From NCBI GenBank assembly GCA_018401565.1, contig JAGYKS010000025.1:310001-374000 (forward strand): a stretch of 64,000 nt of DNA, read 5' to 3'. This DNA is from Acidimicrobiales bacterium (GTDB taxonomy: Bacteria; Actinomycetota; Acidimicrobiia; Acidimicrobiales; Acidimicrobilacustridaceae). The stretch's first letter is position 1. Each line of letters starts with the position of its first letter. Made by a program: the position numbers and the translations under genes. The notes under the pieces are model-generated. The model had not been told where the DNA came from. It was given only the letters and a program-made list of their open reading frames with translations, and did no database searches. Shown piece after piece: positions 1 to 64,000 of the stretch.

Positions 1-67
1 TGGCGAGGTGCCTTTCGGTGACAAAGGCGGTGACCTCGTCGGACAGGTTGCGGGGGTCGAGGGCCAT
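1..67 (-). CDS. PPOX-class F420-dependent oxidoreductase, N-terminal fragment (probable)
   Basis: Only the first 22 codons are inside the window; the gene runs off the left edge. The start is the ATG whose last base pairs with position 67. An AGGAG ribosome-binding site lies 8 bases upstream. The peptide MALDPRNLSDEV...ERHLA matches the usual opening of actinobacterial pyridoxamine-phosphate-oxidase-fold proteins that use F420, where the next strand normally reads ATLTT. The call rests on this short match, so the family is likely but not proven. The gene follows the ABC permease upstream on the same strand. Confidence 0.45.
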   Translation of the reverse strand, partial: MALDPRNLSDEVTAFVTERHLA

Positions 68-168
68 GGGTCACTGCTCCTGATGGTGGTGGGACGTTGT
101 CGCCCTGGCGGGCGCTGACGAACCTGTCGGCGTCTGCGAACCGGCGGGCGCCTGATGGGCAACGGCGG

Positions 169-2794
169 TCATTCGGTGCCGATGGCGTCGAGGACCACCA
201 GACGACTGGCCCGCCACGCCGGGTACAGCCCGGCCATCACTCCGGCCACCGTGCCCATGATCACGATGACCACCAGGTTGTCGACCGGGATGGACAGCAC
301 GCTGAAGGTGGGTTCGGCCCGTGTCAGCACCCCGAACAACGCCACGCCGAACCCGAGCCCGATGGCCAGGCCCAGCACGGTGCCCACGATGGCGATCACC
401 ATGGCTTCCTGCACGATCATCGCCGCGATCTGGCGGGCCTTGGTGCCCACCGCCCGCAGCAGACCGATCTCCCTGGTTCGCTCGTACACCGCCAGCAACA
501 GCGTGTTCACCACGCCGATGAGGGCGATGAACAGCGACAGCGCAAGCAAGGCGTACAGCAACGCCACGCTCTGGTCGACCTGGGCGGCACGGCTGGCGGT
601 GAGGTCGGCGAGGTCGGCAACCTCGGCGGTGGGGTAGGCGGCAACCACTTGTTCCACTGCCCGGCGACCCTCGGTGGGGTCCACCCCGGGGGCGAACTCG
701 ATCAGCACCTGCTGGTCGACCCTGTTGGCGGGCGGCACGTTGGCATCGAACGTCTCGTGCGAGGTGATGAAGCCGCCACCGCGAAGCAACGGGCTCTCGC
801 CGTAGACCGCCAACCACGGTGAACGACTGTTCTCCGGTGGCCTGGAAACTGAGGGTGACCTGATCGCCGACGCCAACGCCCAGCTTGCTGGCCTCATCTG
901 CCGACACCGCCACGGTGGCACCGGTCAGGTCGTCGAGCGAGCCGGAGGTGACCTCGAAGTCCACCAGGCCGTCGATCCGGTCGGGTTGGATGCCCAGCAC
1001 CGTGGCGCCGCGCAGATCCCCGAGCCCCAGTGTCGGGTCACCGCCGTCGGGGACGGCGGGATCACCTTGCGGCCCGATGGACGGTTGGTCCACCCCGGCG
1101 AAGGTGAAGCGCAGCCCGGTGGCCACGTCCACCTCGTCGAGGGCGTCGATGTCTTCGGCAACCTGCGGACTGAGGCCGAGGAACGAGTCGGGGGTGACGA
1201 TGAGGTCGCTGGTGAAGCTGCGCTGGGTGGCCGAGGCCACCGACGCCGACGCCGACGCGGCGGCGATGGCGATCACGGTCACCAACCCGATGCCGATGGT
1301 GAGCGCGGCGGTGGTGGACGAGGTTCGAGCCGGGTTGCGCCGGGCGTTCTCGGTGGCCAGCTGACCGGTGATGCCGGTGATGGCCCGCAGGGGGGCACCG
1401 ATGAAGCCGGCCAGCGGTCGCAGATACAGCGGCCCAAGGGCGGTGACGGCCACGAAGGTGGCCACGAGGCCGGCGCCGATCAGCTGCAGGGCCCGGGTGG
1501 GCTCGGCCGACCAGCCAATGGCAACCATCACGCCGGCACCGACGGCGGCGATGGCACCAACCACCAGTCGTGGCGTGGACCGCGCCGACGTGTCGATGGC
1601 GGCAGCTCCCATGGCTTCCACCGGTGCCACCCGTGACGCCCGCAGCGCCGGCAGCAGGGCGCTGAGCACGGTGATCACGATGCCCAGGGTGACCGGCAGG
1701 ATGAACGCCGCCGATTCCAGCGCCAGCGGACGGGGCGGAAGCTCGAGGCCAAGTGCGTCGAGCAGTTGTCGCAGCCCGGCGGCCAGAGCCACCCCGGCCA
1801 CCGCACCGATGGCTGAGGCGACGACCCCCACCAGGGCGGCTTCCCCCAGCACCGATCCCAGCACCTGACCCCGGCTGGCGCCCACCGCACGAAGCAGTGC
1901 GAGTTCGCGCATGCGCTGGGCGACCAGGACGGCGAAGGTGTTGAAGATGATGAAGCCACCGACGAACAGGGCGATCACGCCGAAGGCGGTGATGAAGGTG
2001 GTGAACTGATTGATGAAGTCCCTGAACGGTCCGGCACTTTCGTCGCTGAACGCCTCACCGGTGATGGCCTCGGTGCCGTCGGGCAGTGACCCCGACAGCC
2101 CGGCCACGAGTTCGGCCTGATCGATCCCGTTGGCTCCGGCGACGGTGATCCAGTCGAACGTGCCTGGCTCGGCCAGCAGTTCCTGGGCCTCGGCGGTGGA
2201 CAGCAACGCCGCCGGTGCACCGGCGAAGTTGTCGATCTCACCGAACGTGGCAATCCCCGACACCGTGAACTGGCGGGTCCCCGAGGCGATGTCCACCCCG
2301 ATCGAGTCACCCACCGAAATGTTGGCGTCGGTTGCCGTGCGCCTGTCGAGCACCAGCGTCCCGGGTGTCGGGGCCGCGCCGGCCACGAGGTCCCAGTTGT
2401 TGAGGTCGGGCACCTCGGACCAGTTCAGTCCGAAGGTGGGAGGACCGGCGTTGGGGTTGCCGATGGGTTCGCCGGCGGTGTCGATCAGTCGGATGGGGCG
2501 GCGTACCTGACCTGCGACGGCGGCAACGTTGGGCTCGCCCGACAGTTGCTGCACCACGGTGGCGTCGATGCGCACCCGTTCGGCGCCAAACGGGGTGGGG
2601 ATTTCCCGGTCTGAGCGCACGACGGCGTCCACACCGAGGTTCACGTCGGCGAAGGCCTCGTCGAACCCGGCCTTGACGGTGTCACCCAGCACGGTGGTGC
2701 CCACCATGAAACTCACGCCCAGCACCACGGCCAGTGCCGTTGCACCCAGTCGCAGCAGATGGGAGCGCAGGCCGCGCACGGTGAGTGTGAACAT
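169..2794 (-). CDS. ABC transporter permease, MacB/FtsX type (one frameshift)
   Basis: This is an integral membrane permease of about 875 residues with two FtsX-like permease domains. An N-terminal membrane segment (about residues 15-40) is followed by an extracellular MacB-like core. A three-helix FtsX domain lies near residues 265-390, then a second core and a second FtsX domain at the C-terminus (ALLYALLALSL, RTREIGLLRAVG). The frame changes near 805-818: upstream reads ...GEQSFTVV, downstream continues VYGESPLLRG. With one base corrected the protein is continuous to the stop at 169. It is a paralogue of the permease at 3543-6086 and probably works with the ATPase at 6178-6957. Such systems export or extract lipids, lipoproteins or peptides; the substrate here cannot be told. 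Confidence 0.85.
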
Positions 2795-2815
2795 GGAACT
2801 CAGGCTATGGCACGG

Positions 2816-3517
2816 TCACGGCGATGGGCGTAGGGGGCCCACGACGGCCCATAGGCGGTCGGTGATCTCGTCGGGCGTGCCGTCGGCATCGACCACGGTG
2901 ATGCCGGCGCGCTCGGCCTCGTGTCGGTAGGCATGGGCCACCCGCTGGTGGAAACCCAGATCCATGCGTTCGAAGCGGTCATCGCTGCCACGGGCCGTGC
3001 GCCGCTCGGCGGCCACCACCGGGTCGAGGTCCAGCACCACCTCCAGGTTGGGGGGACACAGCGAGATGGTGAGATCGCACACACGGCGGGTCCAGCCCAG
3101 GTCGGCTCCGGCCCCGTAACCCTGATAGGCGATGGTCGACAGCCGACCCCGGTCGGCCAGCACCCAGGTGCCGACAGCCAGCAGTGGTGCCACCACCGAC
3201 TCGAGCAGTTGGGCCCGCAGGGCGTTGAAGGCCAGTACTTCGGCGGCTGGGGTGCGGTCGAGGTCACCCAGCAGGAGTTCCCGTCCGGCCTCGGCGAACG
3301 GGTCACCACCCGGTTCGCGCACCACAGCGCAGGTCACACCGGCGGCCTCCAACCGCTTGGCCAGCGCTGCCACCTGGGTGCTCTTGCCGACGCCCTCGCC
3401 GCCCTCCACGATCACGTAGCGGCCCGGTGCCACGGTGGGTACAGGCGACACAGGCGACGCGGGCATGGCGTACGGGCGCGGTGGGGGTGCTGGGCCGTCA
3501 GGGTCAGGTGGGTTCAT
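2816..3517 (-). CDS. tmk: Thymidylate kinase
   Basis: dTMP kinase makes dTDP for DNA synthesis in the cytoplasm. The 233-residue product has the P-loop GGEGVGKST near residue 37, the DRxxxSTIAYQG segment of the family (here DRGRLSTIAYQG, where the usual Tyr after DR is Gly), and a normal C-terminal region. The chosen start, ATG at 3517, gives a Pro-rich N-terminal extension of about 30 residues before the first beta-strand (RYVIVEG). Inner starts such as the ATG at MPASPV are possible. The gene sits on the same strand between two paralogous ABC permeases, 25 bp after the upstream one and 21 bp before the downstream one, so it is probably co-transcribed with them. Confidence 0.9.
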   Translation of the reverse strand: MNPPDPDGPAPPPRPYAMPASPVSPVPTVAPGRYVIVEGGEGVGKSTQVAALAKRLEAAGVTCAVVREPGGDPFAEAGRELLLGDLDRTPAAEVLAFNALRAQLLESVVAPLLAVGTWVLADRGRLSTIAYQGYGAGADLGWTRRVCDLTISLCPPNLEVVLDLDPVVAAERRTARGSDDRFERMDLGFHQRVAHAYRHEAERAGITVVDADGTPDEITDRLWAVVGPLRPSP

Positions 3518-3542
3518 GGGGTCTCCAGTGTGGCCGCTGGGG

Positions 3543-6086
3543 TCACTCGCTGCTGACGGCAGCCAGCACGTCGAGCCGCGCAGCCCGCCGGGCCGGCAGC
3601 AGGGCCGCAACCACGCCGGCCAGTGCTGCCACCACCACTGCACCCACCAGCGTGCCCACCGGGATGCGCAGGACACCGAGGCCCTGACTCGACAGCGCCT
3701 GCACCATGGCCCAGCCGAATCCGATGCCAATGACCAGACCCAACAGGGTGCCGAACACGGCAATGATGACCGACTCCCAGCGCACAACGCTGCGCAGCTG
3801 CGACCGGCTCATGCCCACCGCTCGCATCAGGCCCAGCTCACGGGTGCGCTCGAACACCGACAGAGCCAGCGTGTTGGCGATGCCGACCAGGGCGATGATC
3901 ACGGCCAGACCCAGCAGTGCGTAGACGAGGGTGAGCAACTGGTTGAACTGCGATGCCTGGGCCTCTTTGAACTCGGTCAGGTCCTGCACCTTGGCGGTGG
4001 GCCAGGGAGCGGCCACGGCCACGAGTTGTTCCTGCACGGCGGCCACGTCGGCTCCGGGCTCCACCTTCACCCACACCTGCAGGTCGAACTGTTCGGTGGC
4101 ACCCTGCTCGATGGTGGTCAGGTCCACGAGACGGTCGCCCAGCAGGGCGCGATTGTCGTAGGTGCCCACCACGGTGAGCGTGCGTTCACCAGTGGGGAAC
4201 TGGGCGGTCACGGTGTCGCCGACGACGATGCCGTTGGCCGCAGCGACCTCGGCAGCCACCGCCATTTCGTCGATGGCCAGGTCGGCCACCGTTCCGTCGA
4301 CCACCTTGGGGTCGGTGATCTCGGCGAGTACTGCGGTATCCACGGCGAACACCGTGCTTGCCGCCCCGTCGATGCTGGCGTCGGTGAACCGCACGCCCGT
4401 TGATGCCGCCACTCCGGGTACCTCGGCGACCCCGGCAGCAAGATCGGGGCTCACCCCGCCGACGAAGAACTGTCCCGAATCGATGATGAGGTCACCGCTG
4501 AACGACTCATCGATGATTTCGTCGATGGATGCCGTTGCCGACGAGGCGAAGATGGCGATGAAGCCCACCAGCGCCACGCCAATCATCAACGCGGCAGCGG
4601 TGGTGGCGGTGCGCCGGGGATTGCGGGAGGCGTTCTCGCGGGCCAGCGTGCCGGTGATCCCGAACAGGCGCGGCAGCGGCCAGGAAATGGCGCGTGACAC
4701 TGGTCGGGCGAACGCCGGACCCAGCACGGCCACCCCCAAAAACACCAGGAGTGCGCCCACGGCCACGGCCGCCAGGGCGTTGTCGCCGCCCCGGCTCAGG
4801 CCGTTGGCGATGTTGGCCACACCGGCGCCGAGCACGACGATGCCGATCACGACCCGCAGGACCGGGGTGCGGGTGGATTCGGCGGCCACGTTTCGCAACG
4901 CAGCGATGGGGGGGATTCGAGACGCCCGCAAGGCGGGGAACACGGCGGCCACCAGGGTGATGGCGGTGCCGGTGCCGATGGCGATGGCAACGGTTGTCGA
5001 ACTCACCACGATGGAGGTGCTGGGGATGTCGAAGCCGGCGACGCCCAGCAGGGCGCGCAACCCGATCGATGTGGCGATGCCCAGCACCATGCCCACCATC
5101 GAGGCCAGGACCCCAACGACGGTGGCCTCGGCCAGCACCGAGGTCAGGACCTGTCGGCGGCTGGCCCCGATCGCACGCAGCAGGGCGAGCTCGCGGGTGC
5201 GTTGGGCCAACACGATGGAGAAGGTGTTGTAGATGATGAACGCCCCCACCACCAGGGCGACAACGGCGAAGGCCAGCAGGAAAGTGTTGAAGAATCCCAG
5301 CGCTTCGGCGATGGCGCTCTGGTCCTCGGCGGTGCGGTCGGCGCCGGTGATCGCCTCGGTGCCCGCTGGGATCACGGCGGTGAGATCGTCCACCAGTTGT
5401 TGCTGGGACGTTCCGTCGGTGGCCACCACGGCGATCTCGCTGTAGGTGTCGGGGGTTCCGAACAGTTCCCGGGCCACCGGAAGGGTGAACATGGACACCG
5501 TGGCACCGCCGGGGCTGTCCACCTCACCGAAGGCGGCAATGCCCGACACCGTGAACTGCCGTGGCGCACTGGCGGTCAGCACGGTGACCGTGTCACCCAC
5601 GGCGATGTCGGCGTCGGTTGCTGACCCCTTGTCGATCACCACGTCGTTGGCAGTCGACGGTGCGGCGCCGTCGACCAGACGAAACGGGTTCAGTTGCTCG
5701 AACTGGCTCCAGTTGAACCCGAAGCTGGGAGCACCACCTTGGGGGTTGCCCACCGCCTCGCCATCGGGGGCCACCAACTGGGCGAATCCGGTGACGCTGG
5801 GTTCGGCGATGGCCACCCCCGGGGCGCCGTCGACCACCCCGAGCACCGACGCCGCCACCGGTGAGCGGATCTCGGGACCGAACTGCGACTCCACCACGTC
5901 GGTCGACCGCACCACGGCGTCGGTGCCGGCGTAGGCATTGGCGAACAACTCGTTGAAGGTGCGACCCACGGTGTCGGTCAGCACCAGGGTGCCCGACATG
6001 AGGGCCACGCCAAGCACCACGGCCAGACCGGTCATGGCCAGCCGGGCGCGGTGTCCGGCGATGCTACGCAGCGTCGCTTTCAGCAT
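3543..6086 (-). CDS. ABC transporter permease, MacB/FtsX type
   Basis: This intact 847-residue permease has the same architecture as the paralogue at 169-2794: N-terminal helix (LAMTGLAVVLGVALMSG), periplasm-facing core, FtsX three-helix unit around residues 265-390 (RTRELALLRAIGASRRQVL), a second core, and a C-terminal FtsX unit (RTRELGLMRAVGMS). The duplicated RTRExxLxRAxG motif after each first FtsX helix is typical of the family. It lies 91 bp downstream of its ATPase and upstream of tmk. The sequence over and upstream of its start codon is locally duplicated (6073-6126), so translation start signals could be affected; the ATG ending at 6086 is the in-frame start. Confidence 0.9.
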   Translation of the reverse strand: MLKATLRSIAGHRARLAMTGLAVVLGVALMSGTLVLTDTVGRTFNELFANAYAGTDAVVRSTDVVESQFGPEIRSPVAASVLGVVDGAPGVAIAEPSVTGFAQLVAPDGEAVGNPQGGAPSFGFNWSQFEQLNPFRLVDGAAPSTANDVVIDKGSATDADIAVGDTVTVLTASAPRQFTVSGIAAFGEVDSPGGATVSMFTLPVARELFGTPDTYSEIAVVATDGTSQQQLVDDLTAVIPAGTEAITGADRTAEDQSAIAEALGFFNTFLLAFAVVALVVGAFIIYNTFSIVLAQRTRELALLRAIGASRRQVLTSVLAEATVVGVLASMVGMVLGIATSIGLRALLGVAGFDIPSTSIVVSSTTVAIAIGTGTAITLVAAVFPALRASRIPPIAALRNVAAESTRTPVLRVVIGIVVLGAGVANIANGLSRGGDNALAAVAVGALLVFLGVAVLGPAFARPVSRAISWPLPRLFGITGTLARENASRNPRRTATTAAALMIGVALVGFIAIFASSATASIDEIIDESFSGDLIIDSGQFFVGGVSPDLAAGVAEVPGVAASTGVRFTDASIDGAASTVFAVDTAVLAEITDPKVVDGTVADLAIDEMAVAAEVAAANGIVVGDTVTAQFPTGERTLTVVGTYDNRALLGDRLVDLTTIEQGATEQFDLQVWVKVEPGADVAAVQEQLVAVAAPWPTAKVQDLTEFKEAQASQFNQLLTLVYALLGLAVIIALVGIANTLALSVFERTRELGLMRAVGMSRSQLRSVVRWESVIIAVFGTLLGLVIGIGFGWAMVQALSSQGLGVLRIPVGTLVGAVVVAALAGVVAALLPARRAARLDVLAAVSSE

Positions 6087-6126
6087 GGTGCCGTCACAGT
6101 CAGCATGGTGCCGTCGCTTTCAGCAT
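6073..6126. repeat. Local duplication over a permease start codon
   Basis: The 14-mer GTCGCTTTCAGCAT occurs at 6073-6086 and again at 6113-6126. The 16-mer TCAGCATGGTGCCGTC occurs at 6080-6095 and 6100-6115. The repeat covers the start codon of the permease gene and its leader, so several CAT (ATG on the minus strand) triplets stand in a row. Confidence 0.8.
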
Positions 6127-6177
6127 TCGTCAGGGGGTGGGAGGCTGGTGAGCGGCCGGTGGTGGTCGCCACGCCGG

Positions 6178-6957
6178 TCACTCCCCGAACTGCTTGAGCC
6201 GATCGAGGACCCGTTCGGCGGTGGGGTCGTCCATCTCATCGACGATGCGACCGTCGGCCAGAAACAGCGCCCGGTTGGCGTACGCCGCTGCCATGGGGTC
6301 GTGGGTGACCATCACGATGGTCTGGCCGAGGTCGGTCACGGCCTGGCGCATGAAGTCGAGGATCTCGGCGCCAGCGCGCGAGTCGAGGTTTCCCGTGGGC
6401 TCGTCGGCGAAGATGATGTCGGGCCGCGCCGCCAGCGCCCGGGCAACCGCCACGCGCTGCTGCTGGCCACCCGACAGCTCCGACGGTCGGTGGTTGAGCC
6501 GATTGCCCAGCCCCACGGTGGACACCACATTGTCCATCCATTCCTTGTCCGGCTTGCGTCCGGCAAGATCCATGGGAAGGGTGATGTTCTCGGCGGCGGT
6601 GAGGGTGGGGACCAGGTTGAACGCCTGAAACACGAACCCGATGCGATCGCGTCGCAACTGGGTGAGGTCACGCTCACGCAGCGTTGTGATGTCGGTATCT
6701 CCGATGAACACGGCACCGCCAGTGAGGGTGTCCAGTCCGGCCACGCAATGCATGAGCGTGGACTTGCCGGACCCCGATGGGCCCATGATGGCGGTGAAGC
6801 GGCCAGTCTCGAAGCCGCAGGTGACACCGTCGAGCGCCCTGACCTCGGTGTCGCCACTCCCATAAACCTTCAGCGCATTCTCTGCCCGGGCCGCCAGGGT
6901 CGGGGTGTTTTGGGTGGCGGCGCCGGCGTCGGGGGCGGGATCTGTCGTGGTCATCAT
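6178..6957 (-). CDS. ABC transporter ATP-binding protein, LolD/MacB type
   Basis: This is the nucleotide-binding subunit for the adjacent FtsX-type permeases. It has Walker A GPSGSGKST, the Q-loop region GFVFQAFNL, signature LSGGQQQRV, Walker B IIFADEPTGNLD and the switch histidine (VTHD). About 259 residues is a little over the usual 230 because of an Ala/Pro-rich N-terminal tail. Two adjacent ATG codons (6957 and 6954) follow a GGGAGG ribosome-binding site; the spacing favours the second, and a GTG nine bases further up is less likely. It is the first gene of the block ATPase, permease, tmk, permease on the minus strand and is divergent from the methyltransferase at 7154. Confidence 0.92.
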   Translation of the reverse strand: MMTTTDPAPDAGAATQNTPTLAARAENALKVYGSGDTEVRALDGVTCGFETGRFTAIMGPSGSGKSTLMHCVAGLDTLTGGAVFIGDTDITTLRERDLTQLRRDRIGFVFQAFNLVPTLTAAENITLPMDLAGRKPDKEWMDNVVSTVGLGNRLNHRPSELSGGQQQRVAVARALAARPDIIFADEPTGNLDSRAGAEILDFMRQAVTDLGQTIVMVTHDPMAAAYANRALFLADGRIVDEMDDPTAERVLDRLKQFGE

Positions 6958-7153
6958 TCCTCCCACAGGAGCGTTGTCTGGTCACCGTCGGGTGCGGTCG
7001 GCGCAATTGCCTGAACCTTCACAGGCTAGGTGGCTCAGCTGCCGACGGGGTACATCGCTCCACAGGTTGGACCACAAACCGAGCGAAGTGGGTTGGTGGT
7101 TGGCAGGATGGGGGCACGCCGGATCGCCGGCTGCCGACTGGGAGGTCACCACC

Positions 7154-7849
7154 ATGAGCCCACCTGATGATTCCGCCCCCGACGGGCCCAAGGCGTTTTT
7201 TCTGTCCGGGGATCTGGCCCGGTATGTGGCCGACCACAGCAGCCAGGCTGATCCGGTCCTGACCGATCTCATTGAGGCGACGCAGGCCCTTGGGGCAGTG
7301 GCGGGAATGCAGATATCAACCGAGCAGGGGGTGTTCATGACCATGCTCACCCGCATGCTGGGGGCCCGCACCGCCATCGAGGTGGGAACGTTCACGGGGT
7401 ACTCGTCGATCTGTATCGCCCGCGGCCTGGCCGAGGGAGGGCGACTCATCGCCTGTGACGTGTCCGACGAATGGACTTCGCTGGCGCGCAAGGCGTGGTT
7501 GGCCGCCGGCGTGGCCGACCGGATCGACCTCCGGTTGGGCCCGGCTGCCGACACCCTTGCGGCCCTGCCGGCCAGTCTGGTGGTGGACCTTGCCTTCATC
7601 GACGCCGACAAGGGCGGGTACCGCACCTACTACGACCTGGTGATGCAGAGACTGCGGCCCGGTGGGGTGATCCTGGTCGACAACGTCTTGTGGTCGGGGC
7701 GGGTGGTGGACGCCGCCAACACCGAGGCCGACACCGTCTCACTGCGTGCGTTCAACAAGTACGTGGCCAGTGACGATCGGGTGGAGGTGGCCATGGTCCC
7801 GCTGGCTGACGGGTTGTCCGTCATTCGCCAGCATGACGAGGCGACATAG
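7154..7849 (+). CDS. SAM-dependent O-methyltransferase, caffeoyl-CoA OMT family
   Basis: This 231-residue class I methyltransferase transfers a methyl group from SAM to a hydroxyl. The SAM-binding motif is AIEVGTFTGYSS, the acidic motif II is LIACDVSDEW, and the metal/catalytic segment is DLAFIDADKGGY...VDNVLWSG, all in the family order. The start at 7154 is preceded by GGAGG at 7141-7145 with ideal 8-base spacing, although the frame is open further upstream. The natural substrate is unknown; bacterial members act on catechols and related small phenols. It is divergent from the ABC transporter block and 107 bp ahead of the haloalkane dehalogenase. Confidence 0.92.
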   Translation: MSPPDDSAPDGPKAFFLSGDLARYVADHSSQADPVLTDLIEATQALGAVAGMQISTEQGVFMTMLTRMLGARTAIEVGTFTGYSSICIARGLAEGGRLIACDVSDEWTSLARKAWLAAGVADRIDLRLGPAADTLAALPASLVVDLAFIDADKGGYRTYYDLVMQRLRPGGVILVDNVLWSGRVVDAANTEADTVSLRAFNKYVASDDRVEVAMVPLADGLSVIRQHDEAT

Positions 7850-7956
7850 CGGCACCGGGCGTGGTGGTCGTGGCATGATCTGACAGTATCGTTGCCACCA
7901 ACTCGGCAAACCCGTACGACCCTGATGCCGTGATTGCCAACCAACCGGAGTGTGCC

Positions 7957-8931
7957 ATGGACGTGTTGCGTACCCCCGACGAACGTTTCGACAATCTGAC
8001 CGACTACCCGTTCGCGCCGAACTACCACCACGTCGACGCCGTTGCTGGTGACGCATCGGCGGGGGTGCTGCGCATGCATTACGTCGACGAGCCCGCGACC
8101 GGAACTGTGTGTGATCCGGCGGAGACGGTGCTGTGCCTTCATGGCGAGCCCAGCTGGAGCTATCTCTACCGCTCGATGGTCCCGATGTTCTCGGCCGCCG
8201 GCATGCGGTGTGTGGCCCCTGATCTCGTGGGGTTCGGACGGTCAGACAAGCCGGCGCTGCGCTCTGACTACACCTATGACCGTCACGTGGCGTGGCTCGG
8301 CCAATTGCTGTTCGAGCGCCTTGATCTTCGCAACATCACCCTGGTGTGTCAGGACTGGGGGGGTCTGCTTGGCCTTCGTCTGGTGGGCGAGCACCCTGAC
8401 CGGTTTGCCCGGGTGGTGGCGGCCAACACCTTTTTGCCCACTGGCGAGCGACCACTCAGCGACGCCTTCCACCGGTGGCGTCAGTTCTCCCAGGAGATCG
8501 AAGAGTTTCCTGTTGCCGCCATCGTCAACGGTGGGTGTGTGGGCCAGTTGTCGGCTGATGCGCTTGCGGCCTACGACGCCCCATTCCCCACCGAGGACTT
8601 CAAGGCCGGCGCCCGACAGTTTCCGACGCTGGTGCCCGACTCCCCAGACGCCCCCGGTGCAGCTGCAAGCAGGGCGGCGTGGGCCGAACTCGAGACCTTC
8701 GACAGGCCGTTTCTCACCGCATTCAGTGACAGCGACCCGGTCACCGCCGGATCGGAGCGATTGATGCATCGACGGATTCCCGGGACTGCCGGCCAGCCCC
8801 ACGTCACCATTACCGAGGCGGGGCACTTCCTTCAGGAAGACAAAGGGCCGCAGCTGGCCCAAGCCGTTATTGACCTGGTTGCTGCAACCCCCGGTCACAC
8901 TGATTTAGACACACTGATTCAGGCACACTGA
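7957..8931 (+). CDS. dhmA: Haloalkane dehalogenase, DhlA/DhmA-like subfamily
   Basis: This alpha/beta hydrolase of 324 residues is predicted to cleave carbon-halogen bonds hydrolytically in the cytoplasm. The oxyanion region is LHGEPSWSY. The nucleophile elbow CQDWGG supplies Asp133, followed by Trp134, the halide-binding residue next to the nucleophile. Asp258 or Asp260 (FSDSDP) is the likely catalytic acid, and His290 (EAGHF) the base. The N-terminal segment TPDERFDNLTDYPF is typical of the DhlA/DhmA branch. The ATG at 7957 has GGAG six bases upstream. Related epoxide hydrolases share the fold but lack the QDW arrangement, so dehalogenase is preferred; the substrate is not known. Confidence 0.85.
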   Translation: MDVLRTPDERFDNLTDYPFAPNYHHVDAVAGDASAGVLRMHYVDEPATGTVCDPAETVLCLHGEPSWSYLYRSMVPMFSAAGMRCVAPDLVGFGRSDKPALRSDYTYDRHVAWLGQLLFERLDLRNITLVCQDWGGLLGLRLVGEHPDRFARVVAANTFLPTGERPLSDAFHRWRQFSQEIEEFPVAAIVNGGCVGQLSADALAAYDAPFPTEDFKAGARQFPTLVPDSPDAPGAAASRAAWAELETFDRPFLTAFSDSDPVTAGSERLMHRRIPGTAGQPHVTITEAGHFLQEDKGPQLAQAVIDLVAATPGHTDLDTLIQAH

Positions 8932-8947
8932 TTCACGGCTCCCTGAA

Positions 8948-8979
8948 TGGAGCAGGGCCCGCTGGTTGGAGCAGGGCCC
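8948..8979. repeat. Direct repeat, 13 bp x 2, in a convergent gap
   Basis: TGGAGCAGGGCCC occurs at 8948-8960 and 8967-8979 (19-bp period), filling the 56-bp gap between the dehalogenase stop and the stop of the convergent small gene. Confidence 0.85.
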
Positions 8980-8987
8980 AGTGGGGA

Positions 8988-9221
8988 TCAGCCGCTGCGC
9001 CGACGCCGACGCCGGGCGGCGTCGATCTTGCGGGCGGCGTCAACGAGCTCCAGTTGTTCCTTGCGTGGCTCAGCGTTGCCATCCACAACGGGGGCAAGGT
9101 TGCGACCTGACGCCTCAAGAAGGCCCGACACCGAAACGCCCTGCTCGGCGGCAAAGTCGTGCCAGGCATCGTGGGCTTCACGGCTCAGGTAGGCGTGGAG
9201 TGCTCGACGGTCATCGCTCAT
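8988..9221 (-). CDS. Small basic protein, possible ribbon-helix-helix type
   Basis: This hypothetical protein of 77 residues starts MSDDRRALHAYLSREAHDAW and ends in a run of arginines (AARRRRRRSG). A segment around residues 10-40 (AYLSREAHDAWHDF, GVSVSGLLEA) has the spacing of a ribbon-helix-helix DNA-binding domain: strand with an uncharged-polar face, helix, turn, helix. This and the Arg-rich tail suggest nucleic acid binding, but I do not recognise the family and give no function. It has its own divergent, AT-richer upstream region, shared with the GntR operon. Confidence 0.6.
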   Translation of the reverse strand: MSDDRRALHAYLSREAHDAWHDFAAEQGVSVSGLLEASGRNLAPVVDGNAEPRKEQLELVDAARKIDAARRRRRRSG

Positions 9222-9468
9222 GTTTTCGGTCCTCGCGTTGGTGGTCCGCATCGATTGTGTTGTTCTGGAACCTTGATGCCCTGCGAACGGTGGGCACGCC
9301 GGCCAACGTGATCAGTGAAACTGTCGCCTCAGTCCAGAATAATGTGATCGGAGATCCTTACTACGTGTAGAAGGTTATGGAAGGTACATGTTTCATACGC
9401 ATGCACCTCACAACTACCTTTATGCAGTGGCAACTATGCCCTTACCGTTATCAACGTATCAGAACCAC

Positions 9469-9485
9469 AAGTGGTCAGACCACTT
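9469..9485. promoter_or_regulatory. Candidate GntR/FadR-family operator
   Basis: AAGTGGTC-A-GACCACTT is a perfect 8-bp inverted repeat around one central base. Its core TGGTNNNACCA is the half-site arrangement known for FadR-subfamily GntR regulators such as PdhR and LldR. The next plus-strand gene, 155 bp downstream, encodes a FadR-type GntR regulator, so autoregulation of the operon is a natural inference. Binding is not shown. Confidence 0.6.
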
Positions 9486-9499
9486 TGGTGGGGGTTGTT

Positions 9500-9537
9500 G
9501 GTCACAGCACCGGGCTGCCGGTCACACCACCGGGCGG
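9500..9537. repeat. Direct repeat, 18 bp x 2, 20-bp period
   Basis: GGTCACANCACCGGGCNG occurs at 9500-9517 and 9520-9537 with two substitutions. It lies just downstream of the palindromic operator candidate and could be a second binding element or a simple duplication. Confidence 0.7.
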
Positions 9538-9566
9538 GACCCCACAGGCATATTCAGACACGACCC

Positions 9567-9595
9567 TTCCCCAAGGCTCGGATTTGTCCCATACT
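9567..9595 (+). promoter_or_regulatory. Possible promoter of the GntR-led operon
   Basis: TTCCCC (9567-9572) and CATACT (9590-9595) are separated by 17 bases and stand 45 bp before the GntR start. The match to a vegetative promoter is weak; this is the best candidate seen, not a firm call. Confidence 0.25.
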
Positions 9596-9639
9596 TGGTG
9601 TGTCGGGAGATGCGGATTTTCCGTCTGGAGGGGCGTCCC

Positions 9640-10404
9640 ATGGTTGCGAACTCTGAGCCGGCTAACCGATTGAGTCTGCCCGAGCGGGTTTTCGACGACC
9701 TGTTCGAGAGGATCGTCAGCGGGGCGCTGCAGCCCGGGGAAACGCTCCCGTCCGAACGGCAGTTGACCGAGCAGTTCGGTGTGAACCGCCAGGTGGTGCG
9801 CGAGGCGGTCAAGCGGCTGGTTCACGTCGGGCTGGTGCGATCCGGCCAGGGCGACGGTAACCGGGTGCTGGACTGGTCCTATACCGGGACGTTTGAACTC
9901 GTGGGTCTGCTGGCCATCCGGTCGCGGTCGGGTCGCGACGAACTCGACCAGGTGCTGGCGCGTTCTCTGCTCGAGATCCGCCGGACGTTCGGCATGGAGA
10001 CTGCACGCATGTGTGCCATGCGTGCCGAGCCCGACGTTCTGGATGAGCTCGCCGAGCTGGTCGAGTCCATGCCGTCAGCGGGGAGTCCGACCCAGCGACA
10101 CGCAGCAAACTGGGCATTTTGGTCCCGGCTGGTCGACGGTTCCGGGAACATTTGCTACCGACTCATGCTCAACAGCCTCGGCGCCGCCCTGCCCAAGGCG
10201 GTCATGCTGATGTCGCACTATTCCGAGGGCGTCCCTGCCGACATCGACGGCTACCGCACCCTCGTGGGTGCCATGCGCTCGGGGGATGCCGACGCCTCCG
10301 CCGCTGCGGCCGAGCGCCTGCTGGCCGTGGAGGCCACCGAGTTGGCCAAAGCCGTGGGCATGTTCGACTCCACCGCACCGGAGTTGGCGCCCAGCCCCAC
10401 CTGA
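9640..10404 (+). CDS. GntR-family transcriptional regulator, FadR subfamily
   Basis: This one-component regulator has 254 residues. The N-terminal winged helix is clear: VFDDLFERIVSGALQPGETLPSE, then QLTEQFGVNRQVVREAVKRL, the family hallmark. The rest is an all-helical FCD-like effector domain with RRTFGMETARMCAM and a second helical half (ADASAAAAERL). ATG at 9640 is preceded by GGAGGGG. It is the first gene of a tightly packed six-gene plus-strand operon for gamma-glutamyl-type catabolism. The likely operator at 9469-9485 suggests it represses its own operon and responds to a pathway metabolite; the effector is unknown. Confidence 0.92.
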   Translation: MVANSEPANRLSLPERVFDDLFERIVSGALQPGETLPSERQLTEQFGVNRQVVREAVKRLVHVGLVRSGQGDGNRVLDWSYTGTFELVGLLAIRSRSGRDELDQVLARSLLEIRRTFGMETARMCAMRAEPDVLDELAELVESMPSAGSPTQRHAANWAFWSRLVDGSGNICYRLMLNSLGAALPKAVMLMSHYSEGVPADIDGYRTLVGAMRSGDADASAAAAERLLAVEATELAKAVGMFDSTAPELAPSPT

Positions 10405-10446
10405 CCCCGATCAGCGTTGGTCGATCAACGGTAGGGTGACGGCCCA

Positions 10447-11070
10447 ATGATGGTCGTCCAAATGCTCGGCGTGCTGGCGGTGGTACTCACGTTCGCGCGC
10501 CTGGGCTCGCAGCCCTGGCACAACTTGCGGTCTGGGCATCTCGACGGGGTTTCAGCCACGGCGCTGGGCAACAACCTGGTGTCTGACGTCTTTTGGTTGT
10601 GGTTCGGTCTTCAGGCCGGACTGGCACCGGTGTGGATCGTGGCCGTGCTGGCGCTTCCCATCGACGTGTTGTCGATGGTGGTCGTTCGTTCACGCATCAA
10701 TCGCTGGACGGTGGCGTCGGCGACGGCATGGACGGTGGCACTGGTGGGTGCATGGTGGGTCGCCGGCCTGGGAGGGCTGGGTGCCGTGTTGGTGGTGAGT
10801 GTGGCCGTGGCCATGGCCCCCCAGATGCTCGCCGTCATCCGGTACCCCCGGCTGACCGGGTTGTCGCTGGTCACGGTGGGGCTGTCGCTGGCCGACGCCG
10901 CAGTGTGGGGGGTCTACGGGGCGATGGCCGGTGATGTCACGCTGGTGTTCTACGGCGTCGTTCTGGCCGTCGGTGCCACGGTGATCGGCTGGCGGGTCGT
11001 GGTCACGTCGTTGTCGGGCCGTGACGGATCGGCGGCCCCCGGTGTTGCTGCCTACACTTCGCACCCGTGA
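10447..11070 (+). CDS. PQ-loop (SWEET/semiSWEET-like) membrane protein
   Basis: This integral membrane protein of 207 residues has about seven hydrophobic segments and two copies of the PQ-loop arrangement: SQPWHNLRSGHLDGVSATAL near residues 21-40 and APQMLAVIRYPRLTGLSL near 118-136. The family moves small metabolites or amino acids across membranes; MtN3/SWEET members carry sugars. Its stop overlaps the GTG start of the ligase gene by four bases, so the two are translationally coupled. In this operon it is the only obvious transport candidate, perhaps for the amine substrate or a glutamyl product. That role is inference. Confidence 0.75.
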   Translation: MMVVQMLGVLAVVLTFARLGSQPWHNLRSGHLDGVSATALGNNLVSDVFWLWFGLQAGLAPVWIVAVLALPIDVLSMVVVRSRINRWTVASATAWTVALVGAWWVAGLGGLGAVLVVSVAVAMAPQMLAVIRYPRLTGLSLVTVGLSLADAAVWGVYGAMAGDVTLVFYGVVLAVGATVIGWRVVVTSLSGRDGSAAPGVAAYTSHP

Positions 11071-12455
11071 CTCTGCAGCGGCGAACCGCACCATTGGATC
11101 GTGACGAACAGGCTGTGGTGGACACCCTCACTGCCGACCCGGCCGACTACGTCAAGGTGGCCATCGTCGACATCGACGGCGTGCTCCGGGGCAAATACCT
11201 CGACAAGTCGAAGTTTCTCTCCGCCGTCGAGGGCGGGTTCGGATTCTGCGACGTGGTGTTTGGCTGGGACTCAGCTGACGAGTGCTACGACAACGGCACC
11301 TACACCGGATGGGCCAGCGGCTACCCCGACGGCACGGTGCGCATCGACCTGCACTCCCATCGACGCGTCCCGTGGGAGTCGGGGCGACACCTGTTCCTGT
11401 GCGACTACGTCGGTTCCCAGCCCGACGCCAGCGTCTGCCCCCGGTTGCTGGTGCGTGGTCTCGAACAACGGGCGGCGTCGATGGGTTACGTGGCCAACTT
11501 CGGACTCGAGTTCGAGTGGTTCAACTTCTCGGAGACTCCCCAGTCGTTGCATGCCAAGGACTTCCGCAACCTCGAGCCGCTGAGCCCGGGGATGTTCGGC
11601 TATTCAGTGCTGCGCCAGACCCATTCGCAGGACTTTTTCGATGCCATGCTCACCCAGCTTCGGGCCTTCGGGGTGCCGTTGGAAGGCCTGCACACCGAGA
11701 CCGGTCCCGGGGTGTTCGAAGCGGCGATCGTGTACTCCACCGCCCTGGCCGCTGCCGACCGGGCCACGTTGTTCAAGTCTGGTGTCAAAGAGATCGGCCA
11801 TCGGTTCGGGATCCTGCCCACCTTCATGGCCCGGTTCAACACCGACCTTCCGGGCTGCTCGGGTCATGCCCACCAGAGCCTGTGGGATATCGACGGCGAG
11901 CACAACCTGTTCCACGACGCCACCGGTGAGGGGTCCATGAGCTCCACCATGCGCTCGTGGCTGGCCGGCATCCTTGCGCTGCTGCCCGAGATGCTGGTCA
12001 TGCTCGCTCCCACGGTGAACTCGTACAAGCGTCTGGTCGACGGGTTCTGGGCCCCCACCCGGCCCACCTGGGGCATCGACAATCGCACCGTTGCCGCTCG
12101 GGTCATCCCCGGATCGGCGTCGTCCACCCGTCTGGAGCTTCGGGTCCCGGGGTCCGACGTCAACCCCTACCTGGCCGTGGCGGCGTGCATGGCTGCCGGA
12201 CTGTGGGGAGTCGAGCGGGGACTGGAACTCGACCAGCCGGCCACGGTGGGAAGCGGCTACGCCGACGAGTCGGTGGACCGGCTGCCGCGCAACCTCATGG
12301 ACGCCACCCGCCTGTTCGGCGAGTCGGTGGAGATGCGTGGCCTGCTCGGTGACGCCTTCGTGGACCATTTCGCCGCCACCCGCGAGTGGGAGTGGCGCCA
12401 GTACCAGGACGCCGTCACCGACTGGGAGCTGCGCCGCTACTTCGAGATCATCTGA
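11067..12455 (+). CDS. Glutamine synthetase-like gamma-glutamyl ligase
   Basis: This 462-residue member of the glutamine synthetase superfamily is predicted to join glutamate to an amine using ATP. Catalytic-domain landmarks are present: FGLEFEW (metal-binding Glu), HTETGPGVFEAAI, SGHAHQSLW, NSYKRLVDGFWAPTRPTWGIDNRT, and RLELRVPGSDVNPYLAVAA. The N-terminal beta-grasp segment VDIDGVLRGKYL resembles the PuuA/GlnA3/GlnA4-type ligases more than the housekeeping GlnA, which has a longer adenylylation loop. Its genetic partners are a gamma-glutamyl hydrolase, an aldehyde dehydrogenase and an alcohol dehydrogenase, not nitrogen-assimilation genes. This supports an amine or amino-alcohol substrate. 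GTG at 11067 overlaps the previous stop. Confidence 0.87.
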   Translation: MTLQRRTAPLDRDEQAVVDTLTADPADYVKVAIVDIDGVLRGKYLDKSKFLSAVEGGFGFCDVVFGWDSADECYDNGTYTGWASGYPDGTVRIDLHSHRRVPWESGRHLFLCDYVGSQPDASVCPRLLVRGLEQRAASMGYVANFGLEFEWFNFSETPQSLHAKDFRNLEPLSPGMFGYSVLRQTHSQDFFDAMLTQLRAFGVPLEGLHTETGPGVFEAAIVYSTALAAADRATLFKSGVKEIGHRFGILPTFMARFNTDLPGCSGHAHQSLWDIDGEHNLFHDATGEGSMSSTMRSWLAGILALLPEMLVMLAPTVNSYKRLVDGFWAPTRPTWGIDNRTVAARVIPGSASSTRLELRVPGSDVNPYLAVAACMAAGLWGVERGLELDQPATVGSGYADESVDRLPRNLMDATRLFGESVEMRGLLGDAFVDHFAATREWEWRQYQDAVTDWELRRYFEII

Positions 12456-12525
12456 GGACGCGGCCCCGGCCCCGGTGACCGCCCCTAGCCTTTCCCGCCT
12501 GTTCGCACCCCCACTGAGGTCACTG

Positions 12526-13674
12526 ATGTCTGTTCCCACCGCCACGTTCTCGTTTCCCACCACCATCCGGTTTGCTGTCGGATCCCGCCACGAGGTGGCC
12601 AGCGAGCTGGCTGCGGTGTCGGCACGTCGGCCGCTGGTGGTGACCGACTCGGGGGTGTCCACGCTGGGGTGGTTTGCCGAACTGGTCGACGAGATTGGCG
12701 CCGCCGGTTACGCCGTGGCGGTGTTCGACGGGGTGTGGGGCAATCCGGTGGTGTCGCAGGTTGATGCCGGGGTTGCGGCGTGGCGTGCCCACGACGCCGA
12801 CGTGGTGGTGGCGGTGGGCGGCGGTGCCGCCATGGACGTGGCCAAGGCCGTGGCCCTCATGGCCACCCACGACGGGCACCTGTTTGATTACGAAGATGAA
12901 GTGCCCGGGGCACTGATGCCAACGTCGGCCACCGCCGCCATCATCGCCGTGCCCACCACCGCCGGCACCGGCAGCGAGGTGGGGCGCTCGGCGGTGATCA
13001 GTGACGACGACACCCACATCAAGCGCATCATCTTTGGACCACACCTGCTGCCACGGGTGGTCCTGGCCGACCCCGAACTCACCGTTGGGCTGCCGGCGTC
13101 GATCACCGCAGCCACCGGCATGGATGCGCTGACCCACAACGTCGAGGCCTACCTGGCCCGCAACTGGAACCCCATGTGTGACGGCATCGCCCTGGAGGGT
13201 CTGCGCCTTGTGGCCGCCAGCCTCCAGCGGGCCGTGGCCGTGCCCGACGACCTCGAGGCACGCGCCGGCATGCTCATGGGTTCGATGATGGGGGCCGTCG
13301 CCTTCCAAAAGGGTCTGGGGGTCGTTCACTCGTGTGCCCACGCACTGGGCACGGTGGCCGACGTGCATCACGGCCTGGCCAACGCCGTCATGATCGACCT
13401 GGCGCTGGAAATCAACGTGGAGGCGGTGCCCGAGCGCTTCGCCACCATGGCCGCCGTTGTCGGCTGTGAACCAGGTGCCGACGGGTTTTTGCGCTGGCTG
13501 GGCGAGCTGAAGGCCTCGGTGGGCATCCCGGCCGATCTGGTGGCGCTGGGCATTGATCCGGCGTTGGAGTCCCGACTGGTCGAGGTGGCCGTGGCCGACG
13601 CCTGCCACCCCAACAACCCCCGGCCGGTCACCGCCGACGACTTCACCGCCATCTTCCGGCGGTCGCTCACGTGA
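12526..13674 (+). CDS. Iron-containing (group III) alcohol dehydrogenase
   Basis: This 382-residue NAD(P)-dependent alcohol dehydrogenase has the nucleotide-binding GGGAAMDVAK at residues 98-107 and the TTAGTGSEV loop at 144-152. Metal ligands are placed as in the family: Asp200 and His204 (GMDALTHNVEAY), His268 (GVVHSC) and His281/282 (HHGLANAVM). The ATG at 12526 is chosen because the fold begins at once (FSFPTTIRFAVGS); the frame is open far upstream inside the ligase gene. The stop overlaps the next start by four bases. In this operon it is well placed to oxidise a gamma-glutamylated amino alcohol to the aldehyde, a role taken by PuuB oxidase in the putrescine pathway. The substrate is inferred. 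Confidence 0.9.
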   Translation: MSVPTATFSFPTTIRFAVGSRHEVASELAAVSARRPLVVTDSGVSTLGWFAELVDEIGAAGYAVAVFDGVWGNPVVSQVDAGVAAWRAHDADVVVAVGGGAAMDVAKAVALMATHDGHLFDYEDEVPGALMPTSATAAIIAVPTTAGTGSEVGRSAVISDDDTHIKRIIFGPHLLPRVVLADPELTVGLPASITAATGMDALTHNVEAYLARNWNPMCDGIALEGLRLVAASLQRAVAVPDDLEARAGMLMGSMMGAVAFQKGLGVVHSCAHALGTVADVHHGLANAVMIDLALEINVEAVPERFATMAAVVGCEPGADGFLRWLGELKASVGIPADLVALGIDPALESRLVEVAVADACHPNNPRPVTADDFTAIFRRSLT

Positions 13675-14563
13675 CCGCTGGCCCCGGCGGCCGCCGGTTG
13701 CGTATCGGGTTGTCGGCCAATTACATGGCTCCCGACCCCGATCGCACGTTACTACCCCATTCGTGGTTGCTGTACGCCGAGCAGCACATGGCCTCGATGC
13801 TGGCCGGCACCGGGGCATTGGTGTACCTGGTGCCACCACCGGTGGTGGCGTCCAACGCCGGTGCGGCAGCGGCCGTGGTGGTCAGCCACGGCCATGGCCA
13901 CGCCCGACGACGTGGCTGCCGACCTCGACGCCCTGGTCCTCGCCGGTGGTGCTGACGTGGCTCCGGGCAGCTACGGGGCTGAACCGTTGCGTCCGGCGTG
14001 GGCCGGGCAGCCCGAACGTGACCACTACGAGATCTCGCTGCTGCGTGCGTTCATTGACGCCGGTCGCCCGGTGCTGGGGATCTGTCGCGGCCATCAGTTG
14101 CTGAACGTGGCCTACGGGGGAACGCTGTACCAGGACCTCGCCACCGAACTCGAGGTGCAACTCGAGCACCGCAGCCAGCAGCGCTACCACCGCAACATCC
14201 ACGATGTCGCCGTGGTGCCCGGCTCGGGCCTGGCGGCGCTGTACCCCGACCAGCCCACCGGCACCGTCATCTCGGTGCATCACCAGGCCATTCGCGACCT
14301 GGCCCCGGATCTGGAGGTGGAGGCCCGCTGCACCACCGACGACATCATCGAAGCGGTGCGGTTGTCGGGCAGCGCCGTGGGATCACGGCGCTGGGCGGTG
14401 GGGGTGCAATGGCATCCCGAGTTTGAGGCCATCGACCCTCCTGCCACGCCCACTGCTGGCCGCCGCCCCCCTGCTCGACGAGTTCATCGCTGCCGCCGCC
14501 GCCAACGCCATCGGCAGAGCCGCCGCCGGTGCTGCACGTCCGCCCCGAGGAGACCTGACATGA
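13671..14563 (+). CDS. Peptidase C26 gamma-glutamyl hydrolase, PuuD-like (two frameshifts)
   Basis: This class-I glutamine-amidotransferase-fold hydrolase has about 298 residues after correction. The N-terminus RIGLSANYMAP and LYAEQHMASML is typical of gamma-glutamyl-GABA hydrolases. The nucleophile elbow is GICRGHQLLNVAYGG, followed by SVHHQAI and the catalytic GVQWHPEFEA (His, Glu). The frame shifts near 13870-13905 (before ATPDDVAADLDAL) and near 14430-14455 (between WHPEFEAIDP and the C-terminal helix LLDEFIAAAA). Its start overlaps the alcohol dehydrogenase stop and its stop overlaps the aldehyde dehydrogenase ATG (14560), so the original gene was in frame. The predicted job is removal of the glutamyl group from the oxidised product. 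Confidence 0.82.
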
Positions 14564-15957
14564 CCAACCCCAACGCAACGCTGTTGATCACCAATCCCGC
14601 CACCGGCGAGCCGTTGGACGAGATCGCCTGCACCACGGCCACCGAACTCGCCGACGCCATGGACGCCGCCCGCATCGCCCAGGCCGTCTGGGCCGACACC
14701 CCGGTGGATGAACGCGTCGCCGTTCTCGACCGTTTCCGACACCTGGTGGCCGAACAGGCCGACGAACTGGCCGCCGTGCTCACGTCGGAAACCGGCAAGC
14801 CCATCTCGCAGGCGACCGGCGAACTGGGTGCGGTGCTGGGCCGTATCGACTTTTTCACCGACAAGGTGGCCGACGCTCTGGCCATCACCCAGGTGGGCGA
14901 CGACGGCGCCACCGTGGAGATGATTGCCCGTGAGCCGCTGGGGGTGGTGGCCAACATCTCGGCCTGGAACTACCCGTGGTTCGTGGGCACCAATGTGTTC
15001 GTTCCTGCCCTGCTGACCGGGAACGCCGTGCTGTACAAGCCGTCGGAGTACGCCACCCTCACCGGGTTGGCCATGGGTCGCCTGTTGGCCGACGCCGGAC
15101 TGCCCCCGGGGCTGTTCACCGTGGTGGTGGGTGGCGGCGATACCGGTGCGGCACTGCTCGAACTCCCTGTCGACTCCGTTGCCTTCACCGGGTCGTACCC
15201 CACCGGTCGCCGCATCGCCGAGTCGGTGGCCGCCCGACTGATCCCGGTGCAGCTCGAGCTGGGCGGCAAGGATCCGGTGTACGTCACCGACGACGTGGAC
15301 GTGGCCGCCGCCGCCGAGTCACTGGCCGAAGGGGCGTTCTACAACAACGGTCAGTCGTGCTGTGCGGTGGAACGGCTGTACGTGCATGCCGACGTGTTCG
15401 ACGAGTTCGTGCAGCGGTATGTGGCCGAGGTGGAGGGGTTTGTGCTCGGTGACCCCACCGACCCCGACACGTTTTTGGGCCCGCTGGCCCGACCACAGCA
15501 CGCTTCGGTGCTGGCCGCCCAGGTGGACCAGGCGGTGGCCGCCGGAGCAGTGGTACGCATCGGAGGCGGGGTGCTGGAGCGCAACGGTGGCGTGTGGTTC
15601 GCCCCAACAGTGCTCACCGGGGTGACCGACGACATGGCGGTCATGCGCGACGAGTCGTTTGGGCCCATCATCGGCATCGCCACCGTGCAGTCCGACGATG
15701 AGGCCGTGGCCCGCATGAACGACACCAGCTTCGGTCTCACCGCCGGGGTGTTCTGCGCCGACGAGGACAGGGCCGTGCCCTTGCTGGGTCGGATCAATGC
15801 CGGCAGCGCCTACTTCAACTGCTGCGATCGGGTGAGCCCCCGACTGCCGTGGTCGGGACGTGGCAACTCCGGTATCGGCCTGACGCTGTCGGTGGAAGGC
15901 ATCGTGGCCTTCACCCAGCCCAAGGCGTACCACCTGCGCCGGCCCAGAGCCCTGTAA
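14560..15957 (+). CDS. NAD(P)-dependent aldehyde dehydrogenase
   Basis: This 465-residue enzyme of the ALDH superfamily oxidises an aldehyde to the acid. Glu233 (LELGGKDP) is the general base and Cys267 (NNGQSCCAVER) the nucleophile, with another Cys next to it. SAWNYPW and FTGSYPTGR are the cofactor-binding landmarks, and the C-terminal PWSGRGNSGIG matches the PF.G.K.SG motif. It is the last gene of the six-gene operon. The partners suggest that it acts on a gamma-glutamylaminoaldehyde made by the iron alcohol dehydrogenase. Semialdehyde dehydrogenase specificity cannot be settled from sequence alone. Confidence 0.92.
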   Translation: MTNPNATLLITNPATGEPLDEIACTTATELADAMDAARIAQAVWADTPVDERVAVLDRFRHLVAEQADELAAVLTSETGKPISQATGELGAVLGRIDFFTDKVADALAITQVGDDGATVEMIAREPLGVVANISAWNYPWFVGTNVFVPALLTGNAVLYKPSEYATLTGLAMGRLLADAGLPPGLFTVVVGGGDTGAALLELPVDSVAFTGSYPTGRRIAESVAARLIPVQLELGGKDPVYVTDDVDVAAAAESLAEGAFYNNGQSCCAVERLYVHADVFDEFVQRYVAEVEGFVLGDPTDPDTFLGPLARPQHASVLAAQVDQAVAAGAVVRIGGGVLERNGGVWFAPTVLTGVTDDMAVMRDESFGPIIGIATVQSDDEAVARMNDTSFGLTAGVFCADEDRAVPLLGRINAGSAYFNCCDRVSPRLPWSGRGNSGIGLTLSVEGIVAFTQPKAYHLRRPRAL

Positions 15958-15965
15958 CGCGAGCC

Positions 15966-16172
15966 CTAGCGGACCGAGGCAACCTCGTAGCCGGCTTCAT
16001 CAATGGCGGCACGCACGGCATCGTCGGTGGCCTCGCCATCAACTGAGACGGTGCGGGCGTCAATGTCCACGGTCACCGTGGTGACATCGCTCAGGGCGCC
16101 CACCTCAGCTTCGATGGCAGCCTTGCAATGGCCACACGAAATACCGGGAACGTCGTAGGTGCGAATGGTCAT
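15966..16172 (-). CDS. copZ: Copper chaperone, HMA domain (CopZ-like)
   Basis: This 68-residue single heavy-metal-associated domain begins [20 protein letters not shown]. The CGHC motif (Cys13, Cys16) binds Cu(I), which the protein hands to CopA. Its ATG overlaps the stop of the CopA gene by four bases (ATGA), so the two are made together, and it lies downstream of copA in the operon. It ends 8 bp from the convergent aldehyde dehydrogenase stop. Confidence 0.9.
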
Positions 16173-18398
16173 GAGTGGCGGTACCCCCCGAACCGGCGCA
16201 GGCGCAGGCTGTTGGTGACAACGAATACGGATGAAAACCCCATCGCCCCGGCAGCGATCATGGGGTTGAGCACCCCGAAGGCGGCCAGAGGGATGGCAGC
16301 GGTGTTGTAGGCGAACGCCCAAAACAGGTTGCCCTTGATGGTGCTCAGGGTGCGTCGGGCCAGGGCCACGGCGTCGGCGGCGGCCCGCAGGTCACCACTG
16401 ACCAACGTGAGGTCAGAGGCTTCCATGGCCACGTCGGTGCCGGTGCCAATGGCGATGCCCAGGTCGGCAGTGGCCAGCGCCGGGGCGTCGTTGATGCCGT
16501 CGCCCACCATGGCCACCCGATGGCCAGCGGCCTGCAGGGCCCGGACCTCGTCCACCTTGCCGTCGGGCAAGACCTCGGCCACCACCCGGGTGATGCCCAC
16601 CTCGGCGGCCACGGCCTCGGCGGTGCGTCGGTTGTCGCCGGTGACCAGAACCACCTCGAGCCCGAGCCCCTGCAATGCGGCAACGGCCTCGGCTGAGGTT
16701 GGCTTGATGCGGTCGGCCACCACGAACACCCCGGTGGCCACCCGGTCACCGGCGGGTCCCCACCCGGCAACGACCGCCGTGCGTCCGGCCGACTCGGCTA
16801 CGTCGATGGCCGTGATCAGTTCGTGGGGGATCTGGTCGAACAACCGGGTTCGACCCACCATCACCTCGGTACCCGCCACCGTTGCGCTCACGCCCAGGCC
16901 GGGCAGATTGATGAAGTCCTCGGCGCTGTGGTGGGGGTCGTCACCCAGCGTGGCGGCCACCGCAGCGGCCACCGGGTGTTCGCTGAGCCGCTCAACCGAC
17001 GCCGCCAGCCGCACGAGTTCGGCACGGTCCACTCCGGGTGCGGCGACGACGTCGACCACGGTCATGCGACCCTCGGTGAGGGTGCCGGTCTTGTCCAGGA
17101 CCGCCACATCCACGCCGCGGGTGGCCTCCAGCACCTCGCCACCCTTGATGATCACGCCCAACTGGGCGCCGCGACCGGTGCCCACCATGATGGCGGTGGG
17201 AGTGGCCAACCCGAGTGCACATGGACAGGCGATGATGAGCACGGCCACCGACGCCGTGAAGGCCTCGGTGGCGGCATGGCCGGTGAGCAGCCACCCCGCC
17301 AGCGTGGCCACGGCGATGGCCAGCACCACCGGGACGAACACTGCCGACACACGGTCGGCCAGCCTGGCCACAGCGGCCTTGGAGCCCTGGGCCTGCTCCA
17401 CCAGCCTGATGATCTGCGCCAGCGTGGTGTCGCTGCCCACCAGACGGGCCTCCACCACCAGGAATCCGTGGGCGTTCACGGTGGCACCGATCACCTCGTC
17501 GCCCACCGAGACCTCCACCGGCACCGGCTCGCCCGACACCATGGAGGCGTCCACGGCGCTGTGGCCCTCGACCACCACACCATCGGTGGCGATGCGTTCG
17601 CCGGGGCGCACCTCAAACCGGTCACCCACCTCGAGGCTGGCCACCGGGATCTCCGAGCCGTCGATGAGGCGCGCCGTCTGCGCACCGAGGTCGGCCAGGG
17701 CGCGAATGGCGTCACCGGAGCGACGTTTGGCCCGGGCCTCAAACCACCGGCCCAACAGGATCAGGGTGATGATCACGTGAGGCGGTTTCGAAGTACACGT
17801 GGGCGGTGTCGCCCGACGCCATGGATGCCATGCCTTCCATGCCTTGCATGGCGTCAGTGTCAGCAGCCCCGAGGAACAACAGCGCCACGGTGCTCCAGGT
17901 CCATGCCGCCACCGTGCCCAGCGACACCAGCGAATCCATGGTGGCCGTGCGGTGACGCAGGTTCACCAGTGCGGCCCGATGGAATCGTGCTCCCGACCAG
18001 AACACCACCGGTGTGGTCAGCGCAAAGGCCAGCCATTGCCAGCCATCGAACATCAGCGGCGGGATCATTGACACCGCCACCACCGGAATGGTGAGCGCTA
18101 TGGCCACCGCCAGCCGCAGCGTCAGCACCTTGCGGTTGTGTTCCTCAACGGCTGCGGAGTCCACGGCATCGTCGTCGGGTACCCGGTACCCCATGGCTTC
18201 GATGGTGGCCCGCAGGTCGCTGACGTCCAGGGCGGCGGGATCGAACCGGATCACGGCCCGTTCGGTGGCGAGGTTCACGTCGGCCTCAGTGACACCGGCG
18301 AGTTTGTTGAGGCCGCGGTTGATGCGGTTGGAACACGAGGCGCACGTCATGCCCTCAATGGGCAGATCCACTCGCTCGGTACCGGTGCCCAGTGCCAT
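16169..18398 (-). CDS. copA: Copper-translocating P1B-type ATPase (one frameshift)
   Basis: This Cu(I) exporter has about 743 residues. The N-terminal HMA domain has GMTCASC with Cys19 and Cys22. Membrane helices follow, with MDSLVSLGT. Next come the metal-transport motif [12 protein letters not shown], phosphorylation site DKTGTLTEG, the HP motif SEHPVAAA, and the hinge [15 protein letters not shown] methionine-rich loop (residues 184-193, five Met counting the first) lies between the second pair of helices on the outer face, consistent with copper release. The frame breaks near 17776-17782: upstream ends VYFETAS, downstream resumes [17 protein letters not shown]. One base change restores a normal protein, so it is probably functional. 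Confidence 0.88.
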
Positions 18399-18467
18399 GC
18401 CGCAATACTACCGAGTCAGCTGCGGTCCCGGCCTTGCCGCTTGCGAACGTTGCCCTGCCGGATCGTG

Positions 18468-19192
18468 TCACGGGTCCCGGGAGATGGCGCCCTGAGTCGG
18501 TGGATCCACGGCGTGCTGCCGCACCCACGCATGCATGGCGATACCGGCGGCAACACCGGCGTTGATCGAGCGTGTGGATCCGAACTGGGCGATGGACAGC
18601 ACCTGGGTACAGGCAGCCTGGGCGGGAGCGCTCAACCCCGGGCCCTCCTGGCCGAACACCAGCACGCAGGCCGCCGGCAGCACGGCGGTCTCCATCGCAA
18701 CCGACCCGGGAGGTTGTCGATGCCCACCATCGGCAGCCCGGCTTGTGCCGCCCACTCCAGCAGGGCATCAACGTCGTCGTGGTGGTGCAGGTGCTGGTAG
18801 CGATCGGTGACCATCGCCCCGCGGCGATTCCAGCGGCGACGTCCGACGATGTGGACAGCAGCGGCGTTGAAGGCGTTGGCGGTGCGCACCACGGTGCCGA
18901 TGTTGCGGTCGTGAACCCAGTTTTCGATGGCGACGTGAAACGGATGCCGCGAGAGGTCCAGGTCGGCCACGATGGCGTCGTTGGACCAGTACCGGTAGCG
19001 GTCCACCACGTTGCGCCGGTCGCCGGCTGCGAGCAGATCCGGGTCAAGGCGGTGATCAGCCGGCCACGGGCCCTCCCACGGGCCGACGCCCACGGTTTCG
19101 TCACCCACGAGTTCGTCCCCCACGAGTTCGTCACCAACGGTTTCGTCACCCACGAGTTCGTGATCGGTCACTGGCTCGTCAGGATTGGGCAC
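18468..19192 (-). CDS. TrmH/SpoU-family RNA methyltransferase (one frameshift)
   Basis: This SPOUT 2'-O-ribose methyltransferase of about 241 residues has the three family motifs: motif 1 ENWVHDRNIGTVVRTANAF, motif 2 CVLVFGQEGPGLS, motif 3 SIAQFGSTRSINAGVAAGI. The frame changes near 18705-18715, between DNLPG and SVAMETAVLP. The start is uncertain; GTG at 19192 includes an acidic tail of VGDE(L/T) units encoded by a 15-bp tandem repeat (19091-19165), and the conserved domain begins only at about residue 60. An inner start may be used. The target RNA is not identifiable. It is divergent from the DUF3039 gene. Confidence 0.8.
19091..19165. repeat. Coding tandem repeat, 15 bp x 5
   Basis: Five consecutive 15-bp units of the form CACGAGTTCGTCACC (19091-19105, 19106-19120, 19121-19135, 19136-19150, 19151-19165) differ by few bases. 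Read on the minus strand they encode repeated VGDEL/VGDET units at the N-terminus of the TrmH-type protein. Confidence 0.9.
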
Positions 19193-19246
19193 AAAACAAC
19201 GGTACCGGGCGACCGCAGCGTCATCGGCGCCGCCTACGATGGGGTG

Positions 19247-19504
19247 GTGAGCGATACACAGGTGCAGGAACGGATTGAGGAACGGACTGATGTCCGTCTT
19301 GACGACGGCGACAGTGGGCAGTTGGCCCACATCATCCGCAAGGCCGACCAGATGCGGGCCTACGTGGGCGGTGAAGCCGTCACGGCGTTGTGCGGCAAGC
19401 GGTGGGTTCCCACCCGTGACCCCGAGAAGTACCCCGTCTGCCCCGAATGCCGCGTCATGTTTGATGCCATCACCGGCGGTGCCGGTGGTGGTGATCGCAG
19501 CTGA
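19247..19504 (+). CDS. DUF3039 protein with a C4-type zinc-ribbon look
   Basis: This 85-residue protein matches the actinobacterial DUF3039 family: a helical first part (LAHIIRKADQMRAYVGG) then ALCGKRWVPTRDPEKYPVCPEC. The conserved cysteines (LCG and CPEC) suggest zinc binding. The function of the family is unknown. GTG at 19247 is chosen; another GTG lies three bases before it. It is 29 bp ahead of lysS on the same strand and may be co-transcribed. Confidence 0.75.
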   Translation: MSDTQVQERIEERTDVRLDDGDSGQLAHIIRKADQMRAYVGGEAVTALCGKRWVPTRDPEKYPVCPECRVMFDAITGGAGGGDRS

Positions 19505-19533
19505 CACCGGCCCAACCGGTAGGGTCGGGAATC

Positions 19534-21132
19534 GTGTCCGATCAGCCCGCCGACCCCTCACAGGCAAACCCGTCGCAGGCCGACCCCGCGCCGGCCCAAG
19601 GCGAAGCGCCCACCGACCACGGCGCGGTGCCGTTCAGCCCTCCGGGTCGTTACGTCACCACTGGCATGCTGGCCGACGTGCAGGCGCTGGTGGCCGCTGA
19701 CGGGCGTCCCCACGAAGAGGTCGCCGCCGATGGTGCGCCGGAGGCCACCGACCGGGTCGCCGGACGGGTGATGTTGTGGCGCCATATGGGCAAGCGCCTG
19801 TTTGGCACCCTGCAAGACGGCACCGGCCGCATGCAGGTGTCGCTGTTTCGTGACGAGATGGACCCCGACACCTACCGCGCCCTGGCCAAGGGCGTGCGCA
19901 TGGGTGACTTCGTTGGGGTGGAGGGCTACCGCTACATCACCGGCAAGGGCGAGCCCACGCTGGGTGCCCGTGAGGTGACCGTGCTGCAACGGGCCCTGGA
20001 GCCCATGCCCGACAAGTGGGCCGGGGTGCATGACGCCGACCTCCGCTACCGCAAGCGTTACCTGGACCTGCTGGTGAATCCCGAGTCCCGCCAGCGATTC
20101 CAGGTGCGCAGCGCCATGATCTCGTTCATCCGGCGATGGCTGGATGACCAGGGATTCATGGAGGTGGAAACGCCCATGCTTACTGCCGCTGCCTCGGGTG
20201 CGGCCGCCCGGCCATTTTCCACCCACCACAACGCCCTGGACCGGGACTTCTTTTTGCGTATCTCACCGGAGACCTACCTCAAGCGGGTGGTGGCCGGTGG
20301 GTTTGACCGGGTGTACGAGATCGGTCGCAACTTCCGCAACGAGGGCATCGACGCCTCCCACCTGCAGGAATTCACCATGCTGGAGTGGTACGCGGCGTAC
20401 TGGGATTACACCGACAACATGGAGGCCATCCGCACCCTGCTCACCGCCACGCTCGAGGCCACCACCGGGTCCACCACCGTGGACCACGACGGTGTGGCCC
20501 TCGAGTTCGGTGTCCAGTGGCCGGTGTACGACTACCGCACCCTGGTGCGCGACGCCACCGGTATCGACCTGGCCGTGGTGCGTGACGTGGACACCCTCAA
20601 AGCCGAGATCACCAGCCGGGGCATCGCCGACGACCTGGGCGACACCGTGTCGTATGCGGCTTTGGTGGACCTGCTGTACAAGCGCACGGTTCGTCCCGGC
20701 CTGGTGCAGCCGTGCTTTTTGATTCACCATCCCGCCGAACTGGTGCCGTTGGCCCGTCGCAACGACGACGACCCCAGCGTGCTCGACATGTTCCAGGTGG
20801 TGGTGGCCGGCTGGGAGATCGTGAAGGCCTACTCCGAGCTGGTGGACCCGATCGAACAGGAACAGCGCCTGCTCGAACAGGTGGAGCTTCGGGCTGCCGG
20901 CGACGACGAGACCATGATGATGGAGGACGACTTCATCGAGGCCATGCGTCACGGCATGCCACCCATGTCGGGTCTGGGTCTGGGCATCGACCGGCTGGTG
21001 GCGCTGGCCACCGGGGCACCGACACTGCGTGACGTGGTGCTGTTCCCGCTGCTGCGCGAGGCCCCCGGCGACAGTGCTCAGGCTCCCGGCGACGCCACCC
21101 CGGCCGTCGGCGACGCCGACGATGCCAACTAA
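19534..21132 (+). CDS. lysS: Lysyl-tRNA synthetase, class II
   Basis: This enzyme charges tRNA-Lys. The 532-residue protein has an anticodon-binding OB fold (GRVMLWRHMGKRLFGTLQDG, residues about 76-160). The class II catalytic domain includes RYLDLLVNP, motif 2 GRNFRNEGIDASHLQEFTMLEWY and motif 3 GLGLGIDRLVAL. In motif 2 the usual HNPEFT is HLQEFT. An N-terminal tail of about 40 residues rich in Pro/Ala/Gln and a C-terminal tail with APGD repeats extend it beyond the usual 500 residues. The GTG start at 19534 follows the DUF3039 gene closely. Confidence 0.93.
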   Translation: MSDQPADPSQANPSQADPAPAQGEAPTDHGAVPFSPPGRYVTTGMLADVQALVAADGRPHEEVAADGAPEATDRVAGRVMLWRHMGKRLFGTLQDGTGRMQVSLFRDEMDPDTYRALAKGVRMGDFVGVEGYRYITGKGEPTLGAREVTVLQRALEPMPDKWAGVHDADLRYRKRYLDLLVNPESRQRFQVRSAMISFIRRWLDDQGFMEVETPMLTAAASGAAARPFSTHHNALDRDFFLRISPETYLKRVVAGGFDRVYEIGRNFRNEGIDASHLQEFTMLEWYAAYWDYTDNMEAIRTLLTATLEATTGSTTVDHDGVALEFGVQWPVYDYRTLVRDATGIDLAVVRDVDTLKAEITSRGIADDLGDTVSYAALVDLLYKRTVRPGLVQPCFLIHHPAELVPLARRNDDDPSVLDMFQVVVAGWEIVKAYSELVDPIEQEQRLLEQVELRAAGDDETMMMEDDFIEAMRHGMPPMSGLGLGIDRLVALATGAPTLRDVVLFPLLREAPGDSAQAPGDATPAVGDADDAN

Positions 21133-21187
21133 CGCCAAGACCTAGACCTGACCCGACCCGACCCGCCTTGATCCGGTCTGCCTCGGG

Positions 21188-22378
21188 CTAGCCGCCTGAG
21201 ACGAAGGCGTCGGCACCCTTGGGGGGTGCGGGGTCGTCGGGGTTGTCCAGCCATCGTTCCGGTAGCGCAACCGGGCGCGGACCGTTGGTGTGGCCGCGTG
21301 GGGCGTTGCGCACGTCGTCGGCAACGGTGATCGAGCCGTCGTTGGTGTCGAGCAGTTTGTGCAGCTCGGCCACCACCTCGTCGCGGGTGGTGACGGCCAT
21401 GAGGCGCTGACGTGCGGTGCGGCCCACCGGGAATCCCTGCAGGTACCAGGCGATGTGCTTGCGGAAGTCGCGCACGGCGGTGAGTTCGATGCCGGGACGT
21501 CCTCCGCTGGGGACATGGACGCACAGCAAGTCGAGATGCTCGACCATCACGTCCACCACTTCGGTGAGCGTGGGCGCAGCGGGGGCGGGCTGGCCGGCAA
21601 AGGCGGCGGCCAGCTCGGCGAACAGCCACGGGCGACCCAGACAACCCCGGCCCACCACCACGCCGTCGCAGCCGGTGCGCTCCACCATGGCCACGGCGTC
21701 GGCGCCGGTCCAGATGTCGCCATTGCCGAGCACCGGCAGGGTGGGAGCCACCGCAGCAACCGCCTGTTTGAGTTCGGCGATGGCGTCCCAGCGGGCCAAC
21801 CCCGAGTACAGCTGCTCGGCGGTGCGGGCGTGCAGGGCAACCGATGCCACCCCAGCGTTGGCGGCGATGAGCGCGGATCGGACATCGGTGCGCAGCTCGT
21901 CGTTGATCCCCATGCGCATCTTGATGGTCACCGGCACGTCACCGGCGGCCGTGACGGCGGCGTCCAGGATGCGGGCGAACAGCACATGATGAACCGGCAG
22001 CGCCGAGCCACCGCCCTTGCGGGTGACCTTGGCCGCCGGACAGCCGAAGTTGAGGTCCACATGGTCGACGCCCACCTCGTCGACCAGAATCCGCACGGCG
22101 GCGGACATGACGGCTGGGTCCACGCCGTACAGCTGCACGCTGTGGGTTGTTGCGCCGGGGGCACGGGCCACCATGGCCAGCGTGGTGCGGTGACGTTCCA
22201 CCAGCGCCCGGGCGGTGATCATTTCGCTCACCCCCAATAGGGCCCCGAACCGTGCGCACAGGATGCGAAACGCCGGGTTGGTCACCCCGGCCATGGGGGC
22301 CAGCACCACGGGGGGATCCACGGTGATGGGGCCGATGGTCAGCGCCGGCAGCGTGGTGGTGGTGGGAAGTGTGGTCAT
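21188..22378 (-). CDS. dusB: tRNA-dihydrouridine synthase, DusB type
   Basis: This flavoenzyme reduces uridines in tRNA. The 396-residue product has the TIM-barrel opening PVVLAPMAGVTNPAFR, VDLNFGCPAAKVTRKGGGSAL with the catalytic Cys, KMRMGIND, and LHARTAEQLYSG. The phosphate-binding part is LGNGDI and CDGVVVGRG(CLGRPW), followed by the C-terminal helical domain with RKHIAWYLQGFP. This matches actinobacterial dihydrouridine synthases. The ATG at 22378 overlaps the maf stop by four bases, so it is coupled to the upstream gene. It is convergent with lysS. Confidence 0.9.
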   Translation of the reverse strand: MTTLPTTTTLPALTIGPITVDPPVVLAPMAGVTNPAFRILCARFGALLGVSEMITARALVERHRTTLAMVARAPGATTHSVQLYGVDPAVMSAAVRILVDEVGVDHVDLNFGCPAAKVTRKGGGSALPVHHVLFARILDAAVTAAGDVPVTIKMRMGINDELRTDVRSALIAANAGVASVALHARTAEQLYSGLARWDAIAELKQAVAAVAPTLPVLGNGDIWTGADAVAMVERTGCDGVVVGRGCLGRPWLFAELAAAFAGQPAPAAPTLTEVVDVMVEHLDLLCVHVPSGGRPGIELTAVRDFRKHIAWYLQGFPVGRTARQRLMAVTTRDEVVAELHKLLDTNDGSITVADDVRNAPRGHTNGPRPVALPERWLDNPDDPAPPKGADAFVSGG

Positions 22379-23037
22379 GGGTCGGTGTTGGTGGGCAGTG
22401 CCCACAGGTCGGTGATGGCCACGCCATGGACGGCCAGCAGGCGTCGGACCGCCGGCACCGACACGCCGATCACGTTACCGGGGTCGCCTTCGATGCCATC
22501 GAGGAACGCGGCGCCGTAACCGTCGAGGGTGAACGCTCCGGCCACAGCCAGCGGCTCGCCGGTGGCCAGATAGGCCTCGAGCTCGGTGGTGGTGGGATCA
22601 CCGAACCGCACAACGGTGGACACCGACTCGGTGGCGCTATCGCCGGTGGCGGTGTCGATGATGCAGTGCCCGGTGTGCAGGATGCCGGTGGCGTGACGCA
22701 TGGCTTCCCAGCGCTGCCACACCTCGGCGGCGTCGGCAGGCTTGCCGAACTGCTGGCCGTCGAGGTCGAGCATCGAGTCGCACCCCAGCACCAGGGTGCG
22801 GGCAGCAGTGGTGGCCCCGGCGGTGACACCCGAAGCGAGAGCGCTGACCACGGCTTGGGCCTTGCGTTGTGCCAGCACCACCACCGCCTCGCTGGTGGGC
22901 AGGTGGTCGACGTCGTCTTCGTCCACGCCACTCACGATCACCTCAGGCCGCAGACCGGCCTCGGTGAGTACCCGCAGGCGGGCCGGCGATGCCGACGCCA
23001 GGACCAGGCGGAGTGGGGTGTTTAGGGGGCTGACCAT
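22375..23037 (-). CDS. maf: Maf-family nucleoside triphosphate pyrophosphatase
   Basis: This 220-residue member of the Maf/HAM1-like fold hydrolyses non-canonical or excess nucleoside triphosphates. It has the opening LVLASASPARLRVL with the SxSPxR motif, PEVIVSGVDED, VLGCDSMLDLDGQQFGKP and the later GDPGNVIGVSVPAVRRLL. All Maf landmarks are present at normal spacing. It is upstream of, and overlaps, dusB. Confidence 0.92.
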   Translation of the reverse strand: MVSPLNTPLRLVLASASPARLRVLTEAGLRPEVIVSGVDEDDVDHLPTSEAVVVLAQRKAQAVVSALASGVTAGATTAARTLVLGCDSMLDLDGQQFGKPADAAEVWQRWEAMRHATGILHTGHCIIDTATGDSATESVSTVVRFGDPTTTELEAYLATGEPLAVAGAFTLDGYGAAFLDGIEGDPGNVIGVSVPAVRRLLAVHGVAITDLWALPTNTDP

Positions 23038-23108
23038 GGCGCCATCGTGTCAGATACCGGTGACCGGTCGATGCGGCCGGTGATGATCGTGGTGGACCGG
23101 GTCAACCC

Positions 23109-25783
23109 CTACTCGCCGGCTGGGGCAGATTCCTTGGTCACATTGTGCAGCCGAACCACGGTTGCGTTCCCAACTGCGGCGTAGCGCTTGGGCGTGCAGG
23201 TGAGGATGATGACCTGGGCCTGACGCCCAGTGGCGTTGATGGCCGCACCCATGCGCTCGACGCGCTCGGGGTCGGTCCATCCAAGCGCATCGTCAAGGAT
23301 GACGGGAGCCCCTTCGTTGTCGTCCACTCCAACCAGAGAGGCGCAGGCCAGACGGGCGAGAAGGCCCAACTGCTCTTGGGCACCGACACTCAGCTGGTCG
23401 AAGGGGATGGTCTTGTTGTCTAGATGGCGGGAGGTGATCCGAAGGTCGTCGTCGAGTTCGATGCCGACGTCCTCACCGAACACGAGCCTTCCCAGTCGTT
23501 CCACTTCCTGGCGCAGTGGGGCGGCGTAGCGCTCCCTGGCCAGGGCCCGGTGGCGCTCAAAAGTGAGGTGGAGCAGCATTGCGGCCTCGGCTTTGGCCTC
23601 GAGGCGGGAGTGCTCATTGGCGAGTTGCTCAACCAGTCGGGCTGCCTCGTCAATGGCGCCGGCGATCCCCCTCCTCGCCACGCAGTCGCAACGAGATGCT
23701 GAGCTGCGTGTGGGCGCTGTCGGCGTCTCGCAGTTCTCCCTTGGTGCGCTCCAGGGCATCACGAGCGTTGTTGAACAGTTCCTCGGTGCTCTCGGCGTTT
23801 AGTTCGCCGAGTCGGGCATTGGCGGCATCAACTACCTCTTGTGCCTTTGCAGCGTGGTCTTTGATGGTCTGCAGGTTCGCACTGAGTTTCTCATCAGGGC
23901 ATTCCGTGCGGGCCTCGTCGAGGGCCGCCCGCAGCTTTGTCAACCTCCCGCTCGGCCTGCTGAAGGTCGGCTGTCCTTCCGACTCTGCTTGATTCCAGCT
24001 GCAGACTTCAGCAAACGCAGATCCTCGAGTGCTGAGGTGGCGGCCTCGAGGGCTTCTTCCGCCTGAGTCACTGCATCGGCGGCACCGGCGAGACTTTCCT
24101 CGGCGGCATCCAGATCGGCAGGAAGTGGTCGGTCCACAGGTCGTGCATCTTGGGCGAGCCCTGGTGCTGTCGCCCAGCCGTTCGACCTTTGCAGCCAGCG
24201 ACTCCCGGGTCAGGTCACGCAGCAATCCTTTGATTTCAACCGAACGTTCCTGGGCGGCGCTGATTGCGGCCTGTCGATCCGTTTCGGCGGTGCGGGCGGC
24301 GGCGACATCATCGACCCCAGCCTGTTCGAGCAAACGCCGGAGTTTCTCGCTTGCCGCCACTTTGTGGTGTTGGGTGTCCCCGGCCCCAGCGCCGGGATGG
24401 AGGTTGATGCGGAGCTGGCCAGGGATGGTGAGTTCGACCGGGTCACCAGTCACGAACTCGGTGACTGAGCCGGCCTCAAGCGTTCCGTCAAGGTGGGTGC
24501 CTGTCACCTCAATGTTGCTGAGGGCCTCAATGGACAGCGCAACCGCGTACTCGGCCGCCGAGGCGTTGGCGATGAGAAACTGCTCGTAGGCGTGCTCGAT
24601 CTCAGCTCAGGAGGTCGGCGTCGATCGTCGCCTGGTCAATGCCCCGTTCGGCCTCGATCAATCGCTGCTGGGCATCATCCAGCTTGGTGAGACGCTCCTC
24701 GAGAAGCTCGAGGTCGATGAGATCCCTGGTCAGGTCGCGGTCGTCAGCCGCTGCCTTGTGAACATTCCGGGCGGCGGCGAGGGCTGCCACTGCGCCATCT
24801 CGAGCCGTGGTCAGTTCGATTTCCCGTGTGGCCAGTTCCGTCAGCGCAGTGTCCGAGGCGGTGCCAGCGGATTGAGCGCCAGCTAGATGCAGTTGGCGTT
24901 CGGCAAGACCGTCGACGAGCTGCTGCCGCTGGTTCACCCGCTCCTGGGCCAGAAGCAGCTCTCCTTGCTTCACCCTGAGCTCGGCCTCGCCCTCGCGCAA
25001 CGACTTGCGGATTTCCGAGATTCTCGCCATATCGTTCTGTAGTTCGTCGACACCTGCGGTCTGGAGCGTTTGCCGTTCCTCCAGTTCGGCGATGAGCACC
25101 GCGAGCCTGCGAAGCTTCTCAATATCGTTTTCGAGCTGGTGGGACTGTTCGGTGAGCCCGGTCAGTCCGGTTTGGGCATGCTCCAGGTTCTCGGCAAGTT
25201 TTCGACGGTCGGTGCTCGAGTTGCCCGTGGCTGTCCAGTATTTGGAACGCTCTGCGGTGATGGCGTCCCACAGGCTGTCTTCGCGTTCGCCGGCCACGTC
25301 CTTGCCGACGGCAGCGTCCAGGGCGCCCGACAGCGTCCTGTTGGCAAGGCCCGCCTGCGCCAGTTCGGTCCCTTGGGCCAGACGAAGGGCAGCAAACAGG
25401 TCCTGATCGAGATGCTGGTCCAGGATGTCCCGGAAGCGGTTGTGGGCCTCAAGCCCAGTCAACTGCTGATCGGGCGACCCGTGGATCACGAGGTTGGTCT
25501 CGTGCGACTTGATCCACCGTTTGCGGATGGTCAGGCGCGTCCCGCCAACGGTCAATTCGGCCTCGGCCTCTGGCCCGACGTCGAGACCAACGGGTTGGGC
25601 AGCAACGACCCGACGGTTTTTCGAGTCGGACTTGTACTCGAACAGGAAGTCCAGGGCTTCGAGGAGGCTTGATTTTCCTGCTTCGTTGTCTCCCTCGACG
25701 ATCGTCACACCCGTCTCGTCGAAGACGACCTCCGATGCTGTGACGCCCTTGAAGTTGGCAATGCGAATGCGGTTGATCCTCAT
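23109..25783 (-). CDS. SbcC/YhaN-like AAA ATPase with coiled coil (about four frameshifts)
   Basis: This SMC/Rad50-type ATPase has about 890 residues. The N-terminus MRINRIRIANFKGV leads to Walker A GDNEAGKSSLLEAL. A long helical middle follows. The C-terminal half-site has the signature LSVGAQEQLGLLARLA and Walker B APVILDDALGWTDPERV. Frames break near 24603, 24165, 23950 and 23680, each with plausible helical sequence resuming in another frame. After correction I see no CxxC zinc hook at the apex, which fits YhaN-like proteins better than classical SbcC. Its ATG overlaps the stop of the nuclease gene, so the two form an Mre11-Rad50-like pair for DNA end processing. Confidence 0.75.
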
Positions 25784-26926
25784 GCCACACCCCGCTGTAG
25801 GCGGTAGAGGAGGCCCAGGGCGTCGCGCGCCGTGGTCGCCTCGGCGTCCTCGCTTCCAGTCTCGCCACCGGTGAGCGCCAGTAACTCCGTCGAGGCGCAT
25901 CGCTGCCGAATCGCGCAGGCCCATGTCGGCCAGATCCCGGTCGTCGGGAAGCATGATCAGGTCGCTGCGTGAGTCCGAGAGCTTCAGCCCGGCCAGCAGG
26001 TCACGGTGGTGGTCCAGGGTGATCTCAAGCCCGCTGTGGGCGGCCAGAGACAGCTGGCCGACCAGGCCCAGCTTCACCACCGTGGTGGGCTTGTCGACGA
26101 TGTCGTCGAGAAAGGAGGCAACCGCAGCGCAGTCGTCGGGGCCAGACAACTCGAAATCGGACGACAGGAAACGCCATGTGGCGGTCTTCAGCGGGGTGAC
26201 CTCGATGTCATCACCCGCAAGATCAACCAACAGGACATTGCCCGGCTCGACCTCGCGAAAGTCTGTGGGTTCAGGCGCTCCCGAGTACCGGACCCGTCCT
26301 GAACTTCCGACATCGGTGGTGGAGTGCCGATCCCCGAGTGCCACGTAGTGGAATCGGCCAGCAGTGAGACCGGCGTCGAGCAAGGCCACGGAGATGAGTG
26401 CGGGGTTGTTGGGGTCGGGCGACAGTGTGTCGACCGCCCCATGACCAACGACCACCCGCGGCCTGCTACTCGCGTCGAGGCCGTCGGTTGCCCGGGCGAT
26501 CAGGTCCTCGTCGGGTCGTTTGGAAATCCATGGGGCGCCAATGATGTCGACGCCGTGGCCAGAGTCGACAGGTGTGCTGTCGCCCAGCACGATGACATTT
26601 GCCGGGCACTTGTCGGTGAACGTCGGGGATGTAAACACCGACCCGGGATCAAGGGGGTCGTGGTTGCCGGGAAGCAGGTAAAAGACGAGATTCGGAAACT
26701 CGCCCATTGCGTCCAGCGCCCGGACCACCACCTGGCGCTCAACCTGGTTGGTCTCAAACACGTCGCCCCCGACGACGACAAACTGGGCCTCATGCTGTCG
26801 GGCGAGTTGGCCGATGGTCCGAATGGCATCAATGCGCGCACCGGTGAATCGGGCTTGTGCCTCGGCGCTGAGAAATCGCCTCGTCATGCCCAGTTGCCAA
26901 TCAGCGGAATGGATGAAGCGGGTCAC
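25780..26926 (-). CDS. SbcD/YhaO-like metallophosphoesterase, DNA repair exonuclease (one frameshift)
   Basis: This calcineurin-like phosphoesterase of the Mre11/SbcD/YhaO type has about 382 residues. Motifs are FIHSADWQLGM (first metal ligands), VVVGGDVFE, LLPGNHDPLD, RVVVGHGAV and YVALGDRHS. The frame changes near 25893, where AAMRLD should pass to ELLALTGGETG and run to a TGA at 25780-25782 that overlaps the ATG of the ATPase gene. Without the correction the two genes appear falsely fused. GTG at 26926 gives the family-like start VTRFIHSADW; an ATG at 26956 adds ten residues. It is predicted to be the nuclease subunit working with the ATPase. Confidence 0.82.
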
Positions 26927-26968
26927 AGGCAGGAGTGTACGAAACGGATGTGACATCACCTGTCCGAG

Positions 26969-27358
26969 ATGGGCCAAGCAAAGCAGCCGCCAGGGTCAGG
27001 GCCCATCCACTCCATCAATGCCGTCACCCTGGCCGTGGCCGACATGGCGGCGGCCTGCGGGTTTTACGGGGCACTCGGGTTCGAGGTCACCTTTGGGGGG
27101 CCGCACACCCCGTTCACATCGTTCGCCGCCGGCCAGTCGTTTCTCAACCTCCAGCTCGACGCCGCCCACACCCCCGGCGACCCTGTGTGGGGTCGGATCA
27201 TCTTTTGGGTCGACGACGTGGACGCCATGTACGACCGGGTGGTGGCCGCCGGAGGCGTGCCCCACATGCCGCCGGCCGACGCCCCGTGGGGTGAGCGCTA
27301 CTTCCACGTCACCGACCCCGCCGGCCATGAACTGAGCTTCGCGAGACTCCTGCGCTGA
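26969..27358 (+). CDS. VOC-family (glyoxalase/dioxygenase superfamily) protein
   Basis: This single vicinal-oxygen-chelate unit has 129 residues: HSINAVTLAVADMAAACGFYGALGF, then FWVDDVDAMYDRVVAAGG, WGERYFHVTDPAGHELSFA. His15 and the C-terminal Glu in GHELSF are at normal metal-ligand positions. No specific reaction can be assigned; such proteins include fosfomycin or bleomycin resistance factors and lyases. It is divergent from the nuclease-ATPase pair, with the two starts almost touching. Confidence 0.82.
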   Translation: MGQAKQPPGSGPIHSINAVTLAVADMAAACGFYGALGFEVTFGGPHTPFTSFAAGQSFLNLQLDAAHTPGDPVWGRIIFWVDDVDAMYDRVVAAGGVPHMPPADAPWGERYFHVTDPAGHELSFARLLR

Positions 27359-27422
27359 GCTACCGGGGGATGCTGAGCTCCCCGGGCGAGCAGGTGTCGC
27401 ATATCGGGACCACAATGGGGAG

Positions 27423-28333
27423 GTGACCGACTACCTGAGCCCCTCCGCTGCCGCCCTGTGGAAGCAATGCCCCCGCAAATGGTGGTTCCGTTATGTGGAC
27501 CGGCTTCCCGAGCCGCCCCCGGTGAACCGGCGGTGATGGGTACGTTCGTTCATGCCGTGCTGGAAAAGCTGCTGGATCACGACGCCGCCGACCGAACCCC
27601 CGAGCTGGCCCGTGCGCTGGCCCGCAGCCAGTTTGACGTGACCGAGGACCAAGGCGACTACCGGGCCCTGCAGCTCGACGAGGCCGGCGCACGGCGTTTC
27701 CGCCAGCGGGCGTGGACCATGATCACCACGTACTTTGCCGAGTTCTCGCCGGCCACGGTGGTGCCGGTGGCCCAGGAGATGCGCCTGAACGTGGAGGTTG
27801 CTGGCGTGCCGTTCAGGGGCTTCATCGACCTCGTGGAACGTGACGGCGACGGGACAGACAACGCCGTGGTGGTCACCGATTACAAAACCGGCAAGCCCCC
27901 CGAGACCGGCACCCGATGGTCTGACGAGCAAAACAGCGAAAAGCTGCTGCAGGTGATGTGGTACGCCGCTGCCCTCATGGAGATGGGCGAGCACGACCCG
28001 AAGCTGGCCCGATTGCTGTACTTCACCGCCGTGGACACACCCGACGGTGGGTTTGCCGGGCGCACCGGGGTGCTGTCGGCTGGCGTGGATCAGGGGTCGT
28101 TGGATGCCGCCCGGGCCGAACTGGCCCTGCGCTGGCATCAGATCGGTGAGGCCCGTGCGGCGGGCGTGGCCGACGCTGTGACCGGCCCGCTGTGTGGTTG
28201 GTGTGCCTTCGTGGATCACTGCGAGGAGGGCGAGGCCCACTGTCGGGCCATGCGGGTCGAGATCAACCCCCGCACCGGCGCCCCGCGCCTGCGTGACGAT
28301 GCCCCGGCCGTGGCGCTGTTGGGACTCACATGA
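27423..28333 (+). CDS. PD-(D/E)XK nuclease, RecB-family exonuclease-like (one frameshift)
   Basis: This Cas4/RecB-type single-domain nuclease has about 303 residues. The start VTDYLSPSAAALWKQCPRKWWFRYVDRLPEPPP contains the first Cys and a typical N-terminal segment. GTFVHAVLEKLL has the motif His. The catalytic core is GFIDLVERDG...VVVTDYKTGKPP (D, then DxK), followed by QVMWYAAALM. The end has the other cysteines (LCGWCAFVDHCEEG) of a 4Fe-4S-type cluster. The frame breaks at about 27515-27525 in a run of five C; one missing C restores PPPGEPAVMGTF. The stop overlaps the ATG of the SDR gene. It is probably a DNA repair nuclease. Confidence 0.82.
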
Positions 28334-29948
28334 CCGACGCCTCTGTCGCCGGCCGCACGCCGTTGCGCACCGTGGTGATTGGTGCCTCGGGCTACGTGGG
28401 TGGTCGGCTGGTGGGCGAGCTTCTGGCTGCCGGCCATGAGGTGGTGTGCGTGGCCCGCACCCCGGGCAACCTGTCGGGCCTGCCGTGGTTCGATGCCGTG
28501 GAGGTGGTGCGCGGTGACGTGCTCGACGTGACGTCGCTGCAGGCACCGTTCGCCGGAGCCGATGCGGTGTACCACCTGGTGCACGCCATGGGCGATGCTG
28601 CCGACTTTGCCGACGCCGACCGCCGCGGCGCGGCCAACGTGCGTGATGCCGCTGCGACTGCCGGGGTGGGTCGCATCATCTACCTCGGGGGTCTTGGGCC
28701 CGGCCGAGGGCCTGTCGTCGCATCTGGCCAGTCGACACGAGGTGGGTGAGGTGCTGGCCGCCGGGTCGGTGCCGGTGACCGAACTGCGCGCCGCCATCAT
28801 CATCGGGTCGGGCAGCGCCAGTTTCGAGATGTTGCGCAGTCTTGTTGAGGTGTTGCCGGTGATGGTGGTGCCCAAGTGGGTGCATCGCACCCGGTGCCAG
28901 CCCATCGCCATCCGTGACGTGCTGTTTTATCTGGTGGCGGTGCTCGACGTGCCCGACACCGCCGGCCGGGTGCTCGACATCGGCGGACCCGAGGTGTTCA
29001 CCTACGAGCAGATGATGCAGATCTACGCCAAGGTGGCCGGGTTGCCCCGTCGGGTGATCATCCCGGTGCCGGTGCTGAGCCCCCGGTTGTCGTCGCATTG
29101 GATCAACGTCGTCACCCCACTGCCGATCGGACTGGCCAAGCCGTTGGTGCGCAGCCTCACTACCGATGTGGTTGTGCGCGCCGACCACGACATCAATCGT
29201 TGGGTACCCCACACCACCACCGGGCTGGCCGATGCCATCAGCCGGGCCCTGTTGCGCATTCGCGATCTCAACGTGGTGACGTCGTGGGCTGGCGTGAGCC
29301 GGGCCGTGGCGAGTCGGACTGGAGCGAGTCGGGAAGTGCCTGGTCAGGCAGTGGCTGGTCAGGCAGTGGCCGGTTGGGCTGCCTCGGGACTGATGCCACC
29401 CAATGCGGTGGCCGCCCCGTTGGCCCATCCAGCCGAGCCGGTGTCCACCGATCCGGGATGGTCGGGGGGCACGTTGCTGCGAGACGAGCGACAGGCGGTG
29501 ACGAGTGCCAGTGCCGAGGATCTGTACGCCGTGGTGTCGGGCATTGGTGGCGACCGGGGTTGGTACGGGTTCAACTGGATGTGGCGACTGCGCGGACTCG
29601 GCGACAAGCTCACCGGTGGTGTCGGGATGCGCCGTGGTCGACGCCACCCTGACGACCTGCGGGTGGGAGATCCGCTGGACTTCTGGCGTGTAGAGGTGGC
29701 CGACGCCCCCAACGAGGTGCGCTTGCGGGCCGAGATGATGCTGCCGGGCACCGGTTGGCTGGATTGGCGGATCGAAACGCTGGCTGGGGGTGGCTGCCGC
29801 TTGCACCAGACGGCCCTGTTCGCCCCCCGGGGCCTTGTTGGGCCGGATGTACTGGGGTGTGCTCACCCCGTTTCATTACCTGATCTTCGGGCGGTTGGTC
29901 CGGGCCATGGCTGCTGCAGCCGAACAACGCAGTGTCCGCCCGCTCTGA
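28330..29948 (+). CDS. SDR-type NAD(P)-binding protein with C-terminal DUF2867 domain (two frameshifts)
   Basis: This two-domain protein has about 540 residues. The N-terminal Rossmann domain has VVIGASGYVGGRLVGELL, a domain start typical of atypical SDRs, then AVYHLVHAMG and IIYLGG. The C-terminal DUF2867 part includes GWYGFNWMWRLRG, DPLDFWRVE and LDWRIETL. The frame changes near 28684-28700 beside a run of five G (LGGLGPAEGLSSH is the joined reading) and near 29842-29852 (APRGLLGRMYW to the stop at 29946-29948). A repetitive linker around 29290-29390 (GQAVAGQAVAG) separates the domains. The catalytic role is unknown. Confidence 0.75.
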
Positions 29949-30067
29949 GTTCGGCAGTTCGGCGGTTCGGTGGGACAACAGCAGAAGGCTTGCGGGCACC
30001 GATCCTGAGGGAACGAGCCGTAGGTGCCCCAGTTCAGCGTGGATTCATGATTTGTATTGAATTATCG

Positions 30068-30095
30068 TTGACTTCCTTGATTCGAGGGGTACAGT
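30068..30095 (+). promoter_or_regulatory. Promoter of the toxin-antitoxin pair
   Basis: TTGACT (30068-30073) and TACAGT (30090-30095) are separated by 16 bases in an AT-rich patch unlike the surrounding DNA. The expected transcription start falls at about 30102, next to the ATG at 30103, so the message is probably leaderless. This is one of the best promoter matches in the window. Confidence 0.6.
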
Positions 30096-30102
30096 CCAGC
30101 GC

Positions 30103-30556
30103 ATGACGGCGAGCATCATGCCCAGCTTCCAGTGGTCCGGAGGCTCGCTCGCCGACCTGCCGAGGTCGGCGCGGCGCTGGACGAGTACGGCGAGGTCACC
30201 GTTCAGCGTGGTTCGCAGGCGCTGCGGCTCGGCCCCCAGACCCGCCCGACGTGGCGCAGGTGCAGCGCGACCTCTGCAGGCTGCTTTTTGCGCTGGTGAG
30301 TTCTGACAACCCTGAGCACGTCATCGCCATCCTTGAGATGGCGTGGCCGTGGACCAGGGCACTGCCGGCGAACGATCAACTGGAACTTGCTGCCGAGGTG
30401 GGTCGGGTGGCAGAGATGTCCGAGTCGCTCGGCACCTACCGCCCGTTGCTGGATGTGATCGCCGACTGGCGTCGCACCGCTCGTGCGTGGGCGGACGGTC
30501 TGGTTCCGCTCGAGTCGGTCGAAATCGCAGAAGAACTGCACGCCGAGCGCCCCTGA
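30103..30556 (+). CDS. Putative antitoxin of a type II toxin-antitoxin module (two frameshifts)
   Basis: After two one-base corrections the product is about 151 residues: MTASIMPSFQWSGG...LP, then EVGAALDEYGEVTVQRG, then DVAQVQRDLCRLLFALVSS and a helical C-terminal half. The breaks are near 30160 and 30242; each is cured by one extra base next to a C run. The small N-terminal region LPEVGAALDEYGEVTV looks like a Phd/YefM-type DNA-binding antitoxin segment. The stop lies three bases before the toxin start, the usual antitoxin-first order. Assignment rests on position and the partner; no function is proven. Confidence 0.55.
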
Positions 30557-30559
30557 GCC

Positions 30560-30913
30560 ATGCCATCGAAACGTGGTGCACAGGCGTTGCGTCCTCGCAA
30601 GCCTGGGGAATGGTTGATCCGGCATGCATCGAGGGAGGCGGCCGATGGATGGACCAACCTCTGTGCGCAGCAGCCCGGGAACATCGCCACGCTGTACGAC
30701 CGGTTGGCAACCGATCCCCGCCAGGTCGACAACCGTGACCGGCAGGGTCTGCTCAAGGGTGGCCTCGGGCGGGTGACCGTCAATGGCAAGGTGCTCGAGC
30801 AGTGGCAATACGAGATCGCCGGAGGCGGACGGGTCTGGTACGCGGTCCACGACGACGATCGCGTCGTGTGGATAACCAAGGCCGTCGCCCGCCACCCGAA
30901 CGAGACGAAGTAG
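30560..30913 (+). CDS. Putative RelE/HigB-like toxin
   Basis: This basic protein of 117 residues has a compact alpha-beta layout: EWLIRHASREAADGWTNL, LYDRLATDP, QGLLKGGLG, EQWQYEIAGGGRVWYAVHDDDRVVWITKA. The strand series GRVWYAVHDDDRVVWI with a C-terminal basic His/Lys tail resembles the RelE/ParE superfamily, whose members cut mRNA or inhibit gyrase. It follows the putative antitoxin gene by three bases. I cannot tell RelE-type from ParE-type activity. Confidence 0.6.
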   Translation: MPSKRGAQALRPRKPGEWLIRHASREAADGWTNLCAQQPGNIATLYDRLATDPRQVDNRDRQGLLKGGLGRVTVNGKVLEQWQYEIAGGGRVWYAVHDDDRVVWITKAVARHPNETK

Positions 30914-30961
30914 CCAACCCCGAACCGGCCATGACCACGAGCAGTGTCATCGCCGCCAGCT

Positions 30962-32374
30962 TCAACTCACGCTGACGTCGAGGGCCTCGAGGCCCCGCAG
31001 GGTGAGGGTGGTGCGCCACTGGGGCTCGGCCACGAGTTCGATGCTGTCGAACCGGTCAAGCAGATGATTGAAAAACACCTGACCTTCGATGCGGGCCAGC
31101 GACGCCCCCAGGCAGTAGTGGATGCCACTGGCGAAACTGAGCACCGGGGTGGGGCGGTCGACGATGCGAAACACCTCGGGATCGTCAAAGCGTGCCGGGT
31201 CGCGGTTGGCCGCCCCCAGCAGGGTGAAGATCCAGCTGCCGCGGGGGATGTGACGCCCGGCCACCTCGATGTCGGCCACGGCGCGCCGGGCGTCGAGTTG
31301 CACCGGCGACTGGTAGCGCAGCATCTCCTCCACAGCTGCGGGAGCCAGTGACCGGTCATTGCGCAACCGCTGCATCTCGTCGCGGTTGTGCAGAAGGCAC
31401 CACAGCCCGTTGCCGATGAGGTTGGTGGTGGTCTCGAAGCCGGCTGCGAAAATCAGGATCACCGTGGCCACGATTTCGTAGTCGGTCAATGGCTCGACGG
31501 CACCGTCGGATGACTCGGCGTGTTGCTCGGCCTGCACGGCCAGCAGCGCCGAGATGAGGTCGTCGCCGGGGTTGACCCGCTTGTCGGCAATCAGGGCGTG
31601 GAAGTAGTGGTTCATTTCGGTGCCGGCCACCGCGGCCGCCGCCATCTGTTCGTCGGTGATGCCGGGTTCAAGTGACGTCGCCGCCGCCCGCACCAGCGAG
31701 CGGAACTGGTCCCGGTCTGGTTCGGGCACCCCAACCAGCTCCCCGATCACCCGCACCGGCAACGGGAAGGCCACCAGGTCCAGCAGGTCGCCGGTGCCGG
31801 CACCGGCGAGGTCGTTGAGCACGGCGTCGGTCATGGCGGCGATGGCCGGTCGGAGCTGTTCGACCCGACGGGGGGTGAATCCCCGGCTCACCAGTCCCCG
31901 CAGCCGGGTGTGGTCGGGCGGGTTGAGCCTCAGCAGGGACTTGGCCACGTTGGGGTCGGCATCGCGCCCGTCTCGTCGGCCGAACAGGCTGGTCCCCTCA
32001 CCTTCGGCGCCGGGTTCGGGATCCTCGGGCAGCACGGTGGGGGGCTGGGCAGTGTCGGGATGGCGCAGCACGGTGTGGCAGTCGTCGTAGCGGGTGGCGA
32101 ACCACAGCGGCCCGAATCCGGCTGCGTGCACCGGGTCGTTGTCGCGCAGTTGCCGGTAGTGGTCAAACGGGTTGGAGCGTACCGACGGATCCAGCAGCAG
32201 CTCGGCAGCCAGCTGGTCGAGCGTGGCGTCATCGAGACGGTCTGATGTTCCTGTGCCCGATGTTCCTGTGCCCGATGGTGGCGTGTGCGCTGCCGGTGCA
32301 CCTGTCTCCGGCCCAGTGTTCGGTTCCACGGTTTTCCCCAATGCTGTGACGTTCACGGCGAACGACGTTGCCAT
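30962..32374 (-). CDS. Cytochrome P450
   Basis: This bacterial class I P450 has about 470 residues. The I-helix oxygen-binding segment is FAAGFETTTN, the K-helix ExxR is EEMLRYQSP, and the heme-binding loop is SFASGIHYCLGASLAR with the cysteine ligand. RDPARFDDPEVFRI is the usual meander region. ATG at 32374 is preferred; a GTG at 32413 would add 13 residues. The N-terminal linker contains a GTGTS repeat encoded by two perfect 15-bp copies (32244-32273). There is no ferredoxin or reductase gene beside it, so redox partners must come from elsewhere. The substrate is unknown. Confidence 0.93.
   Translation of the reverse strand: MATSFAVNVTALGKTVEPNTGPETGAPAAHTPPSGTGTSGTGTSDRLDDATLDQLAAELLLDPSVRSNPFDHYRQLRDNDPVHAAGFGPLWFATRYDDCHTVLRHPDTAQPPTVLPEDPEPGAEGEGTSLFGRRDGRDADPNVAKSLLRLNPPDHTRLRGLVSRGFTPRRVEQLRPAIAAMTDAVLNDLAGAGTGDLLDLVAFPLPVRVIGELVGVPEPDRDQFRSLVRAAATSLEPGITDEQMAAAAVAGTEMNHYFHALIADKRVNPGDDLISALLAVQAEQHAESSDGAVEPLTDYEIVATVILIFAAGFETTTNLIGNGLWCLLHNRDEMQRLRNDRSLAPAAVEEMLRYQSPVQLDARRAVADIEVAGRHIPRGSWIFTLLGAANRDPARFDDPEVFRIVDRPTPVLSFASGIHYCLGASLARIEGQVFFNHLLDRFDSIELVAEPQWRTTLTLRGLEALDVSVS
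32244..32273. repeat. Perfect tandem repeat, 15 bp x 2, inside the P450 gene
   Basis: GATGTTCCTGTGCCC occurs twice in direct succession (32244-32258, 32259-32273). On the minus strand it encodes the GTGTS-GTGTS segment of the P450 N-terminal linker. Confidence 0.92.
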
Positions 32375-32484
32375 GATCGCGCCATTGGCGGCGACGCGCA
32401 CCTTGGGAGGCACCGATGCCGGGTCTGGATAGGTTGGGAAGCAGCCGTGCGGCCCGGGTCTGCGCCTGGGCCGGTCAGGGCCGT

Positions 32485-32514
32485 CGACCAGTCAGGGCCC
32501 GACCAGTCAGGGCC
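32485..32514. repeat. Perfect tandem repeat, 15 bp x 2, in a divergent gap
   Basis: CGACCAGTCAGGGCC occurs at 32485-32499 and 32500-32514, between the P450 start and the site-2 protease start, with partial further copies on both sides. Confidence 0.9.
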
Positions 32515-32549
32515 GTCGATCGGTGTGTCATCGAGCGATGGAGGTAGTC

Positions 32550-33708
32550 ATGAGCGAGACATTCCGACTTGGACACATCTTCGGGGTGCGCGTCGGGGTG
32601 AACTGGAGCGTGGTGGTGATCTTCGCCCTGATCACCGTTGGTCTGGCTGCCGGACGCTTCCCTTTGCTCTATCCCGATCTTGCCGCCGGCGCCTACGTGG
32701 CTGCTGGCCTGGTGGCCGGTGTGGTGTTCTTCGCCTCGTTGCTGGCCCATGAGATGGCCCACGCCGTGGTGGCCAAGCGCAACGGTGTTCCGGTGGAGGC
32801 CATCACGCTGTGGCTGTTCGGTGGCGTGGCGAAGCTCGAGGGTGAGCCAACCACCCCAGGTGCCGACTTTCGGGTGGCGGCGGTTGGTCCGGCGGTGAGT
32901 CTGGTGTTGGCGTTGGTCTTCGCACTGCTCGGCCTGCTGCTCGACGCCGTTGGTGCACCCGAACTGATCGTCGGTGTGGCCCTGTGGCTGGGATTGATCA
33001 ACGCGGTGCTGGCGGTGTTCAACCTCGTGCCTGCGGCTCCGCTCGATGGCGGACGGATCCTGCGGTCGCTTGTGTGGTGGCGCACCGGCGATCGGACCCG
33101 AGCGGCCATCACCGCAGCCCACGCCGGCAGGGTGTTCGGCTGGTTCCTCATCGCTGTGGGGGTGGGAATCGCCGTGTTGGGCGCGGGCATTGGAGGCTTG
33201 TGGCTGGCGTTCATCGGGTGGTTCATCACCATGGCAGCTCGTGGCGAGGAGGACTACGCCCGCATGTCGGGCACGCTCGCCGGGGTGACGGTGGGTGAGG
33301 TCATGTCGCCTGATCCGGTGACGGTGCCTTCTGGCACCACGGTCGATCACTTCATCGATGAGTACGTGTTCGCCCACAATTTCTCCACCTTCCCGGTGGT
33401 CGGGGAGTCAGGGAACCCGGTGGGTGTGATTGCGTTGCGGGACGTCAAGGCCATGCCGCCGGCACAGCGTGCGCAGACCACAGGTGGAGGACCTGGCCGT
33501 TCCACTGCCGTGGGTGACGGTGGTGACCACCGAGCAGTTGGCCGTTGAGGTGCTGCCCCGCATGGCGGCCACCACCAGCGGCCGGGCGCTGGTGATCGCC
33601 GGAAACAAGGTGGTGGGTGTGGTGTCGCCGGTTGACGTGATGCGCAGACTCGAAGTGGCCGAGTTGCGTGGCGGCAACCATTTCCCGGATCCGACAGCCA
33701 GACGCTAG
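32550..33708 (+). CDS. Site-2 protease (M50 family, Rip3-like) with two CBS domains (one frameshift)
   Basis: This intramembrane metalloprotease has about 386 residues. The zinc motif is HEMAH (LLAHEMAHAVVAKRNG) and the second metal-binding motif NLVPAAPLDGGRILRSLVW has the LDG. Six or so membrane segments are followed by CBS domain 1 (VTVGEVMSPDPVTVPSGTTV) and CBS domain 2 (EQLAVEVLPRMAAT...VVGVVSPVDVMRRL). The frame breaks near 33475-33485 inside the linker between the CBS domains. ATG at 32550 has GGAGG five bases upstream. Such proteins cleave membrane-bound regulators such as anti-sigma factors, and CBS pairs sense adenyl nucleotides; the substrate is unknown. Confidence 0.88.
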
Positions 33709-33739
33709 GCGGGCCCGGGTTGGCTTCTAGGGTGGCGTC

Positions 33740-34126
33740 ATGACCGATCGCATCTCCGTCACCTCCGGGTCCCCATTTGAGCCTGTACTCGGGTACTGCC
33801 GAGCAGTTCGTACCGGTTCACACGTCGCCGTTTCAGGCACCGCTCCGGCATGGCCCGACGGCACGATTGACCCCGACCCGGGTACCCAGGCCTCTCGGTG
33901 CCTGGAGATCATTGCCGGTGCGCTCGCCGAGGCTGGCGCAACACCCGCCGATGTGGTGCGGACGCGGATCTATCTGGTCGACGCTGCCGACTTTGATGCC
34001 GTCGCCGCTGCGCACGGGGCTGTCTTTGGTGAGATCCGACCGGCGAATACGACGGTGGTGGTGGCTGCACTGTTGAACCCGGCCTGGAAGGTCGAGATCG
34101 AGGTCGACGCCGTCATCACCGGTTGA
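33740..34126 (+). CDS. RidA-family protein (YjgF/YER057c/UK114)
   Basis: This 128-residue RidA-like protein has the opening SGSPFEPVLGYCRAVRTGSHVAVSGTA, then ALAEAGATPADVVRTRIYLVD, with the catalytic Arg of RidA at about residue 100 in GEIRPANTTVVV. Members deaminate reactive enamines and imines formed by PLP enzymes. It follows the site-2 protease gene by 31 bp on the same strand. Confidence 0.87.
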   Translation: MTDRISVTSGSPFEPVLGYCRAVRTGSHVAVSGTAPAWPDGTIDPDPGTQASRCLEIIAGALAEAGATPADVVRTRIYLVDAADFDAVAAAHGAVFGEIRPANTTVVVAALLNPAWKVEIEVDAVITG

Positions 34127-34196
34127 CGTATCGGCGCCGGTGCTTGCGAACAGCGCCCCGTTGAGTCACTCAGCGGCGGCACCCCCCAATCGTGTG

Positions 34197-34262
34197 TGGC
34201 ACCCTCGGCTCGGCTCGAACCGGCGACCCACCTCCATGGAGGCGGTCAGCACCCGCACCCAG
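34197..34262 (-). pseudogene. Degenerate tRNA-like fragment
   Basis: Read on the minus strand, this stretch ends ...GGTTCGAGCC...GAGGGTGCCA, with a TTCGAGC T-loop and a CCA end. It lines up with the intact tRNA-Arg at 36561-36636: both contain TGGC(A/G)CCCTCGG, TCGAAC and AGGCGGT on the plus strand in the same order. The T stem pairs at only three of five positions and no acceptor or D arm can be drawn, so it is not a working tRNA. It may be a relic of recombination at the tRNA-Arg gene. Part of the likeness is generic to all tRNAs. Confidence 0.4.
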
Positions 34263-34335
34263 AACCTTGTAGAAGCAGGCTATTATGGGGTGAGTCTAAA
34301 TTGCGTTATCGAAATGGTGCCGGTAGGCACGTTGA

Positions 34336-34449
34336 ACGGTGCCCGCTCGGCGAGGTTTGCGAGGTGGTTGGGGTGACCTACGGCACATTGGACAAGTGGC
34401 GTTGCAAGGCTGTGGCGCCCAAGACGCTGAAACTGCCCAACGGTTCGCC
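34336..34449 (+). pseudogene. Helix-turn-helix (excisionase/MerR-like HTH_17) remnant
   Basis: A 38-residue segment CPLGEVCEVVGVTYG...KWR followed by PKTLKLPNG has the exact layout of HTH_17 domains of excisionases and small phage regulators: helix, turn, recognition helix with KWR, then a strand with LPNG. It has no start of its own and its C-terminus runs directly into the signal peptide of the next protein. It lies just after the degenerate tRNA-like fragment in an AT-richer patch, so a mobile-element relic is the preferred reading. A true fusion with the secreted protein is unlikely. Confidence 0.45.
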
Positions 34450-36354
34450 AGCACACGGTGCACCCAGAGACGCCCGGTGGCCCGCCTGGACCGCCGTGGC
34501 AGCCGTCGCAACGGCCCTCACCCTTGGGGTTCTGGCAGCATTGGTACCTGCGGCCAGCGCTGAGATCATGCCCGGCGGCGGCCGGGACAAGAACTTTACC
34601 GTCGCTGCGCCTGGCCCCAACAACGAAGTGTGGGACGTGGCCGTGGTGCCCACCGGCCTGCCCGATGCCGGCAAGGTCTACGTCGTCGGAACGTTCACCC
34701 AATGGGGTGACGAGTCACGGCGGAGGGTGGCACGACTCCAACGCCAACGGCAGCCTTGACGCCACCTTCAACCCGGGCACTGGTGCCGATCAAGGGGTGT
34801 ATACGGTGGCCGTCATTCCGCCGGGCACCGCTGACGCCGGCAAGGTGCTGATCGGTGGTGCATTCAACCAGTACAACGGGAATTCCCGCCAAAAACTCAC
34901 ACGACTCAACGCTGACGGCAGTCTTGACGCCACCTTCGCGTCCAACACTGGTGCTGACGCCACCGTGTGGGACATCGAACTTGTCCCCAACGACTTTGGT
35001 GCATTGCAGGGCAAGTTCTACGTGGGTGGGTCGTTCATGCGCTTTGGTCTGGTGCCGGGCGGGAATCAGGCGCTGGCCGGTGGTGTCGCCCGGCTGAACG
35101 CCAACGGCTCGCTCGACACGACCTTCGACTCCAGCAACGGCACCAACCAGCGAGTGAACGCTCTGGCCTTCGTGAGAACCGGTAACGCAGCCGGTGGCGT
35201 CGTGGCTATCGGGTCCTTCACCAAGTACGGAGAGGCAAACGCTGGCCGGGTTGTTCGCCTTGACGCTGCCGGTAACCGAGATGCCACTTTCCCCACCGGC
35301 GCCGGAGCCCAGGGCGGTGATGTGTTCGCTGTGAAAGTACTTGCCGACAACTCGGTGTACATCGGTGGAGTGTTCACCACCTATCTGGGTTTGGCTGCCC
35401 AAAGAGTGGCCCGACTCACACCCACCGGCGGATTTGACCGTCTCGCATTCCCCACCGCTTCGGCGGCAAATGGAGCCGGTCTACGACATTGACGTAGTAC
35501 CACAAGGCCAGCGAGGCGCTGGCAGTGTGTATCTGGTCGGTTCGTTCACGACATATCAGGGCGTCAGTGCCTCTGGTGTCGTGCGTGTCTCAGCCAATAA
35601 CGTCCTCGACGCAAGGTTCGCCGCCCTATGCCGGTGCCAGTAGAACGGTACAGGCCGCAGCGCTGGTGCCCCCTCCCTTAGCCGGGAGCGGAAGTCTCTA
35701 TATCGCAGGCACGTTTACCTCTTATGGTGACGCACCCGGCAACACCACTTCAAGTGTCGCCCGAATCATCCCCCGACCCACGACCCGACGGCCAGCAGAT
35801 GTCTGCGGCATCCCAATCACGCCATTTCCTGACGTCCCACCGGGTTCGTACTTCGCCACGGGCGCCTCGTGTCTACTCGCCGAGGGTGTGACCACCAACA
35901 ACCCCTACAACCCTGCTGGGGTGGTAACACGGGGCCAAATGGCCGCATTCCTGTGGCGGTTCGCAGGCAGCCCCCCGGTTCTGGCGTCATGCGGCTTCAC
36001 CGATGAGGCTGCCATTGCGGAGTGGGCCCGTCCGGGCGCCTGCTGGCTCAAAGCCAACGGCATCACCACCAACAACCCGTACCGGCCTGCCGCCCCGGTG
36101 ACCCGCGAAGAGATGGCTACCTTCTTGTGGCGGCTGGCAGAAAAACCTACGACAGAAACGGAGTGTGTGGCTTCACCGACGAAGCATCCATCTCCCTATT
36201 TGCCCGTCCGGGTGCCTGCTGGCTCAAGGCCACCGGCATCACCACCAACAACACGTTCCAGCCTGCCTCGTCAGTGAACCGGGCCCAGATGGCGGCCTTT
36301 TTGTACCGAGCCGGGGCCACAGCGGGCTACTGGCAGATCGTGATGTTGACGTAG
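34374..36354 (+). CDS. Secreted delta-60 repeat protein with C-terminal SLH-like repeats (about four frameshifts)
   Basis: This exported protein has about 660 residues. A signal peptide-like segment AVAAVATALTLGVLAALVPAASA precedes about six delta-60-type repeats of the form GSLDATFNPGTGAD...VLIGGAFNQYNG, likely a beta-propeller. Three SLH-like repeats follow with the pattern C-GFTDEA...ARPGACWLKANGITTNNPY. Frames break near 34738, 35470, 35625 and 36160, each joining smoothly (for example RVARL to NANGSLDATF). The start is unclear; GTG at 34374 is the last before the signal peptide but lies in the HTH-like remnant. The SLH-like end suggests attachment to the cell surface. Confidence 0.7.
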
Positions 36355-36560
36355 TTTCTATTGGAGAGGTCCAAAAGATAACAGGCGGCCCTCCCACGGA
36401 CTGGGTGTCCGGCTAGGTTGGCCCTACTCGTCAACATCATGGCTCCAGCAACACCGCAGGACGCCGGTGGCTTCGAAAGCGTCGCCAACTCCGCATCGCA
36501 CGAGTGCCAGCCGGTTCGGTTTTGCTGTCGATGACGTGGGTGATGCTGAGGCTGTACTCG

Positions 36561-36636
36561 TGGCGCCCTCGGGCAGATTCGAACTGCCGACCTACCGCTT
36601 AGGAGGCGGTTGCTCTATCCCCTGAGCTACGAGGGC
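36561..36636 (-). tRNA. tRNA-Arg (anticodon CCT), CCA encoded
   Basis: On the minus strand it reads acceptor GCCCTCG, D arm GCTC...GAGC, anticodon arm ACCGC-CTCCTAA-GCGGT with anticodon CCT, variable loop AGGTC, T arm GGCAG-TTCGAAT-CTGCC, acceptor CGAGGGC, discriminator G and CCA. All stems pair perfectly in 76 bases. It reads the AGG arginine codon. Confidence 0.96.
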
Positions 36637-36837
36637 GGGACCGGGGTCAATTTCCGGGTATGAGCCCGGGCACGTGATGGTAGCGGCGGGTGCTGCCGGG
36701 CCGAAGCGGACGCCACATGGTCGGCGGCGCTGGGTGGTGTGGACGTCGTGTGTAAGCGACCCGTGTGAGTGGTCCGTGTCGGGGCTGCACGGAGAGGGTG
36801 CGGGAATGGACCTGACCGGCGACGGGTTTGGACCAAC

Positions 36838-37155
36838 GTGAACAAAACCCCATCTCCCGAAGTCGTCGTGTACTGGCGACCGGGTTGTCCGTTTTGTTCG
36901 TCGTTGCGGGGCCAGCTGCGCCGTGCCGGGGTGCCGACCCGGGAGATCGACATCTGGGCCGACCCTGCCGCCGCTGCTGAGGTGCGACGGCATGCTGGAG
37001 GCAACGAGACCGTGCCCACCGTGGTGGTGGGTGACGATGCCGTGGTCAACCCGTCGGCCAAGGTGGTGGTGGCGCTGGCGACACGGGCAGGAATCGAGCT
37101 GGTTGAGCCCACCACCTGGTGGTCCCAGCGGCGCGCCAAGCGGCGTCACGAGTGA
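36838..37155 (+). CDS. Glutaredoxin-like protein (mycoredoxin type)
   Basis: This 105-residue thioredoxin-fold protein has the active site GCPFCSSL (CPFC), the cis-Pro loop ETVPTVVVGDD, and the final helix motif NPSAKVVVAL. The size and CPFC motif resemble actinobacterial mycoredoxin-type glutaredoxins, which reduce mixed disulfides with mycothiol; the true thiol partner is inferred. GTG at 36838 is the start; the frame is open further upstream without conserved sequence. It ends one base before the stop of the convergent truncated ABC gene. Confidence 0.85.
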   Translation: MNKTPSPEVVVYWRPGCPFCSSLRGQLRRAGVPTREIDIWADPAAAAEVRRHAGGNETVPTVVVGDDAVVNPSAKVVVALATRAGIELVEPTTWWSQRRAKRRHE

Positions 37156-37437
37156 TCAGGGCGGCAGGTACTCAAACTTGGTGTCGCCAGGCACGTAGGC
37201 CATCCGACGGTGAAGCTCCACGGCATCGGTCCAGGGGTTGCTCCCGAACACCTCCACGGTGCCGCTGTCGGGGCGGAGCAGACCCAACATGATGCGCATG
37301 GTGACGGTCTTGCCCGACCCGTTGGGCCCGAGGAACCCGTGGATCTCGCCGGCCGACACGTCAAGGCTCAGACCGTCAAGTGCCCGGGTGGCACCGAACG
37401 TCTTGACCAGGTCTCGGGCCATCAGCACGGTGGTCAT
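37156..37437 (-). pseudogene. Truncated ABC transporter ATPase
   Basis: The 93-residue product has the start of an ABC-2-type ATPase: [20 protein letters not shown], Walker [11 protein letters not shown], and the strand leading to the Q-loop ([17 protein letters not shown]). It then stops, before the signature and Walker B motifs, directly against the glutaredoxin gene. No other frame continues it. About two thirds of the gene is missing, pointing to a deletion or rearrangement with the breakpoint at about 37150, or a misassembly there. No permease gene is beside it. Confidence 0.8.
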
Positions 37438-37546
37438 GGCCACGACCGTATCTGCGTATCGGAAGCCGGCACAGGGCCCTGCGGCCCTACCGGTGACCAC
37501 GATGCAGAAAGCCTAAGGTGATTCCACATCTTCTTGAAGGGGCATC

Positions 37547-38518
37547 ATGACCACGCTTGGCTACCAGATTCCGAACTTCGACTACCCGGGCCTGGACCGG
37601 TCCGACGCCTTTGCGGCCACGGTGTCGTCGGCAGTTGCCGCCGAGGCGGCCGGGTTCGACACCGTCATGGTGATGGACCACTTTTACCAACTGCCCGGTC
37701 TGGGTGCTCCCGACAACTCGATGCTGGAGTGCTACACGCTGCTCGGTGCGCTGGCCCAGCACACGTCGAAGGTTCGCCTTGGGGCACTGGTGACCGGCAA
37801 CACCTATCGCAATCCCGCCATTTTGGCCAAGAGCATCACCACCCTCGACCACGTGTCGGGCGGGCGGGCCCAGTTGGGCATCGGCTCAGGCTGGTTCGAA
37901 CTCGAACACGACTCGTTTGGCATCGAGTTCGGCACCTTCACCGACCGGTTCGAGAAGCTCGAAGAGGCCCTGCAGGTCATCCTGCCCATGCTGCGCGGCG
38001 AGCGGCCCACATTCGCCGGCAAGCACTACAACGTGGTGGACGCCATCAACGAACCGGCGCCCCTGTCTCGCATCCCGGTGATGATCGGCGGCAGCGGGGA
38101 GAAAAAGACCCTGCGCATGGTGGCCCAGTACGCCGACCTGGGAAACCTCACCTGTGATCCCGCCGAGGTGCCGCGCAAGCTCGAGGCTCTGGCCGGGCAT
38201 TGCGACCGCCTGGGTCGGGACCGGGGCGAGATCGTGCTGTCGTGGAATCGTTCGGCCTGCATTGCTCCCACCACCGCTGAGGCCGAGGCCGACCGCAACG
38301 CCTTTTTGGCCACCCGGGGGATGGACTACACGTCGCTTCCTGCCGACATCCAGGCCATGATCGACGCTGTGCTGGTGGTGGGCGACGCTGCCACGGTGGG
38401 CGAGAAGTTCGCCGAGTGGAAGGCAACGGGCATCGACGGCTTCACCGTGAGCCTGCCGGCCCAAGGCCACATGCCCGACAAGGTTGCCTTGCTGGGTGAG
38501 GTGCTCAGCGGGGTGTGA
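37547..38518 (+). CDS. LLM-class F420-dependent oxidoreductase
   Basis: This luciferase-like TIM-barrel protein has 323 residues, predicted to use F420 (or FMN). Landmarks: AVAAEAAGFDTVMVMDHFYQLPG, LGALVTGNTYRNPAILAKSITTLDHVSGGRAQLGIGSGWFELEH, and the C-terminal GIDGFTVSLPAQGH. The family includes oxidoreductases of many substrates and no specific one can be named. A GAAGGGG ribosome-binding site lies upstream of the ATG at 37547. It stands alone between the truncated ABC gene and the copper monooxygenase fusion gene. Confidence 0.9.
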   Translation: MTTLGYQIPNFDYPGLDRSDAFAATVSSAVAAEAAGFDTVMVMDHFYQLPGLGAPDNSMLECYTLLGALAQHTSKVRLGALVTGNTYRNPAILAKSITTLDHVSGGRAQLGIGSGWFELEHDSFGIEFGTFTDRFEKLEEALQVILPMLRGERPTFAGKHYNVVDAINEPAPLSRIPVMIGGSGEKKTLRMVAQYADLGNLTCDPAEVPRKLEALAGHCDRLGRDRGEIVLSWNRSACIAPTTAEAEADRNAFLATRGMDYTSLPADIQAMIDAVLVVGDAATVGEKFAEWKATGIDGFTVSLPAQGHMPDKVALLGEVLSGV

Positions 38519-38609
38519 ACGGCGGTCAGTTGGTCGCCCGCAGCGACCACAAGCAGTGTGGTGACAGGCCCCATGCCGTAAGGTTCGCCTGCTGTCGACG
38601 AGGTAACCA

Positions 38610-40690
38610 ATGACACGTGTAGCGAAATACATGACCTCTCGGCCATGGCTGGGTGGCGGGCTGGTTGCTTTGGTGACGCTGGTCGCCGTGGGGGGCTGGT
38701 ACGTCTGGGACCAGGTGAACGTGCCCGACATCACGGTGTCGTACGCCGTGCCCACCGCTCCCCAGCTCGCCGCCGGTGGCTCCAGCCAGACGCTGTACCG
38801 CATCGACCCACTGGAATCGTCGGTGACCTACGCCGTCGACGAGATTCTGGCCGGGTGTCGCGCACCGCCAATGGCTCCACCCAGGGCATTGCCGGTGACC
38901 TTGTCATTGACGATGCCGACCCGTCGGCGTCGGTACTCGGTGAGGTGATGGTCAATGTGCAGCAGCTCACCTCGGATCAGTCGCTGCGGGATCGCCGCAT
39001 CCGCCAGGACTTCTTGGAATCCGGCCACTACCCGCTGGTGCGGTTCGTGCCCGGTGCCATCGACGGGATGCCGGCGTCGATCACCGATGGGGAGGCCTAC
39101 GACATCACCATTGGCGGCCAGCTCACCGTCAAGGAGACCACCGCCCCGGTGGTGCTCAACGCCACCGCAACGCGAACCGGTGACGAGGTGTCGGTGACGG
39201 CGTCGACCACCGTGGCGATGTCCACGTTCGATATCGGGCCCATTGAGCTCATCGGTTTTGTGCGAACCGGTGACGAGGTCACGCTTGATTTTGACCTGAC
39301 CTACGTGGACCCGACCCGTCGCACCATCGCCACCGAGGTGCCGGGACGTTCGGGCACCACGACGGCCACGGCCGGGGGTGGACCGTCGTTTGCCAGCACC
39401 GTGCAGCCGGTGCTGACCAACAGCTGTGCGTCGTGCCACAACGACGGCGGGGTGGGGGCCATGGTGTGGACCCTGGGCACCGCCGCCGATGCGGCAGAGA
39501 TCGCGTCGGGGTTGAGCCTGGTCACCGCATCGCGGTTCATGCCCCCGTGGCCCGCCGGCGATCTGGGCGGCCCGTTTGACCACAATCCCTCGCTGAGTCA
39601 GGACGACATCGACGCCGTGGTGTCGTGGGCCGCCGCCGGTGGGGAACTCGACGTGGACCCGGCCACCCCGATCGTTGCTCCGGTGGTGCCGGGGTCGGGC
39701 CTGACACCCGATGTGGTGATGGCTCTGGCCGAGCCCTATCAGGGCTCCACGCTGGTGCGTAACGACTACCGCTGCTTCATGGTGGATCCCGCCCTGACCG
39801 ACACCACGTGGGTTGCCGGCTACGAGTTCGTCCCCGACCGTGCCGAGGTGGTGCACCACGCTTTGGCGTTCCGGATCCCGGGAAATGAACGGGACCGCAT
39901 TGTGGCCCTTGACGAAGCCGGCGACGGCAGCGGCTGGGATTGCGATGCCGGTGTGGCCATGTCCAACCAGTTCATGGGATGGGCCCCGGGGCAGGACCCC
40001 ACCAAGTTCCCCGACGGCACGGCCATGCGCATGGACGCCGGAGACGTGGTGGTGCTGCAGATCCACTACCACTTCACCCATAGTGCTCCGCTCGACCAGT
40101 CGGCATTGCAGTTCGAGTTGGCCCCGGCGGGGTCGACTCCCATTGAGGTCGGCTACCGCACCTACCTGGCTCCTGCCGAGATCCCGTGTCGAGACGGCAT
40201 CGAGGCTGGTCCGCTGTGCGACCGCGGGGCAGCCATTGCCGACCTGTTTGATCGACTGGGAATGTTCGGTGCCATTCCTGACGCCTTGTTGCGCCAGTGC
40301 GGTAATACGCCAGACGAGTACGCCGCCATGACCAATGGCGTGGCATCAGCGAGCTGTAACCACACCATTCGTCGGGACGTGGACGTGATCGCCGTGTTCG
40401 GCCACATGCACGAAATTGGTGATGCGTTCCGCATGACGCTCAATCCCGGCACCGCCACCGAGCGCATCCTGCTCGACATCCCGGCGTGGGACTTCGGGTG
40501 GCAGCTGAACTACCGGTTCACCGATCCGGTGGCCTTGACTGCCGGCGATGTGATCCGGGTGGAGTGCACCTGGGACCGAGCGCATCTCAAGGTGCCGGAA
40601 AACCGGTACATCACGTGGTCCGAGGGCACCGAGGACGAGATGTGCTACTCGGCACTCACCACGCTGCCGCCGCGGGGCCAGCGCAGCTGA
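38610..40690 (+). CDS. Membrane-anchored YceI - cytochrome c - copper monooxygenase fusion (one frameshift)
   Basis: This three-domain extracytoplasmic protein has about 693 residues. A single N-terminal membrane anchor (LGGGLVALVTLVAVGGWYVW) precedes a YceI-like lipocalin domain (YRIDPLESSVTYAVDE to the FDLTYVDP end). A one-heme cytochrome c follows, with CASCH and the axial Met in RFMPPWPAG. Then comes a PHM/dopamine-beta-monooxygenase-like domain with CuA histidines in VVHHALAF and CuB ligands in IHYHF; FGHMHEIG lies near the end. The frame breaks near 38850-38857 in the first YceI strands. It is probably a copper oxygenase fed with electrons by its own heme and possibly quinone-like lipid; the substrate is unknown. 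Confidence 0.8.
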
Positions 40691-40727
40691 CCGGACGCTG
40701 GCCGGGTGGCGGTCGTAGCCTGTGCAG

Positions 40728-43388
40728 ATGTCGTTGCGTGGGGTGCAGGCTTACCGACCCGGTGGTCGTGGAGTGAGGACGTTGGTGGCGCTGATCTGCT
40801 GCGTGCTGGTGGTGTCGGTCGTGCCTGTGGCGGGAGCCGACCCAACGTCGTCTGGCCAGTTGGTGGAAGGCCAGCCATTGCCGGTGTCAGCGGAGTCGGT
40901 GCCGGCGGAATCGGTGTACGACGAGTCCGACGAGTCCGATGAGTCCGACGTGAACGCAGTGCCTCTGGCGTCGCCGGTCGCACTCCCGGCTCCCGCGCAG
41001 CAGCTGACCGGTGGCGGGGTGCATTCGTGTGCGGTGGATGCCGATGGCATCGTGTCGTGCTGGGGTGGCAACACCGCAGGCCAGGCAGTCCCCCCGTCCG
41101 GACGGTTCGTATCGGTGGCTGCGGGTGGGTCGCACAGTTGTGCGGTGGGCGTGGATGCCACTGTGACGTGTTGGGGCGCCAACACTGCTGGTCAGTCGTC
41201 TCCGCCGGCGGGTTCGTTCACGACGCCGGCTGCGGGTGGGTCGCACAGTTGTGCGGTGGGCGTGGATGACACCGTGACGTGTTGGGGCGCCAACACTGCT
41301 GGTCAGTCGACTCCGCCGGCCGGTTCGTTTGTGTCGGTTACTGCTGGGGAGTCGCACAGTTGTGCGGTGGGTGTGGATGCCACCGTGACGTGTTGGGGCG
41401 CCAACCTTGATGATCAGTCGACTCCGCCAGCGGGATCGTTCGTGTCGGTGTCGGCCGGCGACAATCACACCTGCGCGCTGGGGACCAACGACCGGGTGGT
41501 GTGCTGGGGTGATAACGAGTTCGAACAGCTGTCGGCACCCGCAGAGGCGTTCGAGCAGATCTCATCGGGTTCCAATCATGTGTGCGGCGTGCTTGATTCT
41601 GGGGGCCTGAGATGTTGGGGTGCGGCCATCAACGTGGTCAACAACGTCTTCACCCCGCTACCGGAAGGTCTGTTCACTGAGGTGTTGTCAGGCCGACTGC
41701 ACTCGTGTGGCGCCCGACCCGATGGATCAGTGGTGTGCTGGGGCAGTAACGCGTTTGGTCAGTTTGCGTCGCCATGGTCGGGAACGTTCACCGCCGTGTC
41801 AGCCGGCGCTCGCCACTGGTGCGCGGTCACCACCGATGGCAGCGTGGAGTGCTGGGGCAACAACGACTTCGGCCAATCCACACCTCCAACAACGGGAACA
41901 TTCACCGAGTGTGGCGTCGGGAGCGGCCCACACCTGTGGGTTGCGATCCGATGCCACGGTGGTGTGTTGGGGCAGGAACGTGGAGGGCCAGTCGTCCCCC
42001 CTGACACCCCTGTCGACAACGTTCACCCAGGTATCAGCCGGTCGGTTCAACACCTGTGGTGTGCGCACCGGCGGCACCGTGGTGTGCTGGGGCAACGATG
42101 GCTTTGGTCAACTGGCCGTTCCGTCGGGTTCGTTCACCAGGGTGTCGGTGGGCGGGCTCCACGTGTGCGGAGTGCGCCCCAATCAGACGCTGGCGTGCTG
42201 GGGTTTCAACTCCAACGGCCAGACCAATGCCCCCACCGGTAGGTTCAGCGGGGTGTCAGCGGGTGACGACCACAGCTGTGGTGTGCGCACCGATGGCACC
42301 GTGGTGTGCTGGGGAAGCAACGGCGCCGGGCAGGCCTCGCCCCCGTGGGGCACCTTCACCACTGTGGACAGCGGGGCCACCCGCTCGTGCGGTGTGCGTT
42401 CGGACCAGCAGGTGGTGTGCTGGGGAAGCGATCTCGCCGGTGGCGCAACTCCTCCGGCCGGACCGTTCGCAGCGGTCACCGCCGGTGGCGACAACGCGTG
42501 TGGACTCACCAGCCAGGAAGTCGTGGTGTGCTGGGGTTCTCAGGCATCGCTCAGCGGATCACCCGCTCCCGGGCCGCCCACCAACGTCCGGGCCCGAGTG
42601 GTTGCGGGAAGCGCCACCGTGTCGTGGACACCTCCTGTCGACGATGCCGGGTCGCCGGTCACCGGCTACACCGTGACCGTCTGGCCAGGTGGGGCGGGAT
42701 GCACCTCGGTTGCCCCGGCAACGTCGTGTGGCGTGGCGGGCCTGAGTCAGTCAGCCGCGGTGCGATTCACGGTGACGGCGACCAATGCCCGCGGGTCCTC
42801 GATGCCGTCGGCGGGCACGATTCCGGTGGTGCCGGGTGTGTGTGGGGTGGTTCCGACGGCATTTTCTGACGAGTTGGCCATCCCGAAATTCGCCAAGCGC
42901 GGAGCGTCGTGTCTTTCCGAGCGTGACATCACCACCAACGATCCCTACAACGCCTATGGCGCAGTGAGCCGGGCCCAGATGGCGGCCTTCCTTTGGCGCA
43001 TGGCCGGTTCGCCCCCGTCACCGTCGTCGTGTGGTTTCGCTGACGAATCTTTCATACCGCTGTTCGCCCGTCCCGGGGCGTGCTGGCTGAAGGCCGAGGG
43101 CATCACCACGGTCAATCCTACAATCCGGCCGGGATCGTGAACCGGGGTCAGATGGCCAAGTTCCTGTGGGTGTTTTCTGGCGGGCCCGACAGCGAGTCGG
43201 AATGTGGATTTGTCGACCAGGAGTCGATCCGTCCCGACTTCCGTGAAGGGGCGTGCTGGTTGAAGGCCAACGGCATCACCACCAACAACCCGTACCGCCC
43301 CGTTGCGCAGGTGACCCGTGGCGAGATGGCGGCGTTTTTGTACCGCACCGGAGGGCACAACGCCCAGTGGGTGAGCGTGGCGCCCTGA
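40728..43388 (+). CDS. Secreted RCC1-repeat / fibronectin III / SLH-like protein (two frameshifts)
   Basis: This exported protein has about 886 residues. Signal peptide LVALICCVLVVSVVPVAGA is followed by an acidic Ser/Asp linker (DESDESDESD). Fourteen RCC1-like repeats of about 37 residues follow, each with HSCAV...V.CWG.N and PP.G.F..V.AG, so a Cys pair sits in every blade. Next are a fibronectin III domain (PTNVRARVVAGSATVSWTPP) and three SLH-like repeats with Cys pairs (GACWLKAEGITT). Frame breaks near 41905 and 43117 are compensating in length. The first repeats are nearly identical at the DNA level (41117-41449). It is probably a surface-bound beta-propeller. Confidence 0.82.
41117..41449 (+). 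repeat. Near-identical tandem repeat, 111 bp x 3, in the RCC1 gene
   Basis: Three successive 111-bp units (37 codons) share long perfect stretches such as GTCGCACAGTTGTGCGGTGG at 41129, 41240 and 41351. They are much more alike than later repeats in the same gene, so this block was duplicated or homogenised recently. Confidence 0.88.
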
Positions 43389-43400
43389 GGCCCTGAGCCC

Positions 43401-43466
43401 AGCTCGTCAGGTCAACGCCGAGCCCGTCAGGCCAACGCCGAGCCCGTCAGGCCAGCTCGTCAGGCC
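43401..43466. repeat. Tandem repeat in a convergent gap, 20 bp x 2 and 13 bp x 2
   Basis: Units AGC(T/C)CGTCAGG(T/C)CAACGCCG at 43401-43420 and 43421-43440 are followed by two 13-bp short forms (43441-43453, 43454-43466). They fill the gap between the RCC1 gene and the convergent dioxygenase gene. Confidence 0.88.
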
Positions 43467-43475
43467 AGGGCGTCG

Positions 43476-44339
43476 TCAGGTCACCAGCGGGCGATGACGT
43501 GACACGGGCACGGTGCCGGCCACCGTGGTCCGGTGGAGTTGGCGGCGGAACCCGGCGTAGTCGTTGAGTGCGTTGTGCTGGGTGGAACGGTTGTCCCAAA
43601 TGGCGAGATCGCCAGGCTGCCACCGGTGCCGACACGTGAAACGCACGTCGGTGGTGTGGTTGTGCAACCAGGCCAGGGTGGTCGGGACCTGATCGGGATC
43701 GAGCCCCTGCAGATCCCGCACGTAGCCACGGTTGAAAAACAGCACGTCGCGACCGGTCTCGGGGTGGGTGGTCACCAGCGGATGCAGTTGCTGGTCATTG
43801 GCCGAGTCGTCACACACGATGGACATCGAGGACAGGCCGGAGTGCAGGGCCTGCATCTTGGGGGCGTAGGCGTCACGGGCGGTATGCACGGCGGTCACCG
43901 GGTGCAGCGCCGCCAGGGTGCCGGGGTCGAGAGCGTCGTGGGCGGCCACCATCGATGACCACACCGTGTCGCCTCCCCACGGTGGAACGTCCACGGCATA
44001 CAGCAGGGTGAAGGCTGGCGGTGCGGCCTGGAAGCTGAAGTCACTGTGCCATGCACCACCGAAGTTGAAGGCGTTGCCGTCGGCTGCCTCCTTGAGCACC
44101 ATGATCACTTCGGGATGGTCGGGACCGGGCTCGATGAATGGCGTGTCACCGGGCGGGCCGAAACGGTGACTCAGTTCCACCTGCTCGTGCGGACTCAGGG
44201 ACTGGCCCCGGATGATCACCACCAGGTGTTCACACACCAGGCGCCGCAACTCGGCGAGATCGTGATCGTCGAGCGTGCGGACGTCGCCTACGGTCACCTC
44301 GGCGCCAAGTACGCCCGTGAGGGGTGTGGCCTCAGGCAT
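43476..44339 (-). CDS. TauD/TfdA-family Fe(II)/2-oxoglutarate dioxygenase
   Basis: This 287-residue 2OG oxygenase has the iron motif WHSDFSF (HxD), the distal His in TQHNALND, and the 2OG-binding Arg in RQLHRTTVAG. GDTPFIEP and PPAFTLLYAVDVPPWGGDTVWSSM are typical TauD landmarks. Members hydroxylate taurine, alkylsulfonates, alkyl sulfates or 2,4-D-like acids; the substrate here is not set. ATG at 44339 starts the conserved region at once (VLGAEVTVGDVRTL). It is divergent from a sulfotransferase gene, which hints at organosulfur metabolism but does not prove it. Confidence 0.9.
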   Translation of the reverse strand: MPEATPLTGVLGAEVTVGDVRTLDDHDLAELRRLVCEHLVVIIRGQSLSPHEQVELSHRFGPPGDTPFIEPGPDHPEVIMVLKEAADGNAFNFGGAWHSDFSFQAAPPAFTLLYAVDVPPWGGDTVWSSMVAAHDALDPGTLAALHPVTAVHTARDAYAPKMQALHSGLSSMSIVCDDSANDQQLHPLVTTHPETGRDVLFFNRGYVRDLQGLDPDQVPTTLAWLHNHTTDVRFTCRHRWQPGDLAIWDNRSTQHNALNDYAGFRRQLHRTTVAGTVPVSRHRPLVT

Positions 44340-44557
44340 CACACTCTCCCCAGTGCGTCGAACGCCTGAAGGTCCAGCTCCAGGCATTGCCGAAGTGGGG
44401 GTGATTGACCAACACGTTGCAACACTACCGGGAGCGGTTGCGGCGTAGGGCGTGGACGAGGGCCTGGACCAGGGCGTGGGCCAGAGCACGGGTAGGGGAA
44501 CGGGCCTGCCGTCGGGCCCGAACCTGGGCCTGTCGTTGTTGGTGTGGCAACTACCGT

Positions 44558-45259
44558 ATGACCGTGTTCATCATCGCCAGCACCGGTCGTTGCGGGACCC
44601 AGGCGATCTGCGATGCGTTTGGCCAGTATTCCGACCATCAGGTGCGACACGAGCCCGAGCCGCTGCTGTTGGCCGAGGCCCAACGGGCCCATCTCGGTCG
44701 TTGGCGGTACTCACCCACCTACGTGCGGCGGATGTTGGGTTTCCGCAGGCTCGACGGTGACCGCTACGGCGAGTCGGTGCGATGTCCGACCTTGGTGGGT
44801 GACATCGCCAGGGTCGCCCCCGGGTCGAGGCTGGTGGTGTTGTTCAGGAGTCCGTCGGGCTACGTGGCCTCAGCCTGGAGCCGGGGAGTGATGCGTAAGG
44901 GCGACCAGTGGGACCAATGGCGGATCCTGCCGCCTGACGCTGCTGGCCGCGGTGTGGTTGACCTCATCGGTCTTCACTACGCCGAGGTGAACCAGATTCT
45001 GGCTGACACGGTGGCGTCCCTTGGCGACCGGGCCACGGTGGTGGAGGTGGGTGACCTTGATGCCGTGGTTGACCAGGTGGCGGCGTTTGCCGGCATTGGC
45101 ATCACCGACCGCCAGGCCATGAGCGACCTGCTGGCCCAACGCCCCAACGCCGGTCCGTCAGGACCATGGGGTGACGCGGCGGCCGGGCCGATGTCTGACG
45201 ATGTGGCGTCGCGCGCCAACGACGCTTACCTGCGTCTGCAGGCGTTGGCCGGGCCCTGA
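44558..45259 (+). CDS. Sulfotransferase-like P-loop protein
   Basis: This 233-residue protein starts MTVFIIASTGRCGTQAICDAF, the phosphosulfate-binding loop of PAPS-dependent sulfotransferases. RLVVLFRSPSGYVASAWS is the matching 3'-phosphate-binding segment with Arg and Ser. The remaining helical part (VDLIGLHYAEVNQIL) fits the family. The acceptor is unknown. An in-frame open stretch from 44405 is a low-complexity Arg/Ala sequence and is not counted as coding. The upstream 218 bp holds degenerate GGGC-CTGG repeats and no gene. Confidence 0.8.
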   Translation: MTVFIIASTGRCGTQAICDAFGQYSDHQVRHEPEPLLLAEAQRAHLGRWRYSPTYVRRMLGFRRLDGDRYGESVRCPTLVGDIARVAPGSRLVVLFRSPSGYVASAWSRGVMRKGDQWDQWRILPPDAAGRGVVDLIGLHYAEVNQILADTVASLGDRATVVEVGDLDAVVDQVAAFAGIGITDRQAMSDLLAQRPNAGPSGPWGDAAAGPMSDDVASRANDAYLRLQALAGP

Positions 45260-45349
45260 GCAGTTGGCGGCCGCGTCAGCCGAGCGAGCGCTGCAGCTGG
45301 CGGCCGCTGCAGTTGAGGGGCCGGTCTGCAATCGGTGACCCCAGCTGGT

Positions 45350-47320
45350 TCAGGGCCGGTCAGCGGTGACGGTGCTGCCGTCGTCGCCGACCAGACCCTC
45401 GGCGATGGCGATGGCAGTGGCCGCCACCCGCCCGCCAACTCCCAGCTTGCGGTAAATGGTGATGGTGTCTCGCCGCACCGTGGCCAGGCTGTAGGCCAAC
45501 TGGTTGGCGATGTCGGGGTTGGTCTGGCCCTGGGCCAACAGTTGCAAAACGGTGCGCTCGCGTTCGGTGAGCGACTTGAGACGTGCCGACTCCACCTGGC
45601 TGCCCGGGGATTGGGGTTCGACACCAATCTCGGCCCACAGCGCCTGAGCCCGCTGGAGGCTGCGCCGATCATGCAGTCGTTCGGCAGCAAAGGCAGCCTC
45701 AGCCACCAGAGGACGGGCAACGTCGGTGTCACCCACGGCGTGGTGGAGTTCGGCCAGGGTCAACGACACCGGGCCAACACACCACCAGCCATTGGAATCC
45801 ACTGCGATGTGGTGGCTCCACGGGGTCAGCCTGGTGATGAGTTGCCGCATTGGTTCCTCGTCACCAATGTCGATGGCAGCACGAGCAGCCAGCACAGCCA
45901 TGAGCAGCAGGCTGGACTCGTCATCCATCCAGCGCATGGTCACGGCCAGGTCCCGACGGGCGTGGTCGAACTGCCCAGTGCGGGCCAGACCCATGGCATT
46001 GCATACCCGCCCCACCAAACCTGCCAGCAGCGGATGGTCGGCAGCCATGCACAGCCCGGCGATCTCGTCGTGGTCGTCTCGGGCCAGAACCAGCTGGGAG
46101 GTGAACACCAGTTCTGCAGACAGGGTTCCCGGGAGGTTGGCCGCCTGGCCGATACGCAGCGCCTCAGCCTGGTGGGCGGTGGCTTCCGCGGTGTCGCCAG
46201 TCATCAGGGCCCGACCGGCCTGAAGCGCATGGGAGTACCACAACGCCCGGGGTATGCGGGAGCGTTCAGCAGCCCAACGGGCGATGGTGACGGTGCGATC
46301 CAGGCTGACCACGTCGCAACGTTCGATGGCGTCGACGGCAGCCCAGGTGCACGCCTGCACCAGCCGGTCGGGTTGCCCCAGCCCCTGGGCCAGCTCGATG
46401 GCCTCCTGGCTGGCCTCGGTGCGGCGGGCCAGCCATGCCGGACCGGTGTGGGTGGTGCGCCAGGCGAGCAACGCCAGCAACTCGGCGTCGTCGTCGCAAT
46501 CTGTGGCCAGGATCAGCGCTTGGTCGGCCAACGGCTGGGCCACCGAGGCCTGGGTAACCCAGCCGATCTGCGAGGTGACCCCGGGGTCGGCCGGTACCCG
46601 GATCGACAACATGGCCCGGGTGGCGGTGAGACGAGCCCGGTCACCGTCGTCACTGACCAGCCGTTCGCTGCGCGACACCATCCGGTGGGCGTTGTCGTCG
46701 CCGAAACGCCACCCCGGTGGGGTGCTGTGATCAACGGCGATGGTGGTCATGAGGGACGCGTCACCGGCAGCCTCGGCCAGGTCAAAGGCCCGAACCCGGA
46801 GGGTGCCGGCGGTGACGGTGTCGCCGATGAACTCGGCACCTTCGGCCCAGTTGACCAGCCGACGGGCCCGCTGGATCGACGAGCGCTCGGGGTCCAGGCC
46901 ATCGGCTTCGGCAAAGAGGTCAACGGCCTGGGCGAAGTCCCCGTCAGCCATCACGGCGCCAGCAGCGGCATCGATGATTGCCACAAGCTCGGCGTGGCTG
47001 ACCACACCGGCAGCCCGTCGCGCCAGCACGATGGCCTTGAGCTGCTCGGTGGCACTGCCCCGGGCGTAGTAGCGGGCTGCCGCTGCGTGAATGGCGGCGT
47101 ATCGATCGGGGGACAGCTCGTCGACCAGGTCAGCCGCCGCCTCAGCATTGAGTTGCCCGCGCCGGATGATTCCGGCGGCGACAGCGTCATCGTGGATGCG
47201 CACGGCCATCTCAGGGGGTATCGCTGCGGCTGCACTCATGGCGGCAACCGTGAGGTCATCAATCAGCGCCGCCGCGCCCAGTACCTCTTTCCATTGGGAA
47301 TCCCTGAAATCAGCGTCCAC
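45350..47320 (-). CDS. LuxR-family regulator with long helical-repeat sensor region
   Basis: This 656-residue protein has a C-terminal LuxR-type DNA-binding domain (LTERERTVLQLLAQGQTNPDIANQLAYSLATVRRDTITIYRKLGV). Nearly all of the rest is alpha-helical with TPR-like pairs (ELAQGLGQPDRLVQACTWAA, AEALRIGQAANL). No P-loop ATPase is present, unlike full-length LAL regulators, so only the C-terminal part of that architecture is kept. GTG at 47320 is chosen because AGGAG lies five bases upstream; the frame is open a little further. It is divergent from a TetR gene across a short gap with a 9-bp repeat. Confidence 0.83.
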   Translation of the reverse strand: MDADFRDSQWKEVLGAAALIDDLTVAAMSAAAAIPPEMAVRIHDDAVAAGIIRRGQLNAEAAADLVDELSPDRYAAIHAAAARYYARGSATEQLKAIVLARRAAGVVSHAELVAIIDAAAGAVMADGDFAQAVDLFAEADGLDPERSSIQRARRLVNWAEGAEFIGDTVTAGTLRVRAFDLAEAAGDASLMTTIAVDHSTPPGWRFGDDNAHRMVSRSERLVSDDGDRARLTATRAMLSIRVPADPGVTSQIGWVTQASVAQPLADQALILATDCDDDAELLALLAWRTTHTGPAWLARRTEASQEAIELAQGLGQPDRLVQACTWAAVDAIERCDVVSLDRTVTIARWAAERSRIPRALWYSHALQAGRALMTGDTAEATAHQAEALRIGQAANLPGTLSAELVFTSQLVLARDDHDEIAGLCMAADHPLLAGLVGRVCNAMGLARTGQFDHARRDLAVTMRWMDDESSLLLMAVLAARAAIDIGDEEPMRQLITRLTPWSHHIAVDSNGWWCVGPVSLTLAELHHAVGDTDVARPLVAEAAFAAERLHDRRSLQRAQALWAEIGVEPQSPGSQVESARLKSLTERERTVLQLLAQGQTNPDIANQLAYSLATVRRDTITIYRKLGVGGRVAATAIAIAEGLVGDDGSTVTADRP

Positions 47321-47390
47321 AACAACTCCTAACCACAGCACCACGTACTCCGCCGGGTACCCACGATAGGGCACCGGTGCTTGTCTGTCC

Positions 47391-47425
47391 TGTTGCCCTG
47401 TTGCCCCTGTTGCCCCTGTTGCCCC
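47391..47425. repeat. Tandem repeat, 9 bp x 4, between divergent regulators
   Basis: TGTTGCCC followed by three TGTTGCCCC units at 47399, 47408 and 47417, in the divergent gap between the LuxR- and TetR-type regulator genes. Confidence 0.9.
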
Positions 47426-47470
47426 TGCGCCCGGGCGTTCAGGGGTCGCAGGGTGTTGCGAGTACCTCTG

Positions 47471-47476
47471 TATAGG
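47471..47476 (+). promoter_or_regulatory. Possible -10 element of the TetR gene
   Basis: TGTATAGG supplies a TATAGG hexamer nine bases before the ATG at 47485, which would give a nearly leaderless transcript. No good -35 is seen at normal spacing. Confidence 0.3.
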
Positions 47477-47484
47477 GTGGGATC

Positions 47485-48160
47485 ATGACTGAGCAACAAA
47501 CCTTCCGATCACAGGTCAGATCGCTCGCTGCAGAGCGATTCAGCCACGTCGGAACGAGGTGGGACCCGCGAGGCAATCCTTGAGGCCACCGTCAAGGTGC
47601 TGGAGACCTCGGGTGAGGCTGCAGTCCGGCTGGCGTCGGTCGCCGACGACGCTGGTGTGGCCGTCGGGCTCATCAGCTACCACTTCGCCGGCCGTGAGGG
47701 TTTGATTCAGGCCGCCCAGGCTTTCCGTTATTCCAGGCGGTCCCTGGCCAACCTCGATGACGTTGCGGCTGGAGTCGTAGCAGCCACGACGCCCGACGAT
47801 TTCCTCGCCCGTCTGGGGTACTTCACTGCGGACGCCGTGGCTCAGGCATCGGCGGAGGGGTCCCGCATGAGTCGTGTGGCCCTGCTTGGTTCGGCTTTTG
47901 GTCGCCCCGACTTGTTCGCTTATTACGGTGAGGTCCAGCGGGACCTCACCGACCAGTTCGAGCGCGTGGCGCGTGCCGCACAGGAGACTGGTCTGCTCCG
48001 GTCAGACCTCGATGCCCGGGCCATTGGCGTGTTTGCCCAGGCCTATGCCCTCGGGTTGGTCCTCGCCGACATCGATCCCGACGGTCCTGATCCCGAGGCG
48101 CTGGCCGAGGTGATCCTGGCGGCGTGGTCGGGGCTTGTGGCAACCGCCGAACCTGGTTGA
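47485..48160 (+). CDS. TetR-family transcriptional regulator (one frameshift)
   Basis: This regulator has about 225 residues after one correction near 47537. The N-terminal DNA-binding domain is RGGTREAILEATVKVLETSG, then ASVADDAGVAVGLISYHFAGREGLIQAA, the TetR helix-turn-helix with the usual YHF. The rest is a helical ligand-binding domain. The first frame opens MTEQQTFRSQVRSLAAE, then the reading moves to DSATSERGGT. It is divergent from the LuxR-type gene and 169 bp ahead of the peroxiredoxin gene, which it might control. Confidence 0.83.
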
Positions 48161-48329
48161 TTTCTGGTTCTGTTTTCGGTGGCTCTGTTCTTCCTGGGTT
48201 GTGGTTCCAATTCCTGACTAATATGATCGGAATTGTCAGTTATGGGCGGGCGCATCGCCCATCAGCCCATCACCCATCACCCATCGTGCCGATCGCAGAT
48301 CACGAACCATCACCTTCAAAGGAGCCACC

Positions 48330-48965
48330 ATGGCCATTCGACTGGGCGACACCGCCCCCGATTTCACTGCCGAGACCACCCAGGGGACCATCACCTTCCA
48401 CGATTGGCTGGGTGATTCATGGGGGGTGCTGTTCAGCCATCCCAAGGACTTCACGCCGGTGTGCACCACCGAGTTGGGCGCCGTTGCCCATCTGGCTGAC
48501 GAGTTTGCCCGTCGCAACGTGAAGGTCATCGGCTTGTCGGTTGACCCGGTGGCCAGCCACGTGACGTGGGAAGCCGACATCGCCGAGACCCAGGGCGCTG
48601 AGGTGAACTTCCCCATGATCGGGGATCCCGACCGGGTGGTGGCCGACCTCTACGACATGATCCACCCCAATGCCGACAACACCCTCACGGTGCGTTCGGT
48701 GTTTGTGATCGGTCCGGACAAGTCCGTGAAGCTGACGCTCACCTACCCGGCTTCCACCGGCAGGAACTTTGACGAGATCCTGCGGGTCATCGACTCGCTG
48801 CAGCTCACCGCTGCCCACAAGGTGGCCACCCCGGCCAACTGGACCGATGGCGACGACGTGATCATCGGGTCGGCGGTGTCTGACGAAGAGGCAGCCACGC
48901 TGTTTCCCCAGGGATGGACGACGGTGAAGCCCTACCTGCGGGTGCTGCCCCAGCCCGGTCGCTGA
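48330..48965 (+). CDS. 1-Cys peroxiredoxin (Prx6 type)
   Basis: This 211-residue peroxidase reduces hydrogen peroxide and organic peroxides. The active site is HPKDFTPVCTTELG with peroxidatic Cys45. There is no second cysteine of the resolving type, and the C-terminal extension (NWTDGDDVIIGSAVSDEEA) is typical of the Prx6 branch. AAAGGAG lies ahead of the ATG. The upstream gap holds TAATAT (48219-48224) flanked by CTGAC/GTCAG, a plausible promoter with an overlapping imperfect inverted repeat, and a run of CCCATCA units. Confidence 0.93.
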   Translation: MAIRLGDTAPDFTAETTQGTITFHDWLGDSWGVLFSHPKDFTPVCTTELGAVAHLADEFARRNVKVIGLSVDPVASHVTWEADIAETQGAEVNFPMIGDPDRVVADLYDMIHPNADNTLTVRSVFVIGPDKSVKLTLTYPASTGRNFDEILRVIDSLQLTAAHKVATPANWTDGDDVIIGSAVSDEEAATLFPQGWTTVKPYLRVLPQPGR

Positions 48966-49033
48966 CGCCCGGTCCATGCGCCGGGTGACTGCGCCCGGTC
49001 CACTGCGCCTGAGTGACTGCGCCTGGACTGCGC

Positions 49034-49078
49034 GCGACGTCCCCCGCCATGCCGTGTGGCATGCCGGGGGGACGTCGC
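49034..49078. terminator. Strong hairpin between convergent genes, likely bidirectional terminator
   Basis: A stem of about 20 bp: left arm 49034-49053 (GCGACGTCCCCC then GCCATGCC), GTGT loop, right arm 49058-49078 (GGCATG to GACGTCGC), with one bulge and one mismatch. It lies between the convergent peroxiredoxin and aquaporin genes. There is no T run, as is common in high-GC actinobacteria. Confidence 0.7.
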
Positions 49079-49084
49079 ATATCT

Positions 49085-49126
49085 CGGTACTTGCCTGTCG
49101 GTACTTGCCTGTCGGTACTTGCCTCA
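49085..49126. repeat. Tandem repeat, 14 bp x 3
   Basis: CGGTACTTGCCTGT occurs at 49085-49098 and 49099-49112, and CGGTACTTGCCTCA at 49113-49126, directly after the hairpin and before the aquaporin stop. Confidence 0.92.
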
Positions 49127-49141
49127 GATGACGCTGCCGGT

Positions 49142-49903
49142 TCAGGCGGCGTAGTCGGCATCCTCGGCATCGTCGTTGTCGCCCGAACCGATGAGGTTGT
49201 AGATCACAGCGCCGATGATGCCGCCCACGATGGGGGCAACCCAGAACATCCACAGCTGACCGAGGTACTCCCCGCCGGCCAGCAGGGCCGGACCGGTGGA
49301 GCGGGCCGGGTTCACCGAGGTGTTGGTGACCGGGATGCTGATGAGGTGGATGAGGGTGAGGGCCAGACCGATGGCCAGCCCGGCGAACCCCTTGGGGGCC
49401 TTGCGCCCGGTGACACCCATGATGATGATCACGAACACTGCCGTGAGCACGATCTCGGCCACCAGGCCGGCGGCGAGGTTGTACAGACCGGGTGAAAGGT
49501 CGCCGTAGCCGTTGGCGGCAAGGCCACCTTCGCGCACCTCGGTTACCGACGACCCGGCCCGGTTGGCGGCGATGGCCAGCACCGTGGCCGACGCTGCGAT
49601 GGCACCCACCACCTGGGTGACGATGTAGGGAATGGCGTCTTTGGCGTCGAAACGCTTGCCCACCACCAACCCGATGGTGACCGCCGGGTTGAAGTGTCCA
49701 CCTGAGATATGGCCGACGCCGTAGGCCATCACCAGCACGGTGAGACCGAAGGCCAAAGACACTCCGAGGAAGCCGATGCCGAGCCCGGTGTTGTCACCTT
49801 CGGCATCAAGGAACTTGGCCGCCAGCACCGCACTACCGGTGCCACCGAGGACCAGAACATAGGTGCCGAGGAACTCGGCGCCGAGACGCGGTGCGATCCG
49901 CAT
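49142..49903 (-). CDS. aqpZ: Aquaporin (MIP family, AqpZ-like)
   Basis: This 253-residue channel has six membrane helices and both NPA boxes ([12 protein letters not shown] and [13 protein letters not shown]). The start [28 protein letters not shown] is the usual first helix. Residues following the second NPA (ARS) match water-selective AqpZ rather than GlpF. An acidic tail ([10 protein letters not shown]) closes the protein. ATG at 49903 has AAGGGGG upstream. It moves water, perhaps small solutes, across the inner membrane. Confidence 0.92.
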
Positions 49904-50156
49904 GGGGTACCCCCTTGTGTTGAACCCACCGGCGACATACCGATGGCCCGCTGAACTGTTCATCTCCTACCGTATGGCCCGATGGGTAGCCGGCGGTGGA
50001 TGCATCACGTGCGTTCGGCACTGGTGCCCACGACGATCCCACCGCTCGCCGCCGGGGAAAATGCGCAGACTCTTCGATGACTTTTGCGGGCCCGGTTGGT
50101 GCGTCCGCAATGGTGGGAGTGGCCCCATGGGGTGATGGTGGGGCACCATCTCGGGT

Positions 50157-50573
50157 ATGACAACGAACGTGCAGGCAACGTCCACCTCCCGACCTGGCCT
50201 GGTGCGGGCCTACGTCATCGTCACCGCCATCCTCACCTTGCTGGTGCTGATCCAGGCGATTCTCGCCGGCCGGGGTATCGCCGGGCTGGGCAATTTCCTG
50301 ACCCACGGGTACGTGGGCAATGCCTCGTTCGTGGCGGGATTCGTTGCTGCGCTGCTGGCGGTGGTGTCAAAGATGCCCCAGCGTCAGGTAGTTCTGGCCG
50401 GCATCGTGCTGCTGTTGCTGTTCACCCAGACCGGGCTTGGCTACGTGGCCCGTGACAGTGTCGAGGCGGCCGCATGGCACGTGCCGCTGGGCATCATCAC
50501 GTTCTCACTGGTCGTGCTTCAGCACGTCGGCGCGATCTCGGTGTCCAAGGGTGGCAAGGGATCGTCGTCGTAG
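50157..50573 (+). CDS. Four-helix membrane protein of unknown function
   Basis: This 138-residue protein has about four hydrophobic helices (VRAYVIVTAILTLLVLIQAIL, SFVAGFVAALLAVV, VVLAGIVLLLLFTQTGLGY, VPLGIITFSLVVLQHV). Histidines lie in the second and fourth helical regions (THGYVGN, WHVPLG, QHVGA). Paired His and four helices resemble small heme-binding or DUF6220-like membrane proteins, but I do not assign a function. Its last 55 bases overlap the convergent RDD gene. Confidence 0.65.
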   Translation: MTTNVQATSTSRPGLVRAYVIVTAILTLLVLIQAILAGRGIAGLGNFLTHGYVGNASFVAGFVAALLAVVSKMPQRQVVLAGIVLLLLFTQTGLGYVARDSVEAAAWHVPLGIITFSLVVLQHVGAISVSKGGKGSSS

Positions 50574-51115
50574 TACGTCCTGACGTGGGCTTCCCAGTCG
50601 TAGACCACCCAGGTGCGTGCCACCCGGTCGTGCCAGCCGCGGCGGGCTGGCGTGAAAGCGATCCACAGGAATCCCAGCGCCAGGATCGCTGACACCCAGT
50701 ACATCAGTGCCCGAACCAATGCCATGGCAAATGTTGGGTGCCGGCCGTCGGCGCCCACCACCCGAACCCCAATCACCAGCTTGCCCACCGTGCGTCCAAA
50801 CAGCCACCAGCCCAGCGTCAGGTACACCAGGCTCACCAGGCTCACCGAACCCAGGGTCACCGCCCAGCCCTGGGGCGGCTCAATGGTGGTGCGGTCACCG
50901 AAGGTGAGCGTCCCGATGGCGTTGATCACGAACGTGATGACCGACAACAACACGACGATGACGACGGCGTCAATGGAGTAGGCCACAAACCTGGTGACGA
51001 ACCCGGCCGGGGTTCCCCGACGGTTCGGTCCGGCGGTCATGCGTCGGCCCGATCGCTCGGCGGGAGGCGTCGACGGGGCGCCGGACATATCGGCAGAGCT
51101 GGCCGACAAGGTCAT
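50519..51115 (-). CDS. RDD-family membrane protein
   Basis: This 198-residue protein has the RDD opening GFVTRFVAYSIDAVVIVVLLS, with the Arg and the Asp that name the family, then GRTVGKLVIGVRVVGADGR and DRVARTWVVYDW. Three membrane helices are predicted. The role of the family is unclear; transport has been suggested for some members. The ATG at 51115 overlaps the stop of the upstream gene by four bases. The 3' end overlaps the convergent membrane-protein gene by 55 bp. Confidence 0.85.
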   Translation of the reverse strand: MTLSASSADMSGAPSTPPAERSGRRMTAGPNRRGTPAGFVTRFVAYSIDAVVIVVLLSVITFVINAIGTLTFGDRTTIEPPQGWAVTLGSVSLVSLVYLTLGWWLFGRTVGKLVIGVRVVGADGRHPTFAMALVRALMYWVSAILALGFLWIAFTPARRGWHDRVARTWVVYDWEAHVRTYYDDDPLPPLDTEIAPTC

Positions 51116-51946
51116 GTGCCGGACCCTGTCGTTGCGGCGTTGGCAGCTTCGTCGGGTGACGTTCCGCCGTGCTTTGGTCGCCTCGTGCCACGGCGCCCGC
51201 CACGCAGCCGGGCGGTGACCCGGTCGATGGCATCGTCGGCTGACAGCGTGCGGGACCGAAAGGAGTTCGCCATCTCGGTGGCGATTCCCCCGGACTGATC
51301 CCAGATCAGCGAGCGGATGGCGGTGGGGTCGTCGGTGAGCTGCTGCAGCGTGATGGGGAGTGCCTCACCCACGACCGGGTCCAGAAGTTTGTCGACCAGC
51401 GCCAGCAGCTTGTCGGGGTCGGCGGCCATCTGGGTCATGACCCCGTCCACCAGCGGCTCGACAAGCGACGGGTCATCGGCCAGCCGATCGAGGACACCGG
51501 CCACCACCGGTATGAGCAGATCAGGATTGGTGGCGATGCTGTCGATGATGTCGGGAAGGAGGTCGCCTCCGGTCACTGCGTCCATCGAACGTTGCACCAC
51601 CAGCGACCGCTCGGTGTCGGCCAGACGACGCTCCACCCGGCCGGCATCGGCCAGGGCTTCCAGGGTGCTCTCGATCCCCGATCGCCCGGCGTCCACAAGT
51701 GGCGTCACGCCCGGGAGTGCCCCGGCCTGGCGAACCACGGGTTCCATTGCGGCGGCGGCTTCTCGTGCTGGCATCGGTGGCCATGCGGCCTGCGGTCAGT
51801 GACGCCTCGCGAGCCAGTGCAAGTGCTCCCAGGCCGATATCGCCCAGCCGGTGCGACGAGGGTTCGGTTCCCAGCGCCGTGCGGGCGGCACCGGTCGAGG
51901 CAATAAGCGCTCCCAGACCCAGGCGCGTCAGGCGTCGGGCCAGCAT
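51112..51946 (-). CDS. Hypothetical helical protein (one frameshift)
   Basis: The corrected protein has about 278 residues: MLARRLTRLGLGALIASTG, DIGLGALALAREASLTAGRMATDA, then after a break near 51770-51780 AREAAAAMEPVVRQAG. Repeated helical units of LIPVVAGVLDRLADDPSLVEPLV and MTQMAADPDKLLALVDKLLDPVV follow. These about 20-residue units look like a helical-hairpin repeat. The C-terminal tail is basic. I do not recognise the family. It is the first gene of a two-gene operon with the RDD protein, so an envelope role is possible. Confidence 0.6.
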
Positions 51947-52122
51947 GGCGGGATCCTCGTGGGGGCCACAGCAGGATCGGGCACGGCCAAGCCGGTGCTG
52001 GTGGGGGCCGGCAGGTTGGTTGTTGGTGGATCGGGTTCGGTCACGTGGGTCCTTCACAGCCGGCACGCAGGTGCCAGATACTACTTCCCCTCCCGACGGT
52101 AGGGTCGGGGGAGCCCAACTCC

Positions 52123-53910
52123 ATGGGTATCGCAGCGATCCGTTCACCTGGTGGCATCGGTGGCCCAGGTAACCCTCCGGGAGGTCCCGTGTCGCCAGAC
52201 CCGCCAGACCCGCCAGATCCGCCAGACCCGCCAGACCCGCCCGACCCGTTCGGTGAGGCGGGTGTGGTCGAGACCCACATCTCGACACTGGTGTTCATGG
52301 GTGACCGGGCGTACAAGTTCAAAAAGCCGGTGAAGTTCGGGTTTCTGGACTTTTCCACCCCGCAGCTGCGTCGGGTGGCGTGCCACAACGAGGTGGTGCT
52401 GAACCGACGGTTGGCACCCGATGTGTACCTGGGGATAGCCGAGCAACTCGACGAGCACGGGCGTCCCGACTACGCGGTGGTGATGCGGCGCATGGATCCC
52501 CGTCGCCGGTTGGGGTCACTGGTGGTTGCGGGGGCGGCCGAGGTGGATGACCGCCTCGTGGAGCTGGCGGGGGTGGTGGCCGGGTTCCATCGCCGAGCCG
52601 AACGTTCGGCGGCCATTGACGCCGACGCCACCGCCGAGGCGGTCCGTCGGGAGTGGGATGCCGGCACCGACGAGATGGCGGAGTTCGTGGGTCCGGTACT
52701 GGACCCGGTGGTGTTCGACGCCGTGGTTCGGCGGTATCGACAGTTTCTCGACGGACGCACGGCGTTGTTCGACGCCCGCATCGACGCCGGCTACGTGTGC
52801 GACGGCCACGGCGACCTGCAGGCCGAGGACGTGTTCTGCACCCCAGACGGGCCCCAGGTGCTGGACTGCATCGAGTTCGACTCCCATCTTCGTCACTGCG
52901 ACGTGCTGGCCGACGTGGCCTTCATGGCCATGGACCTCGAACGACTGGGCGATCGACCCGCCGGCGACCGCTTCGTGGCGTCGTGGGCGTCTGCGCTGGG
53001 TGGATCTGCACTGGGTGGATCTGCACTGGGTGGATCTGCGCCGGGTGGACCTGCGCTGGATGGACCTGCGGTGCACCCGGCCCTGTTGCACCATTACATC
53101 GCCGAGCGGGCGTTTGTCCGGGCCAAGGTGGCATGCCTGCGGCACGGTCAGCAGTCGCCGGGATCGCCCGAGGCGACCGGGACTGCCACCGCCGCCCGGG
53201 ACCTTCTCGCCATGTGCGCTGCCCATCTGGAGGCGGCGGCTCCACGGTTGGTGGTGGTGGGGGGCTCGCCGGGAACGGGAAAGACCACAGTGGCGGTCGG
53301 GCTGGGTCAGGCCACCGGCTGGCCGGTGCTGCACTCCGATGTGGTGCGCAAACAGCGGATCGGTCTGGACCCGGCGTCTCGGCCGTCAGCCGATGACTAC
53401 CGGCGGTTGTACGAGCCCAGCGAGGTGGCCGCCACCTACACCGACGTGCTGGCAGCGGCGGCGGATCACCTTGCCATGGGGCGGTCGGTGATACTCGACG
53501 CCTCGTGGACCAGCGCCGCCGAGCGGGACCGGGCCCGCAAGGTGGCCAACGGGGCCCGGGCCGACGTGATCGAGCTGCAGTGTGTATGTGACCCCCACCA
53601 GGCACGCCGCCGTGTGGCCGATCGGTTGGGGGCGGCGGGGCCGTCGGGAGCCGCAGGAGCCTCGGACGCCACTGCTGAGGTGGCCGACCTGCTGGCGTCC
53701 CGCACCGATGCATGGCCCGAAGCCACCCAACTGGACACCGAAGCCACCCCGGCGTTGGTGGTGCGGGCGGCAGTGGCCGAGTGGGACGGTGAGCCCAGGC
53801 GGCGCTGCCGAGGTGGGACCGTGGTGAGCCCGTGGCGGTGCCGGCCGGCCCGCGCAATCGTGCACTCTGTCCCGCAATCTGTGGCGTGGCGTGCCGTGCG
53901 GCTAGCGTAA
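52123..53910 (+). CDS. Two-domain phosphotransferase-like / AAA-type P-loop kinase
   Basis: This 595-residue protein joins an N-terminal kinase-like domain of the aminoglycoside-phosphotransferase fold (YKFKKPVKFGFLDFST, GHGDLQAEDVFC as catalytic loop, CIEFDSHLRHCD as metal-binding loop) to a C-terminal P-loop kinase (VVVGGSPGTGKTTVAVGL, ILDASWTSAAERDRARKVA). This arrangement is known in bacteria as a bifunctional aminoglycoside phosphotransferase/ATP-binding protein; its substrate is unknown. Two linkers are tandem repeats: (PPD)n at 52195-52248 and SALGG-type units at 52990-53064. ATG at 52123 is the start used here. The extreme C-terminus is Arg-rich and may be a frameshifted tail. Confidence 0.82.
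   Translation: MGIAAIRSPGGIGGPGNPPGGPVSPDPPDPPDPPDPPDPPDPFGEAGVVETHISTLVFMGDRAYKFKKPVKFGFLDFSTPQLRRVACHNEVVLNRRLAPDVYLGIAEQLDEHGRPDYAVVMRRMDPRRRLGSLVVAGAAEVDDRLVELAGVVAGFHRRAERSAAIDADATAEAVRREWDAGTDEMAEFVGPVLDPVVFDAVVRRYRQFLDGRTALFDARIDAGYVCDGHGDLQAEDVFCTPDGPQVLDCIEFDSHLRHCDVLADVAFMAMDLERLGDRPAGDRFVASWASALGGSALGGSALGGSAPGGPALDGPAVHPALLHHYIAERAFVRAKVACLRHGQQSPGSPEATGTATAARDLLAMCAAHLEAAAPRLVVVGGSPGTGKTTVAVGLGQATGWPVLHSDVVRKQRIGLDPASRPSADDYRRLYEPSEVAATYTDVLAAAADHLAMGRSVILDASWTSAAERDRARKVANGARADVIELQCVCDPHQARRRVADRLGAAGPSGAAGASDATAEVADLLASRTDAWPEATQLDTEATPALVVRAAVAEWDGEPRRRCRGGTVVSPWRCRPARAIVHSVPQSVAWRAVRLA
52195..52248. repeat. Coding tandem repeat, 9 bp x 6
   Basis: Six units of CCAGACCCG (one with T, one starting CCC) encode the PDP-PDP run near the N-terminus of the two-domain kinase. 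Confidence 0.92.
52990..53064. repeat. Coding tandem repeat, 15 bp x 5
   Basis: Five units of TCTGC(G/A)CTGGGTGGA encode SALGG, SALGG, SALGG, SAPGG, PALDG between the two domains of the same kinase protein. Confidence 0.92.
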
Positions 53911-53914
53911 CGAC

Positions 53915-55093
53915 GTGGTTGCACGTCGTCCAGAGCGCGCCACCGGGTCTGACGGAGACCCATTGGGCCCTCCACAGTTCGGTGCTGCAGGCGATCCCGG
54001 CGGTATCGAGGGCGGGGAAGTCGCTGCCGACTTCCTCAGCGGCCAGCGCGCCAGTCCTTCGGTTCGTCGGCGGGTGTTCTGGCGGGTGGTGCTTCTCACC
54101 GTCACGGCCCTGTGCCTGTACCTGTTGGCGCCGTCGCTGCTTCGGGTGTTCGGCTCGGTGCAGAACCTTCGCCGGGTCAATCCCTTGTGGTTCCCGGTAA
54201 TCCTGGGCCTTCAGGCGGCCAGTTTCGTGTGCATCTGGTACCTGTTGCGCATCGCGCTGCAGACCCGTCGGTGGTTCGTGGTGGCCACGTCGCAGCTGGC
54301 CGGCAACGCCTTCAGCCGGCTGGTGCCCGGCGGGGCCGCTGCCGGGGTGGCGCTGCAGTACCGAATGCTGGCCGACGCCGGGATCTCCACCACCCGGGCG
54401 GCATCGAGCCTCACGGCGGTGTCGTTGCTCACTCTGGCGGTGGTGCTCGGTCTGCCGGTGCTGGCGATCCCGGCCATGATCGGCGGTTCGGTGGACAGCG
54501 GCCTGGTGAGCGCAGCGCTGCTGGGTGGGTTGGTGTTTTTGGTGATGGTGGCGGTGGGTTCGGCGCTGTTGTTTTCCGATCCTGTGCTTGAGCGTGTGGG
54601 CCAGATCGCCCAGTGGTTGATCAACATCGTTCGACGTCACCACGAACCCAGCGGTGACCTGCCCCAGCGTCTGGTGGCCGAACGCAATCAGGTGCGTCAG
54701 TCCATGCAGTCGCAGTGGTGGCAAGCTTTGCTGGCGTCGGTGGGGCGGTCGATGTTCGATTACGGGTCGCTGCTGGTGGCGCTGCTGGCGGTGGGGGCCG
54801 ACCCCAACCCGTCACTGGTGCTCCTGGCGTTCGTGGCGTCGCAGGTGCTTGCCATGATCCCGCTCACCCCGGGCGGTTTGGGGTTCGTGGAGGCCGGCCT
54901 GACCGCCACGTTGACCGTGGCCGGCGTGCCCGCCTCGCTGGCCGTGGTGGCAACCCTGGCCTACCGACTGGCGTCGTACTGGATCCCGATGGCAGCGGGG
55001 ATGATGGCGTTTGGGATGTTCCGCAGTCGCTACCGCACGAGTCAGCGTCCGCCGCCACAGCCCGGGACCGCCGGGCCTGCACCGGCCCGGTAG
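53915..55093 (+). CDS. Lysylphosphatidylglycerol synthase TM-region protein (UPF0104 family)
   Basis: This polytopic membrane protein of 392 residues has eight or so helices. NAFSRLVPGGAAAGVALQYRML and PLTPGGLGFVEAGLTATL are the family landmarks. It lacks the cytosolic C-terminal transferase domain of MprF, so it is the flippase-type half only. Possible roles are lipid flipping or envelope glycolipid assembly. GTG at 53915 follows the previous stop by four bases. A hydrophilic N-terminal part of about 50 residues precedes the first helix (VVLLTVTALCLYLLA). Confidence 0.85.
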   Translation: MVARRPERATGSDGDPLGPPQFGAAGDPGGIEGGEVAADFLSGQRASPSVRRRVFWRVVLLTVTALCLYLLAPSLLRVFGSVQNLRRVNPLWFPVILGLQAASFVCIWYLLRIALQTRRWFVVATSQLAGNAFSRLVPGGAAAGVALQYRMLADAGISTTRAASSLTAVSLLTLAVVLGLPVLAIPAMIGGSVDSGLVSAALLGGLVFLVMVAVGSALLFSDPVLERVGQIAQWLINIVRRHHEPSGDLPQRLVAERNQVRQSMQSQWWQALLASVGRSMFDYGSLLVALLAVGADPNPSLVLLAFVASQVLAMIPLTPGGLGFVEAGLTATLTVAGVPASLAVVATLAYRLASYWIPMAAGMMAFGMFRSRYRTSQRPPPQPGTAGPAPAR

Positions 55094-55168
55094 GGTCTGG
55101 TCCACTCAACTCAGGCGGGGCGCACCGGGGATCGGTCGCCACAGGCCAACCGAACAACGGGGGCGGAC

Positions 55169-55699
55169 ATGGGTGATCCAGTGGGGGTCAGTGGCGACGC
55201 AGTGAACCTGGCGCTGGCGCTGTTGCGCGCCAGCGTGGGGGCGATGATCATCGCCCACGGGTGGAACCACCTCTTTGGTGGCGGCGGACTCGCCGGCACC
55301 GCAGGTTGGTTTGACTCGCTTGGTCTGCGCCCGGGACGCCTGCACGCACTCATGGCCAGCGTGGTCGAGCTCGTGGCTGGCGTGCTGCTGCTTTTGGGCC
55401 TGTTGGTTCCGTTTGCCGCCGGTGCCCTGCTGGGTGTGATGGTGGTGGCCTGGATCACTGCCCATCGGTCGAACGGCTTTTTCATCTTCGCTCCCGGGCA
55501 GGGATGGGAGTACGTGATGGTGGTGTCGGTGGTGGCCGTGGCGATCGGAACAGTGGGCCCCGGACAGTGGTCGCTCGACCATGCCTTCGACCTGTCGATG
55601 TCGGGATGGTGGCCGATGGTGGTCACCGTGGTGGTGGGGCTGGGCGGCTCGCTGGGGTTGCTTGCGGTGTTCTGGCGACCCGGTCGAACTGCCAGCTGA
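55169..55699 (+). CDS. DoxX-family membrane protein
   Basis: This protein of 176 residues has four helices. The DoxX pattern is clear: LALALLRASVGAMIIAHGWNHLFGGGGL and ELVAGVLLLLGLLVPFAAGAL, then WEYVMVVSVVAVAIGTVGPGQWSLDHAF. Family members link to quinone or thiol redox systems; no specific partner is present here. It follows the UPF0104 gene by 75 bp on the same strand. Confidence 0.85.
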   Translation: MGDPVGVSGDAVNLALALLRASVGAMIIAHGWNHLFGGGGLAGTAGWFDSLGLRPGRLHALMASVVELVAGVLLLLGLLVPFAAGALLGVMVVAWITAHRSNGFFIFAPGQGWEYVMVVSVVAVAIGTVGPGQWSLDHAFDLSMSGWWPMVVTVVVGLGGSLGLLAVFWRPGRTAS

Positions 55700-55804
55700 T
55701 CGCCTGTGGTGGGCGCTCCCAGTGGGGGCCTCTGAGTGGGGCCTCGCTGCGTGCCTCCCAGCGGGTCCGCTCGTGCTCCTGCGGTGTCAGTGCGATGATG
55801 CGGC

Positions 55805-56930
55805 ATGACCAATCTCGTGCAGCTGCACTGGTTTTTGCCTACCGGCGGCGACAGCCGCATGTTGGCGCCCGCTGGGGCCGACGACCATCGCCGCCCACCT
55901 GATCCCGGCTACCTGCTGGAGGTGGCGCTGGCCGCTGAGCGTCTGGGCTTTGAAGCCATGCTCACTCCCACCGGCACCATGTGCGAGGACGCCTGGGTGA
56001 CCACGGCATCGCTGTTGGGTCGGACCGACCGCATCAGGTTCCTGGTTGCGTTTCGGCCCGGAGGCATGTCGCCCACGCTGTCGGCCCAGATGGCCTCGAC
56101 CTACCAGCGGATGTCCGGTGGCCGGCTCATGATGAACGTCGTCACCGGCGCCGAGGCCGCCGAGCTGGCCCGCTTCGGTGATCACCTGCCCCATGACGAA
56201 CGCTACGAACGCACTGCCGAGTTCATCGAGGTGGTGCGCGGATCGTGGGCCGACGATCCCTACGACTTCGACGGAACCCACTACCGCATGGTGGCCGCCA
56301 CCACCCGTCAGCAGCCCGACCCCGTGCCGCCCATCTACTTCGGTGGTGCGTCGCCGGCGGCCGAGCGGGTGGCAGCCGAACACGTCGATGTGTACCTGGC
56401 GTGGGGTGAGCCTCCGGCCATGGTTGCCGAGCGGGTGGAGCGGGTGCGGGCCCTGGCTGCGGCCGCCGGCCCGGACGATCCGCTTCGGGATCCGCTTTCA
56501 TGTGATCACCCGGCCCACCTCACAAGAGGCGTGGGCGGTGGCCGATCGCATGGTGGCCGAGATCGACCCGGCACAGCTGGCATCGGCCCAGACCGACTTC
56601 GCCACCACCCAGAGTGTGGGTCAGGCCCGCATGGCGTCGTTGCACGGCGGTTCGACCGACAGCCTCGAGGTGTACCCCAACGTGTGGGCCGGACCGGGTC
56701 TGGTTCGTGGTGGTGCCGGTACGGCGCTGGTGGGAAGCTACGCCGAGGTGGCAGACCGTATCGCCGAGTATCACGCCGTCGGGTTCGACGAGTTCATCCT
56801 GTCGGGCTATCCCCACCTTGAGGAGGCCTACTGGGTGGGTGAGGGGGTCATGCCCGAACTGCGCCGTCGCGGCCTGCTGGCCCCGGCTCCGGGCGGTGGC
56901 ACCCCAGCGGTGATGTCCAGCTTCCGATGA
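55805..56930 (+). CDS. ssuD: FMNH2-dependent alkanesulfonate monooxygenase (one frameshift)
   Basis: This LLM-fold enzyme of about 375 residues releases sulfite from alkanesulfonates using FMNH2 and oxygen. Family landmarks run the full length: [22 protein letters not shown] with the conserved Cys, [54 protein letters not shown], then [34 protein letters not shown] and [14 protein letters not shown]. The frame breaks near 56480-56490. No ssuE reductase or ssuABC transporter is adjacent, so flavin reduction and uptake must be encoded elsewhere. Confidence 0.9.
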
Positions 56931-57047
56931 CCTGACCGGCGGTACCGTTGGTCCACATGCCGCCCACTCCATGTCCCGCCAAGTGACGGTGGGCAGCCTG
57001 CGGCCGGGACGGCGCAGTCGGCGTGTCGCGCCGGTCGCCAGCCGGTA

Positions 57048-57691
57048 GTGAGGCGGCCGGTGAGGCCGGCGGTCAGGCTGGTGGTGGCACTGACCGTTGT
57101 GGTGTCGGCCGTCATCGGGCTCAGTGGGTGTGGGCTGAACTGACCAGCGCCAGCCAGTGGCGGTGATCGGTGACTCCATCACCTGGCAGAGCAGTGGACC
57201 CATCAACGATGCCCTCGGTGACCGGTGGCGTCTGGACGTGCGTGGCCGTGCCCGGAGCGACCATGGGCGACATGGTTGACGTTGCCGGTGACATGGCCCG
57301 GTTGTCGCCGGACCAACTGGTGGTCAACCTTGGGACCAACGACGCCTCCCGCAAGCTGCCCCCTGAACAGTCAGCCGCCGACTTCGAACGCCTGCTCGAC
57401 CAGTTCGCCTCGGTGCGGTGTGTGCATCTGGTGACGGTGTTCGACTTCATGTTCACCTACGCCGACGGGTTCCTCACCCAATGGTCACAGGCCACCAACG
57501 CTGCGTTGGCAGAGGTGGCGATGCGACGGGGCGTGGAGGTCATCGACTGGACTGCGGTGGTGTTCGCCGAGCAGGCGCCGCCGGGCTCACCGGACATGCT
57601 GGTGGACACCGTCCATCCCACCCCGGCAGGTGTAGACGTTCTTGTCGACCTCTACGGCGATGCCCTCGACCGGGGTTGCCCCGGTCAGTAG
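57048..57691 (+). CDS. SGNH/GDSL-type esterase lipoprotein (two frameshifts)
   Basis: The corrected protein has about 214 residues. A lipoprotein signal (VVVSAVIGLSGCGLN, lipobox LSGC) leads to VAVIGDSITWQSS with the block I Ser. Block II Gly is in PGATMGDM, block III is NLGTND and block V is DTVHPTPAG with Asp and His. Frame breaks near 57130-57140 and 57240-57250 split these blocks among three frames. GTG at 57048 is the start. It is predicted to be a membrane-anchored outside esterase or acetylhydrolase; the substrate is unknown. Confidence 0.72.
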
Positions 57692-57713
57692 CCGGCACCC
57701 AGTAGCCGGCACC
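57686..57713. repeat. Perfect tandem repeat, 14 bp x 2, over a stop codon
   Basis: CAGTAGCCGGCACC occurs at 57686-57699 and 57700-57713. The first copy includes the TAG stop of the SGNH hydrolase gene, so the stop is duplicated. Confidence 0.9.
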
Positions 57714-57771
57714 TCGAGCGGACTCAGGAAACGGGCGACGCCAGACGACGCCGCCGGTCACGAGGCATGGG

Positions 57772-58008
57772 TTACGAGTCGGCGGGCTCGCTGTCAGTCG
57801 CTGCCGGCGCCACACCATTGCTGGTGAAGGCTTCAGTGGCCTCGGCCCCGGTGGTGGCCGTTGAGGTGGTGGCCGGTGTGGTGGGAGCAAGCCAGGGGTC
57901 GGGATAGGCCTGTGGTGCCACGGCGGAGCGACGTGACATCACCACGGCGACGACGCCGCCAATGGCGGCCACGATGAGCAGGTTGCGGAATCGGAAGATC
58001 TTGCGCAT
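57772..58008 (-). CDS. Small single-pass membrane protein
   Basis: This 78-residue protein starts MRKIFRFRNLLIVAAIGGVVAVVMSRR: basic N-terminus and one membrane helix, then a Pro/Ala/Thr-rich tail (APTTPATTSTATTGAEA) with acidic end. The upstream AAAGGGA lies close to the ATG. No family is recognised; similar short helix-plus-tail proteins are common in actinobacteria. The Ala/Thr tail suggests an outside, flexible segment. Confidence 0.6.
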   Translation of the reverse strand: MRKIFRFRNLLIVAAIGGVVAVVMSRRSAVAPQAYPDPWLAPTTPATTSTATTGAEATEAFTSNGVAPAATDSEPADS

Positions 58009-58109
58009 GGGAGGTCCCTTTCTGCGGTCGTCTTCTCAGGGTACCGGCCGGTCCTGCGGGTGCACCGGGGCGCCACGGGGCGCCATGGGGCGCATGGCCA
58101 CTGTGGGCC

Positions 58110-61100
58110 TCAGCAGACGGCAGCAACCACCGAGTCTGCCGACACCGGGTAAAGGCACTCGGAGTCGCTCCATTCGGTGAAACGCTTGAGGAGCGTCACC
58201 ATCTCGGCCCGGGTGACTGGCAACGTGGGAGCGAACCTGGTGGGTGACCCCTTGCCCTCGGTGATGCCGTTTTCGAACGCCCACTGGGTTGCGGCGTAAA
58301 AGAAGCCGGGGTTCACGTCGGTGAACTGGTTGCCCACGGTGCGAAGTGGTGTGGGTTCGCCGGCCAGACGCCACAGGAAGCTGACGGCCTGGGCCCGGGT
58401 CACCGTTCCGGTGGGGTTGTAGCGGTCGGGGTTGTTGTTGGCGCCGGTCGTCAGACCCCTGTCGGTCAGCCATCGCGTCGGGACGTCGAAGTACGACCCC
58501 GCAGGCACGTCACCAAAACGCTTGGGCAATGTCGTGCGTGGCTCACCGGCGAACCGCCACAAAAACGCCGCCACCTGGGCCCGGTTCAGATTGCCGAAGG
58601 GATTGAACGTGGTGTCGGTGACGCCGGTGGTGATGCCCAGGGCGGTTGCCCACCGCAGGGCGGCCGCGTAGAAACCGTCGGGGTTGACGTCGGTGAACGA
58701 CACCGGTGGCGGCAGGGGTGGGTCATCTGGGGCGTGGAAGCTGCCGAAACCGCACACCCCGGTGGGGAAGATCTCGTTCAATCTGGTCAGCTGGGCGGTG
58801 GTGGGTCGCCACGAGCCGTAGTAGCCCCTGGTTGAAGGCCTGCTCAACACTGATCAGGTCGCAGGTGAAACGGTCGCCGTTGATGGGGGCGCCGGCTTCG
58901 ATGCGCGACGTGGTGTAGATCTCGAACTCCTCGTTGCACCGTCCCGGGGCGTCGTCGTCGATGATGCCGTCCCACACGTCAGGACCGGCCTCGATGAGGG
59001 CACCGTTGGTGTTGAAGCAAGCGTCGGTGGCCAGCGGGTTGAGGTTGAACAGTGCAGCCTTGGCGTCGGCGGCCGACATGCCCGCGTTGGCCTGCATGAT
59101 GCCGATCCACTCGTCGAGCACGTCGAGGGCCATGGGGGTCTGGTCGTAGCCTCTGGTCGGTCGACCGTCGGTGAACCACACCAGCTGGTTGCCGTAGTCG
59201 CCGCGACCGTCGATCAGCCTCTGGCGGGCGGCGAACGACTGGTGCGAGTTGTGCATGTCGAGTTCTTCTTCGAGGTAGTGGCGCCAGTCGATGAACGGGA
59301 TGTCGATGGCGGCGTCGGTCACCGGGTTGCGTCCGGTGAACACCTGGCCGCTGGCAAACGCGTTGGCCACCGCAATCGGGTCGGCACTGCGACGCGGGGC
59401 GGGGGTGACGCCATCGGGTGACAGGTTCATGTTGCGGCTCGACCACTGGTCGAACTCGGCCCGCGCCGGCCCACTTATGACGGGGTCGGGGTCGTTGATC
59501 GTCAGGAGGTACTCCGACACGGCTGCGATCAGGTTCAACCCGGGGGTGGAGGCGTAGGAGAACGGCACGCCCTCGGGGACCTGCTCGCCGGTGTCTTTCC
59601 ATGACCCCACCAGGGCGTTGAGGCGCAGGAACTCGGCTGGCGTCAGGCGGCCCTCGGCCACGGCCCGCAGGCCGTACTGCACGCCCTCGTTGCCCCACGG
59701 CACCCGGGCCCAGCCATCGTCGTCGTAGCCATGTAGTTCTCACCGGCGTCGGCCCAGTGGGTGAACTCGACGTCGGCCAGGTTGTAGCCCTCGACGCGGT
59801 TCATGCCCCCGATGGTCTGGAACGTGGGGTTCATGGCGCTGGGGGTCAGGCCGGTCCACGCCGCCCGGCACTCGGTCAAAGGCGGCGAGGTGCCGGGGTT
59901 TTGGTGGTGGGCGGGGAGTACCCCAACGCCTTGTAGATCGTGTAGAGGAAGCTCCATTGGGTGGCCGACCCCGCGCTTGTTGATGGGGGCCGACTCGGCG
60001 TTGAGCCCGATCACCGGGATGCGGTTCTCGGCGGTTTGCCAGCGCCGGTTGGCGGCGTCGGTCTTTTCGAAATAATGCTCGAGCAACTCGCAGTCACCGA
60101 TGTGGATGGTCTGGGTGACCATGTCGGGGTACGAAAGTACTGCGGCACCCACCGTCGAGCAGACCGGGGTGGTTCTGCCCGTACACGTACTGCTGGATGC
60201 CACCACCGGAGCCACCCACCCCCACGGTGTAGGTGGGGGTGCCGTACACATCGGCGAACCTGGCCTTGGTGGCCACCGCAGTTTCGCCGCCCAGCTTGAG
60301 GTTGTAGTGGTGGCTGGTGGCGGTACCGGTGGAGTACACCACGCCGTAGCCACGCTCGAGTTCCTGGGTGTACAGCGCGTTGCCGGCGCTGACGCGGCCC
60401 TGGGTGTGGCCGATGCCGACGCCACCGCCGAAGTGGTAAATCAGCCGGCCGTTCCACAGGTCGGTCGACGGCGGATCACCGGGCTGTTCGCCAAACGGGG
60501 CCAGCACGGCGATCGAGTAGATGAACCGGTTGATCACGCCGCGTTCCCAGCGCACGATGAAGTCGACTTCCCCTTCGGCGAAGCCGTTGGGGTCGCGGGG
60601 CCGGACCTTGGCGATGTTGGTGGGCTTTTCTCCAGGTGTTGGAAAATGTCTGCCACCGGCCCGGAAGGACCCATGGGGTGGCGGGGTTCTCGGGTGCATT
60701 GGTCAGGTAGCGGTACTCCACTACCGGTTCAGCGATGTTGCAGTCCCGGCTCCAGTACAGCCAGCTCTGTCATCGGTCACCGGATCAGATCCGGACTGGT
60801 GGTTCCTGATTCGGTCCGAGGATCGACACGTCGCCGCGCCACGGGTAATTGCCGTACATGCGTCCCGCCACAAGGGGACCTTGGTCTCGTCGATGACCGG
60901 GATGCCCTCGCCGTCCTGGTTGTCCACCATCGGCTGCACGCCCAGTTCCTGGAACACGGTGCAGGCGAAGGGGTACTGCGTGGTGTCGGGTGGCTCAATC
61001 GGCACCGCACCGACTGGTGCAGCAACCGTTGGCGTCATCAGCACCGACGCAACCAGAGCCACGACCACAGCAACCGCTGCGCGTCGACGTCGGACGGGAC

Positions 61101-61116
61101 CCCAAAGGTGTGCCAT
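58110..61116 (-). CDS. Secreted DUF6351 (tannase-like hydrolase fold) protein with three SLH domains (many frameshifts)
   Basis: This large exported protein has about 1000 residues. The signal peptide is RRRRAAVAVVVALVASVL with an Ala-rich end. The DUF6351 part includes YPFACTVFQELGV, VDNQDGEG, WSRDCNIAEPVVEYRYL, DLWNGRLIYHFGGGVG, GVGGSGGGIQQY with the likely nucleophile Ser, and IGDCELLEHYFEKTD. Three canonical SLH repeats close it: FTDVNPDGFYAAALRWA, FGDVPAGSYFDVPTRWL, FTDVNPGFFYAATQWA. I see frame changes near 58830, 59725, 59890, 59960, 60135, 60680, 60765 and 60880. Either this stretch is poorly resolved or the gene is decaying. The start codon lies inside a 20-bp inverted repeat. Confidence 0.65.
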
Positions 61117-61126
61117 GTGGCACACC
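61107..61126. promoter_or_regulatory. Inverted repeat spanning the start codon of the DUF6351 gene
   Basis: GGTGTGCCA-TG-TGGCACACC: perfect 9-bp arms with a 2-base spacer. The ATG of the secreted protein gene (minus strand, 61114-61116) lies within it. It could be an operator blocking transcription start, or an RNA hairpin hiding the start codon. Confidence 0.55.
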
Positions 61127-61203
61127 CTAGCGAATGTGACATCCTCAGGTGTCGCGTCTCCCAACAGGGCGTGGGTCGACGCTGGTCGCCAGTGGCGGCG
61201 AAC

Positions 61204-62046
61204 TCAGTTGCGACCCAGCAGGCGGTCGCGCCACGTTCGGTTGAGAACGCCGTCGAGGTGACCAGCGCGCACGGCGGCCAACCGGGCGTCGCGTAGACTT
61301 GCCGCCTCCTGATCCACGAACTGGTGGTCGGCGTCGATGTCGGGGAGGTCACCCACCACCCAACCCAGCAACAGGTCGGCCAGCGCCGGGTTGCGGGCCA
61401 GCGCCGGACCATGCAGGTACGTGCCCAGAACCCGGGTGCCGTCAGCGGCCACGGCTCCCTCGGTGGCGACGCCATCGGCGGTGACACCCACCGAGCCATT
61501 CCCGACCCCGGCTACCACCGAGCCCAGCGGGCGTGCCGCCGGACCCACCCGGGTGCGCCCGGCATGGTTTTCGAAACCGGTGAGCTCACCCACTCCCAGC
61601 ATCGGGTCACCGGTCACCAGCAGTTCGCCCACCGCCCGCGGCTCGCCGGTGCGTTCGGTGGCGCAGTCCAGCAGGCCCAGACCCTCGACGGACTGGCCAT
61701 CGGGCCCGGGGAACCGGGTGCCGACCAACTGCAGTCCGGCGCACACGGCGAACACCACTGCACCGCGGTCCACGTTGCGATGCAGGACCCCCTGGCTGGA
61801 CAGCTCACGGGTGGCTTCGACCTGGGGTCCGTCCTCACCACCGCCGAGCACATACAACTCGCATTCGGCCGGTACCGCTTCGTGGGCGGCCACCTGCACC
61901 ACCTCGGCATCGATGCCCCGCCATCGCAGGCGTTGGGCCAGGATCGTGGCGTTGCCCCCATCGCCGTACGTGCCGAGCAACTCGGGGTACAGCAACACGA
62001 TGCGCACTGCCGAATCACGACGGCGGCCGCCGGCGTCACCGGTCAT
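61204..62046 (-). CDS. gatD: Lipid II isoglutaminyl synthase, glutaminase subunit
   Basis: This 280-residue CobB/CobQ-like glutamine amidotransferase has the opening RIVLLYPELLGTYGDGGNATIL, typical of GatD. The nucleophile elbow is VFAVCAGLQLVGTRF, and GTYLHGPALARNP holds the catalytic His. It releases ammonia for MurT, and together they amidate D-Glu of lipid II to D-isoglutamine in peptidoglycan synthesis. ATG at 62046 overlaps the murT stop by four bases. Confidence 0.92.
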   Translation of the reverse strand: MTGDAGGRRRDSAVRIVLLYPELLGTYGDGGNATILAQRLRWRGIDAEVVQVAAHEAVPAECELYVLGGGEDGPQVEATRELSSQGVLHRNVDRGAVVFAVCAGLQLVGTRFPGPDGQSVEGLGLLDCATERTGEPRAVGELLVTGDPMLGVGELTGFENHAGRTRVGPAARPLGSVVAGVGNGSVGVTADGVATEGAVAADGTRVLGTYLHGPALARNPALADLLLGWVVGDLPDIDADHQFVDQEAASLRDARLAAVRAGHLDGVLNRTWRDRLLGRN

Positions 62047-63534
62047 CGGTCTACCTCGATGCGGTAGTCCTGCAGGGCGGTGTAGTTGCCGATGACGTCG
62101 ATGGTCGGTTCGACGTTGTCGCCTGTGGCCCCGGGTGGATTGCCGGCGTCGTGCCGGTGCGCCTGCTGATGGGCCTGCTGATGGGCCCGCACCTGGGCCA
62201 CGGCATCAGACAACGACTGGGCGCAGGCATGCTCCACCTCGGCGTATGCCAACCGGACCGCCAGGTCGTGACGGCGTTCGCCAGCCGCCACCACGAAGCG
62301 ACCCTGCAACCGCTCGAACGGTACGTCCCACAGCCACGACGGGTCGCGACCGTCGGCGATCCGGGCGTTGATCGACACCACTGCCGGGGCGCTGGAATCA
62401 CCCACCATCTCCAGCGCCTCCTGCCACCCTGCGGGGTTTTTGGCCAACAGCAACCGCACCGGTTGTCCGTTGACGGTCTCGGTGCGGTAGCGGCCGGCCA
62501 CGTCGCCGACGTCAGCCATGGCCGCCACGGCGGTGACCGGATCCACACCGAACAGTTCGGCTGCAGCCGCAGCCATGGCGGCGTTGGCCCGGTTTGCCCG
62601 GCCCGGCAATGCCAGCGGAACATCGATCACCGAGCCGTCGGCGGTGTGCAGGCGGTCGCCGTCGAGCCACAGGTGAGGCTGGGGGCGAGCAAAGTCACAT
62701 GACGAGCACTGCCACTGCGGCATGGCATCTGCGGCCGGGCATCTGTGGCGGGCATCGTGGCCTGGGCGTTGGTGGCCTGGGCGTTGGTGGACTGGGCATC
62801 GGTGGCAAACGTGATGCGCCCTGCACACGCCGGGCACCCGGTGGCGTCGAGTGTCCACCAGGTTCCGGTTCCCACCCACACCACCGGGGAAGCACGGTGG
62901 TGGCCGGCAGATGCAGCGCCGCCGACACTTCGGGCAGAGCCAGCACCGCTGGCGCCGCTGGCAGCCCACACCACCAGTGGGTCGTCGGCGTTGGCCACAA
63001 CGGCACGGGTGGGGAGTTCAGCCAGCATCGTGCGCCAGCCGTCGGCAATGCTGCGCACCTCCTGGGTTCGGTCGAGCTGGTCGCGGCTCAGGTTCAACAG
63101 CACCACCACGGCGGCACCCACCTGGGCGAGCACCTGGGGCATCCACAGTTCGTCGCATTCCAGCGCAGCGTTGGCGGCGGTGGGCTCGGCCCCCAGTGCC
63201 ACCACCATGCCGGCGTCCATGTTGGCGCCGTCGGCGTTGGTGGCCACCGGACCACGGGTGGCCAGCGCCCGGGCCAGGAAGTGGTTGGTGGTGGTCTTGC
63301 CATTGGTGCCACTCACCAGCGCCACGTTGCGGCCAGTGGTGAGCTGGGTCAGCAGGCGGCGGTGCACGAAGACCGCCAGCTGGCCCCGATCACGCTGCCC
63401 GAACCCATGCCGGCCCGTCGTGAAAGGCCCGACAACGCCCCGGCGGCCGCCAGCACGGCGCGTCCGGTGGGCCCGATGCGTGGGGGAGGGGGATCGAGCT
63501 GGCGGGACGACCCGCCGGCAGGAGCAGCACTCAC
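62043..63534 (-). CDS. murT: Lipid II isoglutaminyl synthase, Mur-ligase-like subunit (two frameshifts)
   Basis: This protein of about 497 residues activates D-Glu of lipid II with ATP. It has GTNGKTTTNHFLA (P-loop), LNLSRDQLDR, a zinc-ribbon made by CPAC and CSSC, the NRANAAMAAAAAELFG segment, and the C-terminal DUF1727 domain ending TIDVIGNYTALQDY. The frame breaks near 63355-63365 (before HRRLLTQL) and 62715-62735 (before PQWQCSSC). The linker between the two Cys pairs is expanded by TNAQA-type repeats. GTG at 63534 overlaps the upstream stop; the stop overlaps gatD. Confidence 0.88.
62757..62801. repeat. Coding tandem repeat, 15 bp x 3, inside the MurT zinc ribbon
   Basis: Two perfect GTGGCCTGGGCGTTG units and one variant. 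On the minus strand they encode QSTNA-QATNA-QAT between the two CxxC motifs of MurT. Confidence 0.9.
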
Positions 63535-64000
63535 GTTGTGGGGACCCTCTGCGGTTCGGGATGCCCGGCCATCACCCAGTCCAGTGCCCGCAACAGCACC
63601 GTGGTTGATGGGCGCACCACCACCGGGTCCACCCCCGGGGCCAACGGCAGCCAGAGCTGGCGTCGCACCCAGCGCGGAGCAACCCGATGGCTGCCCCGGT
63701 GATCACGGCGTAGGTAGGCCGGACTGCCAGTGGCAGAGGTGGCATCAGCAGCCAGCGGGCGGCGTCGCGGGCCTGGGTGCCAGCGCCCAGCTCGGGACGC
63801 ATCTCCCGGAAGTAATTGCGCAGTTGTGCGGTGGAGGTGGCCGCCGGATCACAACCCAGGCGATCGGCCACCACGGCCATCTCGGCGACGTACTGGTCAG
63901 CCTCGTCGCTGGTGAGCGGGGCGGTGCCGTACCGCTGGTAGGTGCTGCAGAAACGAGTCCACCAGGGCGTGATGCACCCACAACATCAGATGGGGGTCGT
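63531..64000 (-). CDS. MpaB/DUF2236-family oxygenase, C-terminal part (two frameshifts, incomplete)
   Basis: The gene enters from the right edge and ends at TGA 63531-63533, overlapping the murT GTG. Readable parts are DPHLMLWVHHALVDSF, TYQRYGTAPLTSDEADQYVAEM, ARWLLMPPLPLAVRPTYAVITGAAIGLL and WVRRQLWLPLAPGVDPVVV. The WVH-x-LVDS segment with its His is typical of DUF2236/latex-clearing-protein-like oxygenases, which bind heme. Frame breaks lie near 63948 and 63675. The gene leads the murT-gatD operon. Confidence 0.75.

Follow-up and report, generated by a model that had tools for sequence, protein, structure and literature searches.

A membrane-anchored fusion of YceI, cytochrome c and PHM-type copper oxygenase domains in Acidimicrobiia, with a possible quinol-fed electron path

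A single actinobacterial gene encodes a protein in which an N-terminal membrane anchor is followed by a YceI domain, a mono-heme cytochrome c domain and a dicopper oxygenase domain of the PHM type. Each part is of a known family; the combination of the three appears to be new. The gene lies at positions 38610-40690 on the forward strand of the window, that is, the whole 64,000-nucleotide stretch of Acidimicrobiales DNA that was analysed, and it comprises 693 codons and a stop once a one-base deletion is read through. The explanation that best accounts for the evidence as a whole is a membrane-anchored oxygenase of the PHM fold that would receive its electrons from the heme, which in turn would be fed by a quinol held in the YceI domain, and we give this explanation about an even chance of being correct.

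The fusion may let a copper oxygenase draw its power from the membrane rather than from vitamin C, and it is a pointer to an oxidation, not yet described, on the cell surface of common environmental actinobacteria. The two coppers of PHM-type enzymes lie well apart, and the passage of electrons between them has long been a question; what takes the place of ascorbate with such enzymes in bacteria is another. A natural donor and oxygenase in one chain makes both questions testable in a single recombinant protein with an optical heme readout. In addition, YceI barrels, for which many roles have been proposed, would gain a defined redox partner.

Gene structure and reading frame

The frame changes after codon 82 of the fusion gene: the 611 codons that follow (38855-40687) are read in a frame other than that of codons 1-82, and the GGG at the junction is short of one G (Table 1). 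Here, DEILAG followed by VSRTANGSTQGIAGD aligns gap-free to GETLAG-IDKTATGSTQGIAGD of the uninterrupted gene of the same genus, and in the same-genus homologues L002 and L003 the sequence ETLAG-I/F-DKTATG runs uninterrupted across the position of the break. Furthermore, about 30 other fusion genes from the sampled Acidimicrobiia genomes each form one open frame. The earlier note had considered that position 38853 might be a real gene end separating YceI from the rest. Because every other fused homologue found is a single open frame, a gene end at this position is ruled out, and the break is, judging from these alignments, a one-base frameshift specific to the window assembly and not a gene boundary.

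A sequence error is a likelier cause of the break than decay or a very recent mutation, since other frame breaks are present in the window, including one in the neighbouring gene. This gene (40722-43140), which encodes RCC1 repeats (CWG/CGV) and adjoins the fusion gene, has its repeats in one frame to about 41,910 and in another from about 41,935. A coding-potential scan returned further candidate frame switches without a nearby stop at positions 813, 18700, 28690, 33470, 34720, 56477 and 60153, which suggest an indel-prone assembly. That the window copy is instead a decaying pseudogene, with the enzyme absent from the host organism, is very improbable: the deletion does shift the frame after codon 82, but it is a single lesion, no ligand has been lost, and the differences by codon position show the window gene to be under constraint, with no amino-acid acceleration in any domain. 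The other frame breaks, that of the RCC1-repeat gene among them, likewise point to assembly errors rather than decay.

On the other strand, at 37156-37500 (-), the window carries a short ABC-transporter ATPase gene that stops soon after the Walker A region and is probably truncated or frameshifted.

Domain architecture

Pfam matches in the read-through protein follow the order YceI, cytochrome and copper oxygenase. Together with the anchor and the uninterrupted relatives, this order bears out the chain proposed in the earlier note, an anchored YceI joined to a cytochrome c and a copper monooxygenase. Two of the matches lie above their cut-offs, namely YceI and Cu2_monoox_C (PF03712, residues 572-680; 24.2 bits, cut-off 23), and two lie below, namely Cu2_monooxygen (PF01082, residues 387-488; 21.7 bits, cut-off 30) and Cytochrome_CBB3 (PF13442, residues 267-319; 18.3 bits, cut-off 27). 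The sole hydrophobic stretch at the N-terminus is LGGGLVALVTLVAVGGWYV. Codon-position differences indicate purifying selection on all three domains.

Table 1. Features of the fusion gene and its product (positions in the window; residues numbered in the read-through protein)
Feature	Position	Strand	Basis
Complete YceI-cytochrome c-PHM gene	38610..40690	+	ATG 38610 to TGA 40690, read through the deletion
Ribosome-binding-like GAGG (from 38600) ahead of the ATG start	38600..38612	+	Sequence; start agrees with same-genus homologues
Frameshift site, GGG one base short of frame	38853..38855	+	Frame change relative to uninterrupted homologues
N-terminal membrane anchor, residues 14-32	38649..38705	+	Hydrophobicity; kept in all fused homologues
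YceI lipocalin-like domain, residues 63-231	38796..39301	+	PF04264, E 1e-22; PDB YceI matches by profile and fold
Low-conservation linker, YceI to cytochrome	39317..39391	+	Alignment
Mono-heme cytochrome c domain, residues 262-350	39392..39658	+	Weak PF13442 match in 14/15 members; conservation
CASCH heme-binding motif	39425..39439	+	CxxCH in 37/37 homologues having the cytochrome domain
Met311, putative axial heme ligand, MPPW motif	39539..39541	+	Invariant, 37/37
PHM/DBM-type dicopper oxygenase, residues 370-690	39716..40678	+	PF01082, PF03712; PHM profile match; orthologue fold match to PHM
His416-His417, CuH ligands (PHM H107, H108)	39854..39859	+	Invariant, 38/38; PHM alignment
His486, CuH ligand (PHM H172)	40064..40066	+	Invariant, 38/38; PHM alignment
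His599-Met-His601, CuM ligands (PHM H242, H244)	40403..40411	+	Invariant, 38/38; PHM alignment
Met678, CuM ligand (PHM M314)	40640..40642	+	Invariant, 38/38; PHM alignment

The copper oxygenase domain

In a profile alignment to rat PHM, the VHH, QVHY, HxH and DEMC motifs of the fusion pair with H107/H108, H172, H242/H244 and M314, respectively. All six PHM copper ligands are present and invariant across the 38 aligned homologues; an incomplete set in a model had been named in the earlier note as a ground for refutation. The same 38 proteins share eight invariant cysteines and have the equivalents of PHM Y79, Q170 and Q272 throughout. An AlphaFold model of the cytochrome-PHM part of an intact orthologue (L022), made with five sequences and of moderate confidence (pLDDT 66, pTM 0.61), matches the fold of PHM and DBM chains with E about 5e-12 and TM about 0.6 by target; at E <1e-9 it matches no other chains. 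Compared to animal PHM, the stretch between the two copper-binding parts is extended by about 45 residues and contains a PAEIPC...GPLCDR motif with invariant cysteines, the conserved positions being residues 527, 537, 564 and 583 of the window protein.

The relatives of this domain in humans, PHM and DBM, are hormone-processing oxygenases. In PHM, the residues R240, N316 and Y318 hold the carboxylate of peptidyl-glycine. These residues are replaced throughout the fusion family, mostly by L/F/M, F/Y and T/S/A, that is, by hydrophobic or small residues. Because of this replacement the substrate is probably not peptidyl-glycine, which makes the peptidyl-glycine-like substrates suggested in the earlier note unlikely. 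From the residues kept and lost, the C-terminal half has probably retained the copper chemistry of PHM with a change of substrate.

The cytochrome c and YceI domains

Among the 38 aligned homologues, 37 have the cytochrome domain, and each of these contains both CxxCH and the axial Met; a chance occurrence of CxxCH is ruled out, the motif being invariant together with its Met. The N-terminal part of a second AlphaFold model, that of the full-length orthologue and of low confidence (pLDDT 54), matches the YceI structures 1wub, 5ixh and 1y0g. The YceI domain is conserved over the 27 fused rows of the alignment, and the constraint on it is close to that on the catalytic domain. The ligands of known YceI proteins include ubiquinone-8, other isoprenoids and lipids (PMC9113575).

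Distribution and origin of the family

In 296 Acidimicrobiia genomes searched by profile, full-length fusions turned up in 22, the window genome included, cytochrome-PHM proteins without YceI in seven and PHM-only proteins in nine. A search for relatives added fusions in five more genomes (G001, G002, G004, G011 and G041) and the YceI-less form in G052. In a sample of 396 genomes of the phylum, neither the fusion nor a cytochrome-PHM protein was found outside the class, where the one match was a PHM fragment in G506. A single-protein search of named contigs gave four loci, and the matching named records are from Acidimicrobiales and Ilumatobacter. One of these (L021) is identical as a contig to L004, a member of the window's family, and thereby places the window in Acidimicrobiia. 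A record under the title Bifidobacterium breve (L022, CAMAQM010000017.1) bears the Acidimicrobiia fusion gene and agrees with a genome from the genus of the window; its title is probably wrong. No relative was found on viral contigs, and plasmids yielded two matches only, a PHM-only protein in Nonomuraea and an isolated YceI in Thermomicrobium. The Nonomuraea gerenzanensis relative (L101, NZ_LT559118.1) is PHM-only, 36% identical over the oxygenase, and its locus on a Streptosporangiales replicon carries no gene annotation.

In the cytochrome-PHM tree, the 27 YceI-bearing rows and the YceI-less L053 form one group (support 90/73), the two halves of which are supported at 95/94 and 97/98. This topology is what a single gain of YceI and a single loss would be expected to give. 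YceI is kept in all members of the clade but L053. In the tree of YceI domains, the fused YceI sequences also form one group (96/90), which adjoins the free YceI proteins of Acidimicrobiia. Both trees fit a single fusion event in which an anchored YceI specific to the class was joined to a cytochrome-PHM protein.

The YceI-less proteins bear on whether YceI takes part in catalysis. YceI could be a mere spacer or a lipid-antioxidant module near the membrane, leaving cytochrome-PHM as the whole catalytic unit, like that of the sister lipoproteins. In ten YceI-less cytochrome-PHM homologues every ligand is retained, and L053, inside the fused clade, has YceI neither in its own chain nor encoded in its vicinity; indeed, at the loci examined no YceI gene was found near any of the YceI-less forms. 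However, the conservation of YceI across the 27 fused rows, under a constraint about equal to that on the catalytic domain, speaks against a passive role, and we consider the spacer or antioxidant reading distinctly unlikely.

Tandem fusions and the YceI-heme unit

One genome (G302; L058, G302:C1) carries two fusion genes in tandem, at 7184-9448 and 9940-12162. The pair shares a 1,034-bp tract that is identical base for base (7364-8397 and 9985-11018) and spans the anchor, YceI and heme, stopping just before the oxygenase at residue 404 of the first copy, whereas DNA identity between the oxygenase halves is only about 60-80%. The tract would be most simply read as a gene conversion that carried the N-terminal half from one oxygenase to the other, an assembly error being possible. 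The pair suggests that the YceI-heme half behaves as a unit separate from that of the oxygenase. Between the two copies, L058 9449-9864 encodes a small membrane-anchored protein that looks cupredoxin-like by eye (NHDVADH ... CTVHP); no Pfam family matches it significantly, and near the other fusion loci no relative was found.

Genomic neighbourhood and cytochrome c maturation

Across families, the fusion gene has no conserved operon partners apart from a cytochrome c maturation (ccm) operon in family f28. In the four genomes and two genera of this family, the fusion gene lies directly 3' of the operon (L068-L070, L075), which comprises an ABC ATPase in the CcmA position, CcmB, CcmC, CcmE, CcmF, a thioredoxin-like protein in the CcmG position, CcmH and a TPR protein. 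The window's own genome carries CcmF. Since almost every genome of the class has CcmF (271 of the 296), its presence alone says little about heme loading, and its co-occurrence with the fusion was dropped as proof thereof. No CcmF match was found in G055, a genome that is 96% complete and has two fusions.

Proposed mechanism

In the mechanism that we favour, the protein would be anchored in the cytoplasmic membrane and face outwards, with its heme presumably attached by the Ccm system. The YceI barrel beside the membrane would hold a quinol or another isoprenoid that reduces the heme, menaquinol being the quinol expected in the phylum. The c-type heme, situated between the anchor half and the oxygenase, would replace ascorbate and pass single electrons to CuH, and the C-terminal half of the PHM/DBM fold would activate O2 at CuM and hydroxylate or oxidatively cleave its substrate. 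Bacteria are not known to make ascorbate, which is the usual reductant of PHM. An electron path from an isoprenoid in YceI through heme to copper is plausible, and the step from quinol to heme is proposed because YceI structures hold ubiquinone-8 or isoprenoids (PMC9113575) and a Cbp2D cytochrome reduces copper LPMOs (PMC8981238).

This mechanism is favoured because the copper ligands and the three further PHM equivalents are invariant and the fold matches PHM/DBM only, because the heme motif and its Met are universal among the cytochrome-bearing homologues while the host genome has CcmF and the f28 fusion follows the ccm genes, because YceI is kept and constrained within the fused clade, and because the identical G302 tract fits a YceI-heme delivery unit that serves two oxygenases. 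Against it stand the sister cytochrome-PHM proteins, in which YceI is evidently dispensable for reduction, the two fusions of G055 in a genome without a CcmF match, and the low to moderate confidence of the models; YceI barrels, moreover, bind non-redox lipids too. Electron transfer by Cbp2D, as measured, was furthermore judged slow (PMC10154616). A bolder form of the favoured mechanism, which we advance tentatively as possible rather than probable, would make the protein the first known PHM relative with an electron line of its own, leading from a quinol barrel through heme and CuH to CuM without ascorbate, and the YceI-heme half an exchangeable power unit for different oxygenase halves, a role to which the G302 tandem pair would point.

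The main rival to electron delivery by YceI is that the barrel presents the substrate: it would lift a polyisoprenoid or another lipid from the membrane for the PHM domain to hydroxylate or cleave, and a separate respiratory cytochrome or cupredoxin would feed the heme. The YceI family binds several isoprenoids and lipids (PMC9113575), the mostly hydrophobic or small residues in place of R240, N316 and Y318 suit a non-peptide substrate, and the sister proteins manage without YceI, so that their heme can be reduced from elsewhere. However, the closest characterised protein with YceI and cytochrome domains is tied to electron delivery (PMC8981238), and an identical YceI-heme half beside a diverged catalytic half, as in G302, fits a shared donor better than two substrates. 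Substrate presentation is regarded as rather unlikely, although the G302 pair is compatible with it.

Comparison with known systems

A literature search, with subscription journals and domain-architecture databases outside its scope, found no description of the three-part fusion. Its oxygenase half resembles PHM and DBM in its fold, the six copper ligands, the equivalents of Y79, Q170 and Q272, and the cysteines of the 81-126 and 293-315 pairs. It differs from them in lacking the residues for the peptide carboxylate, in the extra inter-domain stretch with its conserved cysteines, and in being anchored and fused to heme and YceI, with no ascorbate expected.

The uncharacterised cytochrome c-PHM proteins of the class (L012, L023, L024, L048-L054) have the same heme and copper sites, form sister branches in the tree and are 36-44% identical to the fusion (three aligned), but they lack YceI, and some have a lipobox-like N-terminus in place of the YceI anchor. 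Conversely, the free anchored YceI proteins of Acidimicrobiia (L088-L091, L095) share the N-terminal extension and are the nearest relatives of the fused YceI half, but have no cytochrome or PHM domain. In the alphaproteobacterial LcoA-BcnA chimeras of cytochrome b561 and YceI, YceI is likewise tied to the membrane beside a heme protein (PMC9113575). The cytochrome of these chimeras, however, is a transmembrane one of the b type, no copper oxygenase is present, and their role is the detoxification of lipid peroxyls.

The earlier note could name no similar documented enzyme, yet a documented relative of the idea exists in Cellvibrio japonicus. Cbp2D and Cbp2E carry a YceI-like X158 domain and are linked to the reduction of copper monooxygenases, and Cbp2D in addition has two c-type cytochrome domains, of which one acts as a reductant of copper LPMOs (PMC8981238). 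Both proteins are secreted and bear carbohydrate-binding modules, which are absent among the Pfam families of the fusion members scanned, and the LPMO, which has a different fold, is not part of their chain. Cbp2D is the nearest documented analogue of the fusion, which for its part joins the putative donor and the oxygenase in one chain.
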